Assembly (NCBI RefSeq): GCF_947258925.1
Contig: NZ_CAMYKG010000019.1
Span: 1 to 64,000 of the forward strand
Source of the DNA: an uncultured Eudoraea sp.
Lineage (GTDB): Bacteria > Bacteroidota > Bacteroidia > Flavobacteriales > Flavobacteriaceae
Length of the DNA: 64,000 bases
Direction: 5' to 3'
The position numbers and the translations under genes are program-made. Every line of letters starts with the position of its first letter. Positions within the stretch are counted from its first letter, which is position 1. The notes beneath the pieces are model-generated. The model did no database searches, was not told the origin of the DNA, and was given only the letters and a program-made list of their open reading frames with translations. Shown here piece after piece: positions 1 through 64,000 of the stretch.

Positions 1-420
1 AAGAATGGGATCGGTGCCGCCTACATTACGGCAAAAGCCGCCGCGAGTACTGTTATTTTTGAAGGCATCAGCGAAAGGCACTTTGAAAAATATTATAAAC
101 CTATATGCAGAGACCTTGACAAGGATAACTGGGTTGGAAAATGGATCTTCTTGATCACCAGAATCATTCAAAAATCTGCTGTTTTAAAAAGAGGATTGCT
201 GGACCGGGTTGGAAAAGAACAAACACAAGAGCATTCGTCTCTCAGATTGAGCTCTGCTCTTTGGGATACTTTCACAGGCAGCGCAGGTTATAGAAATATC
301 CTCAGGCGCTTCCTTCATCCCAGTCTTCTTTTTGGACTAGTCAAGAGTACGGTAGCATCGAACATATCAATAATTAATCGCAATAGTCATGAAAAACAAG
401 AAGCTCGGCAAACTTTATAA
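1..420 (+). CDS. C-terminal part of a FAD-dependent oxidoreductase / geranylgeranyl-reductase-like protein (5' end outside window)
   Basis: Frame 1 is open from base 1 (KNGIGAAYITAKAAASTVIFEGISERHFEKYYKP...) to TAA at 418-420; family is a weak guess from the G-x-A-x-x-x-A-K-A-A segment. Confidence 0.5.
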   Translation, partial: KNGIGAAYITAKAAASTVIFEGISERHFEKYYKPICRDLDKDNWVGKWIFLITRIIQKSAVLKRGLLDRVGKEQTQEHSSLRLSSALWDTFTGSAGYRNILRRFLHPSLLFGLVKSTVASNISIINRNSHEKQEARQTL

Positions 421-748
421 GGACAAAGAAATCATTGTTAAACAAGGAGACAAGGGTAAATGCCTTTATGTGATCCAGGAAGGCAGGGTAGATGTGATCC
501 ATGAAACGCCTGAAGGAGACCAAAAGATAGCGGAACTGGGCGAGTCGGACTTCTTCGGAGAAATGGGCCTTTTTGAGAACGATGTGCGCTCGTGTACCGT
601 TCGGGCTGCCGGGGAGGTCAGAATACTCACAATTGATAAGCGAAATTTCTTCAAGTCCATAAACAGGGACTCTTCCTTAGCTTATAGGTTGCTGGAAAAA
701 ATGTCGAACAGATTACGGGAAGCAAACGAAAAGATCAATAATCCCTGA
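389..748 (+). CDS. Cyclic nucleotide-binding (cNMP) domain protein
   Basis: Crp-like cNMP fold motifs: GDKGKCLYVIQEGRVDV...GESDFFGEMGLFENDVRSCTVRA; overlaps previous CDS by 32 nt. Confidence 0.85.
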   Translation: MKNKKLGKLYKDKEIIVKQGDKGKCLYVIQEGRVDVIHETPEGDQKIAELGESDFFGEMGLFENDVRSCTVRAAGEVRILTIDKRNFFKSINRDSSLAYRLLEKMSNRLREANEKINNP

Positions 749-769
749 TCTTTGGCTACAGGGGTTTTT

Positions 770-890
770 ACGGAAGCCATACTCAAAATAGATAAAAAAG
801 GGATGCACTTGGACATTATGGATCTTTGAAACATCAAACCCAGTAAACAGCATTTTGGTTACGAGCGTGACGCTCACGCCAGCAGGCGAT
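770..890 (+). repeat. Dispersed repeat copy: 3' gene-tail-like segment followed by REP-like acgagcgtgacgctcacgcc
   Basis: actcaaaatagataaaaaagggatgcacttggacattatggatctttga resembles 3985-4032; followed by acgagcgtgacgctcacgccagcaggcga at 861-889. Confidence 0.6.
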
Positions 891-997
891 AATAGTGGCG
901 TCGATCAAAATTGCCCGGAAAAACAATAACAAATAAAACCAATGAACATATTATCTGACTTCGTGCCTCGTACTTCTAACTTCGTACCTGATAATTC

Positions 998-1019
998 TGA
1001 CGCTCGCGCCAGCGAGGGG
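998..1019. repeat. REP-like hairpin (tgacgctcgcgccagcgagggg)
   Basis: Same core as 4067-4088 and 4139-4160; CTCGC-GCCA-GCGAG stem-loop. Confidence 0.7.
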
Positions 1020-1059
1020 GAATTAATGAGCATAAATAGATACTAACTAGCAATGAGCT

Positions 1060-1920
1060 TTACTCTTTAATCGTATTTGGCAGGGATTTGATTGGCCTAA
1101 TTTTAATGTCCTTATAAAATACTTCCGCGGATTCTGATTGCAGTTCAATTTTCCCTTTTGTTAGGGGAATCTCCTTTCCATCCCCGGCATTGTGGCGTGA
1201 ATTATTCAAGATCATGGTTACGGTACCATTGACCATGTGCACACTTGTCCCTTCGAAACAGAAAAGGTCTATGGTGTTCCATTCGCCACTTGGTTTTTCG
1301 GCATCGGGGTATTTTTTACAATTCCTACCGTTTTCACTATGCTCGCTAAAAGTTAAAAGTTCGGCATTAGGGTCATAATAATAGGTGCTATCTTTACCCA
1401 TATGTGCCCTTACATCAATTATCGTTCCTGCAACACCCCAGAAATCCCCGCAATCGCCTTCCTGAATTTGAAATTCCTGCGATTTTAGCCAGAAGAGGTC
1501 ATTTTCCCCATGAGTTCCAATTCCATGGTATAGGAGTCCGCTATCCCTTTTATCAGACGGCTCTTCTCTTGGATACCATTTCTTACTACCCCATTTGAAT
1601 TGAAGCTGAAGATGATAATTTTCAAATTCGCCTTTGGTGAAAATTCCTCCCCAAACCTGCCCGGAAATACGCATTACAGAAGTTCCGTCCAGATCTACCA
1701 TCGAAAAAACTCCCAAGGAATCATTGTTGTGGCCGATAGCAGGTTGCGATTCAATATTTTCCCAACTTACATCAGGCCCAAAACTTGGGCCTAGGTAGGT
1801 ATCCCATTGTTCAAGGTTATCCCCGTTGAAAAGATAGTTCCAATCAGGGTCTTTCTTTTCCGCCTGTTTACAGGCAAAGGTCATTAACATGCAGCTTAGG
1901 ACAAGATATTTTGTTTTCAT
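1060..1920 (-). CDS. DUF1080 (3-keto-disaccharide hydrolase-like) lipoprotein
   Basis: Lipoprotein signal (MLMTFAC), WNYLFNGDNLEQWDTY, FENYHLQLQFKWGSKKWYPRE..., C-terminal GKIELQSESAEVFYKDIKIRPI typical of DUF1080. Confidence 0.9.
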   Translation of the reverse strand: MKTKYLVLSCMLMTFACKQAEKKDPDWNYLFNGDNLEQWDTYLGPSFGPDVSWENIESQPAIGHNNDSLGVFSMVDLDGTSVMRISGQVWGGIFTKGEFENYHLQLQFKWGSKKWYPREEPSDKRDSGLLYHGIGTHGENDLFWLKSQEFQIQEGDCGDFWGVAGTIIDVRAHMGKDSTYYYDPNAELLTFSEHSENGRNCKKYPDAEKPSGEWNTIDLFCFEGTSVHMVNGTVTMILNNSRHNAGDGKEIPLTKGKIELQSESAEVFYKDIKIRPIKSLPNTIKE

Positions 1921-1952
1921 AGTTCTAAAAATCTTTAGTTCAAGGTATTGAT

Positions 1953-2219
1953 TTATCCCGGATTTCGTAAGTATGCGATCAAATCTGCCATGGCCTTTTC
2001 GTCTATAATTCGTTCATACCCTTCTAGCATTATAGATTGTTCTATGGTAGTCCTTTCTTCATTCCAAGTATTAATTTGCAATGCAATCAAGATGCCAATA
2101 ACCACCAGCGCAATTTCCCCAATAGCATATAGCAAGTATTTACTGAATTTGCCCGCCCGCCCGTTTGGCGGGTTTTCAGTCAGCAATTGTTTTCTAATGT
2201 GTCTGAAGAATTTAATCAT
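1953..2219 (-). CDS. Chimeric short ORF: DUF6090-type N-terminus fused to a cytochrome c-like C-terminal tail
   Basis: MIKFFRHIRKQLL...YAIGEIALVVIGILIALQINTWNEER is the DUF6090 N-terminus; SIMLEGYERIIDEKAMADLIAYLRNPG resembles the end of large heme-binding/PVC-type cytochrome proteins. Confidence 0.65.
   Translation of the reverse strand: MIKFFRHIRKQLLTENPPNGRAGKFSKYLLYAIGEIALVVIGILIALQINTWNEERTTIEQSIMLEGYERIIDEKAMADLIAYLRNPG
2137..2177. repeat. 41-bp GC-rich block, copy 1 (identical to 3029-3069)
   Basis: tatttactgaatttgcccgcccgcccgtttggcgggttttc; contains CCCGCC-N5-GGCGGG hairpin. Confidence 0.9.
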
Positions 2220-2346
2220 ACTTGTTTAGTTATAATTCCAACGCGGCAGGCTGGTATCTTCGCCTTATCTGGCCTATAGCTACGCTTTGTCCTACTAAAA
2301 ATGTCTACCAGACATTTTCTATACGCTCGGTCCTAGACAAATTTTA

Positions 2347-3111
2347 TCATTGTTTGAGTTTATCATTTATCAATTCAATGACTTTTGCAGTTTCCTTTAA
2401 GTTGTGATGCAGCATTACAGAAATTATACTTCTTTGTACAGTGACTGATATAATCATTGGTAAGTAAATAGGATCATTGGTTAATGATTCATAATCGTTT
2501 GGAATGAGAGGAACATTAAAAGGATTATTTGGATCAAATGTTTTGTGCTCATAGCTAAACAGTCTGTCAATATGTGATTGGCGATCGGGTTGGAAAGATT
2601 CAAAATATTCCATTTCTTCAAGAAGGTCTTTATACGTTAATTCAAAGAGCTCAATAATATTTTTTCTTAGTGTATCTGATATAATAATATTATAACCAAC
2701 ATTTTTTAATCCTTCGTACCCTGCATATGATAGTGAAAGATTTGTTCCTGGCTTTCGGGCATCCTGAAAATGTTTGTTCAGAGTATCTGAATATTTCCCT
2801 TTTTTTTCAAGGTGATTAATTATAACTTCGCTTGATTTCTTCCAGTTTGATCTGTTTATTGAATCAAAAATCATTCGGTTGTAATTGTGCTCTAAAGAAG
2901 TCAAAAGCTCTGTCAGTACTTTTCGTTCCTGTTTTCGGTCTTTATTAAACTCATTCCAGTTATTTATTTGAAGAGCAATCAATATCCCAAGGACCACCAA
3001 TACAATTTCCCCAACGGCATATAAGATATATTTACTGAATTTGCCCGCCCGCCCGTTTGGCGGGTTTTCGGATAGTAGTTTTTGTCGGATTTTACGGAAG
3101 AAGTTGATCAT
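2347..3111 (-). CDS. DUF6090 family membrane protein
   Basis: MINFFRKIRQKLL...YAVGEIVLVVLGILIALQINNWNE N-terminal signature. Confidence 0.85.
   Translation of the reverse strand: MINFFRKIRQKLLSENPPNGRAGKFSKYILYAVGEIVLVVLGILIALQINNWNEFNKDRKQERKVLTELLTSLEHNYNRMIFDSINRSNWKKSSEVIINHLEKKGKYSDTLNKHFQDARKPGTNLSLSYAGYEGLKNVGYNIIISDTLRKNIIELFELTYKDLLEEMEYFESFQPDRQSHIDRLFSYEHKTFDPNNPFNVPLIPNDYESLTNDPIYLPMIISVTVQRSIISVMLHHNLKETAKVIELINDKLKQ
3029..3069. repeat. 41-bp GC-rich block, copy 2
   Basis: Identical to 2137-2177 by eye. Confidence 0.9.
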
Positions 3112-3123
3112 TGCTTTGTTATC

Positions 3124-3855
3124 TTATACATTCTTACTTGCATTTAATTCTATTTCTATGGCTTTAATGACGTTTTGTATTTCTATCACTGCTTCCTTGT
3201 AAACATTCAAATTGTTTAAAGAAGCATTCTTTATCCATTGTAAATGATTCATAAATTCATGATCATCTATAAGAGTTTCATAATTGTTGGGGATAGCATT
3301 ATTCTTCCATTCAACGGGTTCAATTCGCTTTAGGAACATGGGATAAGTAAAAGCAATGTGATCTTCCCTAAAAAAGCCTCCTATGTCTTTGCTGTAGGTA
3401 TAAGTCTGGTTATAAAGATTTAATATGCTATTTCTCAAATCCGGATTAGAAATAATATCCACGCCTCTTGAGTTTAGATTTGATATGGCTCCACTATTTA
3501 AATTAAAATGCTCATAGCTATTCCATTGGGCAAAATGATAGCTAAGTGAATCGTGATAGTCTCCCCGATTTTTAATATGCTTGATAAGTACCTCGCACGA
3601 ATAATTAACCTCTTTGTAGATTATTATGGTATTTTCAATCGCATTGATATCGGAATTTAATTCTGTATGGAATTGTTGTAAAAGTTCTTTTTCAATAGTT
3701 TTTGCTTTTCGGTCTTCATTCCAATTATTGATCTGCAATGCAATCAAAATACCGATAACAACAAGAACAATCTCCCCAATAGCATAGCGGGCATATTTTA
3801 AAGGCTTGTTATCGTCTGCGAGTTTTTTGCGTATTTTTCTAAAGAAGCCTATCAT
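3124..3855 (-). CDS. DUF6090 family membrane protein
   Basis: MIGFFRKIRKKLADDNKPLKYARYAIGEIVLVVIGILIALQINNWNEDRK. Confidence 0.85.
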   Translation of the reverse strand: MIGFFRKIRKKLADDNKPLKYARYAIGEIVLVVIGILIALQINNWNEDRKAKTIEKELLQQFHTELNSDINAIENTIIIYKEVNYSCEVLIKHIKNRGDYHDSLSYHFAQWNSYEHFNLNSGAISNLNSRGVDIISNPDLRNSILNLYNQTYTYSKDIGGFFREDHIAFTYPMFLKRIEPVEWKNNAIPNNYETLIDDHEFMNHLQWIKNASLNNLNVYKEAVIEIQNVIKAIEIELNASKNV

Positions 3856-3963
3856 AAGAAAGAAGAGGTTGGTTGTTCTTTCTAAGATACTGAATTATCC
3901 AACACCTCTGGTAATATGATAAATCATGAGGAATAAACAGACCATCCAACTGATATAACGATT

Positions 3964-4160
3964 GCAGGAGGCCTGGAAACTGTACTCAAAATTGATAATA
4001 AAGGCTTACACTTAGGTATGACGGATCTTTGAAAGATAAATTGCTGATAGCTTTGATGTCACGAGCGTGACGCTCGCGCCAGCGAGGGTATGATGGACCT
4101 TTGAAAGATAAATTACTGAGAGCTTTAATGTCACGAGTGTGACGCTCGCGCCAGCGAGGG
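3964..4160. repeat. Dispersed repeat with 72-bp tandem duplication (4017-4088 / 4089-4160) ending in REP-like hairpins
   Basis: tatgacggatctttgaaagataaattgctgatagctttgatgtcacgagcgtgacgctcgcgccagcgaggg followed by tatgatggacctttgaaagataaattactgagagctttaatgtcacgagtgtgacgctcgcgccagcgaggg. Confidence 0.9.
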
Positions 4161-4259
4161 GCTATTCTCTTTCAAATTACGATAATCTTTATATGAACTA
4201 TAACTCCCGATTCCACTTCTATTCAGACAATTAAATATACCATGCGTTTTAGCCGGATA

Positions 4260-4550
4260 TTAATTATTTTCGACTTGCTTTTCAGAATACGCGTCACTGG
4301 TTTCTTGTAATTCAGAAATGATTTTTTTGTCTTTTTTTAATGTAGATTTAAGTGCTATAATTATTGGCGTTAGAACAAAAATTGCAATTATAATACCAAA
4401 AGAGAATAAAGAAAATATTAATAAAGCTAATGATGTTTTAATGTTCCAAAATAATAGCGTAATACTTACTTCAGTGGTGTTTTGAAGTGTGAATATAACA
4501 ACAAATATCAGTGCTATTATTGTTAATCCTAAATTAGTTGTCTGTTTCAT
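4260..4550 (-). CDS. LapA-domain (DUF1049-like) small membrane protein
   Basis: FTLQNTTEVSITLLFWNIKTSLALLIFSLFSFGIIIA pattern typical of LapA. Confidence 0.8.
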   Translation of the reverse strand: MKQTTNLGLTIIALIFVVIFTLQNTTEVSITLLFWNIKTSLALLIFSLFSFGIIIAIFVLTPIIIALKSTLKKDKKIISELQETSDAYSEKQVENN

Positions 4551-4980
4551 TTTTTATAGTTTACTTAATTGGTTTCATTTTAGTTTTTTTAATTAAACGT
4601 ACCCTACTAAAATTCATTTAAAAATACACCTTGTTTTAAAGTGAATAAATGATCTTCATCATATGTATTGTTTAATGAATCTTATTAACGAAACTTTATA
4701 TTAGTTAAAACCCTTGGATATATTTATCAGCAACATGTGCACACTAGATAGCGCAACAAAAGTTGCTTTTATTGGCGGGGTTACCTATCGCCAACCGGGG
4801 GCAATATAACTTGCTCAAAACAGGGTCTCGATTCAAGATGATATGGAAATTATTCAAAAAAGACAGATACTAAAGCCTGTGCTTTCACACAAAAAATAAG
4901 CCAAAACAATTTAAATGGGAAAGGGTAATATTAGAGAAGAAGGAATTTATATATTTAGAAATAATAAACACATGGCCAAT

Positions 4981-6627
4981 ATGAAATATGTTGCTTTAGC
5001 GATTAGTATCTCATTCTTGTTTATGAGCTGTTTACAAGAAAAGGAAGAGATATCCCCACAAACAGAATACACCAGTACTAAATATGAGAGCCTGGTTAGT
5101 CTGTTTACTAAATGGAGGACATTTGAAAACCCTCCACAAGTTAATGGAGTACCAGATTATTCGCGCACTGGTTTTGAGAAAAGACACCCCCAATTTAATA
5201 CCTTAAAAACTGAACTATTAGCTATAGATACTACTTCCTGGCCAGTCCCTGAACAGGTAGACTGGATGATAGTTTGGGCTGAAATGAATGGTTATGATTT
5301 TAATTATAGGGTTCTTAGGCCCTGGGAACGAGATCCGGCCTTTTATAAGTCGGTCTGGACCTATAAAAGTGATGTTCCGGCACACGAAGGCCCCACCCAT
5401 CATCGAACAACGGAATTATGGACCTACAGCTATCCTTTATCCGAAAGTGAACGTACACGCCTTATCAAAGATCTTAAGGTAATCCCCGGTTTAAATGAAC
5501 AGGCAAAAAACAACCTGACAGGTAATGCGAAAGATTTGTGGATCACGGGGATTAGAGATATCGAGGAACAAAGCAGGGTCCTTAATAAGTTTAAAGAAAA
5601 AGAGGAAATAAAAGCAGATAAGGAAATAGTAGCAGTCATAAACCAGGCCATTACTTCTACAGATAATTTCGTTACGTGGTTAAAGGAACAATCAAATTCT
5701 AAAACCGGGCCTTCAGGAATTGGTAAGGAAAATTACACCTGGTACCTTCAAAATGTGCACCTTGTTCCTTTGACCTGGGAAGATGAGGTCATGATTTTAA
5801 AGAGGGAACTGGCAAGGGCCTGGGCCTCCCTAAAACTGGAAGAACATAAGAATAGAGATTTACCGGAATTGGAAGATGCTAACTCACCGGAAGCTTACCA
5901 AAAGCTGGCAGATGCTGCTGCAAATAGTCTGATCAGTTTTTTACGGGAACAGGAGATAGTAACCGTAAAGCCCTATTTTGAACCTGCTTTGCGAGAACAT
6001 CTTGGTGAATATGTTCCCAGGGAGAAACGAAACTTTTTCCTGATAGGGGAGCATTATGACCCCCGACCTTTATACTCGCATTTTTATCATTGGTTTGAAT
6101 TAGCAAGGATGAAGGTCGAACCTCATAAAAGTGAGATACGCCGCGGTCCGTTATTATATAATATTTTTGATTCCAGAAATGAAGGCACTGCTACCGCCGT
6201 TGAGGAAATGTTTATGCAAGCCGGACTATATAGCGATAGTCCAAGGACCAGGGAAATTGTATATATTATGATCGCTCAAAGGGCCGCAAGAGGTTTGGGT
6301 TCTTTGTATGCACACGCTAATGAAATGACGATGGAGGAAGCCGGAGGAATACACTCAGAGTATACCCCCAGGAGGTGGATGAAAACGGAAAAGGAGTTAC
6401 TTATTTTTGAACAGCATCTGTACCTCAGACAACCCGGGTATGGCACCAGTTATATCACAGGAAAATACCTATTGGAAAACGCCATGGCGGCCTATGCCAA
6501 AAGCATGGAGCAGGAGGAAAAACCATTTATACTCAAAGATTTTTTTGATATGCTAAATAGCATTGGGAACATTCCTATCTCTTTAGGACATTGGGAAATG
6601 ACAGGCTCTAATAAAATTTGGAATTAA
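4981..6627 (+). CDS. DUF885-like secreted lipoprotein (putative metallopeptidase-related)
   Basis: Start chosen at MKYVALAISISFLFMSC (lipobox); GKENYTWYLQNVHLVPLTWE and RNEGTATAVEEMFMQAGL segments as in DUF885-type proteins. Confidence 0.7.
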   Translation: MKYVALAISISFLFMSCLQEKEEISPQTEYTSTKYESLVSLFTKWRTFENPPQVNGVPDYSRTGFEKRHPQFNTLKTELLAIDTTSWPVPEQVDWMIVWAEMNGYDFNYRVLRPWERDPAFYKSVWTYKSDVPAHEGPTHHRTTELWTYSYPLSESERTRLIKDLKVIPGLNEQAKNNLTGNAKDLWITGIRDIEEQSRVLNKFKEKEEIKADKEIVAVINQAITSTDNFVTWLKEQSNSKTGPSGIGKENYTWYLQNVHLVPLTWEDEVMILKRELARAWASLKLEEHKNRDLPELEDANSPEAYQKLADAAANSLISFLREQEIVTVKPYFEPALREHLGEYVPREKRNFFLIGEHYDPRPLYSHFYHWFELARMKVEPHKSEIRRGPLLYNIFDSRNEGTATAVEEMFMQAGLYSDSPRTREIVYIMIAQRAARGLGSLYAHANEMTMEEAGGIHSEYTPRRWMKTEKELLIFEQHLYLRQPGYGTSYITGKYLLENAMAAYAKSMEQEEKPFILKDFFDMLNSIGNIPISLGHWEMTGSNKIWN

Positions 6628-6797
6628 TTATTAAACCAAAATTAGTATTAGATAATCATAGGTAGAAAAGGATGGTTTTACTCCCCGGTTTACTATAGTT
6701 GACGCAGGTACTTAACGCTCACGCATAAGAGGATTCCATGTCCCGGCAAGCTCCATGGTTAGGATAAATTAAGACGGGCTTATGTATATATTCAGTA

Positions 6798-7592
6798 TTA
6801 TTTTTTAAGTTCTTTTAAAACCAATTCAGCTATTTGTTTGTGGCAACTGGTCATTGGGTGCCATTCATCATACCATAAGTATGTTTCCGGTTCGGGAAAT
6901 TTATAGGTTCCTTTCCATGGTTTTTCATTGAACTGATTGTTGGAAACCAAATGGTTCATAAATGCATATATGTCAACAAAGTATATTTCTATTCCCGGGA
7001 ATGATTTCGCCAACCCTGTTTTTTTATCAAAGAGCATATTGACAAGTTCAGAGTTGAATTCTTTTGTTAATTCCTGCACAGCGGGAATAAGACTGTGATA
7101 CGCCGTCTCTGGACCGTAACCAGGTGCCAGGGTGAGGTCAAAATTATTAAATACGATGAAATGTTTCCCTCCTTTTTCTATGAGCTTTTGTAGTCCGGTT
7201 TTAATATTCCTGACGGAGTTTGAAGGGTCATCTTTATTATCCCAGTAGTCGTTTATACCTATCCAAACTGAAAAAAGTGTTTCCTCAGCATTAGTTGTCA
7301 ATTCGTATTGGTCTATTTGCCAATTAAAACCCGACCAATCAAATCCCATATAATGTCCATTGTCTGTCCTGGCTCCACCCCAGGCACGGTTGTCCACGTA
7401 CCGGCATTCAATCAATAAAGCTAAATATTCTACCCATACAAGCCCATTGGTATCTCGGTTGAAGCCATGGCCATTTACATAACCGTTATCTGTAAAGCTA
7501 TCACCAAAGGCAACGATATTGTTGAAATTTTGGGCGGATACATGAATTGAGAATAAGAAAATAGAAATAAAAAAGAATACTACATTTTTCAT
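6798..7592 (-). CDS. SGNH/GDSL hydrolase (secreted)
   Basis: Signal peptide; block I FGDSFTDNG, SVWIGINDYWD, C-terminal DEWHPMTSCHKQIAE (D-x-x-H). Confidence 0.9.
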   Translation of the reverse strand: MKNVVFFFISIFLFSIHVSAQNFNNIVAFGDSFTDNGYVNGHGFNRDTNGLVWVEYLALLIECRYVDNRAWGGARTDNGHYMGFDWSGFNWQIDQYELTTNAEETLFSVWIGINDYWDNKDDPSNSVRNIKTGLQKLIEKGGKHFIVFNNFDLTLAPGYGPETAYHSLIPAVQELTKEFNSELVNMLFDKKTGLAKSFPGIEIYFVDIYAFMNHLVSNNQFNEKPWKGTYKFPEPETYLWYDEWHPMTSCHKQIAELVLKELKK

Positions 7593-7627
7593 TTTAATTG
7601 ATTCGAGATGTTATACTGTGTGTATTT

Positions 7628-8020
7628 TTATTTCTTTGTGCCTGTCCAGGGTGCTGTTAAGTTTCTATTCGGACAATAGGTAATTCCAAATAGCTCACCA
7701 TTGTGCAAATAACCAGAATGATAATATTCGTTGCTATTATCTCTTGTAGTAAATGCGAAATATACTTTGTCCCAATTATCATTTAATAGAGCATTTTCAA
7801 GGGCACTTCCATAAAAAGTACCTTTTAAATTATTTCCTTCGATTGATTCTACTATAAAGGGCTGAAAGTATCCTTCAGATTGTGGTGTTGGTCTTAAATC
7901 GATTACCCATTCACCAATTAACGCATCAACATCATTATTTTCAGTTTGGTTTTCCATCTGGGCATTCATTTGGAAAGTAATAAACAGTACCAAAAATGTA
8001 AGGGAAAAGAGATATTTCAT
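7628..8020 (-). CDS. Secreted hypothetical protein
   Basis: Start moved to MKYLFSLTFLVLFITFQMNAQ (signal peptide); the upstream ATG at 8077 lies in a gene-tail relic. Confidence 0.65.
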   Translation of the reverse strand: MKYLFSLTFLVLFITFQMNAQMENQTENNDVDALIGEWVIDLRPTPQSEGYFQPFIVESIEGNNLKGTFYGSALENALLNDNWDKVYFAFTTRDNSNEYYHSGYLHNGELFGITYCPNRNLTAPWTGTKK

Positions 8021-8059
8021 AGGATTCAGTTTTAACAATTTGATGCGCAAGGGTAAGTA

Positions 8060-8110
8060 AAAGCAACTAATATCCATGATCCTCCGGTAATCGATTTTCC
8101 TCTTTAAAAT
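8060..8110 (-). pseudogene. Relic of the 3' end of a TolB-like/TPR gene
   Basis: 21-bp identity (8070-8090 vs 10079-10099) encoding ...LPEDHGY, followed in-frame by TAG; matches C-terminus LPEDHGYPMY of the 10067-11809 CDS. Confidence 0.55.
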
Positions 8111-8116
8111 ACGCCC

Positions 8117-9883
8117 TTATGGAAGGCTCATAATTTCTGAGAAGTCCAGCAATTGCTGATTCACGTCTTTAAGCCGTAACCTGTATAATTTGGAAAATGC
8201 TTTTTGCGAACGCGTATTATAATTCTTATAAACTGTTAGCTTTAAATAGGTGGCCGTTAATTTTTTATTGCCTTTGTAGGATACATTTACCTGCCAATCT
8301 GCGGGTAAAGGTTCATATATAAAGAACTCTTCTGAAGAGTACCCCCTGATTTTTTCATCTCTGATCCTGTCGGGATTACTTTTAGTAGTATGTTCCCAGG
8401 TAAAATAGTGTTTTTCAGGGTTTACGAATTGTAAATCAAATTCTGCTTCACTATCATTCCATTCAACAAGGATTCTTGTTCCCTCTTGTTTCAATCTATT
8501 CATCGCTGGAAAATCTAAATCAGAGTTTTCTGAAATATCATTTTTGTGCCGTATAAGCAGATTCATAAAATCCTCTTTTACTATGCCACTTATGCCACTG
8601 TTATCCTTTGGAAAAAACCCTTCATTAATAAGGTGCAAATAACGCACAAGTAAATTGGCAGCCCTTTTATAGTTACCGGAAGCAACATAGCTATTGGCAA
8701 GGTCCCGGTAAGATTGTGCGTAACTTGGTCGCAACAAAAATATTTTTTTATAATATTCATTGGCCAAATCGGGTTTATCCGTTACTTCCAGTGCATAAGC
8801 CAAAGCCTTGCATTGTACAGCATTTCTAAAAAGTCCGATATTTTCCTCTAATAGCTCTGTGGCATAGGTGGTGGCTCCCCTTTCTGAGAAAAATAAATAG
8901 CTATCCAGAACAAAGTAAGGATCGTTTTTTAAGGTTTTTGCATATTGCTCATAGAATTGTTTTGACTCTGTAAGATTAGAACTTCCGTATAAAGCTTTAA
9001 TATAATTGGACGAATTTTTTAAAATTCCTTCCTGATCAAGTGCATCACCCTGGTAGATATTATCCCTCAATTTAGCATAATCATATAATGAATTGGTACC
9101 TGGCTCTTTTACGATATTAGAGCCTCTGGTATTGATTATAATAACTCCGCCCCGTGCTATAGGACCATAACGGGTTACCCCTAATAAACCGGGAATAACA
9201 GCAACTCTTTCAATATTTTGTATTATTAAGAACAGCGGTGGTTGTGTCATGACTATTCCATCTACATCAAATATGGCCGGTGCCGGATTGTTAATGGAAG
9301 ATCTTCCTCTCAGAAAAATAGCCCTTTCGCCTAGGTTACCTGTAGTTCCCCTGGCTGTTCCGATACGTAAATTAGGTATCTTTCCGCGCAGGGCAGTTAG
9401 AATATCTACGGCACCGGGGTTTAATCTGCCGCCTTCAACAACATACATCGAATTACCCACGAGGTCCTTGTTAATATAACCGAAGGCTGTATTAATCACA
9501 CCCTTATCGAATGTGTATTGATATCGCAGGTAGTCCTGGTTTCTTTTATTTAATTTTTTGGTGACATTAACTTCATCAAGTTCCTCAATTTTCAATTTCA
9601 TTTCAATGTTTAACCTGCTTGTAACATCTTCCACGATGATCTCTTCATCTTTCAGTCCCATATAACTGAATACTAAAACATCGGACGGTGAAGCTTTAAT
9701 CTGATAATATCCATTTTCATCGGTGGATGTGTCGGTTGAAGTATCCGAAACCCGGACAGCTACATTTTTTAAGGGAGAAGCCCCATCTGTAACCCTTCCA
9801 TAAATCATATTTTCCTTTTCCTGGGCGAAACCTATCTGAATAAAGCTAAACAGAATAAACGCCCATAAATTCTTCGCATTCAT
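8117..9883 (-). CDS. Carboxypeptidase-regulatory-like domain + TonB plug-like domain protein with TPR-like region
   Basis: IYGRVTDGASPLKNVAVRVSDTSTDTSTDENGYYQIKASPSDVLVFSYMG; plug-like VDILTALRGKIPNLRI...GGVIIINTRG; later YYKKIFLLRPSYAQSYRDLANSYVASGNYKRAANLL. Confidence 0.8.
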   Translation of the reverse strand: MNAKNLWAFILFSFIQIGFAQEKENMIYGRVTDGASPLKNVAVRVSDTSTDTSTDENGYYQIKASPSDVLVFSYMGLKDEEIIVEDVTSRLNIEMKLKIEELDEVNVTKKLNKRNQDYLRYQYTFDKGVINTAFGYINKDLVGNSMYVVEGGRLNPGAVDILTALRGKIPNLRIGTARGTTGNLGERAIFLRGRSSINNPAPAIFDVDGIVMTQPPLFLIIQNIERVAVIPGLLGVTRYGPIARGGVIIINTRGSNIVKEPGTNSLYDYAKLRDNIYQGDALDQEGILKNSSNYIKALYGSSNLTESKQFYEQYAKTLKNDPYFVLDSYLFFSERGATTYATELLEENIGLFRNAVQCKALAYALEVTDKPDLANEYYKKIFLLRPSYAQSYRDLANSYVASGNYKRAANLLVRYLHLINEGFFPKDNSGISGIVKEDFMNLLIRHKNDISENSDLDFPAMNRLKQEGTRILVEWNDSEAEFDLQFVNPEKHYFTWEHTTKSNPDRIRDEKIRGYSSEEFFIYEPLPADWQVNVSYKGNKKLTATYLKLTVYKNYNTRSQKAFSKLYRLRLKDVNQQLLDFSEIMSLP

Positions 9884-10066
9884 AGCACAATACGTTATTT
9901 ATATTCGTTTTCCTTAAAGATACCCAATATAACGTAATAGAACAAGTATAAAACTTGAACTTCCAACCTCCAACTTCACACTTCGTACTTCAAATTGCTT
10001 ACTGGAAAGGTTGGTTGCGGTAATAGCATGTAATTCGCATAAGATTCAGAACATTCAATTCACTCA

Positions 10067-11809
10067 TTAATACATTGGATATCCATGATCCTCCGGTAAC
10101 CCAATTTTAATGATCAGATCTTTCCAACGTGCATCGCTATGCATAGGTTTAAAAGATGGATATGTTAGTGCCTCCAGCAAAACAGGATCTTTAACCTCAA
10201 AAGCTATATTTAACCAATGAAAAGATTCGTCATAATTACCCCTAAACGCATAAAGATCTGCAACATTGGCAGGATCTGTATCGCTGTACTTATCCAGGAA
10301 TTCAGCAAACAAGCTATCTGCCGTGGTCTTAGGACCCCTTGCATAAAAGATAAAATTCCGACCATAGAGACTGAAAAACTCATGCTTTTCCTGCTCTATT
10401 TCAGCAAGGGCTTCATCGTTTCTACCCTGGGCCAATCGAATTTTAGCTATCATATAATGTAATATTTCCCAGTTGGGATAATACAATTCAAATGTTTTGA
10501 ACGCCTCTTCTGCCTCGTCCAGGCGATTCATCCTATAATAGGCATGCCCAAGGTTAAAATAATTAGTGTAAACTAAGGGATCTGTCTCTATTGCCTTCTT
10601 TAACAAATCAACCGCCTTCTCCAAATCGCCAAAGGGCATATTCGCAGCTGTGCCCATTATGATACCATCATTAGGCACTAAGGTGAGTGCTTTATTCATA
10701 TTCTTAGAGGATGCTTCAAAATCCCAGTTAAGTTCCTGCAGACTTGCTAAAGTGGCATAGGCATAACCCGAATCGGGATCCAATTCAATAGCTTTATATG
10801 CCGCATCTAGTCCCAAAGAAATCCCTTCTTTTGGTTCTCGAATACTAAAATTGTAGGTGCCGGTATTGTATATTCCGGCCAGTAAACGCCATGAAGGGGC
10901 ATAGGTTGAATCCAGGGCAATAGATTCTTTCACTTTGGATTCGGCCTCAACATAAGCATCTTTCGTATTTAGATTCACCAAATGATTGGCCTGAAGATAT
11001 AAATTATACGCTTCCGGATCTATAGATTGAGATTTTAAGGGATAACCCAATATCGATATCTCCAATTCTTTACTGACCTCAGCGGCAATCTCATCCTGAA
11101 TTTTAAAAATACTATCTAGTTCCCGGTCATAGGTATGTGACCACTCATGACTACCATCTTTGGTATTGATCAATTGTGCCGTAACGCGGATCATATTCCC
11201 TGCTTTGCGTATGCTACCCTCCAAAATATGAGACACTTTAAGTTCATTGCCTATCTCCGTTGCTTTGGTATCCTTGCCCTTATAAGAAAATGAAGAAGTA
11301 CGGCTTATGACTTTGAGTTCCGGTAACTTAGCCAAAAGATTCAATAACTCCTCGCTAATACCATCAGAAAAATATTCATGGTCTTTATTAGGGCTCATAT
11401 CCGCAAAGGCCATGACCGCGATAGACTTATTTCCGTACTCAACTACCTCCGCAGAGTCCCTGGTAAACCGATCAACTAAAAGAACAATAATGGCTAAAGT
11501 AAGTGTCGTTATGATTAACTTGTTAAGGCGAGTGCCTGTTTTTGTGCTAATAGACTTACCCGGTTCAACATCAATAGTTTTCTTAATACCCTCCGGCGTA
11601 AATTCGTATACCCAGGCCAGAATTAGCCATATTGGAAAACCAATTGCTAATGCTACCAAAGACCACTTTAGCAAATAATTTGGGGCCCCGAACGCAGGTA
11701 ATACGGTTGACAGCACCTGCGTAATCAACCAGGCTACTACAAGATAAGCTATTGCAGACTTAATGACATTACGCCGCTTAAGTTCATTAAAATAGTCATT
11801 GAATTTCAT
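10067..11809 (-). CDS. TolB-like / tetratricopeptide repeat membrane protein
   Basis: FNELKRRNVIKSAIAYLVVAWLITQ, KSIAVMAFADMSPNKDHEYFSDGISEELLNLLAK, VSHILEGSIRKAGNMIRVTAQLI, TPR region. Confidence 0.9.
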   Translation of the reverse strand: MKFNDYFNELKRRNVIKSAIAYLVVAWLITQVLSTVLPAFGAPNYLLKWSLVALAIGFPIWLILAWVYEFTPEGIKKTIDVEPGKSISTKTGTRLNKLIITTLTLAIIVLLVDRFTRDSAEVVEYGNKSIAVMAFADMSPNKDHEYFSDGISEELLNLLAKLPELKVISRTSSFSYKGKDTKATEIGNELKVSHILEGSIRKAGNMIRVTAQLINTKDGSHEWSHTYDRELDSIFKIQDEIAAEVSKELEISILGYPLKSQSIDPEAYNLYLQANHLVNLNTKDAYVEAESKVKESIALDSTYAPSWRLLAGIYNTGTYNFSIREPKEGISLGLDAAYKAIELDPDSGYAYATLASLQELNWDFEASSKNMNKALTLVPNDGIIMGTAANMPFGDLEKAVDLLKKAIETDPLVYTNYFNLGHAYYRMNRLDEAEEAFKTFELYYPNWEILHYMIAKIRLAQGRNDEALAEIEQEKHEFFSLYGRNFIFYARGPKTTADSLFAEFLDKYSDTDPANVADLYAFRGNYDESFHWLNIAFEVKDPVLLEALTYPSFKPMHSDARWKDLIIKIGLPEDHGYPMY

Positions 11810-12066
11810 TTAATCTCGGTTAAAATCTAAAAATACAAAAAATAAGATGAGGCCTATTTTTTGGGTCAAAACCAGCGATTAAATGCAATTAAAACCCTGC
11901 TCTAGTTGATAAAAAGGGTATGACAGGGTGCTCTGCATTGGTGAATTCAGTAATCAATACAGGGCTAAGGGAGCTTACGCATACTTGAACTAATTAGCAT
12001 GAATTCTATTTTGGCAGTAGTCTTTTAGAGGATGGTCGTAGGCTTATACCTGATTCTTTGATATAA

Positions 12067-12098
12067 AAAAGCCTCCGACGTTCAAGGTGGAGGCTTTT
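12067..12098. terminator. Intrinsic terminator (bidirectional-looking)
   Basis: aaaaGCCTCCgacgttcaaggtGGAGGCttttat. Confidence 0.7.
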
Positions 12099-12158
12099 AT
12101 TTCCAAGTAAATAAAATAGCTACTCTATCGTGCTAAAAAGATCATGATAAGAATTGCT

Positions 12159-12614
12159 CTAAGATTTCAATCTCTTAAAAATGAATCTGGTAATAAAAAT
12201 GCCTGTTCCATCACCTTTCCCCGCGTCGCTTTCCACGCCACTGGTAACGTATGCCAATTCCCAGCCTTCTTCTATCATAGTATTCACTTTTGATGAAAGC
12301 AGGGCATCATTTGAAGCAACATTTTGAAAATTAATACCTGTTGCACTGTAGAAATTGAGAATTTTTGTTTCATCAAAATTGTCCACCTTAGCATCTCCTC
12401 GTTTGGATTTATTCTGCTTTTTATTTTCTTCTGTCCGACTTGAGGTATATTCCTTGTAATCCTTGTCTTCCTGGGCTGAAATTATCCTGGATCTTCCGAC
12501 ACCCATAGGAACTACAGATTCAATACTAGTTACAATTCTGTATTCATAGGCCTGGGCCTTTATTTCCAATATTGAAACAAATAGGAGGGCTGCAAATAAA
12601 ACTTTTTTCATCAT
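12159..12614 (-). CDS. Secreted hypothetical protein
   Basis: Signal peptide MMKKVLFAALLFVSILEIKAQ; INFQNVASNDALLSSKVNTMIEEGWELAYVTSGV. Confidence 0.7.
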   Translation of the reverse strand: MMKKVLFAALLFVSILEIKAQAYEYRIVTSIESVVPMGVGRSRIISAQEDKDYKEYTSSRTEENKKQNKSKRGDAKVDNFDETKILNFYSATGINFQNVASNDALLSSKVNTMIEEGWELAYVTSGVESDAGKGDGTGIFITRFIFKRLKS

Positions 12615-12864
12615 TTTGTTGGTTTATATTATTTAAACATTGTTAAGAAAGCAATAACTGCCAATTCGGGCATTTATTGCTATGATCAATGATAAACACC
12701 CGTTATATGGCTTGAAGCGGGTTCAATTCACCTGGTAATCGGATTTTGTTTGGCCAACAAACCACAGTGGGTTCGTTTATCATAGAGGACTAGGTGATTT
12801 TCATGGCGATTAATTCGGTACAGGATTATATAGTCTTATAAGCTAGTATTCCCCTTTTTATGAA

Positions 12865-14130
12865 TCAACTCTCTTCCTGCTTTCCATACAAACGGAAATA
12901 ATACCAGGCGGCAATGCCACCAATGAAGGCAAACAGGGCCAACATCCAAAACACATGTTGATGCCCAACGGCACCCGGGGAATTCTCTAAGAGAACACCC
13001 ATGGCAGGGCCGGCAAAGATATCCGGGGTATAACCTATGAGCGAAATAAGGCCAACAGCAGTCCCTGTTAATACTAATGGGATTTGACCCCGCTCCATAA
13101 CGGCAAAGTACAATGCACGGGCAGCGTACACTCCGGCGGCCACAACCAATATGGATATAAAAAACAATAGGGTTTCCGAATCTGTAATTAATCCAGTTGC
13201 GAATAATAAAGCTCCGAAGAAAGTGACTACAAAACTAATGACGAGCCAAATGGTGGTATTCGTTCTATCTGCCAATATCCCAATAAGGACACCAATTACA
13301 GGGCGGATAAATAGCAAAAAGGTACCAACCTGGGCTGATCCTACCTGATCATAAAGCATAACGTCCTGTGCGTAGAGTGAGAACACATCCGTAATTTTAT
13401 AGCCAACATAGCCACAAAGAATAATGATCATAAGAAGCCATACCGATGGCAAACGCAAAACTTCTTTTATTTGTGATAGCGTTATTTTATCAAGAACGAT
13501 CTCTTTTTCTACTTTGCGATCCATTTTCATAAAGGACCAGACCATTAAGCCTACAAACACTACTATGCCTGAGGTTACCAGAATTACATATTTAAAAGCC
13601 ATACGACTTTCGGCAACTGTGGCCTCTGAAACTTCATCAGTAATAAATAATGAAAAAATAGATACACCCAAAGCACCGAATAGTGCGCCTACCAGCCCAC
13701 GTCCCCCATCCAAAAAGCCAAATGCTTTGCCCTGAGAAGAAGACCCACCCCATATTCTGGTGGCCTTGATCATAGGAGCCCAAAATAAAAAGATGGTAGT
13801 AAAACCCCAATAGCCATATAGTATTTTTAACACGGTATAACCGGGAAAAGTAGCATAAACCAAACCTCCTAAGGCCGTCATCCATAGGGCCGATGCGATT
13901 AATTTTCTGGGGGGGTATTTATCGGCCAAAGGACCTCCAAAAAGATAGGAGAGCAGGGCAATTATGCCATAGACCGAGAAACAAATACCTAACTGTACAT
14001 TGTCTAAATTAAATGCTTCCAGTACTGTTGGCCGGAAGACTCTTGAAAGAACAAATGGCAGAATAAATACAGATTCCCCGGCCAAAATAAGAAGTAAGAG
14101 GAAGTACCAGGGAGCTTTTGTTTGATTCAT
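12865..14130 (-). CDS. MFS transporter
   Basis: Twelve hydrophobic segments; GGPLADKYPPRKLIASALWMTALGG MFS loop motif; GILADRTNTTIWL. Confidence 0.9.
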   Translation of the reverse strand: MNQTKAPWYFLLLLILAGESVFILPFVLSRVFRPTVLEAFNLDNVQLGICFSVYGIIALLSYLFGGPLADKYPPRKLIASALWMTALGGLVYATFPGYTVLKILYGYWGFTTIFLFWAPMIKATRIWGGSSSQGKAFGFLDGGRGLVGALFGALGVSIFSLFITDEVSEATVAESRMAFKYVILVTSGIVVFVGLMVWSFMKMDRKVEKEIVLDKITLSQIKEVLRLPSVWLLMIIILCGYVGYKITDVFSLYAQDVMLYDQVGSAQVGTFLLFIRPVIGVLIGILADRTNTTIWLVISFVVTFFGALLFATGLITDSETLLFFISILVVAAGVYAARALYFAVMERGQIPLVLTGTAVGLISLIGYTPDIFAGPAMGVLLENSPGAVGHQHVFWMLALFAFIGGIAAWYYFRLYGKQEES

Positions 14131-14422
14131 GGATTTTGATGAATTTTACGTCAGAATTTTGACCACCTAAAGTTAAAATTGGTGTTTGGCAGTCCAAGGT
14201 ACTGAATTATCAACAGAAGAAGGCATTAGGAATATATACGAGAAGTAAACGACCTATTGTTGCGCAGTGATGATAAATATTTGTGTGGTTAGGCTAAAAA
14301 CCCTTTAATTTATTCGATATAAAAAGTACTGAAATACATAATAATCACGTTTTAAATCGGTTAATAACTTATAAAACCTTATTTTCATCGTGTTACCACT
14401 AAATCGAAATAGTATTTTTCCT

Positions 14423-15727
14423 ATGAAGCGAAGCAAAATTCTGAGAGTCAGCGCTATTTTTACGCTTACCCTTTTTGTCCTCGCTATAGGTGTCTATGCT
14501 ACTGCAACAAATTCTACCTCAGAAGAAGCATTTTCAACGGATGGGTCAACTAAATCCATAGTAGATCAACAACTGGCGCAGCTTTATAAATGGCAACAAC
14601 AGGAATTAAAGCGTGCCATACAAGCATATTTTGATAAAGCCATTGCATCAGGGGCAATAGTGGGTGCAGGGGTAAGTATTGTTAAAGGAGATTCGATTGT
14701 AATTTCAGATGGATTCGGTAAAAGAAATATTAATGTCGATGCAGGTGTTGACGGCCAGACCATTTTCAGACTCGGATCCCTATCCAAAGGATTTGCAGGG
14801 ATATTGGCTGCCGATTTAAAAAATGAGGGCAAGATAGATTGGGAAGATAAGGTCAGCGATTATATTCCGGAATTTCAGTTGGGAGATCAAAGCAATACAG
14901 ATAAAATTACGCTTGCCAATATTTTATCCCATACTTCAGGGGCGCCTTATCATAGCTACACGAATTTAGTTGAGGCCGGTTTGCCATTAACAGATATTGC
15001 TAAACGTTTTAAAGAGGTAGATCCAATTAGTAATCCCGGTTCTATATACAGTTATCAGAATGCGCTATTTGCTCTCTCGGGGGAGATGATGTACAAAGCC
15101 ACCGGGCAGGAAATTACCACAGCATTGGATGACAGGTTCTTTAAGCCACTGGAAATGTGTTCCACTACGATGGATTACGAAACCTTATTACATGCTGAAA
15201 ATGTTGCAGTACCACATTCAAAAAGGCGAAACGGTTGGAGATCTAAAAAACTCAGAAATAGTTATTTTAATGCAATAGCTGCGGGAGGTATTAATGCCAG
15301 CGCTGATGATATGGCTAAATGGATGCGATTTTTGTTAGGGCATAACCCGGAGATAATGAGCAAGCAGGCCTTAGAGGAGGCTTTTAACCCGGCTATAGAA
15401 ATTAAAGGCCACTATAAATATTACCAACGTTGGCCCGGACACCAAACATCGTATTATGGGTTTGGGTGGAGGATCCATAAATTTATTGAGGATCAGACCA
15501 GGCAGGAAAAAACCATTTGGCACCACGGTGGAAGTGTAAACAATTTCAGAAATGAAATTGCCGTATATCCCGAGGCAGATCTGGGGATTTGTGTACTACT
15601 GAATAATAATTCCAGGATTGCGAAAACGGTAGTACCCGACTTATACAAGATTATTAAAAAGGTATATGACCAGTCTGCTACCAAAATTGCCTTTAACAGC
15701 CTTCCAAACAATATGCTGCACCTCTAA
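14423..15727 (+). CDS. Serine hydrolase (beta-lactamase / class C PBP-like)
   Basis: SxxK in FRLGSLSKGFAG, YxN in YSYQNALFALSGEMM, HHGGSVNNFRNEIAVYP; start at MKRSKILRV (signal peptide), ORF opens at 14390. Confidence 0.9.
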   Translation: MKRSKILRVSAIFTLTLFVLAIGVYATATNSTSEEAFSTDGSTKSIVDQQLAQLYKWQQQELKRAIQAYFDKAIASGAIVGAGVSIVKGDSIVISDGFGKRNINVDAGVDGQTIFRLGSLSKGFAGILAADLKNEGKIDWEDKVSDYIPEFQLGDQSNTDKITLANILSHTSGAPYHSYTNLVEAGLPLTDIAKRFKEVDPISNPGSIYSYQNALFALSGEMMYKATGQEITTALDDRFFKPLEMCSTTMDYETLLHAENVAVPHSKRRNGWRSKKLRNSYFNAIAAGGINASADDMAKWMRFLLGHNPEIMSKQALEEAFNPAIEIKGHYKYYQRWPGHQTSYYGFGWRIHKFIEDQTRQEKTIWHHGGSVNNFRNEIAVYPEADLGICVLLNNNSRIAKTVVPDLYKIIKKVYDQSATKIAFNSLPNNMLHL

Positions 15728-15845
15728 GTAGTGCTCTAACTTCATAGTTGTTTTATAAAACCCAAACCCATTTTTTTCACGAAAATAGTGCTTCACTAAT
15801 ATGCAGCATTGTTTATTTGGATCAGGCAAGGGTTTATAAATAAGA

Positions 15846-15873
15846 AACCCAACCTGTTTAAGGTTGGGCTATC
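15846..15873 (-). terminator. Putative terminator for the 15899-16165 gene
   Basis: CCCAACCT-gttta-AGGTTGGG stem; moderately T-rich on minus strand. Confidence 0.5.
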
Positions 15874-15898
15874 TGCTAATAGTAGGTAATTAATTTAC

Positions 15899-16165
15899 TT
15901 ATGGAATGAAATCTCCTAAACTACATATCAATTGAATATATTCAGCTGGTGATACTCCTTCAAGTTCCTCTGCCGAAATCGTTTCAGATTGGCCGGCGGC
16001 AGTAAGCGTAAAAGTGTCGTCTCCATTATCACAAATCTCTACCGCCTGGCCTTGCAGATCACAGGATTCACAATTCGTATCATCAGCATCGTCGTCGGAG
16101 CAGCTGCTAAAGCCAAAAGCCATTATTGCTAACATGGACATTCCTAAAATAGATTTCTTAAACAT
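15899..16165 (-). CDS. Small acidic, Cys-containing lipoprotein
   Basis: MFKKSILGMSMLAIMAFGFSSCSDDDADDTNCESCDLQGQAVEIC. Confidence 0.75.
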   Translation of the reverse strand: MFKKSILGMSMLAIMAFGFSSCSDDDADDTNCESCDLQGQAVEICDNGDDTFTLTAAGQSETISAEELEGVSPAEYIQLICSLGDFIP

Positions 16166-16312
16166 AATATAGGTTTTAATAAGGGGTTAAAAAACTAGAA
16201 CGATTCTTTTTACGATATATTTCACCCTGCTACCTATCTAGTGGATGTTTCCTATGAAATAAAAGGGGAGGTATTCAACCCTGGCGAAACACTCGAACGA
16301 TTTAGGTTTTTA

Positions 16313-16456
16313 CTATAGGGCGGTCTTCAAGCCGGTAATTAACTGATCAATGGCCTCCATACTTGTGTAATGCAAAAAAGACATTCTCAACACACCCGGT
16401 TCTAATGGTATGCCTATATCCATGAGAGGGCGCACGACATAGAAATCGCCCATACC
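16313..16456 (-). pseudogene. C-terminal relic of a class-V aminotransferase (paralog of 18737-19963)
   Basis: GMGDFYVVRPLMDIGIPLEPGVLRMSFLHYTSMEAIDQLITGLKTAL vs intact GMGDFYAVRPLMDMDIPRQPGVLRISFMHYTSMDEINQLIEGLKKAL. Confidence 0.9.
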
Positions 16457-16790
16457 TGGCCAAATGGATTCGATTTTTATTAGGTCATTACCCGGACATA
16501 AGTAGTAAGCAAGCCTTAGAAGAGGCATTTATCCTGGTTATAGAAATTAAAGGCCACTACAAATATTACCTGCGCTGGACCGGAGACCAATCATTGTATT
16601 ATTTCTTTGGCTGGAGGATCCATAAATTTGTTAACAATCACAAAGATTTGATAAAACAATTTGGCACCACAGTGAAAGTTTAAACAGATTCAGGAAAGCA
16701 ATTGCAGTCCATTCTGAAGCAGTTTTATTTATTTGCGTGCTTATTCAATAATTCGATCCTGGCAAAAATGATAGTCCCGGATTTATACTA
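16457..16790 (+). pseudogene. C-terminal relic of a serine hydrolase (paralog of 14423-15727)
   Basis: Collinear nucleotide similarity to about 15312-15647 (tggccaaatggattcgatttttattaggtcattacccgg vs tggctaaatggatgcgatttttgttagggcataacccgg; ggaggatccataaattt...), with frameshifts and stops. Confidence 0.9.
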
Positions 16791-17022
16791 GTATCCCAAC
16801 TAATAGAAATAAACTATTAAAACTATGAGTCATATCTTTTAATTTTTGTCCAAAATTTTGTTTTAGGTTACTCTAAGACAAATATTCAGCACAATGGGTT
16901 TTCTAAAACAGGATTAATGGGTTTTGTTTAATACGTTTAATGCTTTTAATATTCCTATTAGACATAATCTGTATATTCTTCAATTGGAATTGAGAATAAT
17001 ATATTGCTATCCATTGAATTCC

Positions 17023-18654
17023 TTATCCGGTTGGTCGGTCCAATTTGGGGTATAGACTATATAATCGTTGAGCCCTGTATACCGAATAGCGTATTTCAGG
17101 ATCAGAAATATGTAGTTCCCAGATTTTTTCTGTAGCGGGTTCTTTAGTCACCTCCAATATCCTTGCCCACTGGTGACCTCCGAAGTCTGTCATCAGATTG
17201 CCATCCTCGTCTTTAAAGCGCCCACCATCTGTAATAAGGACATTGCCGGTAGTAGGCATATAATCCGCATCACTGATAAAGGGTGATATAAAACGTTCCT
17301 TTTCCGGTCCGTAAGACCATATTTCTTCAACGGTCCCTGCAGCTTCATCCACCCGTAATTCCAGTGCCCGACTAAAACGCTCTTCATCCGGCATTGGCGG
17401 ATTTGGAGGTATAAAGCGTGCTCCGCCATTGTCATACATAAGAATTGTACCCTGTGGGGTCATTTCTACTCCATGCTGGTGGCACGGCCAGGTTAAATTG
17501 CCTTTCGGCTTCAGGAGTTTGTCGGACCAGGGTTTCTCCCAACCGGTAGGATCCCCAAGGATCCATAATAAGTTGCCGGTTTTCATATCAATTTTGTAAA
17601 TCGCACATTGGAAATTGGATGAGACAAGAACGGCATCTTCCTCTTCTATGTAATAAATGGCATTACTGTGGGTAATATCATAGGGAAGCGGATCGTAACG
17701 ATCTTTATAAATATCGTAGTAATGGCCTCCTCTTAAAGATCCATCACCCAGGCGCCGGGGATCAAGAATATCTACGAGAGACCATTCACGAATCGTACTG
17801 CCATTGGGTGCAAACTCTATGATGACATCTCCTGCAACATCCGCAGTTCGTTTTTTATTTGAAGGTGGATACTCCACCGGAAAATCTTTTAGTGAACGTA
17901 CTTCCAGACCCAGCCCGAGAAAATTTCCGGATGCCAGTTCCAGGACATCGTGATGAAACATATCTGTATCCACTGCTATGCTTGCTTCCGTTACAGGTTT
18001 TGTAACTGCACCGGCGGAATGCCATTCCTGAATGGTATTACCAAGCATATCTATTTCAAAAACACGTCCGTCTTCCACGCCTCCAAGCATTAGGTTGCCG
18101 TTGTGTTTTCTCCTGACTTCATCTACCCAGTAATCTGTTTTTAAATACCAAACCACCTCACCCGTATCATCCACCGCTATGGCATAGCCCCATTCAGAAT
18201 CATCATCAAATGGTTCTTTCCAGCGAAATACAGTAAACATAGTTATACCCGGCTCCATTTCTCCGGTTTTTTGCTGCACCAGTTCAAGGGCAGGAAAATC
18301 ATCCGGGAGAGGAGGGGTTGTAATTGAAAGAGAATCCAGGACAAGTTCCCTGCCCTTTTCATCCCGAAGTATTGCTGTGACCTGATGGGTTTTATCCGGA
18401 TTCAGCCCTAACACCAGCAATTCATGATTTGTTTTAAAGGTAGAATCGGGTTGAATGGTATCTGCTCTCGTTCCATCATCAATAATTAATGTGGTACTTA
18501 CCGGACGGTCGGCAGTAAAGGTGAGTATCCCTGCTAAGGGTGCATTTTTATTAGGATTAGGCAGCAGTTGAACATTTGTTGCAACCGGCGGGCCGGCACA
18601 ACTTATAAGAGTTAACATAACAAAAGATGCCATAAGAACAAATCTGGAAGTCAT
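17023..18654 (-). CDS. Arylsulfotransferase (ASST)-like lipoprotein
   Basis: Lipobox LTLISCAG; GYAIAVDDTGEVVWYLKTDYW, FEIDMLGNTIQEWHS, FHHDVLELASGNFLGLG, DITHSNAIYYIEEEDAVLVSS, WPCHQHGVEMTPQGTILMYDNG. Confidence 0.85.
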   Translation of the reverse strand: MTSRFVLMASFVMLTLISCAGPPVATNVQLLPNPNKNAPLAGILTFTADRPVSTTLIIDDGTRADTIQPDSTFKTNHELLVLGLNPDKTHQVTAILRDEKGRELVLDSLSITTPPLPDDFPALELVQQKTGEMEPGITMFTVFRWKEPFDDDSEWGYAIAVDDTGEVVWYLKTDYWVDEVRRKHNGNLMLGGVEDGRVFEIDMLGNTIQEWHSAGAVTKPVTEASIAVDTDMFHHDVLELASGNFLGLGLEVRSLKDFPVEYPPSNKKRTADVAGDVIIEFAPNGSTIREWSLVDILDPRRLGDGSLRGGHYYDIYKDRYDPLPYDITHSNAIYYIEEEDAVLVSSNFQCAIYKIDMKTGNLLWILGDPTGWEKPWSDKLLKPKGNLTWPCHQHGVEMTPQGTILMYDNGGARFIPPNPPMPDEERFSRALELRVDEAAGTVEEIWSYGPEKERFISPFISDADYMPTTGNVLITDGGRFKDEDGNLMTDFGGHQWARILEVTKEPATEKIWELHISDPEIRYSVYRAQRLYSLYPKLDRPTG

Positions 18655-18736
18655 ATAAGAAAAAGTTTTAGAAATGGTTAAAGTGTATGTTGTAATGGAT
18701 AAGGATATTTATTTCAATTTGAATAGTTTAGTGATT

Positions 18737-19963
18737 CTACAACGCCTTTTTCAAGCCCTCTATCAGCTGATTAATTTCGTCCATACTGGTGTAATGCATA
18801 AAGGAAATTCGCAACACCCCGGGTTGTCTGGGTATATCCATATCCATTAATGGGCGAACGGCATAAAAATCCCCCATACCCAACATCAATTGCTGCGCTG
18901 TTAAATCCTCATATACCTTTTTAAGGCTTTTATTTAAAGGGATAATAGAAACAATGGGAGCCCTGTCTTCGGCACCGTCAGAACCAATTATTCTTACATC
19001 ATCCCGGGACCTTAAAAAATCAAGTAAGCGCTCTAAAAGGGCTTTTTCATGTTCCCGGAATAATTTATTCAATGCACTATTTCTTTGAGCCGGTGTTGCT
19101 TCCTCATCAAAATGATGTTCATAAACTGCGTCAAAATAGTCTATGATTCCGCAAGCCGATCCAATTTGAGCATGGTCCGGTCCTGCAGGGGTTAACATAC
19201 TCCTGGTGATACCCTCCTTGAAAAAATGCGATTGGTTTTCCATCTTTCCCATTAAATCCCGGTGTACATACATCAACCCTAAATGAGGACCAAATGTTTT
19301 GTACAATGAAAAAAGATAAATATCTGCTCCCAGTTCCCTTAAATCAGGAAAACCATGTGGTGCATAACCCACGCCATCAACAACGGAGAGTGCTCCTTTT
19401 TCATGGGCTCTTCTGCTGATTTCTTTTACCGGATTAATATCGCCGATTACATTGGAACAATGCGGATATGCCACCATCCTCGTTCGGCTGGAAAGCAAAG
19501 TATCCAGGTCATCCAGGCTGAGCAATCCGGTATCTGAAGCTACGTGCCACTCAACTACTTTAATTCCTCTATCTCCCAGTCTTCTCCATGCTCCGGCATT
19601 AGCTTCATGATCCTGACAGGAAACGATGATTTCGTCACCATCCTGCCACATGGGTCGCATGGCATTTGCCAGTACATATACATTTTGGGTGGTGGAAGGA
19701 CCGAAATGAATTTCTGAAGCTTCAACATTAAGGTAATCTGCTATTCTCCTATAAGATTCGTCCATCATTTCTCCTGCTCGCATAGAAGCAGGGTAAGGAT
19801 AGTACGGTTGCACCTTGTTCTTCATGTAAAAGTCAGTTAACCTTTGAATAAACTGAGCACAGGGATATGATCCTCCAGCATTTTCAAAAAAAGCCCATCC
19901 TTGCAGAGATGGTTCTTCAAAAGCGGGAAATTGAGCACGTACAAATTGCAAATCAAGTTTCAT
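18737..19963 (-). CDS. Class-V aminotransferase-fold PLP enzyme (cysteine desulfurase-like)
   Basis: FGPSTTQNVYVLANAM, VSCQDHEANAGAWRRL, VVDGVGYAPHGFPDLRELGADIYLFSLYKTFGPHLGLMYV (PLP lysine region). Confidence 0.9.
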   Translation of the reverse strand: MKLDLQFVRAQFPAFEEPSLQGWAFFENAGGSYPCAQFIQRLTDFYMKNKVQPYYPYPASMRAGEMMDESYRRIADYLNVEASEIHFGPSTTQNVYVLANAMRPMWQDGDEIIVSCQDHEANAGAWRRLGDRGIKVVEWHVASDTGLLSLDDLDTLLSSRTRMVAYPHCSNVIGDINPVKEISRRAHEKGALSVVDGVGYAPHGFPDLRELGADIYLFSLYKTFGPHLGLMYVHRDLMGKMENQSHFFKEGITRSMLTPAGPDHAQIGSACGIIDYFDAVYEHHFDEEATPAQRNSALNKLFREHEKALLERLLDFLRSRDDVRIIGSDGAEDRAPIVSIIPLNKSLKKVYEDLTAQQLMLGMGDFYAVRPLMDMDIPRQPGVLRISFMHYTSMDEINQLIEGLKKAL

Positions 19964-20298
19964 AATGAAAAATGTTATTCAATAAATATTTATAACTACT
20001 ATCGTGGGGATCCTGCAACTGCTGTGCAATCTTGACAACATGGTATCTCTGATAATTAGAAATTTATGGCAAGATTTTTTACTGCAGGTTGCGTGACCAA
20101 GGTAATCAATTATCTTTTAAAAAATTTGTTTATAAGGATGTCGTACAAAAAGTAAATTACCTAAAATCCGATAATTTTTTAGGGGAATACCTTACTGCAT
20201 AAATTTAAATGCAACTAAGCTTATTCAATAATTATATGTAGCTTTAAAAAATACAAGAACCGCTCTCAATTAATACTAATTCTTTTTTAATACAACGA

Positions 20299-20799
20299 AT
20301 GGTTTTAAACATAAATAATGAGATACATGACGTATCCGTTGATCCGTATACCCCATTGTTATGGGTCATCCGTGAACAACTTGGATTGACAGGAACAAAA
20401 TTTGGATGTGGAATAGGACAGTGTGGGGCCTGTACCATACATCTTGATGGTACTCCCATTCGATCTTGTTTAACCCCGGTACAATCAGCTGAGGGTAAAG
20501 CAATAACCACCATAGAAGGTATTGCACCCGGCACTACCGAATTGCATGCTGTACAAACGGCCTGGATAGAAGAACAAATTCCCCAATGTGGCTATTGCCA
20601 ATCGGGTCAAATCATGGCAGCCCATGCTTTATTAGCTACTAACGCGGCTCCAACAGATGAAGATATCGACCAGGCAATGAGCGGCAATATCTGCAGATGT
20701 GGGACCTACCCAAGAGTCCGAAAAGGAATTAAGCGTGCGGCCGAATTACTGAAAGCATCATCAAACAAAAAAGATACGGATCATGGGGAAATGGAGTAG
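20299..20799 (+). CDS. (2Fe-2S)-binding small subunit, isoquinoline 1-oxidoreductase alpha-type
   Basis: [44 protein letters not shown]. Confidence 0.92.
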
Positions 20800-23005
20800 A
20801 AGAGCATTTATTACAACTGGGGTGCTCACCGGCGGAGCACTGGTCCTTGGCGTTGCTATCAGACCAGGAAACCGGGCAAAAAAGGTAAAAGATTTAATTG
20901 CAGGTGAAGGCGAAACGGTGCTGAACATCTGGCTGAAAATTGATAAGGATAATATTATTACTGTAGTTGTACCACATGCAGAAATGGGACAAGGGGTGCA
21001 TACAACACTGCCTATGATGCTGGCAGATGAAATGGATGCCGATTGGACCAAAGTACGTATGCTCGAAGCTCCGGGTAATAAGGAGTATGCCAATTATGCC
21101 CTGGCAAAAGGTTTTATCCTTGGGCCAAAAGATATTCCGTCCATTCTTATGGGTACTGTTGATGGCTTCTTTTTGACAGCTACCAAACAAATAAACCTTC
21201 AAATAACAGGCGGTAGCGCATCTGTGCGTTTTACGGGAATGTTCGCCATGAGAGTGGCAGGTGCAGCAGCCAGGGCAGTCTTACTGCAAGCAGCGTCAGA
21301 ACAGTGGGAAATTCCGGCAGAAGAATTGGTAGTGAAGAACAGTAAAATCTCCCATCCGGAGACTAATAGAACAGCTAAATTTTCAGATCTGGCGGTTAAA
21401 GCAGCCAACTTAAAACAGCCGGCCAAGCCATTACTTAAGACATCGAAGGAATTCACTATCATGGGAACCTCACCACAGCGTTTTGACATCCCATCAAAAG
21501 TCAATGGAACAGCAAATTTTGGTATTGACATGGTTCTGCCCAATATGAAATATGCAGCCATTAAAGCATCGCCCGTCTTCGGGGCAAAAGTTAAACCCCT
21601 TGCCAATGAGGCTATTAAAGATATGGCTGGAGTTCATAAAGTGGTCAATTTAGAAGGTGCTGTTGCCGTTATTGCAGATGGGTATTGGTTGGCCAAGAAT
21701 GCAATTGACAAATTACCTATAGCATTTGAGAAAAGCGCCAATGATGCTGTTGCGCAATCAGATATTTATGATAGGTATTTGCAGGATATGGATAGCGCTA
21801 TTTCAGAGGGTAAGGAAGAAAAAGATATCAAAAAAGGGAATATCACGGCAGTTTTTGAAGAAGCCACCAATGTGGTAGAAGCGGAATATCGTGTACCATA
21901 TCTGGCACATGCCGCTATGGAACCAATGAATTGTACAGCTTTGGTAAATGCGGATGGCTGCGAGATTTGGGTAGGGAGCCAGAATCCTTTGGGATTTGCC
22001 AACAGCGTTGCAGAAGCCCTTGGTATTGACCGAAAAGAAGTTATTGTAAACAATCAATTTCTGGGCGGCGGATTTGGACGACGATCCGTTCCGGATGTAG
22101 CGGTACAAGCTGCCTTGATTGCCAAAGAAGTGGATTATCCGGTTAAGCTTATCTGGTCTCGTGAAGAAGATATAAGACAGGATCATTACCGAGAGGCTAA
22201 TGTGAGTCGTTTTAAAGCAGCTTTGGATCCTAAAGGCATGATAACCGCCTGGAACAACCAATTCGTATTTAAAAACGAACCGGAAGAGGCCCCGCACATT
22301 CCTTATGCCGTAGACAATCAATACATACATTATACCAATAGTGAAACACATATCCCCTGGGGATTTTGGCGTAGCGTAGACTCTTCTATGCATGCCTTTT
22401 TTACAGAATCCTTTATGGACGAATTGGCGTTTAAAGCCAATAAAGATCCCTATCAATTTAGACGTGAGCATCTTACAAATGCACCCCGATATTTGAAAGT
22501 ATTGGACAAGGCTGCGGAGAAATCCAATTGGGAGGAACCACTTCCGGCTAATTGGGGACGCGGGATATCTCTTCACCAGTCTTTTGGTACTATTGTGGCC
22601 CAGGTGACAGAGATAGAATTAATAGAAGACAAGCTAAAGGTACATAGGGTAGTATGTGCGGCGGATCCTGGATTTGCATTTCACCCCGACGGTTTTAAAG
22701 CGCAAATGGAAAGTGGAATTATTTTTGGACTAACAGCCGCCCTCTATGGCGAAATAACCATCGAAAACGGCGCGGTGAAACAGAGTAATTTCCATGATTA
22801 CCAGATGCTGCGCATGGATGAGTCACCTAAAATAGAAACCTATATCATAACCAGCGATAACTTTCCGGGTGGGGCCGGTGAACCGAGTACCCCCGGAATT
22901 GCCCCTGCAGTGGTAAATGCGATATTTAATGCATCAGGAATGCGGATAAGGAGCCTTCCTATTAAAAATCACAATTTGGTGACAAAGCCAAAACCCTTAG
23001 CCTGA
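20783..23005 (+). CDS. Xanthine dehydrogenase family molybdopterin-binding subunit (IorB-like), Tat signal
   Basis: Twin-arginine [65 protein letters not shown]; overlaps the upstream CDS by 17 nt. Confidence 0.92.
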
Positions 23006-23130
23006 CTGGTTTTTGGGATATATTTGGGATAGAATTTCACTATAACCTTACTCCTCAATGGGATAGTTTTAACTCTATGATCTTATACAGGCCTATTGCA
23101 GACAGAACGATAATAGCTAACTATAAAATA

Positions 23131-23164
23131 AAAAGGCAGTTCCTGTTTTAAGAACTGCCTTTTA
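23131..23164. terminator. Intrinsic terminator between convergent genes
   Basis: aaaaGGCAGTTCctgttttaaGAACTGCCtttt. Confidence 0.85.
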
Positions 23165-23192
23165 AACTTTAATTGGATAAATAGGGTTGGGC

Positions 23193-23726
23193 TTATTTAT
23201 ATATTTTCTCTTCGATGAATTTCTGGCGTTTCAGTAGTATTTTTTGTTCCCGTGCAAGTTTTATTTGCTTCTTTTTGATCTCGGTAAGCTCGGCAAGCAA
23301 TACTTTTTCTTTGGTTTGGTCTTTATCTATATTATAATCGGGAATATTTTCATCCTGAATACCGGCTTGTGTATAGACATCTAATTCTCCTATCAGATCC
23401 TGAATATCACCAAAAGCTTTTTTAGTGTAATACCTTCCCATATCAAAATCTTTAGGGTCTGCAGCTTTTTCCAAATTCTCAATCCCGTTGAGAATAGGGT
23501 CTATTGCTTTATCACATCCACAACTTTCAATTAATTTTTTTGCTTTTTCCAAAGCTTCAAGGGCCTTATAAGCATAATACTTCTGATGGTCAAAATTTTT
23601 CGCACTCATTGACTTCTTCGTATGGTTTAAGGCATAGGAAGCTGATGAATAAGTGTTGTCACACTCTGCTGATACAAAAAATGAAGTTAAAACAAAGGCA
23701 AGGGATAATAGGTATTTAATGTTCAT
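23193..23726 (-). CDS. Secreted hypothetical protein, helical
   Basis: Start at MNIKYLLSLAFVLTSFFVSAEC; C-terminal charged coiled segment. Confidence 0.7.
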   Translation of the reverse strand: MNIKYLLSLAFVLTSFFVSAECDNTYSSASYALNHTKKSMSAKNFDHQKYYAYKALEALEKAKKLIESCGCDKAIDPILNGIENLEKAADPKDFDMGRYYTKKAFGDIQDLIGELDVYTQAGIQDENIPDYNIDKDQTKEKVLLAELTEIKKKQIKLAREQKILLKRQKFIEEKIYK

Positions 23727-23948
23727 GGTACTAATTTTAAGATTTGGGATGGTAAAGGAGCTAAACTTTGTCCAAACAAAAAAAAAATTGTGGTCAACTG
23801 CCACATTTTGTAGTCAAAATACTATTAAATCTATAAAAGTGATGAATTCTTGGTTTAAATATATTTGTACAATTTGCATAAAAATCAGATGATCTACCTA
23901 TTATGGGGATGAAATTTTCTATACCACTTACATTCAAGGATGTGCCCA

Positions 23949-25082
23949 TTACAAAATATAGACCACAAGAAAACCTAAATAAGTACCAAGTGCATTACCT
24001 AAAGTGCCCACAAGGATGGCAGGCAAGATGAGTTCATTTCTATCGAAGGTCTCCGCAAGGGCTATAGCCGTAGTACCGCCACCAATATTAGCCTGGCTTA
24101 CGATAGATAACATTTCCCAGTCACGGTATAAAAAACTGCCAATTAAAATTAAGATGAGCCCATGCAACAATACAGAAGTAGAGGCAAACAGCAGCAAGGT
24201 AAGCCCTACTTCCTTTAGCTCAATAACAGCGCTAATTTCACAGTAGGCCCCAATTACAGCCAGGAATATGTATACCAGGTATAACCCCAAAGGGTGACTT
24301 CCTTTTAAACGGTTTACAAAGGGAATTTGTGCCAGGAAGATCCCAATTGTTGAAAGTGTTAATATGGAAGGGACCTTCGGAAATAGTTCAGTTATCATTT
24401 CAGAGGCATAATATGCGGTAATGCCCAGAAAGAGCAACCAGATTAGTGAATGAAAATTAAGCTGTTCCTTATCCTGTGCTTTTATAGTTGCGGCTGTTTT
24501 CTCTACTCTTTTATCTTTCCAGAATTTTCTAAGGATTGCCGGGATAGACAAAGTGGCTATAATCCACAAGGTTGTAATTACATTGTCTACTGCTATCGTT
24601 CCGGCGTAAAGTATGCCACGTTCCTGAAAATCATACTCGAGCGCCACGGCATTAAAGTTGACACTACCTCCTGTATAGGTTCCTGTAAGCATACCCGCTA
24701 TTATTTTACCATCTTCACCCAGTATATCCTGCGGAGAGATGATATACCATGCCAAAAGAACTCCAATTGTAGTCGCCAGGGACCCAATTAAAAACAAAAT
24801 GATCATAGGGGCTCCGGCTTTTCTTATCGAACTAAGATTAACTCCCAGCAATAAATAGAAAATAGAAATAGGAGCTATATAGGTGAAAATACCGTCATAT
24901 AAAGGGATTGAATTAGATGCGGAAGGTATTAACCCCAGATTAGCAATAACGGCCGTAAAAAGTATTACCAACAAAGCGGCCCCAAAATTTTTACCAATCG
25001 CCGTTTTTGATGCATACACCGCGGCAATAACCATCAAACATAATACTCCTAAGACATAGATAGGGTTTTCAGTAAAGGTCAT
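23949..25082 (-). CDS. DUF819 family membrane protein
   Basis: LLGVNLSSIRKAGAPMIILFLIGSLATTIG, GMLTGTYTGGSVNFNAVA, SQANIGGGTTAIALAETF. Confidence 0.9.
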   Translation of the reverse strand: MTFTENPIYVLGVLCLMVIAAVYASKTAIGKNFGAALLVILFTAVIANLGLIPSASNSIPLYDGIFTYIAPISIFYLLLGVNLSSIRKAGAPMIILFLIGSLATTIGVLLAWYIISPQDILGEDGKIIAGMLTGTYTGGSVNFNAVALEYDFQERGILYAGTIAVDNVITTLWIIATLSIPAILRKFWKDKRVEKTAATIKAQDKEQLNFHSLIWLLFLGITAYYASEMITELFPKVPSILTLSTIGIFLAQIPFVNRLKGSHPLGLYLVYIFLAVIGAYCEISAVIELKEVGLTLLLFASTSVLLHGLILILIGSFLYRDWEMLSIVSQANIGGGTTAIALAETFDRNELILPAILVGTLGNALGTYLGFLVVYIL

Positions 25083-25182
25083 AGTCTAAAGATATCAAAA
25101 TAATAACAGGCTGAATCCCGGGCTTTTCTTGCTCATAACTAATTTGTCAGGTAATTAATTCCTAACCTTTTTCTATTAAAAT

Positions 25183-25818
25183 TTATTCCTTTGGATCGCG
25201 ATGATTCGGCCATTCAGTTGCAGGAAGCAACCATGCTTTGTTAGGTGTATATAAAAAACCATGTCCAAGTCCAGTATTTATCCGGAGCTGTTCAAATTTG
25301 CCGGCATTGGTAGATTTGTCAATCCAGTATTGGTAATTGTCAGGGGCTATGTTATCTGACCTTTCATAAATCCCCAAAATAGTACCATGCAGGTTAAAGT
25401 CAAAAGTCTTCCGGGTATAAGGGCTGTCAGATCCCAGAAGAACATAATTAATCTTATGGGGATTCATATCCGAAATGTACATAGCAATCATCCCACCCTT
25501 GGAAGCTCCTATTACCGTAATATCTGAAGGGGCTACTCCTTTGGAAATAAGACCGTCTATTTCCTTTGAAATTTTCTTTCCGAATTCAAAAAAGTCTGTT
25601 TCCTCAGTACGTACCTCGGCATGAACTTCTGCTCCGGTTGCCTTTAGTGAATCTATAATGGCATTGTATTCATACGGCCCAAATTGATCACTTACCGCAT
25701 TAATTCCCTGTACCTCTATGATCATTCCATGTAAATAAAATATGTGTTTCATGGGTTCCTGTTTTGGTGAACATGCGACGAGTAAAATAAAAATCGAAAT
25801 CTTGTAAATGAAATTCAT
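25183..25818 (-). CDS. Alpha/beta hydrolase-like lipoprotein
   Basis: Lipobox ILLVAC; FYLHGMIIE; nucleophile elbow GASKGGMIAMY. Confidence 0.75.
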   Translation of the reverse strand: MNFIYKISIFILLVACSPKQEPMKHIFYLHGMIIEVQGINAVSDQFGPYEYNAIIDSLKATGAEVHAEVRTEETDFFEFGKKISKEIDGLISKGVAPSDITVIGASKGGMIAMYISDMNPHKINYVLLGSDSPYTRKTFDFNLHGTILGIYERSDNIAPDNYQYWIDKSTNAGKFEQLRINTGLGHGFLYTPNKAWLLPATEWPNHRDPKE

Positions 25819-25820
25819 GA

Positions 25821-27551
25821 TTAATCGTAATTGATGCCGGGCAGCTGCACTTTTATCTCACTGGCGAAATTAGTCCATTCCTGGTACAATTCCTGATATT
25901 TATCGGGGTATGTACTCTTCAAGTCATACATTTCCCCTAGATCTTCATCAAGGTTATAAAGTTCAAATTCCGATAAGCTAAAAGGATCACTGAAATTAGT
26001 GATTTTCCAAGCTCCCTTCCTCAACATAGTATTTCCACTATGCTCTAAAACAAATACATAGCTTTTATTATGTATAGTTTTAGTTTCACCATGAATAAAT
26101 GGCAAAAATGATTGTCCTTTCATAGGGAACAGCGAATTTCCATTAAGCTCCCGGGGATAGTTTATCTCAGCGAGGTCATAAAGCGTAGGCGCAATATCCA
26201 TAACCGTAAGAAAGTTATTTGAAATTACATTTTGTTGCTCAACCCCCGGACCCGAAATAATCATAGAGGCTATAATACCGCCATTTGTGGCATATTCCTT
26301 ATAATACCTGAAGGGCGAAGAACCGGCTTCAGCCCACTGGGGTCCGTAGGAGATCAAGGAATTTGCTTCCCCCATGGTTTCATAGTCATTGTTAAAATAG
26401 GGATTGATATAAGGTTTGATATCCGGATTATTATAATAATCTTCACCTGCGGCCCCATTATCCGACATAAAAATAATCAGGGTGTTTTCATACGCTCCGA
26501 TATCTTTTAAATAATCTACGAGACGGCCAATGTTTACATCAAGATTATCGACCATCCCAGCATAGAGTTCCATTTTTCGAGATTCTCTTTTTTTCTCCTT
26601 ATCGGAAAGGGATTCCCAAGGCCTTACGGAAGGATGGGTAGGAGGTAAGACAGCATTTTCAGGAATCATCCCTGCCTTTTTAAGGCTTTCTAATCGTTCT
26701 TCTTTTAATTTATCATAGCCCTTATCATATTTACCCCGGTACTTTTTCCAGTAAACCTCATCAACCTGCAACGGCCAATGGGGAGAAGTATAGGCGGCAT
26801 AAGCAAAAAATGGGCGTTTATCTTCTTTGTGCCTATCAATAAATGAGATGAGTTTATCAGTATAAAGATCAGTAGAATATTTGCCCTCTGGCCATTCTGC
26901 AGGGTCACCATTTTCTGTATAATGCGAAATCGGAATCCCTTTAAACAGACCCTGCTTGTTATAATGGTTTCCAACTCCTTCGAGCAAAACAAACGAATTT
27001 TCAAAACCTTTTTGATGCGGATTAAACTCCTTGCCATTACCCAGATGCCATTTACCGGCCATATAGGTATGATAGCCATCATCTCTGAGCAACTGGGGTA
27101 TCGTAGCTACCCTTTTCGTTAGATAACCCTCGTAGCCAAATACCTGAGTGCTTAATGCCTGCCGGCCAATCCCTGCAATATGGTTGTCATTCCCTGTTAA
27201 AAGCATAGCACGTGTTGGTGCACACATGGGTGCCGTGTGAAATCTACTGAAACGAATACCACTCGAGGCCAATCCATCAATATTGGGAGTTGCAATATCC
27301 CCGCCATAACACCCCAAATCTGCATATCCCAGGTCATCGGCTACTAATAGCAAGATATTAGGTCTTGTATCTATAGTGGTTTTTTCCTGAGTTCCTGAAC
27401 AACCATAAAATCCGATGATCACAAATAGGAGAGCAAGAATGGACCTGGTAGTGTTAAGATTAACTATTAATCTGCCTTTTGATAATGGATAAAAATGAGT
27501 AAAATTCTTAAAAGGAAGATTAATTTGATTTGTTCGTTTATTGCGATTCAT
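25821..27551 (-). CDS. Arylsulfatase (formylglycine-dependent)
   Basis: RPNILLLVADDLGYADLGCYGGDIATPNIDGLASSGIRFSRFHTAPMCAPTRAMLLTGN with CxPxR (CAPTR); MAGKWHLG; FMSDNGA. Confidence 0.95.
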   Translation of the reverse strand: MNRNKRTNQINLPFKNFTHFYPLSKGRLIVNLNTTRSILALLFVIIGFYGCSGTQEKTTIDTRPNILLLVADDLGYADLGCYGGDIATPNIDGLASSGIRFSRFHTAPMCAPTRAMLLTGNDNHIAGIGRQALSTQVFGYEGYLTKRVATIPQLLRDDGYHTYMAGKWHLGNGKEFNPHQKGFENSFVLLEGVGNHYNKQGLFKGIPISHYTENGDPAEWPEGKYSTDLYTDKLISFIDRHKEDKRPFFAYAAYTSPHWPLQVDEVYWKKYRGKYDKGYDKLKEERLESLKKAGMIPENAVLPPTHPSVRPWESLSDKEKKRESRKMELYAGMVDNLDVNIGRLVDYLKDIGAYENTLIIFMSDNGAAGEDYYNNPDIKPYINPYFNNDYETMGEANSLISYGPQWAEAGSSPFRYYKEYATNGGIIASMIISGPGVEQQNVISNNFLTVMDIAPTLYDLAEINYPRELNGNSLFPMKGQSFLPFIHGETKTIHNKSYVFVLEHSGNTMLRKGAWKITNFSDPFSLSEFELYNLDEDLGEMYDLKSTYPDKYQELYQEWTNFASEIKVQLPGINYD

Positions 27552-27697
27552 TATTTAAAACACGAGCTTGGTTTTTAAGTACCCTAAGGTAAGGAATTAT
27601 CATTTAGAGGATAAGGCCTAGAACTATTGAGAAATATCTGCTATTTGCGTGTTTGTCTAATTCGATATTTGACGAGTAATAATATTTATTATTCCTA

Positions 27698-27726
27698 TTG
27701 ACTGTTCTGGATAATTCAGTACTTTG
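27698..27726 (+). promoter_or_regulatory. Bacteroidetes-type promoter candidate (TTG-N19-TACTTTG)
   Basis: TTG at 27698-27700, 19-nt spacer, TACTTTG at 27720-27726, upstream of the CDS at 27745. Confidence 0.5.
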
Positions 27727-27744
27727 TAATTCTATAAGGAAAAT

Positions 27745-28728
27745 ATGAAAGTATTATTTATTGGAGGTACAGGGAATATTAGCAGTGCTTCCAGCAGATT
27801 GGCAGTAGCCAGGGGAATTGAACTTTACCACTTGAACAGGGGGATAAACAAGGTGCGGATTGATGGAATTAAAACCATTCTGGGTGATATAACAAAGCCG
27901 GATAGTTTATTGGAACTGGAGAAGCATAATTGGGACGTTGTGGTTAACTGGATTGCTTTCACACCAGAGGATATTGAGCGGGATATCAGTCTCTTTAAGG
28001 GAAAAACCAAGCAATATATTTTCATAAGTTCTGCTTCTTGCTACCAAACACCCTTACGGTATCCAATAATAACAGAGTCTACGCCCTTATCCAATGACCT
28101 CTGGGATTACTCCGGTCAAAAAATAAAATGTGAGGATAGATTAATGATAGCTTTTAGGGAAGAAGGTTTTCCAATAACCATTGTACGGCCTTCACTTACC
28201 TATGACACTGTAATACCCATAGCAATAGGAGGTTTTAAGGAGTATACGACTGCAGATCGCATTCTGAACGGCAAAGAAATCATAATTCATGGAGACGGGA
28301 CATCATTATGGACCGTAACTCATTCTGAGGATTTTGCCAAAGGGTTTACAGGATTACTTGGTTTATCAACTGCTATAGGTCATGCCTTCCATATTACTTC
28401 GGACGAGATATTGAGCTGGAACATGATCTATGAAATCCTTGCGGATAGTTTGGGTTGTAAAGCTAAAATTGTACACATTGCTTCAGATTTTATTTGCAAA
28501 ATTGAACCCTCGTATACCGGCACCTTGCTGGCTGATAAGGCAGAGAGCGTTATCTTTGATAATAGTAAGATAAAAACTTTCGTGCCGGGATATAAAGCCA
28601 CGATCCCATTTTCGGAGGGGATCAAAAAAACACTGAAATGGCTGGATGAGAATCCACACAAGAAAGTTGTTAGGGAGGAGGAAAACAGGCGAATTGAAAA
28701 TGTATTAAAAGCATACCATAAGTTGTGA
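27745..28728 (+). CDS. NAD-dependent epimerase/dehydratase (SDR family)
   Basis: MKVLFIGGTGNISSASSRLA Rossmann motif; FISSASCYQ; TVTHSEDFAKGFTGLL. Confidence 0.9.
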   Translation: MKVLFIGGTGNISSASSRLAVARGIELYHLNRGINKVRIDGIKTILGDITKPDSLLELEKHNWDVVVNWIAFTPEDIERDISLFKGKTKQYIFISSASCYQTPLRYPIITESTPLSNDLWDYSGQKIKCEDRLMIAFREEGFPITIVRPSLTYDTVIPIAIGGFKEYTTADRILNGKEIIIHGDGTSLWTVTHSEDFAKGFTGLLGLSTAIGHAFHITSDEILSWNMIYEILADSLGCKAKIVHIASDFICKIEPSYTGTLLADKAESVIFDNSKIKTFVPGYKATIPFSEGIKKTLKWLDENPHKKVVREEENRRIENVLKAYHKL

Positions 28729-28788
28729 CTCTTTTAATTTAGTGTAGTTTTATACCTCGGATATATAATTAGGATAAAAAATAATATC

Positions 28789-29532
28789 ATGTTTAGAAAT
28801 TTAATCATCGGACTGATTCTCTTATCAGGAACGCTGGGTTTTGCTCAGAAAGAAATCTATGAACTTCGGGAATATGAATTGAAATTTGGCAAACCCGCAC
28901 AGGTATTGCATGATTATCTCGAAAAAGCGTTAATCCCTGCCTTAAATAGAAAAGGGATTACCAATATTGGGGCTTTCGAGGAAATTGGAGATGCGATGCC
29001 AAAGAAAATATATTTGTTGATCGCATATGAAAATATAGAGGGCTATCAGGAAGTGATTGAATATCTAAAAGAAGATGAAGTATTTAAGAAGGCATCTTCC
29101 TCGTATAGCAAAACACCGCAAGAAAGTTTTCCGGTAGAACGTTATGTTACATCGTTGTTCACGGCATTTGACGGGCTGCCTAAATTGGTAAAACCATCCG
29201 AAGGATCCATGGTTTTTGAATTGCGGACCTATGAGGCCTATAATGAAGATGCGTATCAACGCAAAGTGAAGATGTTTAATGAAAGTGAATTTACCATTTT
29301 TGATGAAGTAGGGCTTCATTCTGTTTTTTTTGGTGAGAAAATTGCCGGTCCGCAAATGCCTTGCCTAACCTATTTACTCGCTTTCAGGGACATGGCAGAA
29401 CGCGATGCAAACTGGTCAAAATTTGGCCCTCACCCGGAATGGCAAAGAATAGTGAAACTGCCGGAGTATGCCAATACGGTATCAAATATATACAGGGTAT
29501 TTCTTAGGCCAATATCATATTCTCAATTGTAA
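28789..29532 (+). CDS. NIPSNAP family protein (secreted)
   Basis: Signal peptide; IYELREYELKFGK...; second repeat VFELRTYEAYNEDAYQRKVKMFNE. Confidence 0.88.
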   Translation: MFRNLIIGLILLSGTLGFAQKEIYELREYELKFGKPAQVLHDYLEKALIPALNRKGITNIGAFEEIGDAMPKKIYLLIAYENIEGYQEVIEYLKEDEVFKKASSSYSKTPQESFPVERYVTSLFTAFDGLPKLVKPSEGSMVFELRTYEAYNEDAYQRKVKMFNESEFTIFDEVGLHSVFFGEKIAGPQMPCLTYLLAFRDMAERDANWSKFGPHPEWQRIVKLPEYANTVSNIYRVFLRPISYSQL

Positions 29533-29633
29533 CCCTACGGGAAAAATCAGAATTTTTATACTGTAATACAAGAGAATAGCTGTAAGTAGTTCCTTTTATT
29601 GTCATGAAGCGAATTTAGACCAGCTAAGGCTAA

Positions 29634-30221
29634 TTATGAAGAAGCTAAAAGCTTTTTTAACTCCTTAATCCTTTCTTTTTTAGAAGGTCGCCGGTTTCGT
29701 TTTGCAAATTCTGTATGATAGGTATGTGCCTCTAAAAAGCGGATTTGAGTCCTGTTCCATTCAGATTTGTCAGTGATTAGTGAGAGCGATTTAAGTTCTT
29801 CATAGAGTTTTTGACTAATTTGTTCGAAATCACTTCTTCCCAGGTAATCGAGGTCTGCATCACAAATAATTTCTTCCAATTTGGTGGATGGGGTCTGTGG
29901 GATTTTAGTAGACATAATCAATCCTTTGACGACGGCAATATCCTTTTTAGAAAAGCCATAATATGTCATCATATTTTGAGCAATTGTGGCTCCTCGTTCT
30001 TCATGATTTTCATGTGAAACTGTAAAACCGATATCGTGTAAAAGAGCGCCTATTCGCAAAAGCTTTGCCTCATGGCCCGGTATTCCTTCCCTTTTTATAT
30101 AAGCGTTACAGACTTTTAAAACATCCAGTGTATGCGATACACCATGATAATGAAGATTATCGGCCAGCTTGGTATGTAATACCTCTAAGGCTTTCTTTCT
30201 TAGTTTATAATACCCCTTCAT
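29634..30221 (-). CDS. HD domain phosphohydrolase
   Basis: YHGVSHTLDVLKVC...LLRIGALLHDIGFT...ICDADLDYLGR. Confidence 0.88.
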   Translation of the reverse strand: MKGYYKLRKKALEVLHTKLADNLHYHGVSHTLDVLKVCNAYIKREGIPGHEAKLLRIGALLHDIGFTVSHENHEERGATIAQNMMTYYGFSKKDIAVVKGLIMSTKIPQTPSTKLEEIICDADLDYLGRSDFEQISQKLYEELKSLSLITDKSEWNRTQIRFLEAHTYHTEFAKRNRRPSKKERIKELKKLLASS

Positions 30222-30599
30222 TCGAATAATTACAGTTAAGTCCCATGCCTACGATGAAATCCGTAGCAAAACCATGGGTAATAATGAAATATAACAAAAC
30301 ACCTATATTTTTGTTCACGTTATATTAAATTTTCAGTCAATACCGACTTAATTCATGGTAAAGTCCAATTAAAACGTTGAAAAAATACTAAATATTTCAT
30401 CAATCGCATATTGTTTTAATGTATTCACCTTAAGGCCCTTAACTTATACAAATTTTCCAGGGCATACAAAGGAGGGTAAAATTGGATTCCCTTCGCAACA
30501 TTTAAAAAAAGTAATTCACCTAAAACCTGATGAGCCATGAATAAGCATGGTCTACTTAGCCTTTTTATGAAATATTAGGATTGAAGATTAAGCTTTGAG

Positions 30600-31292
30600 T
30601 TATCTGTCAAGTTTAAAATTATCAAGGTTGATATCATCCAAACCGATATCATCAAATGGATATTCTAATTGATCCTGAATGTTATAAAGTGATATTAGTA
30701 TAAACTGCGTAAGTATAACAATGAAATAGGTAATTCCGTGATTGGATTCCAAGCCCACTTCAGAAATAATTGTTGGGGCATAGATTAGAGGGAAGATATA
30801 GATGAAAACCAGGCAATACGCCTTAAGGCTTATGGGGGTTCTGTGCGTGTTGATAGCGTGCAGATTTTCAATAGACTCGTGCAGGTCTTTCATAAATCGG
30901 AAAGTTCTGTCTTTAAGCCTTTTTGAAATCAGCTGATCATTTGCGACAATAAATTTTAGGACTTTATCAATAATCTCATCCAGATCTTTGGTATTATCAT
31001 CATTATTTTTGAGGTGTTTCATGTTCTGCTCACTAATATTGATTAAGATTCTTGTCATTTCTTGCTTGTTTGCCTCAGAAAGTTCCTGGTTGGACATTAT
31101 AAAATAGTGAACCGTTTTTAAGGCACTTCTAAATTTACTCAGGTGCTGAAGGGCTTTTTCGCGTCGCCTAAAAGAACCCCGAATGGTAAAGACCAGTGGA
31201 AATATGATGGCAATACTCAGCATGGTAAGATCCACATAGAAATGAATATTAAATCTATACGCCAGGTAAGTGACAATTATTGCAAGAAACAA
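30600..31292 (-). CDS. Hypothetical membrane protein (FUSC/bestrophin-like region), TTG start in ORF track
   Basis: Two N-terminal and two C-terminal hydrophobic segments; RGSFRRREKALQHLSKFRSALKTVHYFI; in-frame stop shortly upstream leaves no ATG. Confidence 0.6.
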   Translation of the reverse strand: MFLAIIVTYLAYRFNIHFYVDLTMLSIAIIFPLVFTIRGSFRRREKALQHLSKFRSALKTVHYFIMSNQELSEANKQEMTRILINISEQNMKHLKNNDDNTKDLDEIIDKVLKFIVANDQLISKRLKDRTFRFMKDLHESIENLHAINTHRTPISLKAYCLVFIYIFPLIYAPTIISEVGLESNHGITYFIVILTQFILISLYNIQDQLEYPFDDIGLDDINLDNFKLDR

Positions 31293-31383
31293 TACAATGA
31301 TTGTCCTGTAATTTATTATGGTGAGATAGCGTCTGATAGCTTAAAATTTATTATCTTATGAAAGTAAATCTAACTACAATCTA

Positions 31384-32445
31384 GTGAAAAAACAAGCCAT
31401 ATACCTATTCCTTTTTACTTGTATTTCTATTATTCCATTCACTTTTTCACAGGAGGAAGTGAGCCAGGCAGTAGATAATCAACTCACCCAGCTCTTTCTA
31501 AGCGATAATCCAGTGCTTCTAAAATTAAGCTATTCAAACAAAGTTTTGAGGAAAGAGACCAATGATAGTACCTATATAGAAAGTGAAATGGATTATATGG
31601 CGCAGGATGAATCCTGGAAGACACTGCCTGTTAAAATTAGGGCCAGGGGAAATTACAGAAGAGAAAATTGTTATTTCCCACCTGTAAAAGTGAAAATTAA
31701 AAAATCTGTCTCTAAGGGAACATTGTTTGAAGGTAATAAGAAATTAAAACTGGTACTTCCGTGCGTATTGCAAAAAGATTACAACGATAAAGTCTTAAAG
31801 GAATACATAGCCTATAAGTTATATGAAATTGTTTCTCCTTATCATTTTAATGCCAGATTATTGAAGATTGATTTTACCGAAGAAAAAAAACAAAAGGTTA
31901 AAACATTTGATTTATTTGGCTTTTTCATAGAGGATATTGATGTTGTAGCCAATAGAAGTAATGCCAAGCAAATTAAAAGGTCTATACATCCGATGGAACA
32001 GGAAGATCTGAATTCGGTCAGAAACGATTTTTTCCAATATATGATTGGAAATACAGATTATTCATCGGCGTACAGGCATAACGAAAAACTTCTATTTATT
32101 GATGGTGAAATTATTCCCGTACCCTATGATTTTGATATGTCCGGATTAGTAGATGCCAGCTATGCGGTTGTTTCACAAGTACAGGGAGAAGTACTAAGTA
32201 TAACCGACGTAACACAAAGGTTATATCGCGGCTTTAAACGTAACGAAGCTATATATCAAAAGGTCAGGCAGGAATTTGTGAAAAATAAACCACAAATGCT
32301 TGCAGTAATAAGTGATTTGGAATCTAGTTTTTCAGACGCAGACGAATATAATGTAGCCAGACGATTTATTATTGATTTCTTCGATATTTTGGCAAATGAC
32401 AATTCTTTTCGCAAGAATATTACCAGTGTGGCCAGAACAAAATAA
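31384..32445 (+). CDS. Secreted protein, CotH/kinase-fold-like hypothetical
   Basis: GTG start; signal peptide; RARGNYRRENCYFPPVKV..., FFQYMIGNTDYSSAYRHNEKLLFIDGEIIPVPYDFDMSGLVDA. Confidence 0.65.
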   Translation: MKKQAIYLFLFTCISIIPFTFSQEEVSQAVDNQLTQLFLSDNPVLLKLSYSNKVLRKETNDSTYIESEMDYMAQDESWKTLPVKIRARGNYRRENCYFPPVKVKIKKSVSKGTLFEGNKKLKLVLPCVLQKDYNDKVLKEYIAYKLYEIVSPYHFNARLLKIDFTEEKKQKVKTFDLFGFFIEDIDVVANRSNAKQIKRSIHPMEQEDLNSVRNDFFQYMIGNTDYSSAYRHNEKLLFIDGEIIPVPYDFDMSGLVDASYAVVSQVQGEVLSITDVTQRLYRGFKRNEAIYQKVRQEFVKNKPQMLAVISDLESSFSDADEYNVARRFIIDFFDILANDNSFRKNITSVARTK

Positions 32446-32528
32446 TACATGGGACTATTTCATACAGCACATTACTATAGTGGCTTACCCGCATTGTTTT
32501 TCAGAATCACATTAAGATAAACCCGGAT

Positions 32529-34202
32529 TTAGTCAAAAAGTTCTATGAGGGGTTCTCCTTCGGAACCACTTGGAAGTGGTATATTAAGAAACATTGACAG
32601 ACTTGGGGCAATATCAATAACAGATACTTTCCGTACAGATTCACCATTTGGGATAGAATTTCCAAACCACAACATAGGAACATGGGAGTCGTAAGCATAA
32701 CCCGAACCGTGAGTGGTGCCTTTCATTTGTTGAAAGCTAGCTATTTTAGGATTTAAATTGGGAACATAAGCCGGTTTTAAAATGATCAATACATCTCCCG
32801 ATCTTTTGGAGTGGTAACCTTTTTGAAGTTTTTGATTTATGCCATGACTGTAACTTTGTGTTTGAAGGTCCGAAGCAGTAAGGGCCGCTGTAATTTCGTC
32901 CAGCGTAATTAGATAATCGGCTACTACGCGCTGCACGACACTCAAGGATAATTTTTTTTGTTTAATAAGTTCATGGTTTAAATAAACTGATTCCCCGTCA
33001 AAATATTCTATCCAATCACCTGAGCCATATTTTGAATTTAGATGATTTGTAAGATTCACCTGGTATTGCGGTATTTGCGCTATTCCACCGGGCAACTTAT
33101 TATCTCTTAAATAAGCCGTAACCGGCACCGATCCGTGATCAGAAGTTAAAAAGAGCAAATAATTTTTATTGCCAATAGTTGCATCAAGTGAATTAAGTAA
33201 ATTCTCAATATCCCTGTCCAACCTCAAAATAACGTCTTCAAATTCGACGGATTGCGGTCCAAATGTGTGCCCGATTATATCAGGCACCGAATAACTGATA
33301 TTAATAAAATCCGTAACTCCATTACTTCCTAATTTTTCGTTTTTGATGGCTTCTATAGCAAAATCTGTCAATAGCGAATTCCCTGCAGGGGAAACCCAGA
33401 TCAATTGAAATTCCGCTCCTATTTCCTTATAACGTGCTCTCATACTCTCATAGTCATAGGGAAAAGTAGGACTGGTCTTCCCGCCGATTGCACGCTCGTA
33501 ATTGTTGTCATCAGCTGCGCTGGCCTCATAGGAATCTATAGGATATAGCGTGGACCAGGAATCTTTTAAATAGGAGTCTGACTTTCCTGATTTGTTAAAA
33601 TTGGACACCCATTTGGGCAATTCTTCCATATAATAAGAACTGCTTATAAAATACCCCGGACTCGATTTCCAATCGTGCCAATATGCAGCATTTGCCGTGT
33701 GACCACCGGGTAAAATGGCTCCCCGGTCTTTTATTGAAACACTAATTACTTTCGACTTAAATTGCGTGACCATTCTCAACTGATCGGTGATGGTAGAGCT
33801 AAGTAAATTCCTTGGAGAGGCGCCATAACTGTTAACTTCCTCCGTTCCAACGATAAGTTCGTTTGTGTCCCCAATATTCGTAACCACCTGTTTCGTGCTC
33901 CTTTGATACCATGTATTACCAATTATTCCATGAGTAGAAGGGGTTGCTCCGGAATATATTGATGCATGACCGGGTGCGGTATAGGTAGGAATGTAATTAT
34001 ACAGGGTATTTTTAAAATTATAACCTTCCCGAATTAATCGTTTAAATCCGCCATTGGAAAATCTATCCTGGTATTTGTACAGATGATCAGATCTCATTTG
34101 ATCTACCACAATTCCAACAACCAGCTTGGGCTGATCGGTTTGGCTTATAAGAACGGGTGTAATAAACAAAAACAAGACGGTAATAACGATAATTCTGATC
34201 AT
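32529..34202 (-). CDS. Alkaline phosphatase family protein (PafA-like)
   Basis: PKLVVGIVVDQMRSDHLYKYQDRF, NYIPTYTAPGHASIYSGATPSTHGIIGN, LTSDHGSVPV. Confidence 0.92.
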   Translation of the reverse strand: MIRIIVITVLFLFITPVLISQTDQPKLVVGIVVDQMRSDHLYKYQDRFSNGGFKRLIREGYNFKNTLYNYIPTYTAPGHASIYSGATPSTHGIIGNTWYQRSTKQVVTNIGDTNELIVGTEEVNSYGASPRNLLSSTITDQLRMVTQFKSKVISVSIKDRGAILPGGHTANAAYWHDWKSSPGYFISSSYYMEELPKWVSNFNKSGKSDSYLKDSWSTLYPIDSYEASAADDNNYERAIGGKTSPTFPYDYESMRARYKEIGAEFQLIWVSPAGNSLLTDFAIEAIKNEKLGSNGVTDFINISYSVPDIIGHTFGPQSVEFEDVILRLDRDIENLLNSLDATIGNKNYLLFLTSDHGSVPVTAYLRDNKLPGGIAQIPQYQVNLTNHLNSKYGSGDWIEYFDGESVYLNHELIKQKKLSLSVVQRVVADYLITLDEITAALTASDLQTQSYSHGINQKLQKGYHSKRSGDVLIILKPAYVPNLNPKIASFQQMKGTTHGSGYAYDSHVPMLWFGNSIPNGESVRKVSVIDIAPSLSMFLNIPLPSGSEGEPLIELFD

Positions 34203-34436
34203 AATTCTAAAATCTTTTTAATATAAAGTTGGAACCGGATATAAATAATGAATCGGGCCAATCAAAGATAATCAGTAATAATGTTAAATTATATTAATAA
34301 TTATGGATAAACTTTAAAAAATGGAGAAGTTATTAGGAATTATGATGATCTCTTGCGAGTCTTTCGTCACACAATTTTAGGCCTGAAATGCAGATTTGGT
34401 GCATAAGCAGAAATCACGGGTGTAATCTTCAGAAGG

Positions 34437-34784
34437 CTATAGACCCTGGTAGAAAGAATATATTTTAGGGTTCATACCTTCAACCGCTTTTAGAAATTCT
34501 TCAGAAGGATTGCCATAAATTTCAGGATAAAAATCAGCAATTTGCAGGAATTGTCCGATTAGTTCCCCAAGGTTTTCCAAGTGAAGCATAATAGCATTTG
34601 AATCTGCATAGGTTTCCCTTATGACACACTCATTTCCCTCTGCATCAAAATACCAATCATACTGTAAAGTGGTATTTTTTTCTTTTTCATTAACGATTTT
34701 AAGACACTGATTTGCAATATTTTTAAACTCGTCCTCCTTGCCTTTATGTATAAGAAACCTTGCGGTAAGTTGTATGTTTTCCAA
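34437..34784 (-). CDS. Antibiotic-biosynthesis-monooxygenase-like (ABM) domain protein
   Basis: LTARFLIHKGKEDEFKNIANQCLKIVNEKEKNTTLQYDWYFD...RETYADSNAIMLHLEN. Confidence 0.75.
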   Translation of the reverse strand: MENIQLTARFLIHKGKEDEFKNIANQCLKIVNEKEKNTTLQYDWYFDAEGNECVIRETYADSNAIMLHLENLGELIGQFLQIADFYPEIYGNPSEEFLKAVEGMNPKIYSFYQGL

Positions 34785-34851
34785 AGTTAAAATGGTTTTG
34801 TTACTCTTTTTATTGTAAGACCTTCACAATGATTTTGTTGAGATATAATCG

Positions 34852-35751
34852 TTAATATTCACCGGTTTTGAGCCACCGGGCACATTCAGGCAAGAGCTTT
34901 TCCGAGGCAATCTTATCATATTTAGCTGCCTCTTCTTCGGAGAGTAGATCCTTCCATCTGCCATTTGTGCCCTTATTTATAAATGTTTTGGCGCCCCCTT
35001 CCCAGAAAGCCCCGCCGAGAGGGGCACTTTCCGCAGCGTTTTCTTTCATATACTCAAAACTGCAATGGGTGAGGATGTCGTTCCATTTTGATTCATCAAT
35101 TGGAATATCCAGAAAGGCTGCTATTTTTCTGATTTCTCCGGGCATGTCCTTTTTTAGATTGTTAAAATGAAGCATAAGTACATTTGGCAAATCTTTTATA
35201 GCCCACCAACTATTCACATTATCCCACAATGACCAAATAGGATACCCGTCTTTATCAAGCCATTCATGATAGTATTCCACTACGGAATCCCCTGGCCTTT
35301 CAATTTTTGGTCCCACCAGGCCTGGTGATTCGTTCAGGGCTTCATAAAATTTATCATTTGCATTAAGATGATGATGATACATACTCCATATGACATCTCT
35401 TCCATCTCGCCCTATATAAATATATTTGGCTTTTGGAGAAAAATTTAAATTTTCCACAGGCAAATGTGTTTTAAGAAACCTGCGGTGATTTTGGGCCTCT
35501 ATGGCGGGTAATTTTACATGTTTCGGAGGAACACGTAAATCTACCCAGGGTGACATTTCAGCAACAGGCAGTCCGGTTTCCCCGTTAAAGATTAGTTGGG
35601 ATACAATCTGTTGTACCCATGTTGTTCCGGATTTTGCATAGGTTGAGATTACAATATCATCATCCCGGAATTTAAAATCGTTCCACATTGTGGAGTCAAA
35701 ATGATTGCTTTGCAATTCTTGCTTTTTAACAGGCCATTTTATCGTTTTCAT
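34852..35751 (-). CDS. Sulfotransferase domain protein
   Basis: DDIVISTYAKSGTTWVQQIVSQLI (5'-PSB loop), FLKTHLP, KYIYIGRDGRDVIWSMYHH. Confidence 0.93.
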   Translation of the reverse strand: MKTIKWPVKKQELQSNHFDSTMWNDFKFRDDDIVISTYAKSGTTWVQQIVSQLIFNGETGLPVAEMSPWVDLRVPPKHVKLPAIEAQNHRRFLKTHLPVENLNFSPKAKYIYIGRDGRDVIWSMYHHHLNANDKFYEALNESPGLVGPKIERPGDSVVEYYHEWLDKDGYPIWSLWDNVNSWWAIKDLPNVLMLHFNNLKKDMPGEIRKIAAFLDIPIDESKWNDILTHCSFEYMKENAAESAPLGGAFWEGGAKTFINKGTNGRWKDLLSEEEAAKYDKIASEKLLPECARWLKTGEY

Positions 35752-35998
35752 GATTATTTCATTGTTTATATAATTCGAAAATAATTAAAAGCACTCTACA
35801 TCGCTATTATAAAGTATAAAATTCAAATAAAGTTGATATTAAATTATCCAGACAATCACAAAGGACGAAGGATTACTTTAAATGTCCGAAATAGCGTTTT
35901 TATTTACCGGGGTTTTCTAAAAAAACCAATTTAAAATAATCCTTAAAGGGTAGTTCATACGATGGCAAGTATGGTTAGAGTTTAATACTGATCCATGA

Positions 35999-37543
35999 TT
36001 ATCTGGGTTCAAGAACTACAAAAGGTATAATCATTTCTTCCAGGGAAACGCCCCCATGCTGATATGAGTTTCTATAATAGCTCACATAATGATTATAATT
36101 ATTGGGGTAGGCAAAAAACAGGTCGTTCTTGGCAAAAATAAAGGAGCTGCTCATTGTAATACTTGGCAGATATATTTTGGAAGGGTCTTTGGCTTCAATA
36201 ACATCATTTTTACTGTATGTAAGACTTCGTCCCGTTTTGTATCTTAGATTCAGGCTCGTCTCCTTATCGCCAATCACTTTTGACGGTTGTTTTACATTTA
36301 TTGTCCCATGATCTGTGGTGATAATCAGTTTAAATCCCATACTTTGAGCTTGCTGAATGATCTCAAGAAGGGGGGAATTCTTAAACCAACTATTCGTAAG
36401 TGAACGATACGCCTTATCATTGGAGGCCAGTTCTTTAATAACATCCATCTCAGTTTTGGAATGGGATAGCATGTCCACAAAATTATATACCAGGACTACT
36501 AGGTCATTCCCCTTTTGAGAGCGAAAGTTTTGAGAAAGATGTTTCCCCTGTTTCAGACTACTTATTTTATGGTACTCCCATTTTATTTCCAGGCCAAGGC
36601 GTTTTAATTGCTCTCCCAGAAATTTGTCTTCAAATAAATTCTTTCCTCCTTCGTCTGTATCATTCTTCCACCATTCCGGGTATTTTTTTTCCATACCAAG
36701 GGGCATCAAACCGGAGAAAATGGCATTTCTCGCATATTGGGTTGCCGTTGGCAGAATGCTGTAATATGGTATTTCCTTACTTTTTTTATAATAGGGTGCG
36801 AGCACATCTTCGAAAGCAAACCATTGGTCATATCTTAAATTATCAATCACCAATAAGAGGGTAGGGGTATCTTTGATTTCCGGCCGAACCAGTTCCTTAA
36901 ACAAGGTATGTGACATTACTGGTGCGTCTGCATCATCAAACCAGTCTGAATAATTTTTTTCAATAAATTTTCCGAACTGATTGTTGGCTTCTATTTTTTG
37001 TGATTCCAAAATTTCGAACATTCCGGTGTCCTCAATTTCTTCTAATTGTAATTCCCAATAAATAAGCTTTTTATATAAATCTGCCCATTCCTCGTAGGAG
37101 TTTACCATGGAGAGGTCTATAGCTATCTTTCTAAATTCCTGCTGGTAATTGGAAGTGGTTTTTTCCGAAACCAAACGGGAGTGGTCCAGGTTCTTTTTCA
37201 GAGAAAGGAGTATCTGATTGGGATTGACGGGCTTAATTAAATAATCGGCGATTTTAGAACCAATGGCCTCCTCCATAATGTACTCTTCTTCACTTTTAGT
37301 AATCATGACGACAGGAAGCGTTGAGTCAATAACTTTAATTTCATTAAGCGTTTCCAGGCCTGATAAGCCGGGCATATTCTCATCTAAAAAGACAATGTCA
37401 AAATTATGCGCAGAAATTTCTTCTAATGCATCCTGACCGCTCTTGCAGGTCACAACCTTGTAATTTTTGCCTTCCAGGAATATAATATGGGGCTTTAATA
37501 AATCTATTTCATCATCTACCCACAGGATTGTTATCTTGTTCAT
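35999..37543 (-). CDS. porX: T9SS response regulator with PglZ domain, PorX
   Basis: Receiver ILWVDDEIDLLKPHIIFLEGKNY...DIVFLDENMPGLSGLETLNEIK...; PglZ-type VIDNLRYDQW, ITTDHGTINV. Confidence 0.92.
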   Translation of the reverse strand: MNKITILWVDDEIDLLKPHIIFLEGKNYKVVTCKSGQDALEEISAHNFDIVFLDENMPGLSGLETLNEIKVIDSTLPVVMITKSEEEYIMEEAIGSKIADYLIKPVNPNQILLSLKKNLDHSRLVSEKTTSNYQQEFRKIAIDLSMVNSYEEWADLYKKLIYWELQLEEIEDTGMFEILESQKIEANNQFGKFIEKNYSDWFDDADAPVMSHTLFKELVRPEIKDTPTLLLVIDNLRYDQWFAFEDVLAPYYKKSKEIPYYSILPTATQYARNAIFSGLMPLGMEKKYPEWWKNDTDEGGKNLFEDKFLGEQLKRLGLEIKWEYHKISSLKQGKHLSQNFRSQKGNDLVVLVYNFVDMLSHSKTEMDVIKELASNDKAYRSLTNSWFKNSPLLEIIQQAQSMGFKLIITTDHGTINVKQPSKVIGDKETSLNLRYKTGRSLTYSKNDVIEAKDPSKIYLPSITMSSSFIFAKNDLFFAYPNNYNHYVSYYRNSYQHGGVSLEEMIIPFVVLEPR

Positions 37544-37562
37544 TTAGTCCTTATCTTTACCG

Positions 37563-38810
37563 TTGAAAATCATAGCTATTTTGTCGAGATCAAACAAGCT
37601 GAAAATATTCAATGATCCAATTTACGGATTTATTAGAATTCCGAATGCACTTATTTTTGACCTGATTGCCGATCCATATTTCCAAAGACTTCGCCGAATT
37701 TCCCAGATGGGCCTGTCTTATTTGGTGTATCCCGGGGCTCATCATACCCGTTTCCACCATGCTTTAGGAAGCATGCATTTAATGCAGGAAGCTATACAAC
37801 TACTTCGCTTTAAGGGGGTTGAAGTCACTGACGAAGAAGCCCGGGGTTTACTATGTGCCATATTGTTACACGATATTGGTCATGGACCTTTCTCCCATGC
37901 CATGGAGCATAGTTTGGTGGAAGGAATACAACATGAGGCAATTTCATTGCTATTTATGCAGGAACTTAATCACAAGTTTAACGGAAGTTTAACTTTAGGG
38001 ATTGAGATATTCAAAGGCACTTATCCCAAAAAATTTCTAAATCAATTGGTGAGCAGTCAATTGGACATGGATCGTTTGGATTATTTAAAACGAGATAGTT
38101 TTTATACCGGGGTTGCTGAAGGAAATATAAATGCGGAACGTCTGATTACCATGCTGAATGTAGTGGATAACACCCTGGTGGTAGAAGAAAAAGGGATATA
38201 TTCAGTTGAGAAATTCTTAATGGCCCGAAGATTTATGTACTGGCAGGTATACCTCCATAAAACCGGCCTTGTCGCTGAGCAACTACTCATAAAAACACTG
38301 AAGCGGGCAAAGGAACTTGTGGACCTGGGTATAGAATTGCCCGGTAGTTCAGCCCTGATGTTTTTTCTTAAGAACAGAATAAATAAGTCTGAGTTTAATG
38401 CTGAAGTTTTAACACAGTTTGCAGCCCTTGATGATGTCGATATTTTATCGGCAATTAAACAATGGCAGCATAATTCTGACTTTGTTTTGTCCAGGCTTTG
38501 TAAAATGATATTGAATAGAAAACTCCTGAACATAAGGCTGAAGGATAGTCCTACAGACGAGAATAAATTTAGGTTGCTTTATGATAACTTTAAAACCAGA
38601 CATAAGTTGAATGATTCAGAGACTTCCTATTTTGTATTTACGGGAATTATTGAGAATAAGGCCTACAACCGCGATAATCAGAATATAAACGTATTACGTA
38701 ATAATGGTAAGCTAGTTGATGTGGCAAAAGCTTCAGATCAGTTAAACCTTACAGCCCTATCCGAGACGGTAACCAAATACTACATATGTTATCCAAAAGA
38801 CGATTTGTAA
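37563..38810 (+). CDS. HD domain protein (dNTP triphosphohydrolase-like)
   Basis: KIFNDPIYGFIRIPN, RLRRISQMGLSYLVYPGAHHTRFHHALG, LLHDIGHGPFSHAMEH, SQLDMDRLDYLKRD; TTG start assigned. Confidence 0.92.
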   Translation: MKIIAILSRSNKLKIFNDPIYGFIRIPNALIFDLIADPYFQRLRRISQMGLSYLVYPGAHHTRFHHALGSMHLMQEAIQLLRFKGVEVTDEEARGLLCAILLHDIGHGPFSHAMEHSLVEGIQHEAISLLFMQELNHKFNGSLTLGIEIFKGTYPKKFLNQLVSSQLDMDRLDYLKRDSFYTGVAEGNINAERLITMLNVVDNTLVVEEKGIYSVEKFLMARRFMYWQVYLHKTGLVAEQLLIKTLKRAKELVDLGIELPGSSALMFFLKNRINKSEFNAEVLTQFAALDDVDILSAIKQWQHNSDFVLSRLCKMILNRKLLNIRLKDSPTDENKFRLLYDNFKTRHKLNDSETSYFVFTGIIENKAYNRDNQNINVLRNNGKLVDVAKASDQLNLTALSETVTKYYICYPKDDL

Positions 38811-38911
38811 CGATAAAATTCATGAATTTACTTGATTTTCATACATTTCTTATTGGAGAATTTGCCCTAAAACATTAATTAACAGCTAATTATATAGATC
38901 TTTATCATTTA

Positions 38912-38940
38912 TTGGCATTAACCAATTTTTCTTACTTTTG
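38912..38940 (+). promoter_or_regulatory. Bacteroidetes-type promoter for the lpx operon
   Basis: TTG(38912-38914)-N18-TACTTTTG(38933-38940). Confidence 0.65.
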
Positions 38941-38977
38941 TCTGAATTCAATAAAGCGACTAAAATTATTTAAAATT

Positions 38978-40003
38978 TTGAAGTTTACGGCTAGTCAGAT
39001 TGCAGGGATATTAGAAGGTGAGGTTGAAGGCAACCCTGAGGTCGCCGTAGATAAACTTGCAAAAATTGAAGAGGGGGAAACCGGATCACTTACTTTTTTA
39101 GCTAATCCCAAGTATACACCGTATATCTACAGTACTGCGGCTTCAATTACGCTTGTAAATAAGGACTTTGTCCCTGAACAAGATATTTCCACTACGCTTA
39201 TTAAGGTTGATGATGCCTACGAATCTTTTTCCAAACTATTGGAATATTATGATCAGGTAAAAAATAACCAGACAGGATTAGAGAACCCCGTATATGTATC
39301 AGAATCTGCGGCTTATGGTGAAGATTTTTATTTAGGCGCTTTTTCATATCTGGGAAACAATGTAAAAATAGGTAATGGCGTTAAAATTTACCCGAATGTC
39401 TATATAGGTGATAATGTTAACATTGCAGATAATGTTCTGATTTTTGCCGGAGCCAAAATTTATTCCGATACAATAATCGGGAAGGGATGTGTAATTCACA
39501 GCGGCGCAATTATTGGTGCAGATGGATTTGGTTTTGCTCCTAATTCAAATGGCCAATATAGTAAAGTACCTCAGATAGGTAATGTAATACTGGAGGAAAA
39601 CGTAGATGTCGGTGCCGGAACTACAATAGACAGGGCTACATTAGGATCAACAATTCTAAGAAATGGGGTTAAACTGGATAATCAAATACAAATTGCCCAC
39701 AATGTTGAGATTGGGGAACATACCGCTATTGCAGCTCAAACCGGTATAGCGGGATCTACAAAAATTGGTAAAAACTGTTTGATCGGAGGTCAGGTTGGTA
39801 TTGTTGGTCATATCACCATAGGAGACAGGGTAAGGATACAGGCCCAATCAGGAATAGGTAGAAATGTAAAAGATGATGAAATTTTGCAGGGCTCGCCTGC
39901 ATTAAACTATGGCGACTATAACAAGTCGTATGTTCATTTTAAAAATCTTCCGAAACTTGTGAACCGAATTAATGATATTGAAAAAAGAAGAGACGATAAA
40001 TAG
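38978..40003 (+). CDS. lpxD: UDP-3-O-acylglucosamine N-acyltransferase
   Basis: TTG start at 38978 (LKFTASQIAGILEGEVEGN); hexapeptide repeats; GTTIDRATLGSTILRNGVKLDNQIQIAHNVEIGEHTAIAAQTGIAGSTKIG. ORF-track start 38912 lies in the promoter. Confidence 0.93.
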   Translation: MKFTASQIAGILEGEVEGNPEVAVDKLAKIEEGETGSLTFLANPKYTPYIYSTAASITLVNKDFVPEQDISTTLIKVDDAYESFSKLLEYYDQVKNNQTGLENPVYVSESAAYGEDFYLGAFSYLGNNVKIGNGVKIYPNVYIGDNVNIADNVLIFAGAKIYSDTIIGKGCVIHSGAIIGADGFGFAPNSNGQYSKVPQIGNVILEENVDVGAGTTIDRATLGSTILRNGVKLDNQIQIAHNVEIGEHTAIAAQTGIAGSTKIGKNCLIGGQVGIVGHITIGDRVRIQAQSGIGRNVKDDEILQGSPALNYGDYNKSYVHFKNLPKLVNRINDIEKRRDDK

Positions 40004-40006
40004 AAT

Positions 40007-41404
40007 ATGTCAAAACAGCGTACAATAGCAAATGAAGTAACATTGACCGGGGTAGGATTACATACCGGTGAGAATGTGAAGATGAAATTTGTTCCTGCAC
40101 CTGAGAATCATGGATTTGCCTTTAAACGTGTAGATTTAGAAGGGGAACCCATTATTGAGGCTGATGCGAATTTCGTGGTGAATACTCAAAGAGGTACTAA
40201 CCTCGAGAAAAGAGGAGTAAAAATCCAAACTTCAGAACATGTTCTTGCTGCACTGGTGGGTATGGATATAGACAATGTCCTGATAGAATTGGATGCTCCG
40301 GAACCCCCTATCATGGATGGCTCATCCAAATTTTTTGTTGAGGCCATTGAGAAAGCGGGCATCGTTGAGCAAAAGGCGGATCGTGAGCAATATGAAGTAA
40401 AAGAGGTAATCAGCTATAAAGATGAGGCCACCGGGAGTGAAATAACGGTGATTCCGGCAGATGATTACAAAATAACAACAATGGTTGATTTTGGCACCAA
40501 GGTTCTGGGAACCCAGAACGCTACTTTGGAGAAAATTGAAGACTTCAAAGAAGAAATTGCCGATGCCCGTACTTTTAGTTTTCTTCATGAATTAGAAATG
40601 CTACTGGAGAATGGGCTCATTAAAGGCGGAGATCTCAATAATGCGATAGTTTATGTAGATAAAGAAATATCGGAATCTACCATGAAGAAACTTGAAAAAG
40701 CTTTTAATAAGAAGAAACTATCTGTAAAACCCAATGGAATATTAGATAATCTGACGTTGCATCAGCCAAATGAAGCAGCAAGACATAAACTCCTTGATGT
40801 CATTGGAGATTTGGCACTGGCAGGGACCCGAATTAAAGGGAAAGTAATTGCCAATAAACCAGGACACTATGTCAATACGCAATTCGCTAAAAAACTTTCC
40901 AAAATTATAAAATTGGAAAAACGGAACAAAGTTCCTAAATACGATTTGGATCAGCCTCCTTTAATGGATATCACAGAAATTATGAAAATGTTGCCGCACA
41001 GGCCACCTTTCTTATTAGTGGATAAAATCATTGAATTATCTGATTCTCATGTAGTAGGGATGAAAAATGTTACAATGAATGAACCCTTCTTCGAGGGGCA
41101 TTTTCCCGGAGCACCGGTAATGCCGGGGGTTCTTCAAGTGGAAGCTATGGCACAAACCGGGGGAATTTTGGTATTGAGCACTGTTCCCGATCCCGAAAAC
41201 TACCTGACTTTCTTTATGAAAATTGACAATGTAAAATTTAAGCAACAAGTAATACCGGGGGATACCTTAGTATTCAAATGCGACCTTATTTCACCTATAC
41301 GCAGAGGGATTTGCCATATGCAGGCCTATGCCTATGCTAATGGAAGATTAGTGTCTGAAGCTGAATTGATGGCCCAAATTGTAAAAACAAAACAAGAAGA
41401 TTAG
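40007..41404 (+). CDS. lpxC/fabZ: Bifunctional LpxC/FabZ
   Basis: N-terminal LpxC (TGVGLHTGENV, TSEHVLAALVGMDIDN, DGSSKFFVEAI) and C-terminal FabZ (MKMLPHRPPFLLVDKI, FFEGHFPGAPVMPGVLQVEAMAQTGG). Confidence 0.95.
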   Translation: MSKQRTIANEVTLTGVGLHTGENVKMKFVPAPENHGFAFKRVDLEGEPIIEADANFVVNTQRGTNLEKRGVKIQTSEHVLAALVGMDIDNVLIELDAPEPPIMDGSSKFFVEAIEKAGIVEQKADREQYEVKEVISYKDEATGSEITVIPADDYKITTMVDFGTKVLGTQNATLEKIEDFKEEIADARTFSFLHELEMLLENGLIKGGDLNNAIVYVDKEISESTMKKLEKAFNKKKLSVKPNGILDNLTLHQPNEAARHKLLDVIGDLALAGTRIKGKVIANKPGHYVNTQFAKKLSKIIKLEKRNKVPKYDLDQPPLMDITEIMKMLPHRPPFLLVDKIIELSDSHVVGMKNVTMNEPFFEGHFPGAPVMPGVLQVEAMAQTGGILVLSTVPDPENYLTFFMKIDNVKFKQQVIPGDTLVFKCDLISPIRRGICHMQAYAYANGRLVSEAELMAQIVKTKQED

Positions 41405-41405
41405 C

Positions 41406-42191
41406 ATGAATCAACCACTGGCCTACGTTCACCCAGGCGCCAAGATTGCCAAAAATGTGGTAATAGAACCTTTTACAACTATCCATAATAATGTGAAAAT
41501 TGGTGATGGCACATGGATAGGTTCTAATGTTACCATCATGGAAGGAGCCCGTATCGGAAAGAACTGTAATATCTTTCCCGGAGCAGTAATTTCAGCTCCT
41601 CCTCAGGACCTGAAGTACAATGGAGAAGAAACCACTGTTGAAATTGGGAATAACACTACCATCAGGGAGTGCGCCACTATCCATAAAGGCACCTCGGACA
41701 GGATGAAAACTGTTATTGGTAAAAATTGCCTTATAATGGCATATTGTCATGTAGCTCACGATTGCTTTGTTGGCAATAATTGTATATTCTCCAACAATTC
41801 AACGCTTGCCGGACATGTCACTATCGGAGATAATGTGATCCTTGCCGGACTTGTGGCCGTACATCAATTTGTATCTATTGGAAATCATGCTTTTGTAACC
41901 GGCGGATCTTTGGTCCGTAAGGACGTACCTCCTTATGTAAAAGGAGCAAGGGAGCCCATGTCATATGTAGGAATAAACTCTGTAGGTTTGCGAAGAAGAG
42001 GATTTAATTCTGATAAGATTCGGGAGATACAGAATATTTATCGAATCCTTTACCAACGAAACTATAACAATACCCAGGCGGTCCAAATCATTGAAGCCGA
42101 AATGGAGGCTACACCGGAGCGGGATGAAATCTTACAGTTTATTCGTGATTCTCAAAGGGGTATTATGAAAGGCTATTTTAGTACAAATTAA
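41406..42191 (+). CDS. lpxA: UDP-N-acetylglucosamine acyltransferase
   Basis: Hexapeptide repeats; GAVISAPPQDLKYNGEETTVEIGNNTTIRECATIHKGT; CHVAHDCFVGNNCI. Confidence 0.95.
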   Translation: MNQPLAYVHPGAKIAKNVVIEPFTTIHNNVKIGDGTWIGSNVTIMEGARIGKNCNIFPGAVISAPPQDLKYNGEETTVEIGNNTTIRECATIHKGTSDRMKTVIGKNCLIMAYCHVAHDCFVGNNCIFSNNSTLAGHVTIGDNVILAGLVAVHQFVSIGNHAFVTGGSLVRKDVPPYVKGAREPMSYVGINSVGLRRRGFNSDKIREIQNIYRILYQRNYNNTQAVQIIEAEMEATPERDEILQFIRDSQRGIMKGYFSTN

Positions 42192-42197
42192 ATTTTT

Positions 42198-42761
42198 ATG
42201 GCAAATACATCTGATATTAGAAAAGGACTATGTATCAAATACAATAATGATATATATAAGATAATTGAATTTTTGCATGTGAAACCCGGAAAAGGCCCCG
42301 CATTTGTAAGAACTAAACTTAAAAGTGTAACCACAGGAAAGGTTTTGGATAATACATTCTCAGCTGGTCATAAGATTGATGACGTGCGGGTTGAAACAAG
42401 ATCTTACCAGTTTTTATATGCCGAAGGTGATACCTATCATTTCATGAATACAGATGATTATAACCAAATTTCACTTCAGGAAGGTATTCTCGATGCACCG
42501 GGACTCCTTAAAGAAGGTGAAGTTGTAACCGTTATGTTTAATACGGAAGATAGTATGCCATTATCTGTTGATATGCCTGCCAGTGTTGTATTGGAAGTTA
42601 CACATACGGAACCGGGGGTAAAGGGAAATACCGCTACAAACGCTTCCAAACCGGCAGTGGTGGAGACCGGGGCAAAAGTGAATGTGCCTCTTTTCATCAA
42701 TGAAGGGGATAAAATAAAAATTGACACAGAAAAGGGCTCTTATATGGAAAGGGCCAAATAA
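42198..42761 (+). CDS. efp: Elongation factor P
   Basis: MANTSDIRKGLCIKYNNDIYKIIEFLHVKPGKGPAFVRTKLKSVTTGKV; THTEPGVKGNTATNASKPAVVETGAKVNVPLFINEGDKIKIDT. Confidence 0.97.
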   Translation: MANTSDIRKGLCIKYNNDIYKIIEFLHVKPGKGPAFVRTKLKSVTTGKVLDNTFSAGHKIDDVRVETRSYQFLYAEGDTYHFMNTDDYNQISLQEGILDAPGLLKEGEVVTVMFNTEDSMPLSVDMPASVVLEVTHTEPGVKGNTATNASKPAVVETGAKVNVPLFINEGDKIKIDTEKGSYMERAK

Positions 42762-42855
42762 TATTGTATTAATTAACTGATATAAAATTAGTTACAATAT
42801 TTAAATTAATGTATTAGTTCATATATAATTAATTTTAATTTTGAACATATAATTT

Positions 42856-43753
42856 GTGAAATTTCCAAAACAGTATACGTTAAAACAAATTGCAGGGATC
42901 ATCAAATCTGAATATGTAGGAGCGGATGATTTTCCTGTTTATGGAATGAACGAAATACATGTTGTGGAGAAAGGAGATATTGTTTTTGTTGATCACCCCA
43001 AGTATTACGATAAAGCACTGAACTCTGAAGCTACGGTAGTCCTGATAAACAAAAAAGTAGCTTGTCCGGAGGGCAAGGCATTACTCATAACCAAGGATCC
43101 TTTTAACGATTTCAATACTTTAACAAATTATTTCAAGCCTTTTGAGAAAGCAGATTTGATGACATCAAAATCTGCCAAAATAGGGAAGAATACCCATATT
43201 CAGCCCAATGTATTTATTGGTAATAATGTCATAATAGGGGATGATTGTATTATTCATCCTAATGTTTGTAGGTGTCGCATTTCTTGGGTGGATTGTCTTT
43301 CAATCTTACTTTGCAACAAGGACATCTCTTGGTTTTCTACGTTCGGGTGGACGCGTAATCATTGAAGATCATGTTGATATTGGAGCACTTTGCTCTATAG
43401 ACAGGGGTGTAACAGGCGATACCACAATTAAGAAAGGGAGTAAACTGGATAACCAAATACAGGTTGGACATGATACGGTTATAGGTGAGAAATGTTTAAT
43501 CGCTTCGCAGACGGGAATTGCCGGCTGTGTAGTTATAGAGGATGAAGTCACTATCTGGGGGCAAGTAGGGATCATTAGTGGAATAACTATTGGCAGGAAA
43601 GCCGTTATAATGGCGCAAGCCGGTATTACGAGATCTCTTGAAGGAGGAAAAAGTTATTTTGGAAGTCCGGCCGGTGAATCGCGGGAAAAATTAAGAGAAT
43701 TAGCGCATCTGCGCAATCTTCCTTCGATTTTAGAAGATTTAAACAAAGAATAA
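42856..43753 (+). pseudogene. Second LpxD-like N-acyltransferase, frameshifted around 43263-43342
   Basis: N-terminal half in frame of 42856 up to CIIHPNV; C-terminal half (SGGRVIIEDHVDIGALCSIDRGVTGDTTIKKGSKLDNQIQVGHD...) in the frame of the 43241-43753 ORF. Confidence 0.8.
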
Positions 43754-43818
43754 GCGTTTATCTACCTGATATTCGTTTTCAAAAATATATTTTTGCATAT
43801 CAATAACTAAAATAGACA

Positions 43819-44691
43819 ATGAGCGTACTTGTAAATAAAGATTCTAAAATAATTGTTCAGGGTTTTACCGGTAGCGAAGGTACTTTTCACTCAGAACAGA
43901 TGATAGCCTATGGCACTAATGTAGTCGGAGGAGTAACACCCGGAAAAGGTGGTCAGGAACATCTGGGTAAACCGGTTTTTAATACTGTTGAAGATGCCGT
44001 TCAAAAGGCCGGAGCAGATACCTCAATTATTTTTGTACCACCGGCATTTGCTGCAGATGCCATAATGGAAGCAGCAAGCGCGGGCATCAAGGTCATTATA
44101 ACTATTACGGAAGGTATCCCTGTAGCGGATATGGTCAAAGTAAATAATTATATTAAAAATAGAGATTGCACCCTAATTGGTCCTAATTGCCCGGGAGTGA
44201 TTACACCAGACGAAGCCAAGGTAGGTATAATGCCGGGGTTTGTATTTAAAAAAGGGAACATAGGTATTGTTTCTAAATCCGGGACTCTAACTTATGAAGC
44301 GGCAGATCAGGTGGTTAGACAGGGTCTGGGAATCACAACAGCCATAGGCATAGGTGGCGATCCCATTATTGGTACTACGACAAAGGAAGCTGTGGAATTG
44401 CTGATAAATGATCCCGATACAGAATGTGTGGTCATGATAGGGGAAATAGGAGGGCAGCTGGAAGCTGACGCCGCTAAATGGTATAAAGCCAGCGGAAGTA
44501 AAAAACCAATTGTTGGTTTCATTGCAGGTGAAACAGCCCCTGCAGGCAGGACAATGGGGCATGCCGGTGCAATAGTTGGAGGAACCGACGATACCGCACA
44601 GGCAAAGAAACGTATTATGCGCGAATGTGGAATAAATGTAGTGGATTCTCCGGCGGAGATAGGTAAAAAAGTAAAAGAAGTGATAGGATAA
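43819..44691 (+). CDS. sucD: Succinate-CoA ligase subunit alpha
   Basis: [54 protein letters not shown]. Confidence 0.97.
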
Positions 44692-44722
44692 TTAAACTTT
44701 AGAAATAGATATTACCAAGAAG

Positions 44723-44751
44723 AAAATCCTGAATTGATCGGGATTTTTTTT
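44723..44751 (+). terminator. Intrinsic terminator after sucD
   Basis: aaAATCCtgaattgatcgGGATTtttttt. Confidence 0.75.
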
Positions 44752-44773
44752 AGCCTTTATGTGAAACAAAACC

Positions 44774-44781
44774 TATCTTTG
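44774..44781 (+). promoter_or_regulatory. -7 box candidate TATCTTTG upstream of fabG
   Basis: Exact TAnnTTTG 29 nt before the ATG at 44810; no clear TTG -33 element. Confidence 0.4.
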
Positions 44782-44809
44782 GAATACTAGGAGTAAACAA
44801 AATTAGGAT

Positions 44810-45556
44810 ATGAAAATATTAGAAGGAAAGAATGTTATTATAACCGGTGCTAGTCGGGGTATAGGTATGGGTATTGCCCGTGTTTTTGCCGAACATGGTG
44901 CAAATGTTGCCTTTACGTTTAGCTCTAGTGAAGCTCCTGCACTGGAATTGGAAAAAGAGCTAAACACAAAAGGAATAAAAGCCAAAGCATATAAAAGTAA
45001 TGCTGCGAACTTTACCGATTGTGAAAACCTTGTTACGAAGGTGTTAGAGGATTTTGGAGGAATTGATGTATTGATAAATAATGCGGGTATTACAAAAGAT
45101 AACTTGTTAATGCGGATGCGGGAAGAGGATTTTGATACAGTGATTGAAATTAATCTGAAATCTGTTTTTAATATGACGAAAGCGGTACAGCGGACTATGT
45201 TAAAGCAGCGCAAGGGATCTATTATCAATATGAGTAGCGTGGTAGGGGTGAAAGGAAATGCCGGCCAGTCCAATTATGCGGCTTCCAAAGCAGGAATAAT
45301 TGGGTTTACGAAATCTCTGGCCCTTGAACTTGGTTCCAGAAATATTCGATGCAACGCCATTGCACCGGGTTTTATTGAAACCGAAATGACGGACAAATTA
45401 GATGAAAAAACGGTTGAAGGATGGAGGGAGGCAATTCCATTAAAACGGGGCGGTACTCCCACGGATGTTGCTAACGCATGTTTATACCTAGCTTCAGATC
45501 TTTCTGACTACATAACTGGTCAGGTATTGAATGTTGATGGCGGAATGCTTACATAA
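44810..45556 (+). CDS. fabG: 3-oxoacyl-[ACP] reductase
   Basis: GASRGIGMGIARVFAEHG, NNAGITKDNLLMRM, YAASKAGIIGFTKSLALELGSRNIRCNAIAPGFIETEMT. Confidence 0.95.
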   Translation: MKILEGKNVIITGASRGIGMGIARVFAEHGANVAFTFSSSEAPALELEKELNTKGIKAKAYKSNAANFTDCENLVTKVLEDFGGIDVLINNAGITKDNLLMRMREEDFDTVIEINLKSVFNMTKAVQRTMLKQRKGSIINMSSVVGVKGNAGQSNYAASKAGIIGFTKSLALELGSRNIRCNAIAPGFIETEMTDKLDEKTVEGWREAIPLKRGGTPTDVANACLYLASDLSDYITGQVLNVDGGMLT

Positions 45557-45643
45557 CACCTGTTAATACAACAGTTCTCAAACCTTAAGATGGACCTCCC
45601 CGTTTAAGAGGTTTAATCAACCAGGTACTATCCAGAAAGTTTC

Positions 45644-47677
45644 ATGCAAACACAAACAGTATTCCTGATAATTCTTGCGGCTATCCTGGCTTTGGGGTTG
45701 GTTATTTTCCAATATTATTACAAGTCTAAAGGTAGGGGTGCCCTGTATTTAGCACTTTCTTCGTTAAGATTTCTGGCATTTTTTGGTATTTTTTTGCTAC
45801 TTGTAAATCCCAAACTAACTAAGGAACAATATTCTATTGAGAAAACGAACCTCATTCTTTTATCGGACAATTCTTCCTCCATTGATCAATCCACAGGAAT
45901 TGCTCAGCTCCTGCAAATAAGAAACCAAATTAAGAATAGTACTGATATCAAGGAAAGATTTAATCTTAAGGAGTATACCTTCGGGGCAGAGTTAAACACT
46001 TCAGACAGTTTGTCTTTTACCGAGAGAGCTACCGATATTGGTCGCAGCCTTTCATCTGTCAATGAAATATATGCTGGCAGCCCTACGGCAGTCTTGCTGC
46101 TATCGGATGGGAACCAGACATTAGGTGAGGATTATGAGTTTTATGGGGGAAGACAAAAGTTTCCAATTTATTCTTTTGCAATAGGAGACACAACAAGCTA
46201 TCAGGATCTTAAAATAGATCAGTTAAATACAAATAAATATGCTTTCCTGAAAAATAGATATCCCATTGAAATATTTGTATCCTATCAAGGTGATAATACC
46301 GTAACAACGGTTCTTAATATTACTGAAGGGGGGAAAAATATTTACAAAGAACAGCTAGTATTGACCGAGAATGAGAATACCAAAATTATCAATACGTTAT
46401 TGGATGCTTCTTCCGTGGGAATTAAAAATCTCAAGATAAGCCTTACTCCACTGGAAAATGAAAGGAATATAAACAATAACATCAGGCAAATTGGGGTAGA
46501 AGTCATTGATGAAAAAACAACTATTGCCCTGGTCTCCAAAATTCTTCATCCTGATCTCGGGACCATAAAAAAAGCAATTGAAAGTAATGAACAAAGATCT
46601 GTATCTATTGTAAAACCCTCCCGATCTTCTGATGAACTGGAGGAATTTGATCTGTTTATTTTGTACCAGCCGGATACATCTTTTGAAAATGTTTATTCCT
46701 ATATAGAGAAAAAAGGGGTAAATATTTTTACGATTACGGGTCCCAAAACCGATTGGAATTTTCTAAACGAAATTCAGAATAGTTTTCAGAAAAATAGTTA
46801 TGATCAAAAGGAAGAAGTTACACCGATTCTAAATCAGGGATTTACTCTTTTTGATATCACGGATTTTGATGTCTCAGAATTTCCTCCTGTTGAAACTACC
46901 CTGGGTGATTTACTTATTACTGCCTCTTATGAAAATTTATTGAGCCAACGCATTAAGGGGGTAGATATGAATGAACCTCTGTTTACTGTATTGGAAACAA
47001 ATTCACGTCGGGAGGCCATACTTTTTGGTGAAAATATCTGGAAATGGCGTATACAGAGCTATCGCGATGAACAGGAATTTAAGAGGTTTGATGCGTTTAT
47101 CTCAAAAATTATATTATATCTGGCAAAAAACAAATCGAGGGACAGACTAGAGCTAGATTATGAGAATATTTATCAGGGACTGAATGAAGCTACTATTAAA
47201 GCTTCTTATTTTGATGAAACTTTTGTTTTTGATAACAACGCAACCATAAACATAACACTGGATAATCCGGAAAAGAACCTTACCAGACAAATTCCTATGT
47301 TACTGAAAAACGGTTATTACGAAGCTGACATACGCGCACTTCCTTATGGGGACTATGGTTTTTCAGTCGATGTAGAGGGTGAAGGGCTATCAAAAAAGGG
47401 AAAATTTACAATCCTGGACTACGATTTGGAAAAACAATTATTATCCACCAATTATAAGAAATTGCAAAGGTTGGCCGGCAGTACCAATGCTTCACATTAT
47501 TATCCATCTCAAGTCCCAGAATTTATTGAAGACATAATAAGGGATAATAGATATTTACCGGTTCAGAAAAGCAAGCAAAATGTCGTATCTTTGATCGATT
47601 TTAAAATTCTCCTGATTATCATTGCTGCGTCTTTGACGGCAGAATGGTTTCTCAGAAAATATAACGGACTAATTTAA
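45644..47677 (+). CDS. VWA-domain-like membrane protein
   Basis: TM helices at both ends; ILLSDNSSSIDQS and AVLLLSDGNQTLG (VWA-type motifs). Confidence 0.75.
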   Translation: MQTQTVFLIILAAILALGLVIFQYYYKSKGRGALYLALSSLRFLAFFGIFLLLVNPKLTKEQYSIEKTNLILLSDNSSSIDQSTGIAQLLQIRNQIKNSTDIKERFNLKEYTFGAELNTSDSLSFTERATDIGRSLSSVNEIYAGSPTAVLLLSDGNQTLGEDYEFYGGRQKFPIYSFAIGDTTSYQDLKIDQLNTNKYAFLKNRYPIEIFVSYQGDNTVTTVLNITEGGKNIYKEQLVLTENENTKIINTLLDASSVGIKNLKISLTPLENERNINNNIRQIGVEVIDEKTTIALVSKILHPDLGTIKKAIESNEQRSVSIVKPSRSSDELEEFDLFILYQPDTSFENVYSYIEKKGVNIFTITGPKTDWNFLNEIQNSFQKNSYDQKEEVTPILNQGFTLFDITDFDVSEFPPVETTLGDLLITASYENLLSQRIKGVDMNEPLFTVLETNSRREAILFGENIWKWRIQSYRDEQEFKRFDAFISKIILYLAKNKSRDRLELDYENIYQGLNEATIKASYFDETFVFDNNATINITLDNPEKNLTRQIPMLLKNGYYEADIRALPYGDYGFSVDVEGEGLSKKGKFTILDYDLEKQLLSTNYKKLQRLAGSTNASHYYPSQVPEFIEDIIRDNRYLPVQKSKQNVVSLIDFKILLIIIAASLTAEWFLRKYNGLI

Positions 47678-47689
47678 AAAAAATATCAA

Positions 47690-48505
47690 ATGGATAAATT
47701 ACCAAAAATAGCATTGCCCGCAGTGTTTATAATAATTTTAGTGATTATAATTATTTCTAAATCAGCAGTTACTATTGGCTCTGGTGAAGCAGGCGTTCTT
47801 TATCGAACTTTTGGAAATGGCGTGGTGACTGATGAACCTCCTCTCAATGAGGGCTTTCATATTGTCGCACCCTGGAATAAAGTTTTTATTTATGAAGTTA
47901 GGCAACAGGAAGTTTTCGAAAAGATGAAAGTACTTTCCAGTAATGGATTGGACATTCAGCTTGACGCATCTGCCTGGTTTCAACCTGATTATGCTGCTCT
48001 AGGCAAATTACATCAGGAAAAAAGTGAGCAATATAAAGAGCGTATTCTTCTTCCTGCAATTAGATCGGCTGCTCGTAGTGTAGTGGGGAGATATACCCCT
48101 GAACAATTATACTCCAGTAAACGAGACGCTATTCAGGTTGAGATTTTTGAGGAAACTAAGAATATAGTTCAGGATCAGTATATACAATTAAATGAAATTC
48201 TTATTCGTGATGTTACCCTACCTCCAACAATTAAAGAGGCCATCGAAAGAAAACTAAAACAGGAACAGGAATCCCTGGAATATGAATTTCGTTTAGTTAC
48301 GGCGGCAAAAGAGGCAGAAAAAGTACGTATTGAAGCACAGGGGAAGGCCGATGCCAATAAAATACTAAGCGCCTCATTAACCGATAAAATCTTACAGGAT
48401 AAGGGTATCGATGCCACTTTAAAAATGGCAGAGTCTCCTAATTCCAAAGTAGTGGTTATAGGATCCGGAGGAGATGGGTTACCGCTTATTTTAGGAAATA
48501 ATTAA
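47690..48505 (+). CDS. Prohibitin/SPFH family protein
   Basis: GEAGVLYRTFGNGVVTDEPPLNEGFHIVAPWNKVFIYEVRQQEV; RSVVGRYTPEQLYSSKRDAIQVEI. Confidence 0.92.
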   Translation: MDKLPKIALPAVFIIILVIIIISKSAVTIGSGEAGVLYRTFGNGVVTDEPPLNEGFHIVAPWNKVFIYEVRQQEVFEKMKVLSSNGLDIQLDASAWFQPDYAALGKLHQEKSEQYKERILLPAIRSAARSVVGRYTPEQLYSSKRDAIQVEIFEETKNIVQDQYIQLNEILIRDVTLPPTIKEAIERKLKQEQESLEYEFRLVTAAKEAEKVRIEAQGKADANKILSASLTDKILQDKGIDATLKMAESPNSKVVVIGSGGDGLPLILGNN

Positions 48506-48512
48506 TTGTAAT

Positions 48513-48520
48513 TAATTTTG
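48513..48520 (+). promoter_or_regulatory. -7 box candidate TAATTTTG for the his operon leader
   Basis: Exact TAnnTTTG 33 nt before the leader-peptide ATG. Alternative: TTG(48518-48520)-N18-TAATTTTA(48539-48546). Confidence 0.4.
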
Positions 48521-48553
48521 AGAACTAAAAATTAATTCTAATTTTACATTCTA

Positions 48554-48607
48554 ATGAAAATTCAAAATACACATCATCATTTGTACACTTGCGCTCAGGC
48601 GAGGTAG
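48554..48607 (+). CDS. hisL: Putative his operon leader peptide MKIQNTHHHLYTCAQAR
   Basis: 17-codon ORF with three consecutive CAT (His) codons, 31 nt upstream of an intrinsic terminator that precedes hisG. Confidence 0.85.
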   Translation: MKIQNTHHHLYTCAQAR

Positions 48608-48637
48608 AAATGTATTGTTGTATTTCAAAATATATCT

Positions 48638-48672
48638 AACCCGTTTGAGCAATCAAGCGGGTTTTGCTTTTA
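48638..48672 (+). terminator. his attenuator terminator hairpin
   Basis: AACCCGTTTGA-GCAA-TCAAGCGGGTT (11-bp stem with one G-U, GNRA loop) then TTGCTTTTAT. Confidence 0.85.
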
Positions 48673-48707
48673 TATCTTTTTGATTGTTGAACATGAAAAA
48701 ATGACTA

Positions 48708-49565
48708 ATGGAGAAATTAAAAATAGCTATACAAAAGTCTGGAAGGCTTAATCAGGATTCTATAAAAATTCTAAAGGATTGTGGTATTTCTATTGATAAT
48801 GGCAAGGACCAGTTGAAAGCTTCGGCCCGGAATTTTCCAATGGAAATCTTTTATTTGAGAAATGGGGATATTCCACAGTATCTGAAAGACGGTGTTGTTG
48901 ATATTGCTATTATTGGAGAAAATGTACTTGAAGAAAAAGGTGGCAACATCGCTGTAGCGGAAAAACTGGGGTTTTCCAGATGCAGGGTTTCTCTGGCCAT
49001 TCCCAGGGCCAGTGCGTATAATGGAATCAAAGATTTAGCAGGAAAACAAATTGCAACCTCTTATCCAAATACGCTCAATGCATACCTTTCGAACAAAGGT
49101 GTTCAGGCAGATCTTCACATAATCAATGGCTCAGTGGAAATTGCACCCAACATTGGACTGGCAGACGCTATCTGTGATATTGTATCCAGCGGGAGTACCT
49201 TGTTTAAGAATAACCTTAAGGAAGTAGAGGTGATGATGAATAGTGAAGCGGTTTTGGCTGTTTCACCCAGGATTAAAAGTAATCAGAATGAAATTCTGGA
49301 AGATCTGATCTTTAGAATAAAGTCTGTGTTGGCAGGAAGGCAATCCAAATATATTTTGATGAATGCCCCAAATGACAAGCTTGATGCGATTATTAAATTG
49401 TTGCCGGGCATGCGGAGTCCGACTGTACTGCCTTTGGCTGAAGAAGGATGGAGTTCAGTGCATACGGTAATAAATAAGGATAAATTCTGGGAAGTGATAA
49501 ATGAGTTGAAACTCGCTGGCGCCGAAGGAATATTAGTGTGTCCGATAGAGAAAATGGTTCTATGA
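48708..49565 (+). CDS. hisG: ATP phosphoribosyltransferase (long form)
   Basis: KIAIQKSGRLNQDSIKILKDCGI; VDIAIIGENVLEEK; GLADAICDIVSSGSTL. Confidence 0.95.
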   Translation: MEKLKIAIQKSGRLNQDSIKILKDCGISIDNGKDQLKASARNFPMEIFYLRNGDIPQYLKDGVVDIAIIGENVLEEKGGNIAVAEKLGFSRCRVSLAIPRASAYNGIKDLAGKQIATSYPNTLNAYLSNKGVQADLHIINGSVEIAPNIGLADAICDIVSSGSTLFKNNLKEVEVMMNSEAVLAVSPRIKSNQNEILEDLIFRIKSVLAGRQSKYILMNAPNDKLDAIIKLLPGMRSPTVLPLAEEGWSSVHTVINKDKFWEVINELKLAGAEGILVCPIEKMVL

Positions 49566-50857
49566 AAACAATATTGAATCCAAAGAAGACAGAGTGGTCA
49601 GCTATTTTACGTCGGCCTACTCAATCAGTTTCAGAAATAGAGGAATTGGTAATAGAAATCTTCAATGAAGTGAAGATGGAAGGCGATGAAACCCTAAAGA
49701 AATACACCAAACAATTTGATGGAGTTAAAATAATTGACTTAAAAGTAGCCCAGGCCGAATTTGATGAGGCCGAAACCCTGGTATCGTCAGAGTTAAAAAA
49801 TGCGATTCAAACAGCTGCATCCAATATTAAGAAATTTCATGAAGCGCAGAAAACATCGAAAATTGAAATTGAAACGACGCCTGGTGTAATATGTTGGCAG
49901 GAAAAAAGGCCTATAGAAAAAGTTGGCCTTTATATCCCCGGGGGGACAGCCCCTTTGTTTTCAACTATTTTAATGCTTGCCATCCCTGCGAAACTGGCGG
50001 GCTGTACCGAGATCGTTTTATGTACCCCACCAGATAAAACCGGTAAAATAAACCCGGCAATCCTATACACCGCAAAACTTTGTGGTGTCTCCCAGGTTTA
50101 TAAAGTTGGCGGTATACAGGCTATAGGGGCCATGACATTTGGAACGGAAAGTATTTCGAAGGTTTATAAGATATTTGGACCGGGAAATCAATATGTCACA
50201 GTGGCCAAACAAATAGCCACCAAATTTGGTGTAGCCATTGATATGCCTGCGGGTCCAAGTGAACTTTTGGTAGTTGCTGATGAATCTGCTAACCCGGCTT
50301 TTGTAGCCTCAGATCTGCTGAGCCAGGCAGAACATGGAGCAGATAGTCAGGTAATATTGGTGTCAACTTCCAAATCGCTCTTAGAAGAAGTGGAATTAGA
50401 ATTGCAAAATCAAATCACCAATTTACCGAGGGAAATCATTGCCAGGAAGGCATTAGGTAATAGTAAGTTAATCTTTGTGGAAAATGATAAAATTGCCATT
50501 GAATTGATAAATGAATATGGCCCTGAACATTTTATTGTTTGTTGTAAAGACGAAGAATATTATATAAGAAATGTGGTGAATGCGGGTTCTGTTTTTCTGG
50601 GGAAATTTACTCCGGAAAGTGCTGGTGATTATGCATCGGGAACAAATCACACCTTACCCACAAATGGTTATGCGAAACAATTCAGTGGTGTTAACCTGGA
50701 TAGTTTTATGAAAAGCATTACGTTTCAAAGAATATCAGAAACAGGTATACTGAACATTGGAAATGCCATAGAAGTTTTGGCAGAAGCAGAAGGCCTTATG
50801 GCTCATAAAAAAGCCGTCACGCTTCGTTTACAAAGCTTAAAAGGAAATAATAAATAG
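49562..50857 (+). CDS. hisD: Histidinol dehydrogenase
   Basis: EKVGLYIPGGTAPLFSTILMLAIPAKLAGC; KIFGPGNQYVTVAKQ; DMPAGPSELLVVADE; ATGA overlap with hisG. Confidence 0.96.
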   Translation: MKTILNPKKTEWSAILRRPTQSVSEIEELVIEIFNEVKMEGDETLKKYTKQFDGVKIIDLKVAQAEFDEAETLVSSELKNAIQTAASNIKKFHEAQKTSKIEIETTPGVICWQEKRPIEKVGLYIPGGTAPLFSTILMLAIPAKLAGCTEIVLCTPPDKTGKINPAILYTAKLCGVSQVYKVGGIQAIGAMTFGTESISKVYKIFGPGNQYVTVAKQIATKFGVAIDMPAGPSELLVVADESANPAFVASDLLSQAEHGADSQVILVSTSKSLLEEVELELQNQITNLPREIIARKALGNSKLIFVENDKIAIELINEYGPEHFIVCCKDEEYYIRNVVNAGSVFLGKFTPESAGDYASGTNHTLPTNGYAKQFSGVNLDSFMKSITFQRISETGILNIGNAIEVLAEAEGLMAHKKAVTLRLQSLKGNNK

Positions 50858-50880
50858 CGGATGTACAGAGGATAAAGATT

Positions 50881-51921
50881 ATGACTTTTAACTTAAATAA
50901 TCTGGTGAGAGAAAATGTGAGGAAGTTAAAGCCTTACTCTTCCGCGCGGGATGAATACATTGCAGATGGTTCCAAAAAGATATTTTTGGATGCCAATGAG
51001 AGCCCATATGTTAATGGAATCAATAGGTATCCCGATCCTCAACAGAGAAGTTTAAAATCTGTTCTGGCTAAAAGATATTCGCTCACAGAAGCAAACATTC
51101 TTCTGGGTAATGGGAGTGACGAAATTCTGGATCTGATCTTCCGGGCATTTTGTGAACCCCTGGAAGATAATATTATAACCGTGCCACCTACCTATGGAAT
51201 GTATAAGGTATTGGCAGGAATTAATGCTATTGAGAACAGGGAGGTCTTATTGACTTTGGATTTTGAATTGGATGTAGAACAAATTTTGGAATCTATTGAT
51301 GCAAATACCAAGCTCGTTTTCTTGTGCTCACCAAATAATCCAACAGGAAATAGTTTTTCTATCGCTCATATCACCCAACTCCTAAATAATTTCCACGGCC
51401 TGGTGGTGGTAGATGAGGCGTATATAGATTTTTCAGGAAAGAAAAGTTGGTTACCTAAATTAAATGAACATGAAAACCTCATTGTTACCAGGACATTTTC
51501 AAAAGCATACGGGATGGCTGGGTTGCGCCTGGGAGTATGTTATGCATCAGAAGGTGTTATAACAGTACTAAACCGGATAAAACCCCCTTATAACGTAAAT
51601 GAGCTCACTCAAAAAAGGGCCTTTAGCATGATTAAGGACCTTGGCTTAGTGGAAGAGCAGATAAGTGAAATCTTAAAACAAAGAAAAGACTTGGTGGCAC
51701 AATTAGGTCAGATAGGTTTTATAGAAAAAATATACCCCACAGATGCCAATTTCATATTGGTTAAAGTGGATAATGCGGACGAAAGGTACCGTCAGATATT
51801 AGATCGTGGGGTGGTTGTAAGGAACAGATCTGCCCAACCCCTTTGCGAGAATACCCTAAGATTTACAGTGGGCAATCCACAAGAGAACAAAACCTTACTC
51901 GAAGTATTAAAATCCTTGTAA
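50881..51921 (+). CDS. hisC: Histidinol-phosphate aminotransferase
   Basis: [48 protein letters not shown]. Confidence 0.95.
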
Positions 51922-53072
51922 TGGAAACAAAACCGACAAAGAAAAAGGTCTTATTCATAGATCGCGACGGAACACTAATAGTGGAGCCGGCTGATGAACA
52001 AATAGATAGTTTTGAAAAAATTTCGTTCTATCCTGAAGTTTTTGGGTATTTGGGCAGAATAGCTAAAGAGCTGGACTATGAATTAGTAATGGTAACTAAT
52101 CAGGATGGTCTGGGATCGGACACATTTCCTGAAACGACGTTTTGGCCCGTACATGATTTTATTCTAAAATGTTTTGAAAGCGAGGGGGTAAATTTTTCAG
52201 AAGTCCTGATAGACCGGACTTTCCCTCATGAAAAGGCAGATACCCGAAAACCGGGAACCGGCTTGTTGAAAAAATATTTCAATGAAGAATATGATCTTCA
52301 AAGTTCCTTTGTTATCGGGGATCGCCTTACAGATATGGAGCTAGCAAAAAACCTGGGTTCTGAGGGTATTTTTATAAATACGCAAACCAATTTGGGTACA
52401 AATGAAATCACCCTAAATCAAAAAGAATTGCAGCAGGTAATTGCGCTGGAGACTGCAAATTGGAGTGCTATTTACAATTTTTTAAAACTCGGAAAACGTA
52501 GGGCGGAGATTTCCAGAAACACCAAAGAAACTGAGATCGATATTAAACTAAATCTGGATGGTACCGGTGTGAGTAGAATTTCTACAGGCATTGCATTCTT
52601 TGATCATATGCTGGACCAACTTTCACGTCATGGAAATATTGACCTGGATATTAACGTAAGGGGCGATTTGGAGGTAGATGAGCACCATACTATAGAAGAT
52701 ACGGCAATTGCATTGGGTGAAGCATTTCATAAGGCTCTTGGTGATAAATTAGGAATGGAACGATATGGGTTTTGTTTACCCATGGATGACTGTTTGTCCC
52801 AGGTAGCTATAGACTTTGGTGGTCGTTCCTGGTTGGTTTGGGAAGCGGAATTTAATCGCGAAATGATTGGAAAGATGCCAACTGAAATGTTTTATCATTT
52901 TTTTAAATCATTTTCGGATGGCGCTAAGGCCAATTTGAATATAAAGGCAGAAGGAACAAATGAGCATCATAAAATTGAGGCTATTTTTAAGGCATTTGCA
53001 AAAGCGATCAAAATGGCCCTGAAGCGCGATGCGGAAAAAATGTTATTGCCTTCAACAAAAGGAATGCTCTAA
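51921..53072 (+). CDS. hisB: Bifunctional histidinol-phosphatase / imidazoleglycerol-phosphate dehydratase
   Basis: [34 protein letters not shown] and [16 protein letters not shown]; start at METKPTKKK (51921). Confidence 0.96.
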
Positions 53073-53112
53073 AGAATAATTAAGAATACTATTTACCAAA
53101 GTTTTTAAGCAA

Positions 53113-53694
53113 ATGAAATTGGTTATCGTAAATTATGGTGCAGGCAATATTCAAAGCATAAAGTTTGCTTTTAAACGACTTGGATATGACGCGGTGTTAA
53201 GTGATAAGGCCGGGGAGATTCAAAATGCCGATCGGGTAATATTTCCGGGAGTCGGAGAGGCCAGTAGCGCCATGAACAAGTTGATGGCCAGTGGATTAGA
53301 TCAAATTATTCCAAATTTGAAACAACCTGTATTGGGGATATGCCTGGGCATGCAACTAATGTGTCACTCAACAGAAGAGGGAAACACGCTGGGGATGGGT
53401 ATATTTAATACCGATGTTATAAAGTTCAGTAAGAAAGTTAAAGTACCTCAAATTGGATGGAATCAAATAACCAATCTTAAATCCAACTTGTTTAAAGACG
53501 TAAAGGAAAATGATCATATTTACCTGGTACATAGTTATTATGCCCCAATTTGTTCTGAGACCATTGCCATCTCAAATTATGAAATGCCTTATAGCAGTGC
53601 ATTACAAAAGAATAATTTTTATGGGGTACAGTTTCACCCTGAAAAAAGCAGTAAAGTTGGAGCCAGGATTTTAAGAAACTTTCTGGAATTATAA
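53113..53694 (+). CDS. hisH: Imidazole glycerol phosphate synthase subunit HisH
   Basis: NYGAGNIQSIKFAFKRLG, GICLGMQLM, GVQFHPEKSS. Confidence 0.96.
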   Translation: MKLVIVNYGAGNIQSIKFAFKRLGYDAVLSDKAGEIQNADRVIFPGVGEASSAMNKLMASGLDQIIPNLKQPVLGICLGMQLMCHSTEEGNTLGMGIFNTDVIKFSKKVKVPQIGWNQITNLKSNLFKDVKENDHIYLVHSYYAPICSETIAISNYEMPYSSALQKNNFYGVQFHPEKSSKVGARILRNFLEL

Positions 53695-53823
53695 AACGAT
53701 ATAAATGAACTCGAAGCCGAGTAATAGTGTAATAAAAATGGGGTATCGGTTTGACCCCAATGTTAACAAATAGCAATTGCGAAAGACATTTAATTTTCAA
53801 ATTAGAGCTAGAAAAAAGGAGCA

Positions 53824-54600
53824 ATGAGAATAATACCAGCCATAGATATTATAGATGGAAAGTGTGTAAGGCTATCACAGGGAGATTATAATACAAAAAA
53901 GGTATATAATGAAAACCCTTTGGAGGTAGCCGTCGAATTTGAGGCACATGGTATCCAGTATATACACCTGGTAGATCTTGATGGTGCTAAGGCAAAGCAT
54001 ATCATTAATTATAAGATTTTAGAAAGTATTGCCGCCAAAACAAACTTAAAAATCGATTTTGGAGGTGGGTTGAAATCCAATGAAGATTTGAAAATAGCTT
54101 TTGATTGCGGTGCGGATCAAATAACGGGTGGTAGTATCGCAATAAACGACCGGGAAACCTTTTTGGGGTGGATTGAAACCTATGGAGCTGAAAGGATCAT
54201 CCTTGGAGCCGATGTCAAAGAAGAAAGGATCGCAATTACAGGATGGCAGCAAGAATCAGATAAAAAATTAATACCATTTGTAAAGGACTATCAACAAAAA
54301 GGGATTAGCTATGTCATTTGCACGGATATCAAAAAGGATGGGATGCTTAAAGGTCCGTCCATAGCATTATACAAGCGACTTCTGACAGCAACGGAAACTA
54401 ATAAGACCGTAGTCAGCATGAGTGGTGTTGAAGATGTTAAAGTTCCGGGTATTAACCTTATAGCCAGTGGGGGCATAGCCAACTATGAAGATTTACATGC
54501 ATTACAGGAAATTGGATGTGAAGGTGCAATACTTGGGAAGGCTATTTATGAAAATAAAATTAGTTTAAAGCAATTAGAACATTTTATCTTAACATCATGA
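53824..54600 (+). CDS. hisA: ProFAR isomerase
   Basis: [47 protein letters not shown]. Confidence 0.96.
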
Positions 54601-55118
54601 ATGAGGTTCAGGACAAATGGATGATAGAGTTCCTGGAGAATTCCAGTTTTAGATTGGAAGAAAGTACCAGAATGATTAAAATTAGTTTGGCAGCTGTTAA
54701 AGAAGAGAACGTTTGGAAAAAACCAAATGAATCATCCAATAGTATTGGTAATCAAATACTGCATATTTGTGGTAATATGACACAATATATTATCGCATCC
54801 TTAGGTAATCTAGATGATTTTAGAAAGCGGGATGAAGAATTTTCTACGACTGCCGGATATTCCAAAAAGGAACTTATTCTTAAACTTGAGGATACTGTTG
54901 ATAAAGCTAAATCGGTACTAAAAAATTGCAATAGCGAGCAGTTATTGAAGAAGCGTGTAGTTCAGGGATTCAACCTTTCCGGAATCGGCATTGTAATGCA
55001 TGCAGTTGAGCACTATTCTTATCATACGGGTCAGGTTGCATTTTGGACTAAACTGATGGTAAATAAGGACCTGGGGTTTTATAATGGAAGAGATCTGAAT
55101 ATTAAAAACAAACAATAG
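54597..55118 (+). CDS. DinB/DfsB superfamily protein
   Basis: Helical; His triad NQILHICGN ... [23 protein letters not shown] overlap with the hisA stop. Confidence 0.8.
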
Positions 55119-55121
55119 AGA

Positions 55122-55877
55122 ATGTTGACTAAAAGAATAATCCCTTGTTTAGATATTAAGGACGGACGAACCGTAAAGGGAATTAATTTTCTTGATTTGA
55201 GGGATGCGGGCGATCCTGTGGAACTCGCAGAAGCATATGCAAACGAAGGTGCCGATGAATTGGTTTTTCTCGATATTTCAGCAACCGAGGAAAGACGCAA
55301 GACCCTTGCTAACCTGGTAAAGCGGGTCGCCGAAAAAGTCAATATCCCTTTTACCGTTGGCGGGGGGATTTCTTCGGTGGAAGATGTAGATATTCTCCTT
55401 CACAATGGGGCAGATAAGGTGTCTATAAATTCTTCAGCCGTAAAAAACCCTGATCTGATTAATGAGCTGGTGGCTAAGTTTGGCTCCCAATGTATTGTCG
55501 TAGCCATTGATGCAAAAAGGATTGATGGGATGTGGAAAGTGCACCTGGTTGGAGGTAAAGTACCAACCGATTTGGAGTTGTTTCAGTGGGCAAAAGAAGT
55601 TGAGGAAAGAGGAGCAGGGGAGATATTGTTTACATCCATGGACCATGATGGAACAAAAAATGGTTTTGCCAATGAGACCCTGGCAAGGCTCTCAACAGAA
55701 CTTAATATTCCAATAATTGCATCGGGTGGAGCAGGAAACATGGAGCATTTTATTGATACTTTTAATGAAGGCAAGGCCGATGCAGCATTGGCTGCCAGTG
55801 TTTTTCATTTTAAGGAAATGGAAATTAGAGATTTGAAAAAAAAGTTACAGGATCACGGTATTCCTGTAAGGTTATAG
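55122..55877 (+). CDS. hisF: Imidazole glycerol phosphate synthase subunit HisF
   Basis: [45 protein letters not shown]. Confidence 0.96.
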
Positions 55878-55909
55878 TTGAATTTTACCCTGATAAAAAG
55901 ACACATACA

Positions 55910-56506
55910 ATGGAAGTAGCATTTGATAAAAGTAAAGACGGTCTTGTACCGGCAATTATCCAGGATTATACAACAAAAAATGTACTTATGCTGGGTTATA
56001 TGAGTGAAGAAGCATTGTCCCGGACATTAGAAACCCGAAAGGTTACTTTTTTTAGCAGGAGTAAAAACCGATTATGGACCAAAGGAGAAGAAAGCGGTAA
56101 TTATTTAAACCTAGTGGATGTTGATCTTGATTGTGACAAAGATACGCTATTGATCACTGCTAATCCTGAAGGGCCGGTATGTCATAAGGGAAGCGATACC
56201 TGCTGGAATAAGAAGAATGACCAAAATTTTGGTTTTCTAACCCAGCTGGAAGCTATAATATTAAATAGAAAAGAGAGTCTGGACAATGACCAAAGCTATG
56301 TTAACTCTTTATTTAAAAAAGGAATTAACAAAATTGCCCAGAAAGTAGGTGAAGAAGCCGTGGAGACTGTTATTGAAGCTATGGATAATAATGATCAGCT
56401 TTTCCTCCAGGAAAGTGCCGACTTACTTTTTCATTACCTTATTTTGTTACAGGCCAAAGGCTTTCAGCTTAATGATGTTGTAGATGTTCTAAAGAGCAGG
56501 CACTAA
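55910..56506 (+). CDS. hisIE: Bifunctional phosphoribosyl-AMP cyclohydrolase / phosphoribosyl-ATP pyrophosphatase
   Basis: VLMLGYMSEEALSRTLETRKVTFFSRSKNRLWTKGEESGN; C-terminal KVGEEAVETVIEA. Confidence 0.96.
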   Translation: MEVAFDKSKDGLVPAIIQDYTTKNVLMLGYMSEEALSRTLETRKVTFFSRSKNRLWTKGEESGNYLNLVDVDLDCDKDTLLITANPEGPVCHKGSDTCWNKKNDQNFGFLTQLEAIILNRKESLDNDQSYVNSLFKKGINKIAQKVGEEAVETVIEAMDNNDQLFLQESADLLFHYLILLQAKGFQLNDVVDVLKSRH

Positions 56507-56579
56507 ACACATGCATCCGAAATCTTTAAGTTTTCTTAAATAGTGTATCTCATTTTCTGAAATGTAGTATTTTTAGAAA

Positions 56580-57722
56580 ATGACTATGAAAACAGGAAAA
56601 GGCTTTCGTTTTTTTAATTACGAGGCTCCGGAACTTACCCCTTTTGAAAAACTTTTTGAGATTTTTCAGGAACTTATTACACATACATCCGGAGACGTAG
56701 ATGAAGCCCTTGATTGGCTGAGGGAATTGGATAAAGAATATGAACTTACAGACGAGAACTATACCATTGATGATTTTATAGAGGATCTTAAAGCAAAGGG
56801 CTATTTAAGAGAGGAGATAGAAAATACGGGGGGTGAAGGAGAAGGTGAACCGGGAGAAGGAACTTTATCTATTACCGCCAAGATGGAACGAATTATTCGC
56901 CAACGTGCTTTAGATCAGATTTTCGGTAAGCTAAAGAGAAAAGGCTCTGGGAACCATAAGACAGGAAAAACTGGTCCGGGCGATGAACATACCGGTGATT
57001 TCAGAGAATATCGCTATGGAGATTCTTTAGAACATATCTCGATGACGGAAAGTCTCAAAAATGCCCAGATAAATCATGGTATGGATAACTTCTCGCTTAC
57101 AGAAGACGATCTGGTAGTTGAAGACACGCATTATAAGGCACAAATGAGTACTGTACTCATGATAGATATAAGCCATTCCATGATTTTATATGGTGAGGAC
57201 CGTATAACCCCTGCTAAGAAGGTAGCTATGGCTTTAGCCGAGTTAATTACGACAAGATATCCTAAGGATACTCTGGATATTCTGGTTTTTGGTAATGATG
57301 CTTGGCCTATTCCAATTAAAGACCTTCCTTATTTAAAGGTAGGGCCTTACCATACCAATACAGTTGCAGGATTGCAGCTTGCGATGGATATGCTCAGAAG
57401 AAAAAGGAATACGAACAAGCAAATATTTATGATTACAGACGGTAAACCGAGTTGCCTGAGAATGCCCGATGGGACTTACTATAAGAATAGCGTTGGCCTT
57501 GACGATTTTATTGTGGAGAAATGTTATAATACTGCAAGGCAAGCCAGGAAATTGCATATTCCTATAACCACATTTATGATAGCACAGGATCCTTATTTAA
57601 GACAATTTATAAGGCATTTTACCGAAGCAAATAAAGGAAAAGCCTTTTTTACAGGATTGGATGGTTTAGGTGAAATGATATTTGAAGACTATGAACAAAA
57701 TAGAAAAAAAAGATTAAAGTAA
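56580..57722 (+). CDS. VWA domain-containing protein
   Basis: MIDISHSMILYGEDRITPAKKVAMALAEL (MIDAS DxSxS-like), ITDGKPSCLRMPDG. Confidence 0.88.
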   Translation: MTMKTGKGFRFFNYEAPELTPFEKLFEIFQELITHTSGDVDEALDWLRELDKEYELTDENYTIDDFIEDLKAKGYLREEIENTGGEGEGEPGEGTLSITAKMERIIRQRALDQIFGKLKRKGSGNHKTGKTGPGDEHTGDFREYRYGDSLEHISMTESLKNAQINHGMDNFSLTEDDLVVEDTHYKAQMSTVLMIDISHSMILYGEDRITPAKKVAMALAELITTRYPKDTLDILVFGNDAWPIPIKDLPYLKVGPYHTNTVAGLQLAMDMLRRKRNTNKQIFMITDGKPSCLRMPDGTYYKNSVGLDDFIVEKCYNTARQARKLHIPITTFMIAQDPYLRQFIRHFTEANKGKAFFTGLDGLGEMIFEDYEQNRKKRLK

Positions 57723-57772
57723 AGGTTTATAAAAAACAACTAAGATACTGTTATATAAATATATAAAATTTT

Positions 57773-59242
57773 ATGAAAGAGAATTTTGCAAAAATCACAA
57801 CCCTTGGGGAGCTTAAAGCATCAGGCTATGAAAGCAAGAGCATTAAGGATGAACTTAGATTGAATTTATTGGACAAAATAAGTAAGGGTGAAAATGCTTT
57901 TCAGGGTATTTGGGGTTATGAGGAATCCGTAATTCCTGAACTGGAACGCGCCATTTTGTCCCGGCATAATATTAATTTATTGGGCTTAAGGGGTCAGGCT
58001 AAAACCAGATTGGCAAGGCTAATGGTAAATTTACTTGATGAGTGGATCCCGATGGTACAGGGTTCTGAAATAAATGATGACCCTCTGAATCCTTTATCGC
58101 GTTTTAGCAGGGAGTTAATTAAGGAGAAAGACGATAAGACGCCTATCTCCTGGTTACACCGGTCAGATCGTTTTTATGAAAAACTGGCAACTCCGGATGT
58201 TACAGTTGCTGATTTAATAGGTGATGTAGACCCTATTAAGGCTGCCAACATGAAACTGTCCTATGCCGATGACAGAGTTATCCATTTTGGAATGATCCCG
58301 CGTTCTAACCGCTGCATTTTTGTGATTAATGAATTACCGGATCTTCAGTCAAGAATTCAGGTCTCTTTATTCAATATTTTACAAGAAGGAGATATTCAGA
58401 TAAGAGGCTTCAAATTGAGACTACCGTTAGATATTCAATTTGTATTTACAGCCAATCCTGAAGATTATACGAACAGGGGAAGTATCGTTACACCTTTAAA
58501 AGACAGGATTGGATCGCAAATTCTTACGCACTATCCCGGGGAAATTGAAATTGCCAAAAAAATAACCAAACAGGAAGCCCAATTGGATAAAAGGCAGTCA
58601 GAATCTATTTATGTACCTGAACTGGCGAAGGATTTGCTCGAACAGATTAGTTTTGAAGCACGTAAGAGTGAATATGTAGATTCAAAAAGTGGCGTGAGTG
58701 CACGTACCAGCATAACGGCATTTGAAAACCTCCTTAGTACTGCTGAGCGAAGGGCCTTAATCTCCGGAGAGGATAAGACTCAGATTAGACTTAGTGATTT
58801 TATGGGGGTAATACCTGCTATAACGGGTAAAATTGAACTGGTTTATGAAGGAGAACAAGAAGGCGCTGACGCAGTAGCAATTATACTCTTCGAAGAAGCC
58901 ATAAAAACGCTATTCCCTAACTATTTCCCAAAGATTGAAAAGCTAGAGCATAAGGAAGCTGTGGGCCCTTATGACAATTTAATCAATTGGTTTTTTGAAA
59001 CTGAAGGATTTGAGCTTATGGACAATTTGACGGATAAAGAATATAAGAAATTGCTAAATAGTATTCCTGAATTAAATGCCTTGTTAGATAACTATCAGCC
59101 TGATATCAGTCAACAGGATGCCTTTTTTCTTAAAGAATTTTTATTATGGGGTCTCGTGGCTTACAAAAAATTAAGTAAAAGGAGATTTCAAAAGGGGTAT
59201 CAATTTAAAGACCTCTATGGCAGTTATATCAGTAAATTATAA
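57773..59242 (+). CDS. Magnesium chelatase-like AAA ATPase
   Basis: LLGLRGQAKTRLARLMV, IPRSNRCIFVINELPDLQSRIQVSLFNILQEGDIQIRGF, FTANPEDYTNRG. Confidence 0.85.
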   Translation: MKENFAKITTLGELKASGYESKSIKDELRLNLLDKISKGENAFQGIWGYEESVIPELERAILSRHNINLLGLRGQAKTRLARLMVNLLDEWIPMVQGSEINDDPLNPLSRFSRELIKEKDDKTPISWLHRSDRFYEKLATPDVTVADLIGDVDPIKAANMKLSYADDRVIHFGMIPRSNRCIFVINELPDLQSRIQVSLFNILQEGDIQIRGFKLRLPLDIQFVFTANPEDYTNRGSIVTPLKDRIGSQILTHYPGEIEIAKKITKQEAQLDKRQSESIYVPELAKDLLEQISFEARKSEYVDSKSGVSARTSITAFENLLSTAERRALISGEDKTQIRLSDFMGVIPAITGKIELVYEGEQEGADAVAIILFEEAIKTLFPNYFPKIEKLEHKEAVGPYDNLINWFFETEGFELMDNLTDKEYKKLLNSIPELNALLDNYQPDISQQDAFFLKEFLLWGLVAYKKLSKRRFQKGYQFKDLYGSYISKL

Positions 59243-59253
59243 ACTAATAATAT

Positions 59254-59284
59254 AAAAAAAAGCCCTTATTGATAAGGGCTTTCT
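59254..59284 (+). terminator. Intrinsic terminator
   Basis: aaaaaaaAGCCCTTATtgATAAGGGCTttctt. Confidence 0.85.
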
Positions 59285-59541
59285 TGTTCATAGCAATTTT
59301 AATCCTCTCCCTTATACGGGAGGTTAGCATAAAGGAAGTTGCATATTATTGGCCAATAAAATCAATAATTTAGGTTTTATGCAAGTCCCATACTCCTATA
59401 GTAGCCGAAAAAACCAAAGCTTCCTTACACTACTAAAACAAAAATATTAGGGAATGCATTTACCCTGGAAGATGGGACTTCAATTATTGATGCTATTTAA
59501 TTTGATGAGTTTATAAAACAATTACTGTTTGCTTAAAATCT

Positions 59542-59572
59542 AAAGACCTTGAATTTACATCCAAGGTCTTTT
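59542..59572. terminator. Intrinsic terminator-like hairpin
   Basis: aAAGACCTTGaatttacatcCAAGGTCTTttg. Confidence 0.7.
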
Positions 59573-59599
59573 GCATCGCCATAACATAATAGAAAATTA

Positions 59600-60082
59600 T
59601 TATTGCCACGAATCTATATTCTCATTAATATTATCAAAGTTATACGGCCCCACCAATTGCATTCTGTGTTTAAATGTCAATATGGTCAGTAAAAGCAAAA
59701 AGAATTGTAAAAGGAGAATAGTTGCGCCTATTGGTACAAACGTTTTTGGCATAATATGATCCTGGTATTCAGAATAACTCATAAGAATATATCCGGTATC
59801 CATTATCTTAAAAATATAAATTAGAAATATGCCGTACATGGCATACTCCAGATTGCGCATCTGAGGATCGGTATATTCATGCTCCTTAATCTTAAACCAA
59901 AGGACATACAGAAAAATAAAATGAATAACAGTTAATAATGGAAAAATATAGTTGTCAAATTTGAAAAAATAAAACCTATTGGTATATAAGCCATAAAAAT
60001 TGAAAATTATTAGGATTGCAATTACAAGAATAGACAATAACATGCATCTCCTCCAGGAAAAAAGTTTTAAAAGTGCCTTCAT
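59600..60082 (-). CDS. Hypothetical membrane protein
   Basis: Four hydrophobic segments; start placed at MKALLKLFSWRRC (ORF opens at 60121). Confidence 0.65.
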   Translation of the reverse strand: MKALLKLFSWRRCMLLSILVIAILIIFNFYGLYTNRFYFFKFDNYIFPLLTVIHFIFLYVLWFKIKEHEYTDPQMRNLEYAMYGIFLIYIFKIMDTGYILMSYSEYQDHIMPKTFVPIGATILLLQFFLLLLTILTFKHRMQLVGPYNFDNINENIDSWQ

Positions 60083-60318
60083 ATTAGTAGGTTTCAAGGC
60101 TTTTGGGGAACCTTGTTGCAAAATTTAACGCAGGCCCATATTCTTTATTTGAAAATTTTCGATGAAACGCAGACAATGTTGAGTAACCTCAAAAAGTTGT
60201 TGCGAAAATACCATGAAATCCTTTTTAGAATGTTTTCAATGCATTGAGTTGTACCAATCCGGAGGATTAATTCTGAAAATAGGAGGGAACCCTATTTAAG
60301 TAAATATTTGATTGATAT

Positions 60319-60349
60319 AAAAAAGGCACATAAATGAATATGTGCCTAT
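60319..60349. terminator. Hairpin, possible terminator of the 60368-60808 gene (minus strand)
   Basis: AGGCACATAaatgaaTATGTGCCT with TTTTTT on the minus strand. Confidence 0.6.
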
Positions 60350-60367
60350 AGGTAAGGTGTTTTCTGC

Positions 60368-60808
60368 CTAAGAAATCCAATTGCGTTTTTCAGCTATCCT
60401 TGCGAACTGTACTAGTAATACCCCAATTATGATTACACCCAAAGGAATAATAAGGCCCTGGACCTGTCCGAAGACTTCTATAGAATTCGACATAAAAAAA
60501 GAATAAAGCATTTGCCCCAGTATGCCTATGAGGGATAATACAAATAATGGTTTGGCCCATCTTTTTCTAAGTAATAAGGCAATGCAAGCCAGGAGTCCGC
60601 CCCATACTGCTATGGCAAATGCAGCTGTAACCCATGCCGGCGCACTCTCAATAAGGGCCAATTGGTCTGCAGTGTATTCAGCTTTCATCTCGTCTGTCAT
60701 GTAGGCCTGACCCAGATATGACATAACTCCCATAAGGTTCCACAATAGTGCAAGAATACTTGCAATCCAAAACCACGCAGGAGGTTTTGTTGTTGTTTTT
60801 TGATCCAT
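60368..60808 (-). CDS. Hypothetical four-TM membrane protein
   Basis: PPAWFWIASILALLWNLMGVMSYLGQAYMTDEMKAEYTADQLALIESAPAWV... family seen in Flavobacteriia. Confidence 0.75.
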   Translation of the reverse strand: MDQKTTTKPPAWFWIASILALLWNLMGVMSYLGQAYMTDEMKAEYTADQLALIESAPAWVTAAFAIAVWGGLLACIALLLRKRWAKPLFVLSLIGILGQMLYSFFMSNSIEVFGQVQGLIIPLGVIIIGVLLVQFARIAEKRNWIS

Positions 60809-60991
60809 TTTGTTTAGGTTTTATTGGTTAGTAGTGTACAAAATACAAAAAAAGCGGGTTTTGTTTTAGATAATTCACAAATTACAAGTTTTAAAGGGGG
60901 TTAGAATATAACTTAGTAAGCGCAATCTTTCGGTTAATTTTTGAAATTTAAGTGCTATGTTTATTCATCGATCAAACACGAATCAGGGCTT

Positions 60992-61774
60992 ATGAAAAGA
61001 CGCTATTATTATTTGGTATGGGTTCAATTTTTAGGATTCCGATATAGTGGATGGCAAAAGCAACCGGGGCAAAGAACTATTGAAGGAATGCTTTCAAAAA
61101 CACTTAAATTCATCCTGCCGCAGCAAAGATTTAAAATCCTTGGCGCCGGTAGGACAGATGCAAAAGTTTCGGCATTAGATGCTGCATTTGAGTTAATCAT
61201 TGAAGAAACGCCTCTTACCGATAATGAAGAGTTTATTAAGAACTTTAATATTAACTTACCAGCTGATATTAAGGTATTTAAAATAGATAATATTACTAAA
61301 GACTTTAATGTTATCCAGCATAGTAAATCTAAGGAATACTGCTATATATTTTCCTTTGGTGATAAGAACCATCCTTTTTGTGCACCGTATATGGCTAATA
61401 TTACTGAAGATCTCAATCTGGATGTTATGATAAAGGCTGCGGCACTCTATGAAGGAACCCACAATTTCAAAGCCTATACAGCAAAACCCGGGAAGAATAC
61501 GCAATTAGTAAGGACAATAACTAAATGCGAAATAGTTGAAAATACGCTTCTAACCGCCAATTTTTTCCCAAAACGCAGTTATATGCTTCGTGTATGTGGT
61601 AAAGGTTTTATGAGGTATCAGGTTCGGATGATTATGGGTGCCTTAATCCAATTGGGTAAAGGCCGCCTAAAGATAAAAGATATTGAATTATCACTAAAAG
61701 AGGGCACAGACATTAAATTGTCTTATGTAGCTCCGGGATCCGGCTTATTATTGAACCACCTTGAATTTGAATAA
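60992..61774 (+). CDS. TruA-family tRNA pseudouridine synthase
   Basis: FLGFRYSGWQKQPGQRTIEGML; catalytic-motif region GAGRTDAKVSALDAAFEL; GKGFMRYQVRMIMGALIQLGKG. Start at MKRRYYYLVW. Confidence 0.88.
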   Translation: MKRRYYYLVWVQFLGFRYSGWQKQPGQRTIEGMLSKTLKFILPQQRFKILGAGRTDAKVSALDAAFELIIEETPLTDNEEFIKNFNINLPADIKVFKIDNITKDFNVIQHSKSKEYCYIFSFGDKNHPFCAPYMANITEDLNLDVMIKAAALYEGTHNFKAYTAKPGKNTQLVRTITKCEIVENTLLTANFFPKRSYMLRVCGKGFMRYQVRMIMGALIQLGKGRLKIKDIELSLKEGTDIKLSYVAPGSGLLLNHLEFE

Positions 61775-61818
61775 GCCCGATAAGCAGATTTTTTGTAAAT
61801 TGAAATAAATGATTTTTT

Positions 61819-62679
61819 ATGCCAAATTGGGGTTACATATTGCTCATAGTTCTTCTGGCTTACGTTGTGATTAGTATACTTCTTTATTTTCTCCAGGATT
61901 ACTTAATGTTTAAACCAGAAAAACTCCCAAAGGATTTTCTATTCCAATATGAAAATCAGGAAATTGAGGAATACAACGTGGAAACAAGAGATGGTGCAGT
62001 AATCAATGGACTTAGATTTAAAGCGGCACAACCTAAGGGGATTGTCTTTTATCTGAAAGGCAACTCCAAGAGTATAAAAGGCTGGGGGAAGTTTGCCGTT
62101 GATTTTACAAGACACGGTTATGATGTTTTAATGGTAGATTACAGGGGATTTGGGAAAAGTACGGGCAGACGCACACAGAAAGCTATTAAACGCGATATGC
62201 AGGTCATCTACAATAAGATAAAGGAAAATGTAAACGAAAAATATATTATACTTTACGGTCGTTCTTTAGGTTCAGGTTTTGCGACTAAACTGGCATCTAT
62301 GAACAATCCAAGAATGTTGATATTGGATGCCCCTTATTACAGTTTAAGTAAGGTAGCTAAGAAATACATTCCATTTATGCCTCTTTCATTATTGATTAAA
62401 TTTCCTATGCCAACGTATAAATGGTTACAGTACGTAAATTGCCCAATCCATATTATCCATGGCACGGATGATAAATTGATACCATACAAAACTAGCGTCA
62501 GGCTTTCGAAGATTAAACCAAAGTCAACTACCCTGCATACCGTCATTGGGGGAGGACATAAGAATCTGAATACATTTGAATCTTATCATAAGATGTTAAG
62601 TGAAATCATAACTACCAGGCCAAAAGAAGTTGACCTCACAGGTTCAAGTATTCATGTAAAACACAATGTAAAGGTTTAA
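61819..62679 (+). CDS. Alpha/beta hydrolase (BEM46/S33-like), paralog 1
   Basis: N-terminal TM; GRSLGSGFAT nucleophile elbow; HGTDDKLIP; GGGHKNL. Confidence 0.88.
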   Translation: MPNWGYILLIVLLAYVVISILLYFLQDYLMFKPEKLPKDFLFQYENQEIEEYNVETRDGAVINGLRFKAAQPKGIVFYLKGNSKSIKGWGKFAVDFTRHGYDVLMVDYRGFGKSTGRRTQKAIKRDMQVIYNKIKENVNEKYIILYGRSLGSGFATKLASMNNPRMLILDAPYYSLSKVAKKYIPFMPLSLLIKFPMPTYKWLQYVNCPIHIIHGTDDKLIPYKTSVRLSKIKPKSTTLHTVIGGGHKNLNTFESYHKMLSEIITTRPKEVDLTGSSIHVKHNVKV

Positions 62680-63507
62680 ATGGTAAAACTAAAAAGAACG
62701 GTTCTATTACTTTTATCTGCTTATCTACTTATTTCTACTATGTTATATATTCTTCAGGAAAAACTAATTTTTTTACCATCTAAATTACCGACGGATTACG
62801 AGTATTCTTTCAACCACCCTTTCGAGGAAATTAATATTACTTCTTCAGATGGAGCAATACTAAATGGCATTCATTTTAAACAAGACCAGCCAGAGGGGGT
62901 TATTGTATATTTTCATGGAAATGCAGGAGACCTTTCGCGCTGGGGTGAAATAGCGCTCTTCTTTGTCGAAAAACAATACGATGTAATAGTAATGGATTAC
63001 AGAACCTATGGCAAAAGTACGGGGAAGCTCAGTGAAGAAGCGCTTTTTAGCGATGGGCAGCTATTTTATGAGTACGCTTCGAAATATTATGATGAATCAT
63101 TAATTACTCTTTATGGACGTTCTTTAGGTACAGGGATTGCTACCTGGGTAGCCTCCCAAAACAGTCCGTTTCGGCTCATCCTGGAAACTCCTTATTACAG
63201 CCTTCTGGACCTGGGTCAAATTCGTTTTCCGTATTTACCGGTTAAGTGGTTTTTAAAGTATCCCTTAAAAACGCATGAGTTCATTTCGGATGTTAGTTGT
63301 CCAATAGCATTTTTTCATGGAACTGAAGATAGGGTAGTGCCCTATGATTCCGGAGTTCGACTTTTCAATTCGGTTCCAAAGCCTAATAAATCATTCTACA
63401 CCATCCAGGGAGGCAGGCATAATAATTTAAAGGAATTTTCCGTCTACAGAGAAGGTATTCAGGAGCTTCTGTTGTCTTATCAGTCAAATAAATCCGAAGA
63501 CAAGTAG
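62680..63507 (+). CDS. Alpha/beta hydrolase (BEM46/S33-like), paralog 2
   Basis: N-terminal TM; VYFHGNAGDLSRWGEIA; GRSLGTGIATWVAS; HGTEDRVVPYDSG; GGRHNNL. Confidence 0.9.
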   Translation: MVKLKRTVLLLLSAYLLISTMLYILQEKLIFLPSKLPTDYEYSFNHPFEEINITSSDGAILNGIHFKQDQPEGVIVYFHGNAGDLSRWGEIALFFVEKQYDVIVMDYRTYGKSTGKLSEEALFSDGQLFYEYASKYYDESLITLYGRSLGTGIATWVASQNSPFRLILETPYYSLLDLGQIRFPYLPVKWFLKYPLKTHEFISDVSCPIAFFHGTEDRVVPYDSGVRLFNSVPKPNKSFYTIQGGRHNNLKEFSVYREGIQELLLSYQSNKSEDK

Positions 63508-64000
63508 CGGTCACCACGATCACAAATAATAGAAACAATAAGACCACTTTTAAGGGTGTCCGCTAGTCTTAGTGCTGCTGCAGTTGCACCACCACTGCTC
63601 ATACCCGCAAATATCCCTTCTTCTTTTGCGAGTCTTTTCGCCATAATCCTTGCCTCATCTTCACTAACTTCCATTATCTGATCAACTTTGGAGGGATTAA
63701 AGATTTTAGGCAGGTATTCTTTTGGCCATTTTCTGATTCCCGGAATTTTGGATTCATCCTCCGGTTGTACGCCTACAATGGTAATATCTTTGCTTTGTTC
63801 TTTTAAAAAGGTAGAGGTTCCCATTATTGTACCTGTGGTTCCCATTGAGGATACAAAATGTGTAACCTTTCCTCTTGTATCCCTCCAAATTTCCGGACCG
63901 GTTGTTACATAATGTGCTTTCCAGTTATCATCATTGGCAAATTGGTTGAGCATTTGATAACCCTCTTTTTTAACTTTAGCTTCCGCATAATCCCTGGCAC
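63480..64000 (-). CDS. cysM: Cysteine synthase CysM-type, C-terminal part (5' end beyond window)
   Basis: SSMGTTGTIMGTSTFLKE, VGVQPEDESKIPGIRKWP, GIFAGMSSGGATAAAL, IICDRGDRYLSSDLF; frame stays open to base 64000. Confidence 0.92.
   Translation of the reverse strand, partial: ARDYAEAKVKKEGYQMLNQFANDDNWKAHYVTTGPEIWRDTRGKVTHFVSSMGTTGTIMGTSTFLKEQSKDITIVGVQPEDESKIPGIRKWPKEYLPKIFNPSKVDQIMEVSEDEARIMAKRLAKEEGIFAGMSSGGATAAALRLADTLKSGLIVSIICDRGDRYLSSDLFD

Follow-up and report, generated by a model that had tools for sequence, protein, structure and literature searches.

In-situ xenologous gene displacement occurs by homologous recombination between related species. A route in which only one of the two ends is homologous, homology-facilitated illegitimate recombination (HFIR), has been described in Streptococcus pneumoniae, Acinetobacter baylyi, Pseudomonas stutzeri and E. 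coli (PMC3240628 and references therein), and its illegitimate joints usually lie at 3–10 bp of microhomology, which is not obligatory (PMC3240628). For Vibrio cholerae, a displacement of T6SS effector modules that leaves orphan immunity genes has been proposed (PMC5361080).

The window analysed here is a stretch of 64,000 nucleotides from an uncultured Eudoraea species (genome G000, contig C19), which was compared with other genomes of the genus, labelled G001–G009 and including G004, G006, G007 and G008 (Eudoraea sp.). Identities, gene orders and trees suggest with good confidence that an imported segment of ~2 kb has been joined onto the remains of a native serine hydrolase (SH) gene, the joint being flanked by the tail of a foreign aminotransferase (AT) gene and that of the native SH gene; this confidence applies to the import and to what the two tails are, and is separate from the choice of one step over two.

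As in HFIR, the incoming block would be homologous to the recipient at one end and non-homologous at the other, and its insertion would be coupled to the loss of resident sequence. The left switch lies in or beside a conserved block upstream of SH, while the other end shares a single T at position 16457 instead of the customary 3–10 bp. HFIR entails insertion and deletion in a single RecA-dependent event; here the single step is something we infer, and the event in the window may have been a two-step one, as the apparently different ages of the two tails suggest. The V. cholerae modules offer a second parallel, with an imported module whose anchor is a region of homology upstream and with what is left of the resident gene pushed downstream; here, however, the displaced gene is a hydrolase, its remnant is non-functional and there is no effector/immunity logic. 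With in-situ xenologous displacement the locus shares the position of the imported SH, which is that of the resident SH next to the same MFS gene, but its right end is non-homologous, hence an extra lipoprotein gene and the AT tail would have come in and the resident SH tail would have stayed. The structure is an ordinary but well-preserved scar of interspecies import, of which the type of event is already known and the footprint is unusually readable. It lets a cross-species gene replacement in marine Flavobacteriaceae be read from a natural sequence, the remnant of the displaced gene included, and warns that a seemingly "paralogous" relic next to an intact gene may be the tail of a foreign allele, not a failed duplicate.

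Gene order and the joint at position 16457

From left to right, the locus comprises an MFS transporter gene on the minus strand (12865–14130; Pfam MFS_1), which forms the resident left flank; an intact SH gene on the plus strand (14390–15727), assigned to the beta-lactamase-like family PF00144; a small lipoprotein-like gene on the minus strand (15899–16165), 90–91% identical in amino acids to its counterparts in G002 and G004; an intergenic spacer (16166–16312); the C-terminal tail of an AT gene on the minus strand (16313–16457); the 3' third of an SH gene on the plus strand (16457–16791); an arylsulfotransferase (AST) gene on the minus strand (17023–18654; PF05935); an intact class-V, cysteine-desulfurase-like AT gene on the minus strand (18737–19963; PF00266), whose match to TIGR01976 scores below the cut-off of that model; and genes for xanthine-dehydrogenase-like Fe-S and Mo subunits on the plus strand (20299–23005), the resident right flank. 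The spacer is non-coding, as its alignment with G004 and G002 contains small gaps between the relatives. Part of it, 16229–16312, was considered as a peptide tail since it is conserved and has a plausible translation, but gaps of 1 and 2 nt in G004 assign the segment to the intergenic sequence; the fold of the spacer showed nothing unusual. An Rfam search of 14100–20400 gave zero matches, a tRNA search of 9000–24000 found none, and no transposase was recognised among the open reading frames near the joint. For the ~210 bp that separate the SH relic from AST (16792–17004), no genome searched showed any clear similarity.

The sequence-only reading had described two gene tails meeting head to head, and its self-alignment check does yield two collinear families at the predicted coordinates. 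In a self-comparison, minus-strand positions 16313–16456 match 18737–18880 at the C-terminal end of the intact AT (144 nt, 74%), and plus-strand positions 16457–16640 match 15312–15495 of the intact SH (83%), a collinearity that continues from 16650–16741 to 15506–15597 at 74%. Gapped blastn extends the SH match to 16457–16791 against 15312–15649 (76%, E 5e-67) and gives 16326–16456 against 18750–18880 for AT (76%, E 5e-23); both gapped self-matches are far beyond chance. Alignment with intact relatives also bears out that both genes lack their 5' parts at one and the same point, and sets the joint at 16457, where a single T fits both genes: the AT homology ends ...GCCCATACCT, the SH homology begins TGGCCAAATGG..., and microhomology is limited to this one common base. 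The joint, which is absent from all other nine genus genomes examined, cuts the incoming AT and the resident SH at approximately codons 361 and 308, respectively. The description of both tails as decayed holds for the SH tail, which carries a 1-nt deletion, a 2-nt deletion and two in-frame stops, but not for the AT tail, which is hardly decayed and retains an open frame of 71 codons.

Origin of the block and of the two tails

Two arrangements of these genes occur in Eudoraea. Arrangement A, MFS-SH-lipoprotein-AT, is found in G002, G003 and G009, in the latter two with extra genes, and G004, whose contig starts inside SH, has SH-lipoprotein-AT; in G002 and G004 the lipoprotein gene likewise sits between SH and AT. 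Arrangement B, MFS-SH-AST-AT-xdh, is found in G001, while G006 has MFS, SH, AST and AT with extra genes between them. MFS adjoins SH in G002, G003, G009, G001 and G006 alike. The flanks in the window show arrangement B (SH-AST-AT-xdh), and the AST gene is 81% identical in nucleotides to that of G001 and 79% to that of G006, with no nucleotide match in the A-type loci.

Between these flanks, the block at ~14320–16456, comprising the intact SH, the lipoprotein gene and the AT tail, is ~88–93% identical to G002/G004. Relative to G002, identity is 91.8% over 14320–15747 and 88.6% over 15837–16457, as against 75.8% for MFS, 74.9% for the intact AT and 75.4% for xdh in the flanks (76% for XdhL). Identity to G001 is 79.5% for MFS, 79% for SH and mostly 79–82% along the right flank (XdhL 86%, intact AT 77%); the intact AT is 80% identical to that of G006 and ~74–75% identical to the A-type AT genes. 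The intact SH shares 94% of its amino acids with G002 and G004 and groups with these two (support 98/99), so that it is probably an imported A-type copy, while MFS and XdhL fall outside the A-type clade with support of 100, MFS outside the clade of G002, G003 and G009. The gyrB gene of G000 is about equally far (82–85%) from those of G001, G002, G003, G004, G006, G007 and G008; 92% identity to G002/G004 is therefore far above background, and the combined switch in identity and tree indicates that the block is a segment imported from a sister species related to G002/G004. Its features are those of an interspecies recombination tract, namely high donor identity inside, sharp edges (~14220–14350 and 16457) and trees that conflict with those of the flanking genes and with gyrB. 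At the left edge, located by intergenic alignment and the identity profile, the sequence is resident-like and common to G001 and G006 up to ~14219 and donor-like from ~14320; the switch zone (14220–14350) contains the conserved block upstream of SH, which could have served as the anchor for homologous recombination. Elsewhere in the window, 1.7 kb at 4934–6659 are 86–90% identical to the relatives tested, in surroundings of 75–80%.

The AT tail is 93.1% identical in nucleotides to G004, 89.7% to G002, 86% to G009 and 85% to G003, versus ~74–76% to the intact AT, which lies at a distance of 2.3 kb. A tree of 21 sequences places the tail with G004 (97/82) within the clade of G002, G003, G004 and G009 (100/100), and forcing it beside its intact neighbour costs 45 log units and is rejected (p-AU 3.8e-7). 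Changes at otherwise invariant positions number 2 of 66. By identity and phylogeny, the tail is to be assigned to the A-type AT genes and not to the adjacent intact AT, of which the sequence-only reading had taken it to be a decayed paralog.

The SH tail has a different history. It is 76% identical to A-type SH and 71–73% to B-type SH, and lies on a long branch (0.43) outside the A-type SH clade, nearer to A-type than to B-type SH (support 97/99). Grouping with the intact SH of the window is borderline (p-AU 0.051), and grouping with the B-type SH of G001 and G006 is not rejected (p-AU 0.126). Its position beside AST matches that of SH in G001, it is oriented as the B-type SH next to AST, and the distance is nearly equal (~0.2–0.3 kb). 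The divergence of the tail from the A-type consensus is 0.38 at third codon positions, compared with 0.33–0.37 for the intact SH genes of G001, G006 and G008, and 25 of the 182 first and second positions that are invariant in eight intact genes are changed (~0.14 per site). Normal divergence at third positions together with changes at constrained sites points to a resident gene that diverged and then lost its function. Its position, orientation and divergence suggest that the 3' third was left as a frameshifted pseudogene when the resident SH lost its first two thirds, although it counts against a resident origin that descent from the imported SH is no more than borderline-rejected in the AU test. 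At constrained sites the AT tail is less decayed than the SH tail (Fisher p 0.019) and seems to have been decaying for the shorter time, on small numbers.

A further SH copy on another contig of the same assembly, C47, was discarded as a source of the relic. This contig (L056, 15708 bp) is 99.7% identical to contig C6 of G001 over 7.8 kb, unlike the window, which outside the block is ~80% identical to G001, and it probably represents contamination of the bin or a very recent transfer. The bin of G002 may be mixed as well, as hinted by two long rpoB matches on its contigs C209 and C215 (L075, L083), one of which starts from model position 26 as in G001.

One-step join, later deletion and other explanations

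The most likely course would be homologous recombination on one side and an illegitimate join at the second end. Into a B-like locus in the ancestor of G000, an A-locus segment from a relative of G002/G004 would have entered, consisting of SH with its upstream region, the lipoprotein gene and AT, or at least the end of it. The left crossover lies in the conserved region upstream of SH, where it can be placed to within ~130 bp, and the right end is a non-homologous join at 16457 into the resident SH; the imported SH would have taken the place of the resident one, and the resident AT would have been kept. Some observations fit this course less well. An illegitimate join usually shows 3–10 bp of microhomology, more than the one base shared here, and the stronger decay of the SH tail argues against a simultaneous loss of function, although the resident SH was perhaps already dead when the one-step join occurred. 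The SH relic is moreover nearer to A-type SH although the resident gene order is B-like, an affinity that is allowed but not predicted because gyrB leaves the position of the species unresolved. Nearly as likely is the import of a whole A cluster followed by deletion across both starts, a serious possibility that falls somewhat short of an even chance when taken for itself. A complete A-type cluster (SH, lipoprotein and whole AT) would have been placed upstream of the resident SH-AST-AT, the redundant SH would have decayed, and a later deletion would have removed both 5' parts. The imported AT and the resident SH would briefly have been divergent neighbours, in a pair created by the import, and it is in this form alone that the deletion across both 5' ends put forward by the sequence-only reading survives. 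Random deletion is compatible with a one-base joint, and the apparently older decay of the SH tail is as this course would have it; at third positions the imported SH has diverged from G002/G004 by 0.15–0.17, a value close to that decay of ~0.14 per constrained site, which may therefore have begun at about the time of import. Against it stand the need for two events, an intermediate state that was not found among the ten genus genomes, and the basis of the decay comparison, to which the AT tail contributes 66 sites.

Explanations within the locus itself fare much worse. A tandem duplication of 15312–18880, with breakpoints inside both SH and AT and the middle genes afterwards reduced to a single copy, fits the geometry exactly and yields the order and the joint without any deletion across them, yet it was dismissed as highly improbable: duplication predicts that each relic is sister to the adjacent intact copy, which fails for the AT tail and is borderline for the SH tail, and it leaves the block of 88–92% identity to G002 unexplained. 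The placement of the AT tail among the A-type genes tells equally against an inverted duplication, one of the two origins, with an ancestral divergent AT/SH pair, that had been proposed from the orientation of the tails. Either of these, followed by deletion, is hardly credible now that the tails are seen to differ in origin and apparently in age. A divergent pair was seen in no relative when synteny was searched for adjacent ones, and wherever an examined stretch carries close homologs of AT and SH together, the two are convergent. An assembly artefact, with a piece of some co-occurring species mis-joined here as the A-type block, is very unlikely, even though the bin may be impure, as contig C47 indicates. 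Resident sequence encloses the block on both sides, and the block is 88–93%, not ~100%, identical to the known A-type genomes, from which it differs by 7–12%; a one-base joint cannot arise from a shared k-mer and a k-mer assembler would presumably need spanning reads to make it. That a decayed SH beside AT has been seen in no other genome of the genus also speaks against a mis-joined piece.

In G004, positions 5075–5583 of L031 hold an N-terminal relic of a second AT, which is closest to the AT of G001 (87%) and lies ~2.7 kb upstream of the intact A-type AT; this could be a reverse scar at the same locus. Together with the A-type AT tail and the SH tail in the window, it allows the tentative suggestion, doubtful as yet, that the locus is a site of recurrent exchange, where repeated mutual displacement of the A and B versions leaves tails.

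Follow-up and report, generated by a model that had tools for sequence, protein, structure and literature searches.

The his operon in the window (the whole 64,000-nt stretch of DNA that was analysed, contig NZ_CAMYKG010000019.1 of assembly GCF_947258925.1, genus Eudoraea, family Flavobacteriaceae) is preceded by a leader that we consider, with a probability of about 0.93, to be a ribosome-mediated (leader-peptide) transcription attenuator of the classical kind. Comparison and folding support its leader ORF, its terminator, its antiterminator, a codon-specific effect of the ribosome and a selected pairing between the terminator and a strand further downstream, which we call element 5. We regard the locus as a mostly expected member of a known attenuator type, with one selected extra pairing that is worth testing.

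Leader peptide, terminator and antiterminator

The nearest named relatives of the window's hisG belong to Eudoraea, and nine further genomes of this genus were available for comparison. All features described here lie on the forward strand, in the order leader ORF MKIQNTHHHLYTCAQAR*, 11-bp terminator, hisG. The operon had been delimited as 48708-56506 in the sequence-only reading, and matches to NCBIfam and Pfam families confirmed this span with the gene order hisG-D-C-B-H-A-(DUF1572)-F-IE. hisG (48708-49565), which encodes ATP phosphoribosyltransferase and is the first gene of the regulated operon, matched TIGR00070 and TIGR03455 above cut-off; hisD, hisC, hisB, hisH, hisA, a DUF1572/DinB-like gene, hisF and hisIE occupy 49565-56506. 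The DUF1572/DinB-like gene (PF07609, PF05163; 54597-55118) sits in the interval between hisA and hisF and matched no NCBIfam family. At 48513-48520, the sequence TAATTTTG is a weak candidate for a promoter -7 box, possibly of the type TAnnTTTG, which we take to be the Bacteroidota consensus; relatives within the genus show TAAGTTTTG, one base longer, at this position.

The leader ORF was read directly at 48554-48607, with three CAT (His) codons at 48572-48580, just as it had been described from the window alone. We compared the regions upstream of hisG in 99 genomes of Flavobacteriaceae, roughly one for each genus. In 95 of them a short ORF with HH or a longer His run occupied this position, and most of the genomes lacking it showed spaced His residues. 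The short ORF with codons for the amino acid of the pathway that is predicted for an attenuator is therefore kept in the family far beyond chance. The typical peptide is MxxxQLHHHHFHTCTQAS or a relative of the window peptide. A covariance model of the leader, built from 40 leaders, found one strong copy (E ~1e-20), at hisG, in nearly every close relative possessing this gene. A second strong copy (E = 1.7e-13) was found at the contig end of one Eudoraea genome (G319:C176:1-96), possibly a duplication or an assembly fragment.

The leader RNA (48500-48710) folded at -45.8 kcal/mol, compared with -31.9 +/- 3.8 kcal/mol for shuffled sequences (z = -3.67; none of 200 shuffles was as low). Thirty nucleotides after the ORF comes the hairpin that the sequence-only reading had pointed out (48638-48663, 11 bp, GCAA loop, followed by a T-rich run), and this is the only terminator-like site found ahead of hisG in the window. 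It consists of the 5' arm (region 3, AACCCGUUUGA, 48638-48648), the loop (48649-48652), the 3' arm (region 4, UCAAGCGGGUU, 48653-48663) and the T-rich tract of the intrinsic terminator (48662-48671). A terminator scan located a site between the leader and the first gene in all 99 Flavobacteriaceae hisG leaders, the match at L037 being a poor hairpin that was excluded from later analyses. Among 40 aligned sequences the 3:4 helix was 99.3% paired, with double changes at 4 pairs. The loop had been classed as a GNRA loop, but GNRA is not a conserved motif here; the loop bases change together with the leader and element 5 bases that pair with them. In the minimum free energy folds of the leader and of the ribosome-free full leader, codons before and at the His run pair with the segment after the stop codon in a '1:2' stem-loop (48565-48625) that contains region 2; similar long-range complementarity was recognised by eye in relatives.

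Region 2, the antiterminator strand GCUCAGGCGAGG (48593-48604), is formed by the codons A-Q-A-R (GCU CAG GCG AGG) of the leader peptide. It forms a duplex of -15.2 kcal/mol with CCCGUUUGAGC (48640-48650), which takes in the 5' arm of the terminator and the first bases of its loop. In 40 aligned leaders this 2:3 helix was 94.4% paired, as opposed to 20-48% when the strands were slid against each other, and its extension GGCGAG:CCCGUUU is conserved. The helix is so conserved that few of its pairs vary, and the covariation rests on those few. Next to the helix, a variable leader codon base (column 43) and the first variable base of the loop (column 113) occur as G-C, A-U and U-A; in 128 loci they were paired in 52%, compared with 37 +/- 4% after permutation. 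Isolated cases of covariation elsewhere are UCGGG with CCUGA at L025 and GGUG with CAUC at L058. Covariation across the leaders, which had been proposed as a check on the structure, was thus seen as double changes in the 3:4 helix and as compensatory variation of the leader-loop column pair (40 sequences). The peptide tail (xQAR, xQAS or xQAK) is most probably so conserved because its codons form the 2:3 helix with the terminator arm, selection acting on the RNA rather than on the peptide.

A different antiterminator had been drawn at first, in which CUUG-C-GCUCA (48588-48597) pairs with UGAGC-AAU-CAAG (48646-48657) across the loop and into the 3' arm. This pairing is feasible in the window (-8.2 kcal/mol), and its GCUCA:UGAGC half belongs to the true 2:3 helix and is retained. 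The CUUG:CAAG half, however, was only 66% paired in 40 sequences and completely paired in 37 of 196 loci, and was rejected; with the 2:3 helix better by 7 kcal/mol, it is very improbable that the pairing as first drawn is the antiterminator.

Ribosome position and the proposed switch

We modelled the stalling of the ribosome by placing it at each codon in turn, hiding 14 nt counted from the start of the A-site codon, and compared the stability of the terminator with that of the best structure lacking it. In the window the modelled probability of the terminator was 0.51, 0.28 and 0.13 with the ribosome at the three His codons and 0.99 from the next codon to the stop codon. The shape of this profile was kept for footprints of 11-16 nt, with a shift of about one codon: the minimum moved to the next codon with 11 or 12 nt and to the second His codon with 16 nt. 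When 97 loci were modelled, the terminator was weakest with the ribosome at a His codon in 84 of them and at a Phe codon in 10; its mean advantage was 16.7 kcal/mol for a ribosome close to the stop codon and dropped to 7.6 kcal/mol at the third His codon. Folding, the stall model and the alignment all point to an antiterminator that excludes the terminator and would be freed by stalling at the regulatory codons. The switch by stalling at His codons, already suggested by the sequence-only reading, is strongly supported as a model by family-wide conservation, covariation and these calculations.

A switch working purely at equilibrium fits the window but fails in most relatives, in which the modelled terminator was still favoured with the ribosome at the His codons; we therefore used free-energy differences instead. 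In these relatives the switch must accordingly be kinetic. In known attenuators, the choice between terminator and antiterminator is made in time.

Ribosome stalling and readthrough in cells would, according to the model, proceed as follows. With ample His-tRNA the ribosome would reach the leader stop codon and cover region 2, so that arm 3 pairs with arm 4 and transcription ends ahead of hisG. With scarce His-tRNA it would wait at the CAT codons, leaving region 2 free to pair with arm 3 before arm 4 exists, and RNA polymerase would read through into hisG. The fold of a ribosome-free leader is also predicted to favour the terminator. Most members of the family have in addition element 5, transcribed after the terminator and located just upstream of hisG, which may likewise pair with arm 3 and the loop. 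It would act after readthrough, competing for arm 3, on the translation of hisG or on the RNA.

Element 5, a downstream partner of the terminator arm and loop

In the window, element 5 is GAUUGUUGAAC (48682-48692), about 15 nt upstream of hisG and complementary to the 5' arm and loop of the terminator (pairing with 48642-48654). The control element had been taken to comprise the leader and the terminator; both belong to it, but this extent was too short, and the element appears to reach downstream to element 5. The copy in the window, GATTGTTGAAC, is a weak example, imperfectly paired, with a duplex of -10.4 kcal/mol and a shuffle p of 0.02. In many relatives the interval between the terminator and hisG contains strands such as GATTTACTCAAAC or GATTGTTTCAAAC, whose partners in the arm and loop are GTTTGAGTAAATC and GTTTGAGACAATC. 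The complementarity is typically 11-14 bp long, the exposed loop included; element 5 is missing at some loci.

AT-rich intergenic DNA yields some pairing of this sort, and the window copy reaches only p = 0.02, so we weighed the alternative that element 5 is a product of chance or base composition. Of 87 loci, 46 had a duplex more stable than every one of 200 shuffles, and 60 reached p <=0.05. Over 186 loci the native duplexes averaged -12.3 kcal/mol, compared with -9.2 +/- 0.15 kcal/mol when the arms were permuted. When the strand was located by its arm half only, the loop half was 75% paired versus 55 +/- 2% after permutation, and all six loop-half bases were paired in 36 loci versus at most 15 in 1000 permutations. 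Pairing of the loop bases stood at 93%, compared with 47 +/- 6.5% in permuted sets. Within Eudoraea, the change of the loop from GCAA to GAAA is accompanied by a change of element 5 from GATTGC to GATTTC.

Among 86 non-overlapping pairs of closest relatives with different loops, each locus's own element 5 paired better than the swapped one in 71 and worse in 5. Control regions gave about even results for the hisG coding sequence and for the reversed and complemented strands, 36 to 17 for the leader and 48 to 15 for the reverse complement. The upstream control region was biased the opposite way (14 to 47) for an unexplained cause, so that small effects in this test are not to be trusted; mean effects in the biased controls were <=1 kcal/mol, compared with 5.6 kcal/mol for element 5. 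The pheA attenuators tested in the same family have no element 5, which also argues against chance or composition, an explanation that we consider extremely improbable. Element 5 covaries with the terminator loop, and the comparison points to selection on their pairing. Such selection on the sequence of a terminator loop is not required by the textbook model; it suggests that control has a second layer.

Pairing within the terminator is, in cis, mostly 7-10 kcal/mol more favourable than pairing with element 5; element 5 would therefore need a kinetic advantage, an action in trans or a role in RNA processing. A kinetic route may be available while the 2:3 helix stands, with the loop free as a toehold. 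A pseudoknot in which the lower stem of the terminator persists and the whole upper arm pairs with element 5 is geometrically unlikely, since we reasoned that only 0-1 linking bases would be left. In most strong-pairing loci element 5 ends 12-17 nt upstream of hisG; where repeat-like palindromes intervene, the spacing is 32-48 nt and element 5 is retained. Short palindromes of this position (CCTGCATTCGCAGG, CCCGCTTTCTCGGG and others), just upstream of hisG and after element 5, were observed in several genera, at L023, L029, L039, L053 and L071. These insertions weaken the idea that element 5 blocks the hisG start in all genera. Our leading guess is that element 5 would brake the translation of hisG once the stall is relieved.

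More broadly, the switch may be a three-way one, with regions 2, 4 and 5 in competition for the same arm and loop and the attenuator also controlling hisG translation or acting in trans through the terminated RNA. We put this forward tentatively, short of an even chance; if true, a single element would combine transcriptional with post-transcriptional control. An action in trans, with the loop of the short terminated leader RNA binding element 5 of the readthrough hisG mRNA and reducing the synthesis of HisG in the manner of a small regulatory RNA that the attenuator itself makes, would agree with the inclusion of the exposed loop in the complementarity, with the near-constant distance to the hisG start in most loci and with the strength of the terminator in cis. 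Covariation, however, cannot separate cis from trans, and several genera keep element 5 despite the repeats that move it away from the start codon; we find this reading unlikely. Retention of the pairing far from the start codon would instead suit a role in the processing or stability of the RNA: arm 3 and element 5 of the readthrough mRNA might, for instance, form a double-stranded site for cleavage, and element 5 would then be no regulator of translation. This reading leaves the usual nearness of element 5 to the start codon unexplained, and we consider it just as doubtful as the action in trans.

Known his leaders and other attenuators

Attenuation of the his operon by a leader peptide is textbook knowledge in enteric bacteria, in which the hisL peptide contains seven His codons. 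The flavobacterial leader shares with the enteric attenuator (hisL; Rfam His_leader RF00514) a leader peptide with His codons, a terminator ahead of hisG, an alternative antiterminator and control of the whole operon. It differs in having 3-4 His codons, a single 2:3 antiterminator drawn from the last codons of the peptide, and element 5 downstream. RF00514 gave no match to the window leader, either at the gathering score or at E values up to 10, and no Rfam match to a T-box riboswitch was found in the window; Rfam families and a T-box were thus ruled out as the identity of the leader.

The sequence-only reading had called such attenuation much less documented in Bacteroidetes, which is fair as far as it goes. 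A transcriptome study of Flavobacterium psychrophilum published in 2021, however, reports that hisG is preceded by a structured 5' element, found also in other genera and lacking an Rfam hit, together with strong clues for leader-peptide attenuation ahead of amino-acid operons (PMC9723704). Because of that report, on the same gene and in the same family, the core attenuator described here is not new. Where its main text deals with the hisG element, it gives no mechanism, pairing or downstream strand, unlike the scheme above. A comparative study by Lopatovskaya et al. in 2010 (cited in PMC4833913) may also cover Bacteroidota. No description of element 5 was found in the literature text searched, which is not proof of its being undescribed. 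The present scheme fixes the pairing and the spread of his attenuation for a large phylum in which regulation of this kind is little documented in the literature searched.

In other Bacteroidota families, surveyed by eye, many hisG genes are preceded by a His-rich ORF and a terminator whose sequences are quite different; judging from these, attenuation of this kind seems to be ancient in the phylum. At L204, in genome G270, which is assigned to another family (f33) and class, the hisG leader, MNLLQLHHHRHHHTCSQARW, is of the flavobacterial type and is followed by the downstream strand TTTACTCAG. The his operon may have been transferred horizontally there, or the contig may be misplaced.

The pheA and thrA leaders of Flavobacteriaceae resemble that of his in having, ahead of the operon, a short ORF rich in the amino acid of the pathway, and pheA shares the terminator as well; at the ilvD loci nothing interpretable was found. 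In many members of the family (L255, L258, L260, L261, L273, L277 and L281) the region upstream of pheA encodes a Phe-rich leader peptide, such as MTKRFFFNGFYFYFFFERGTGLL, with a terminator after it. With no element 5 at the pheA loci tested, unlike at hisG, we rejected the idea that the attenuators of this family generally have one. At nearly all thrA loci the terminator scan gave no convincing terminator. Upstream of thrA (L316, L319, L321, L330, L333, L334 and L339) there are short ORFs rich in Thr and Ile, with the conserved tail TPLG or TTLWGC/Y, which end about 75-85 nt upstream of the gene.
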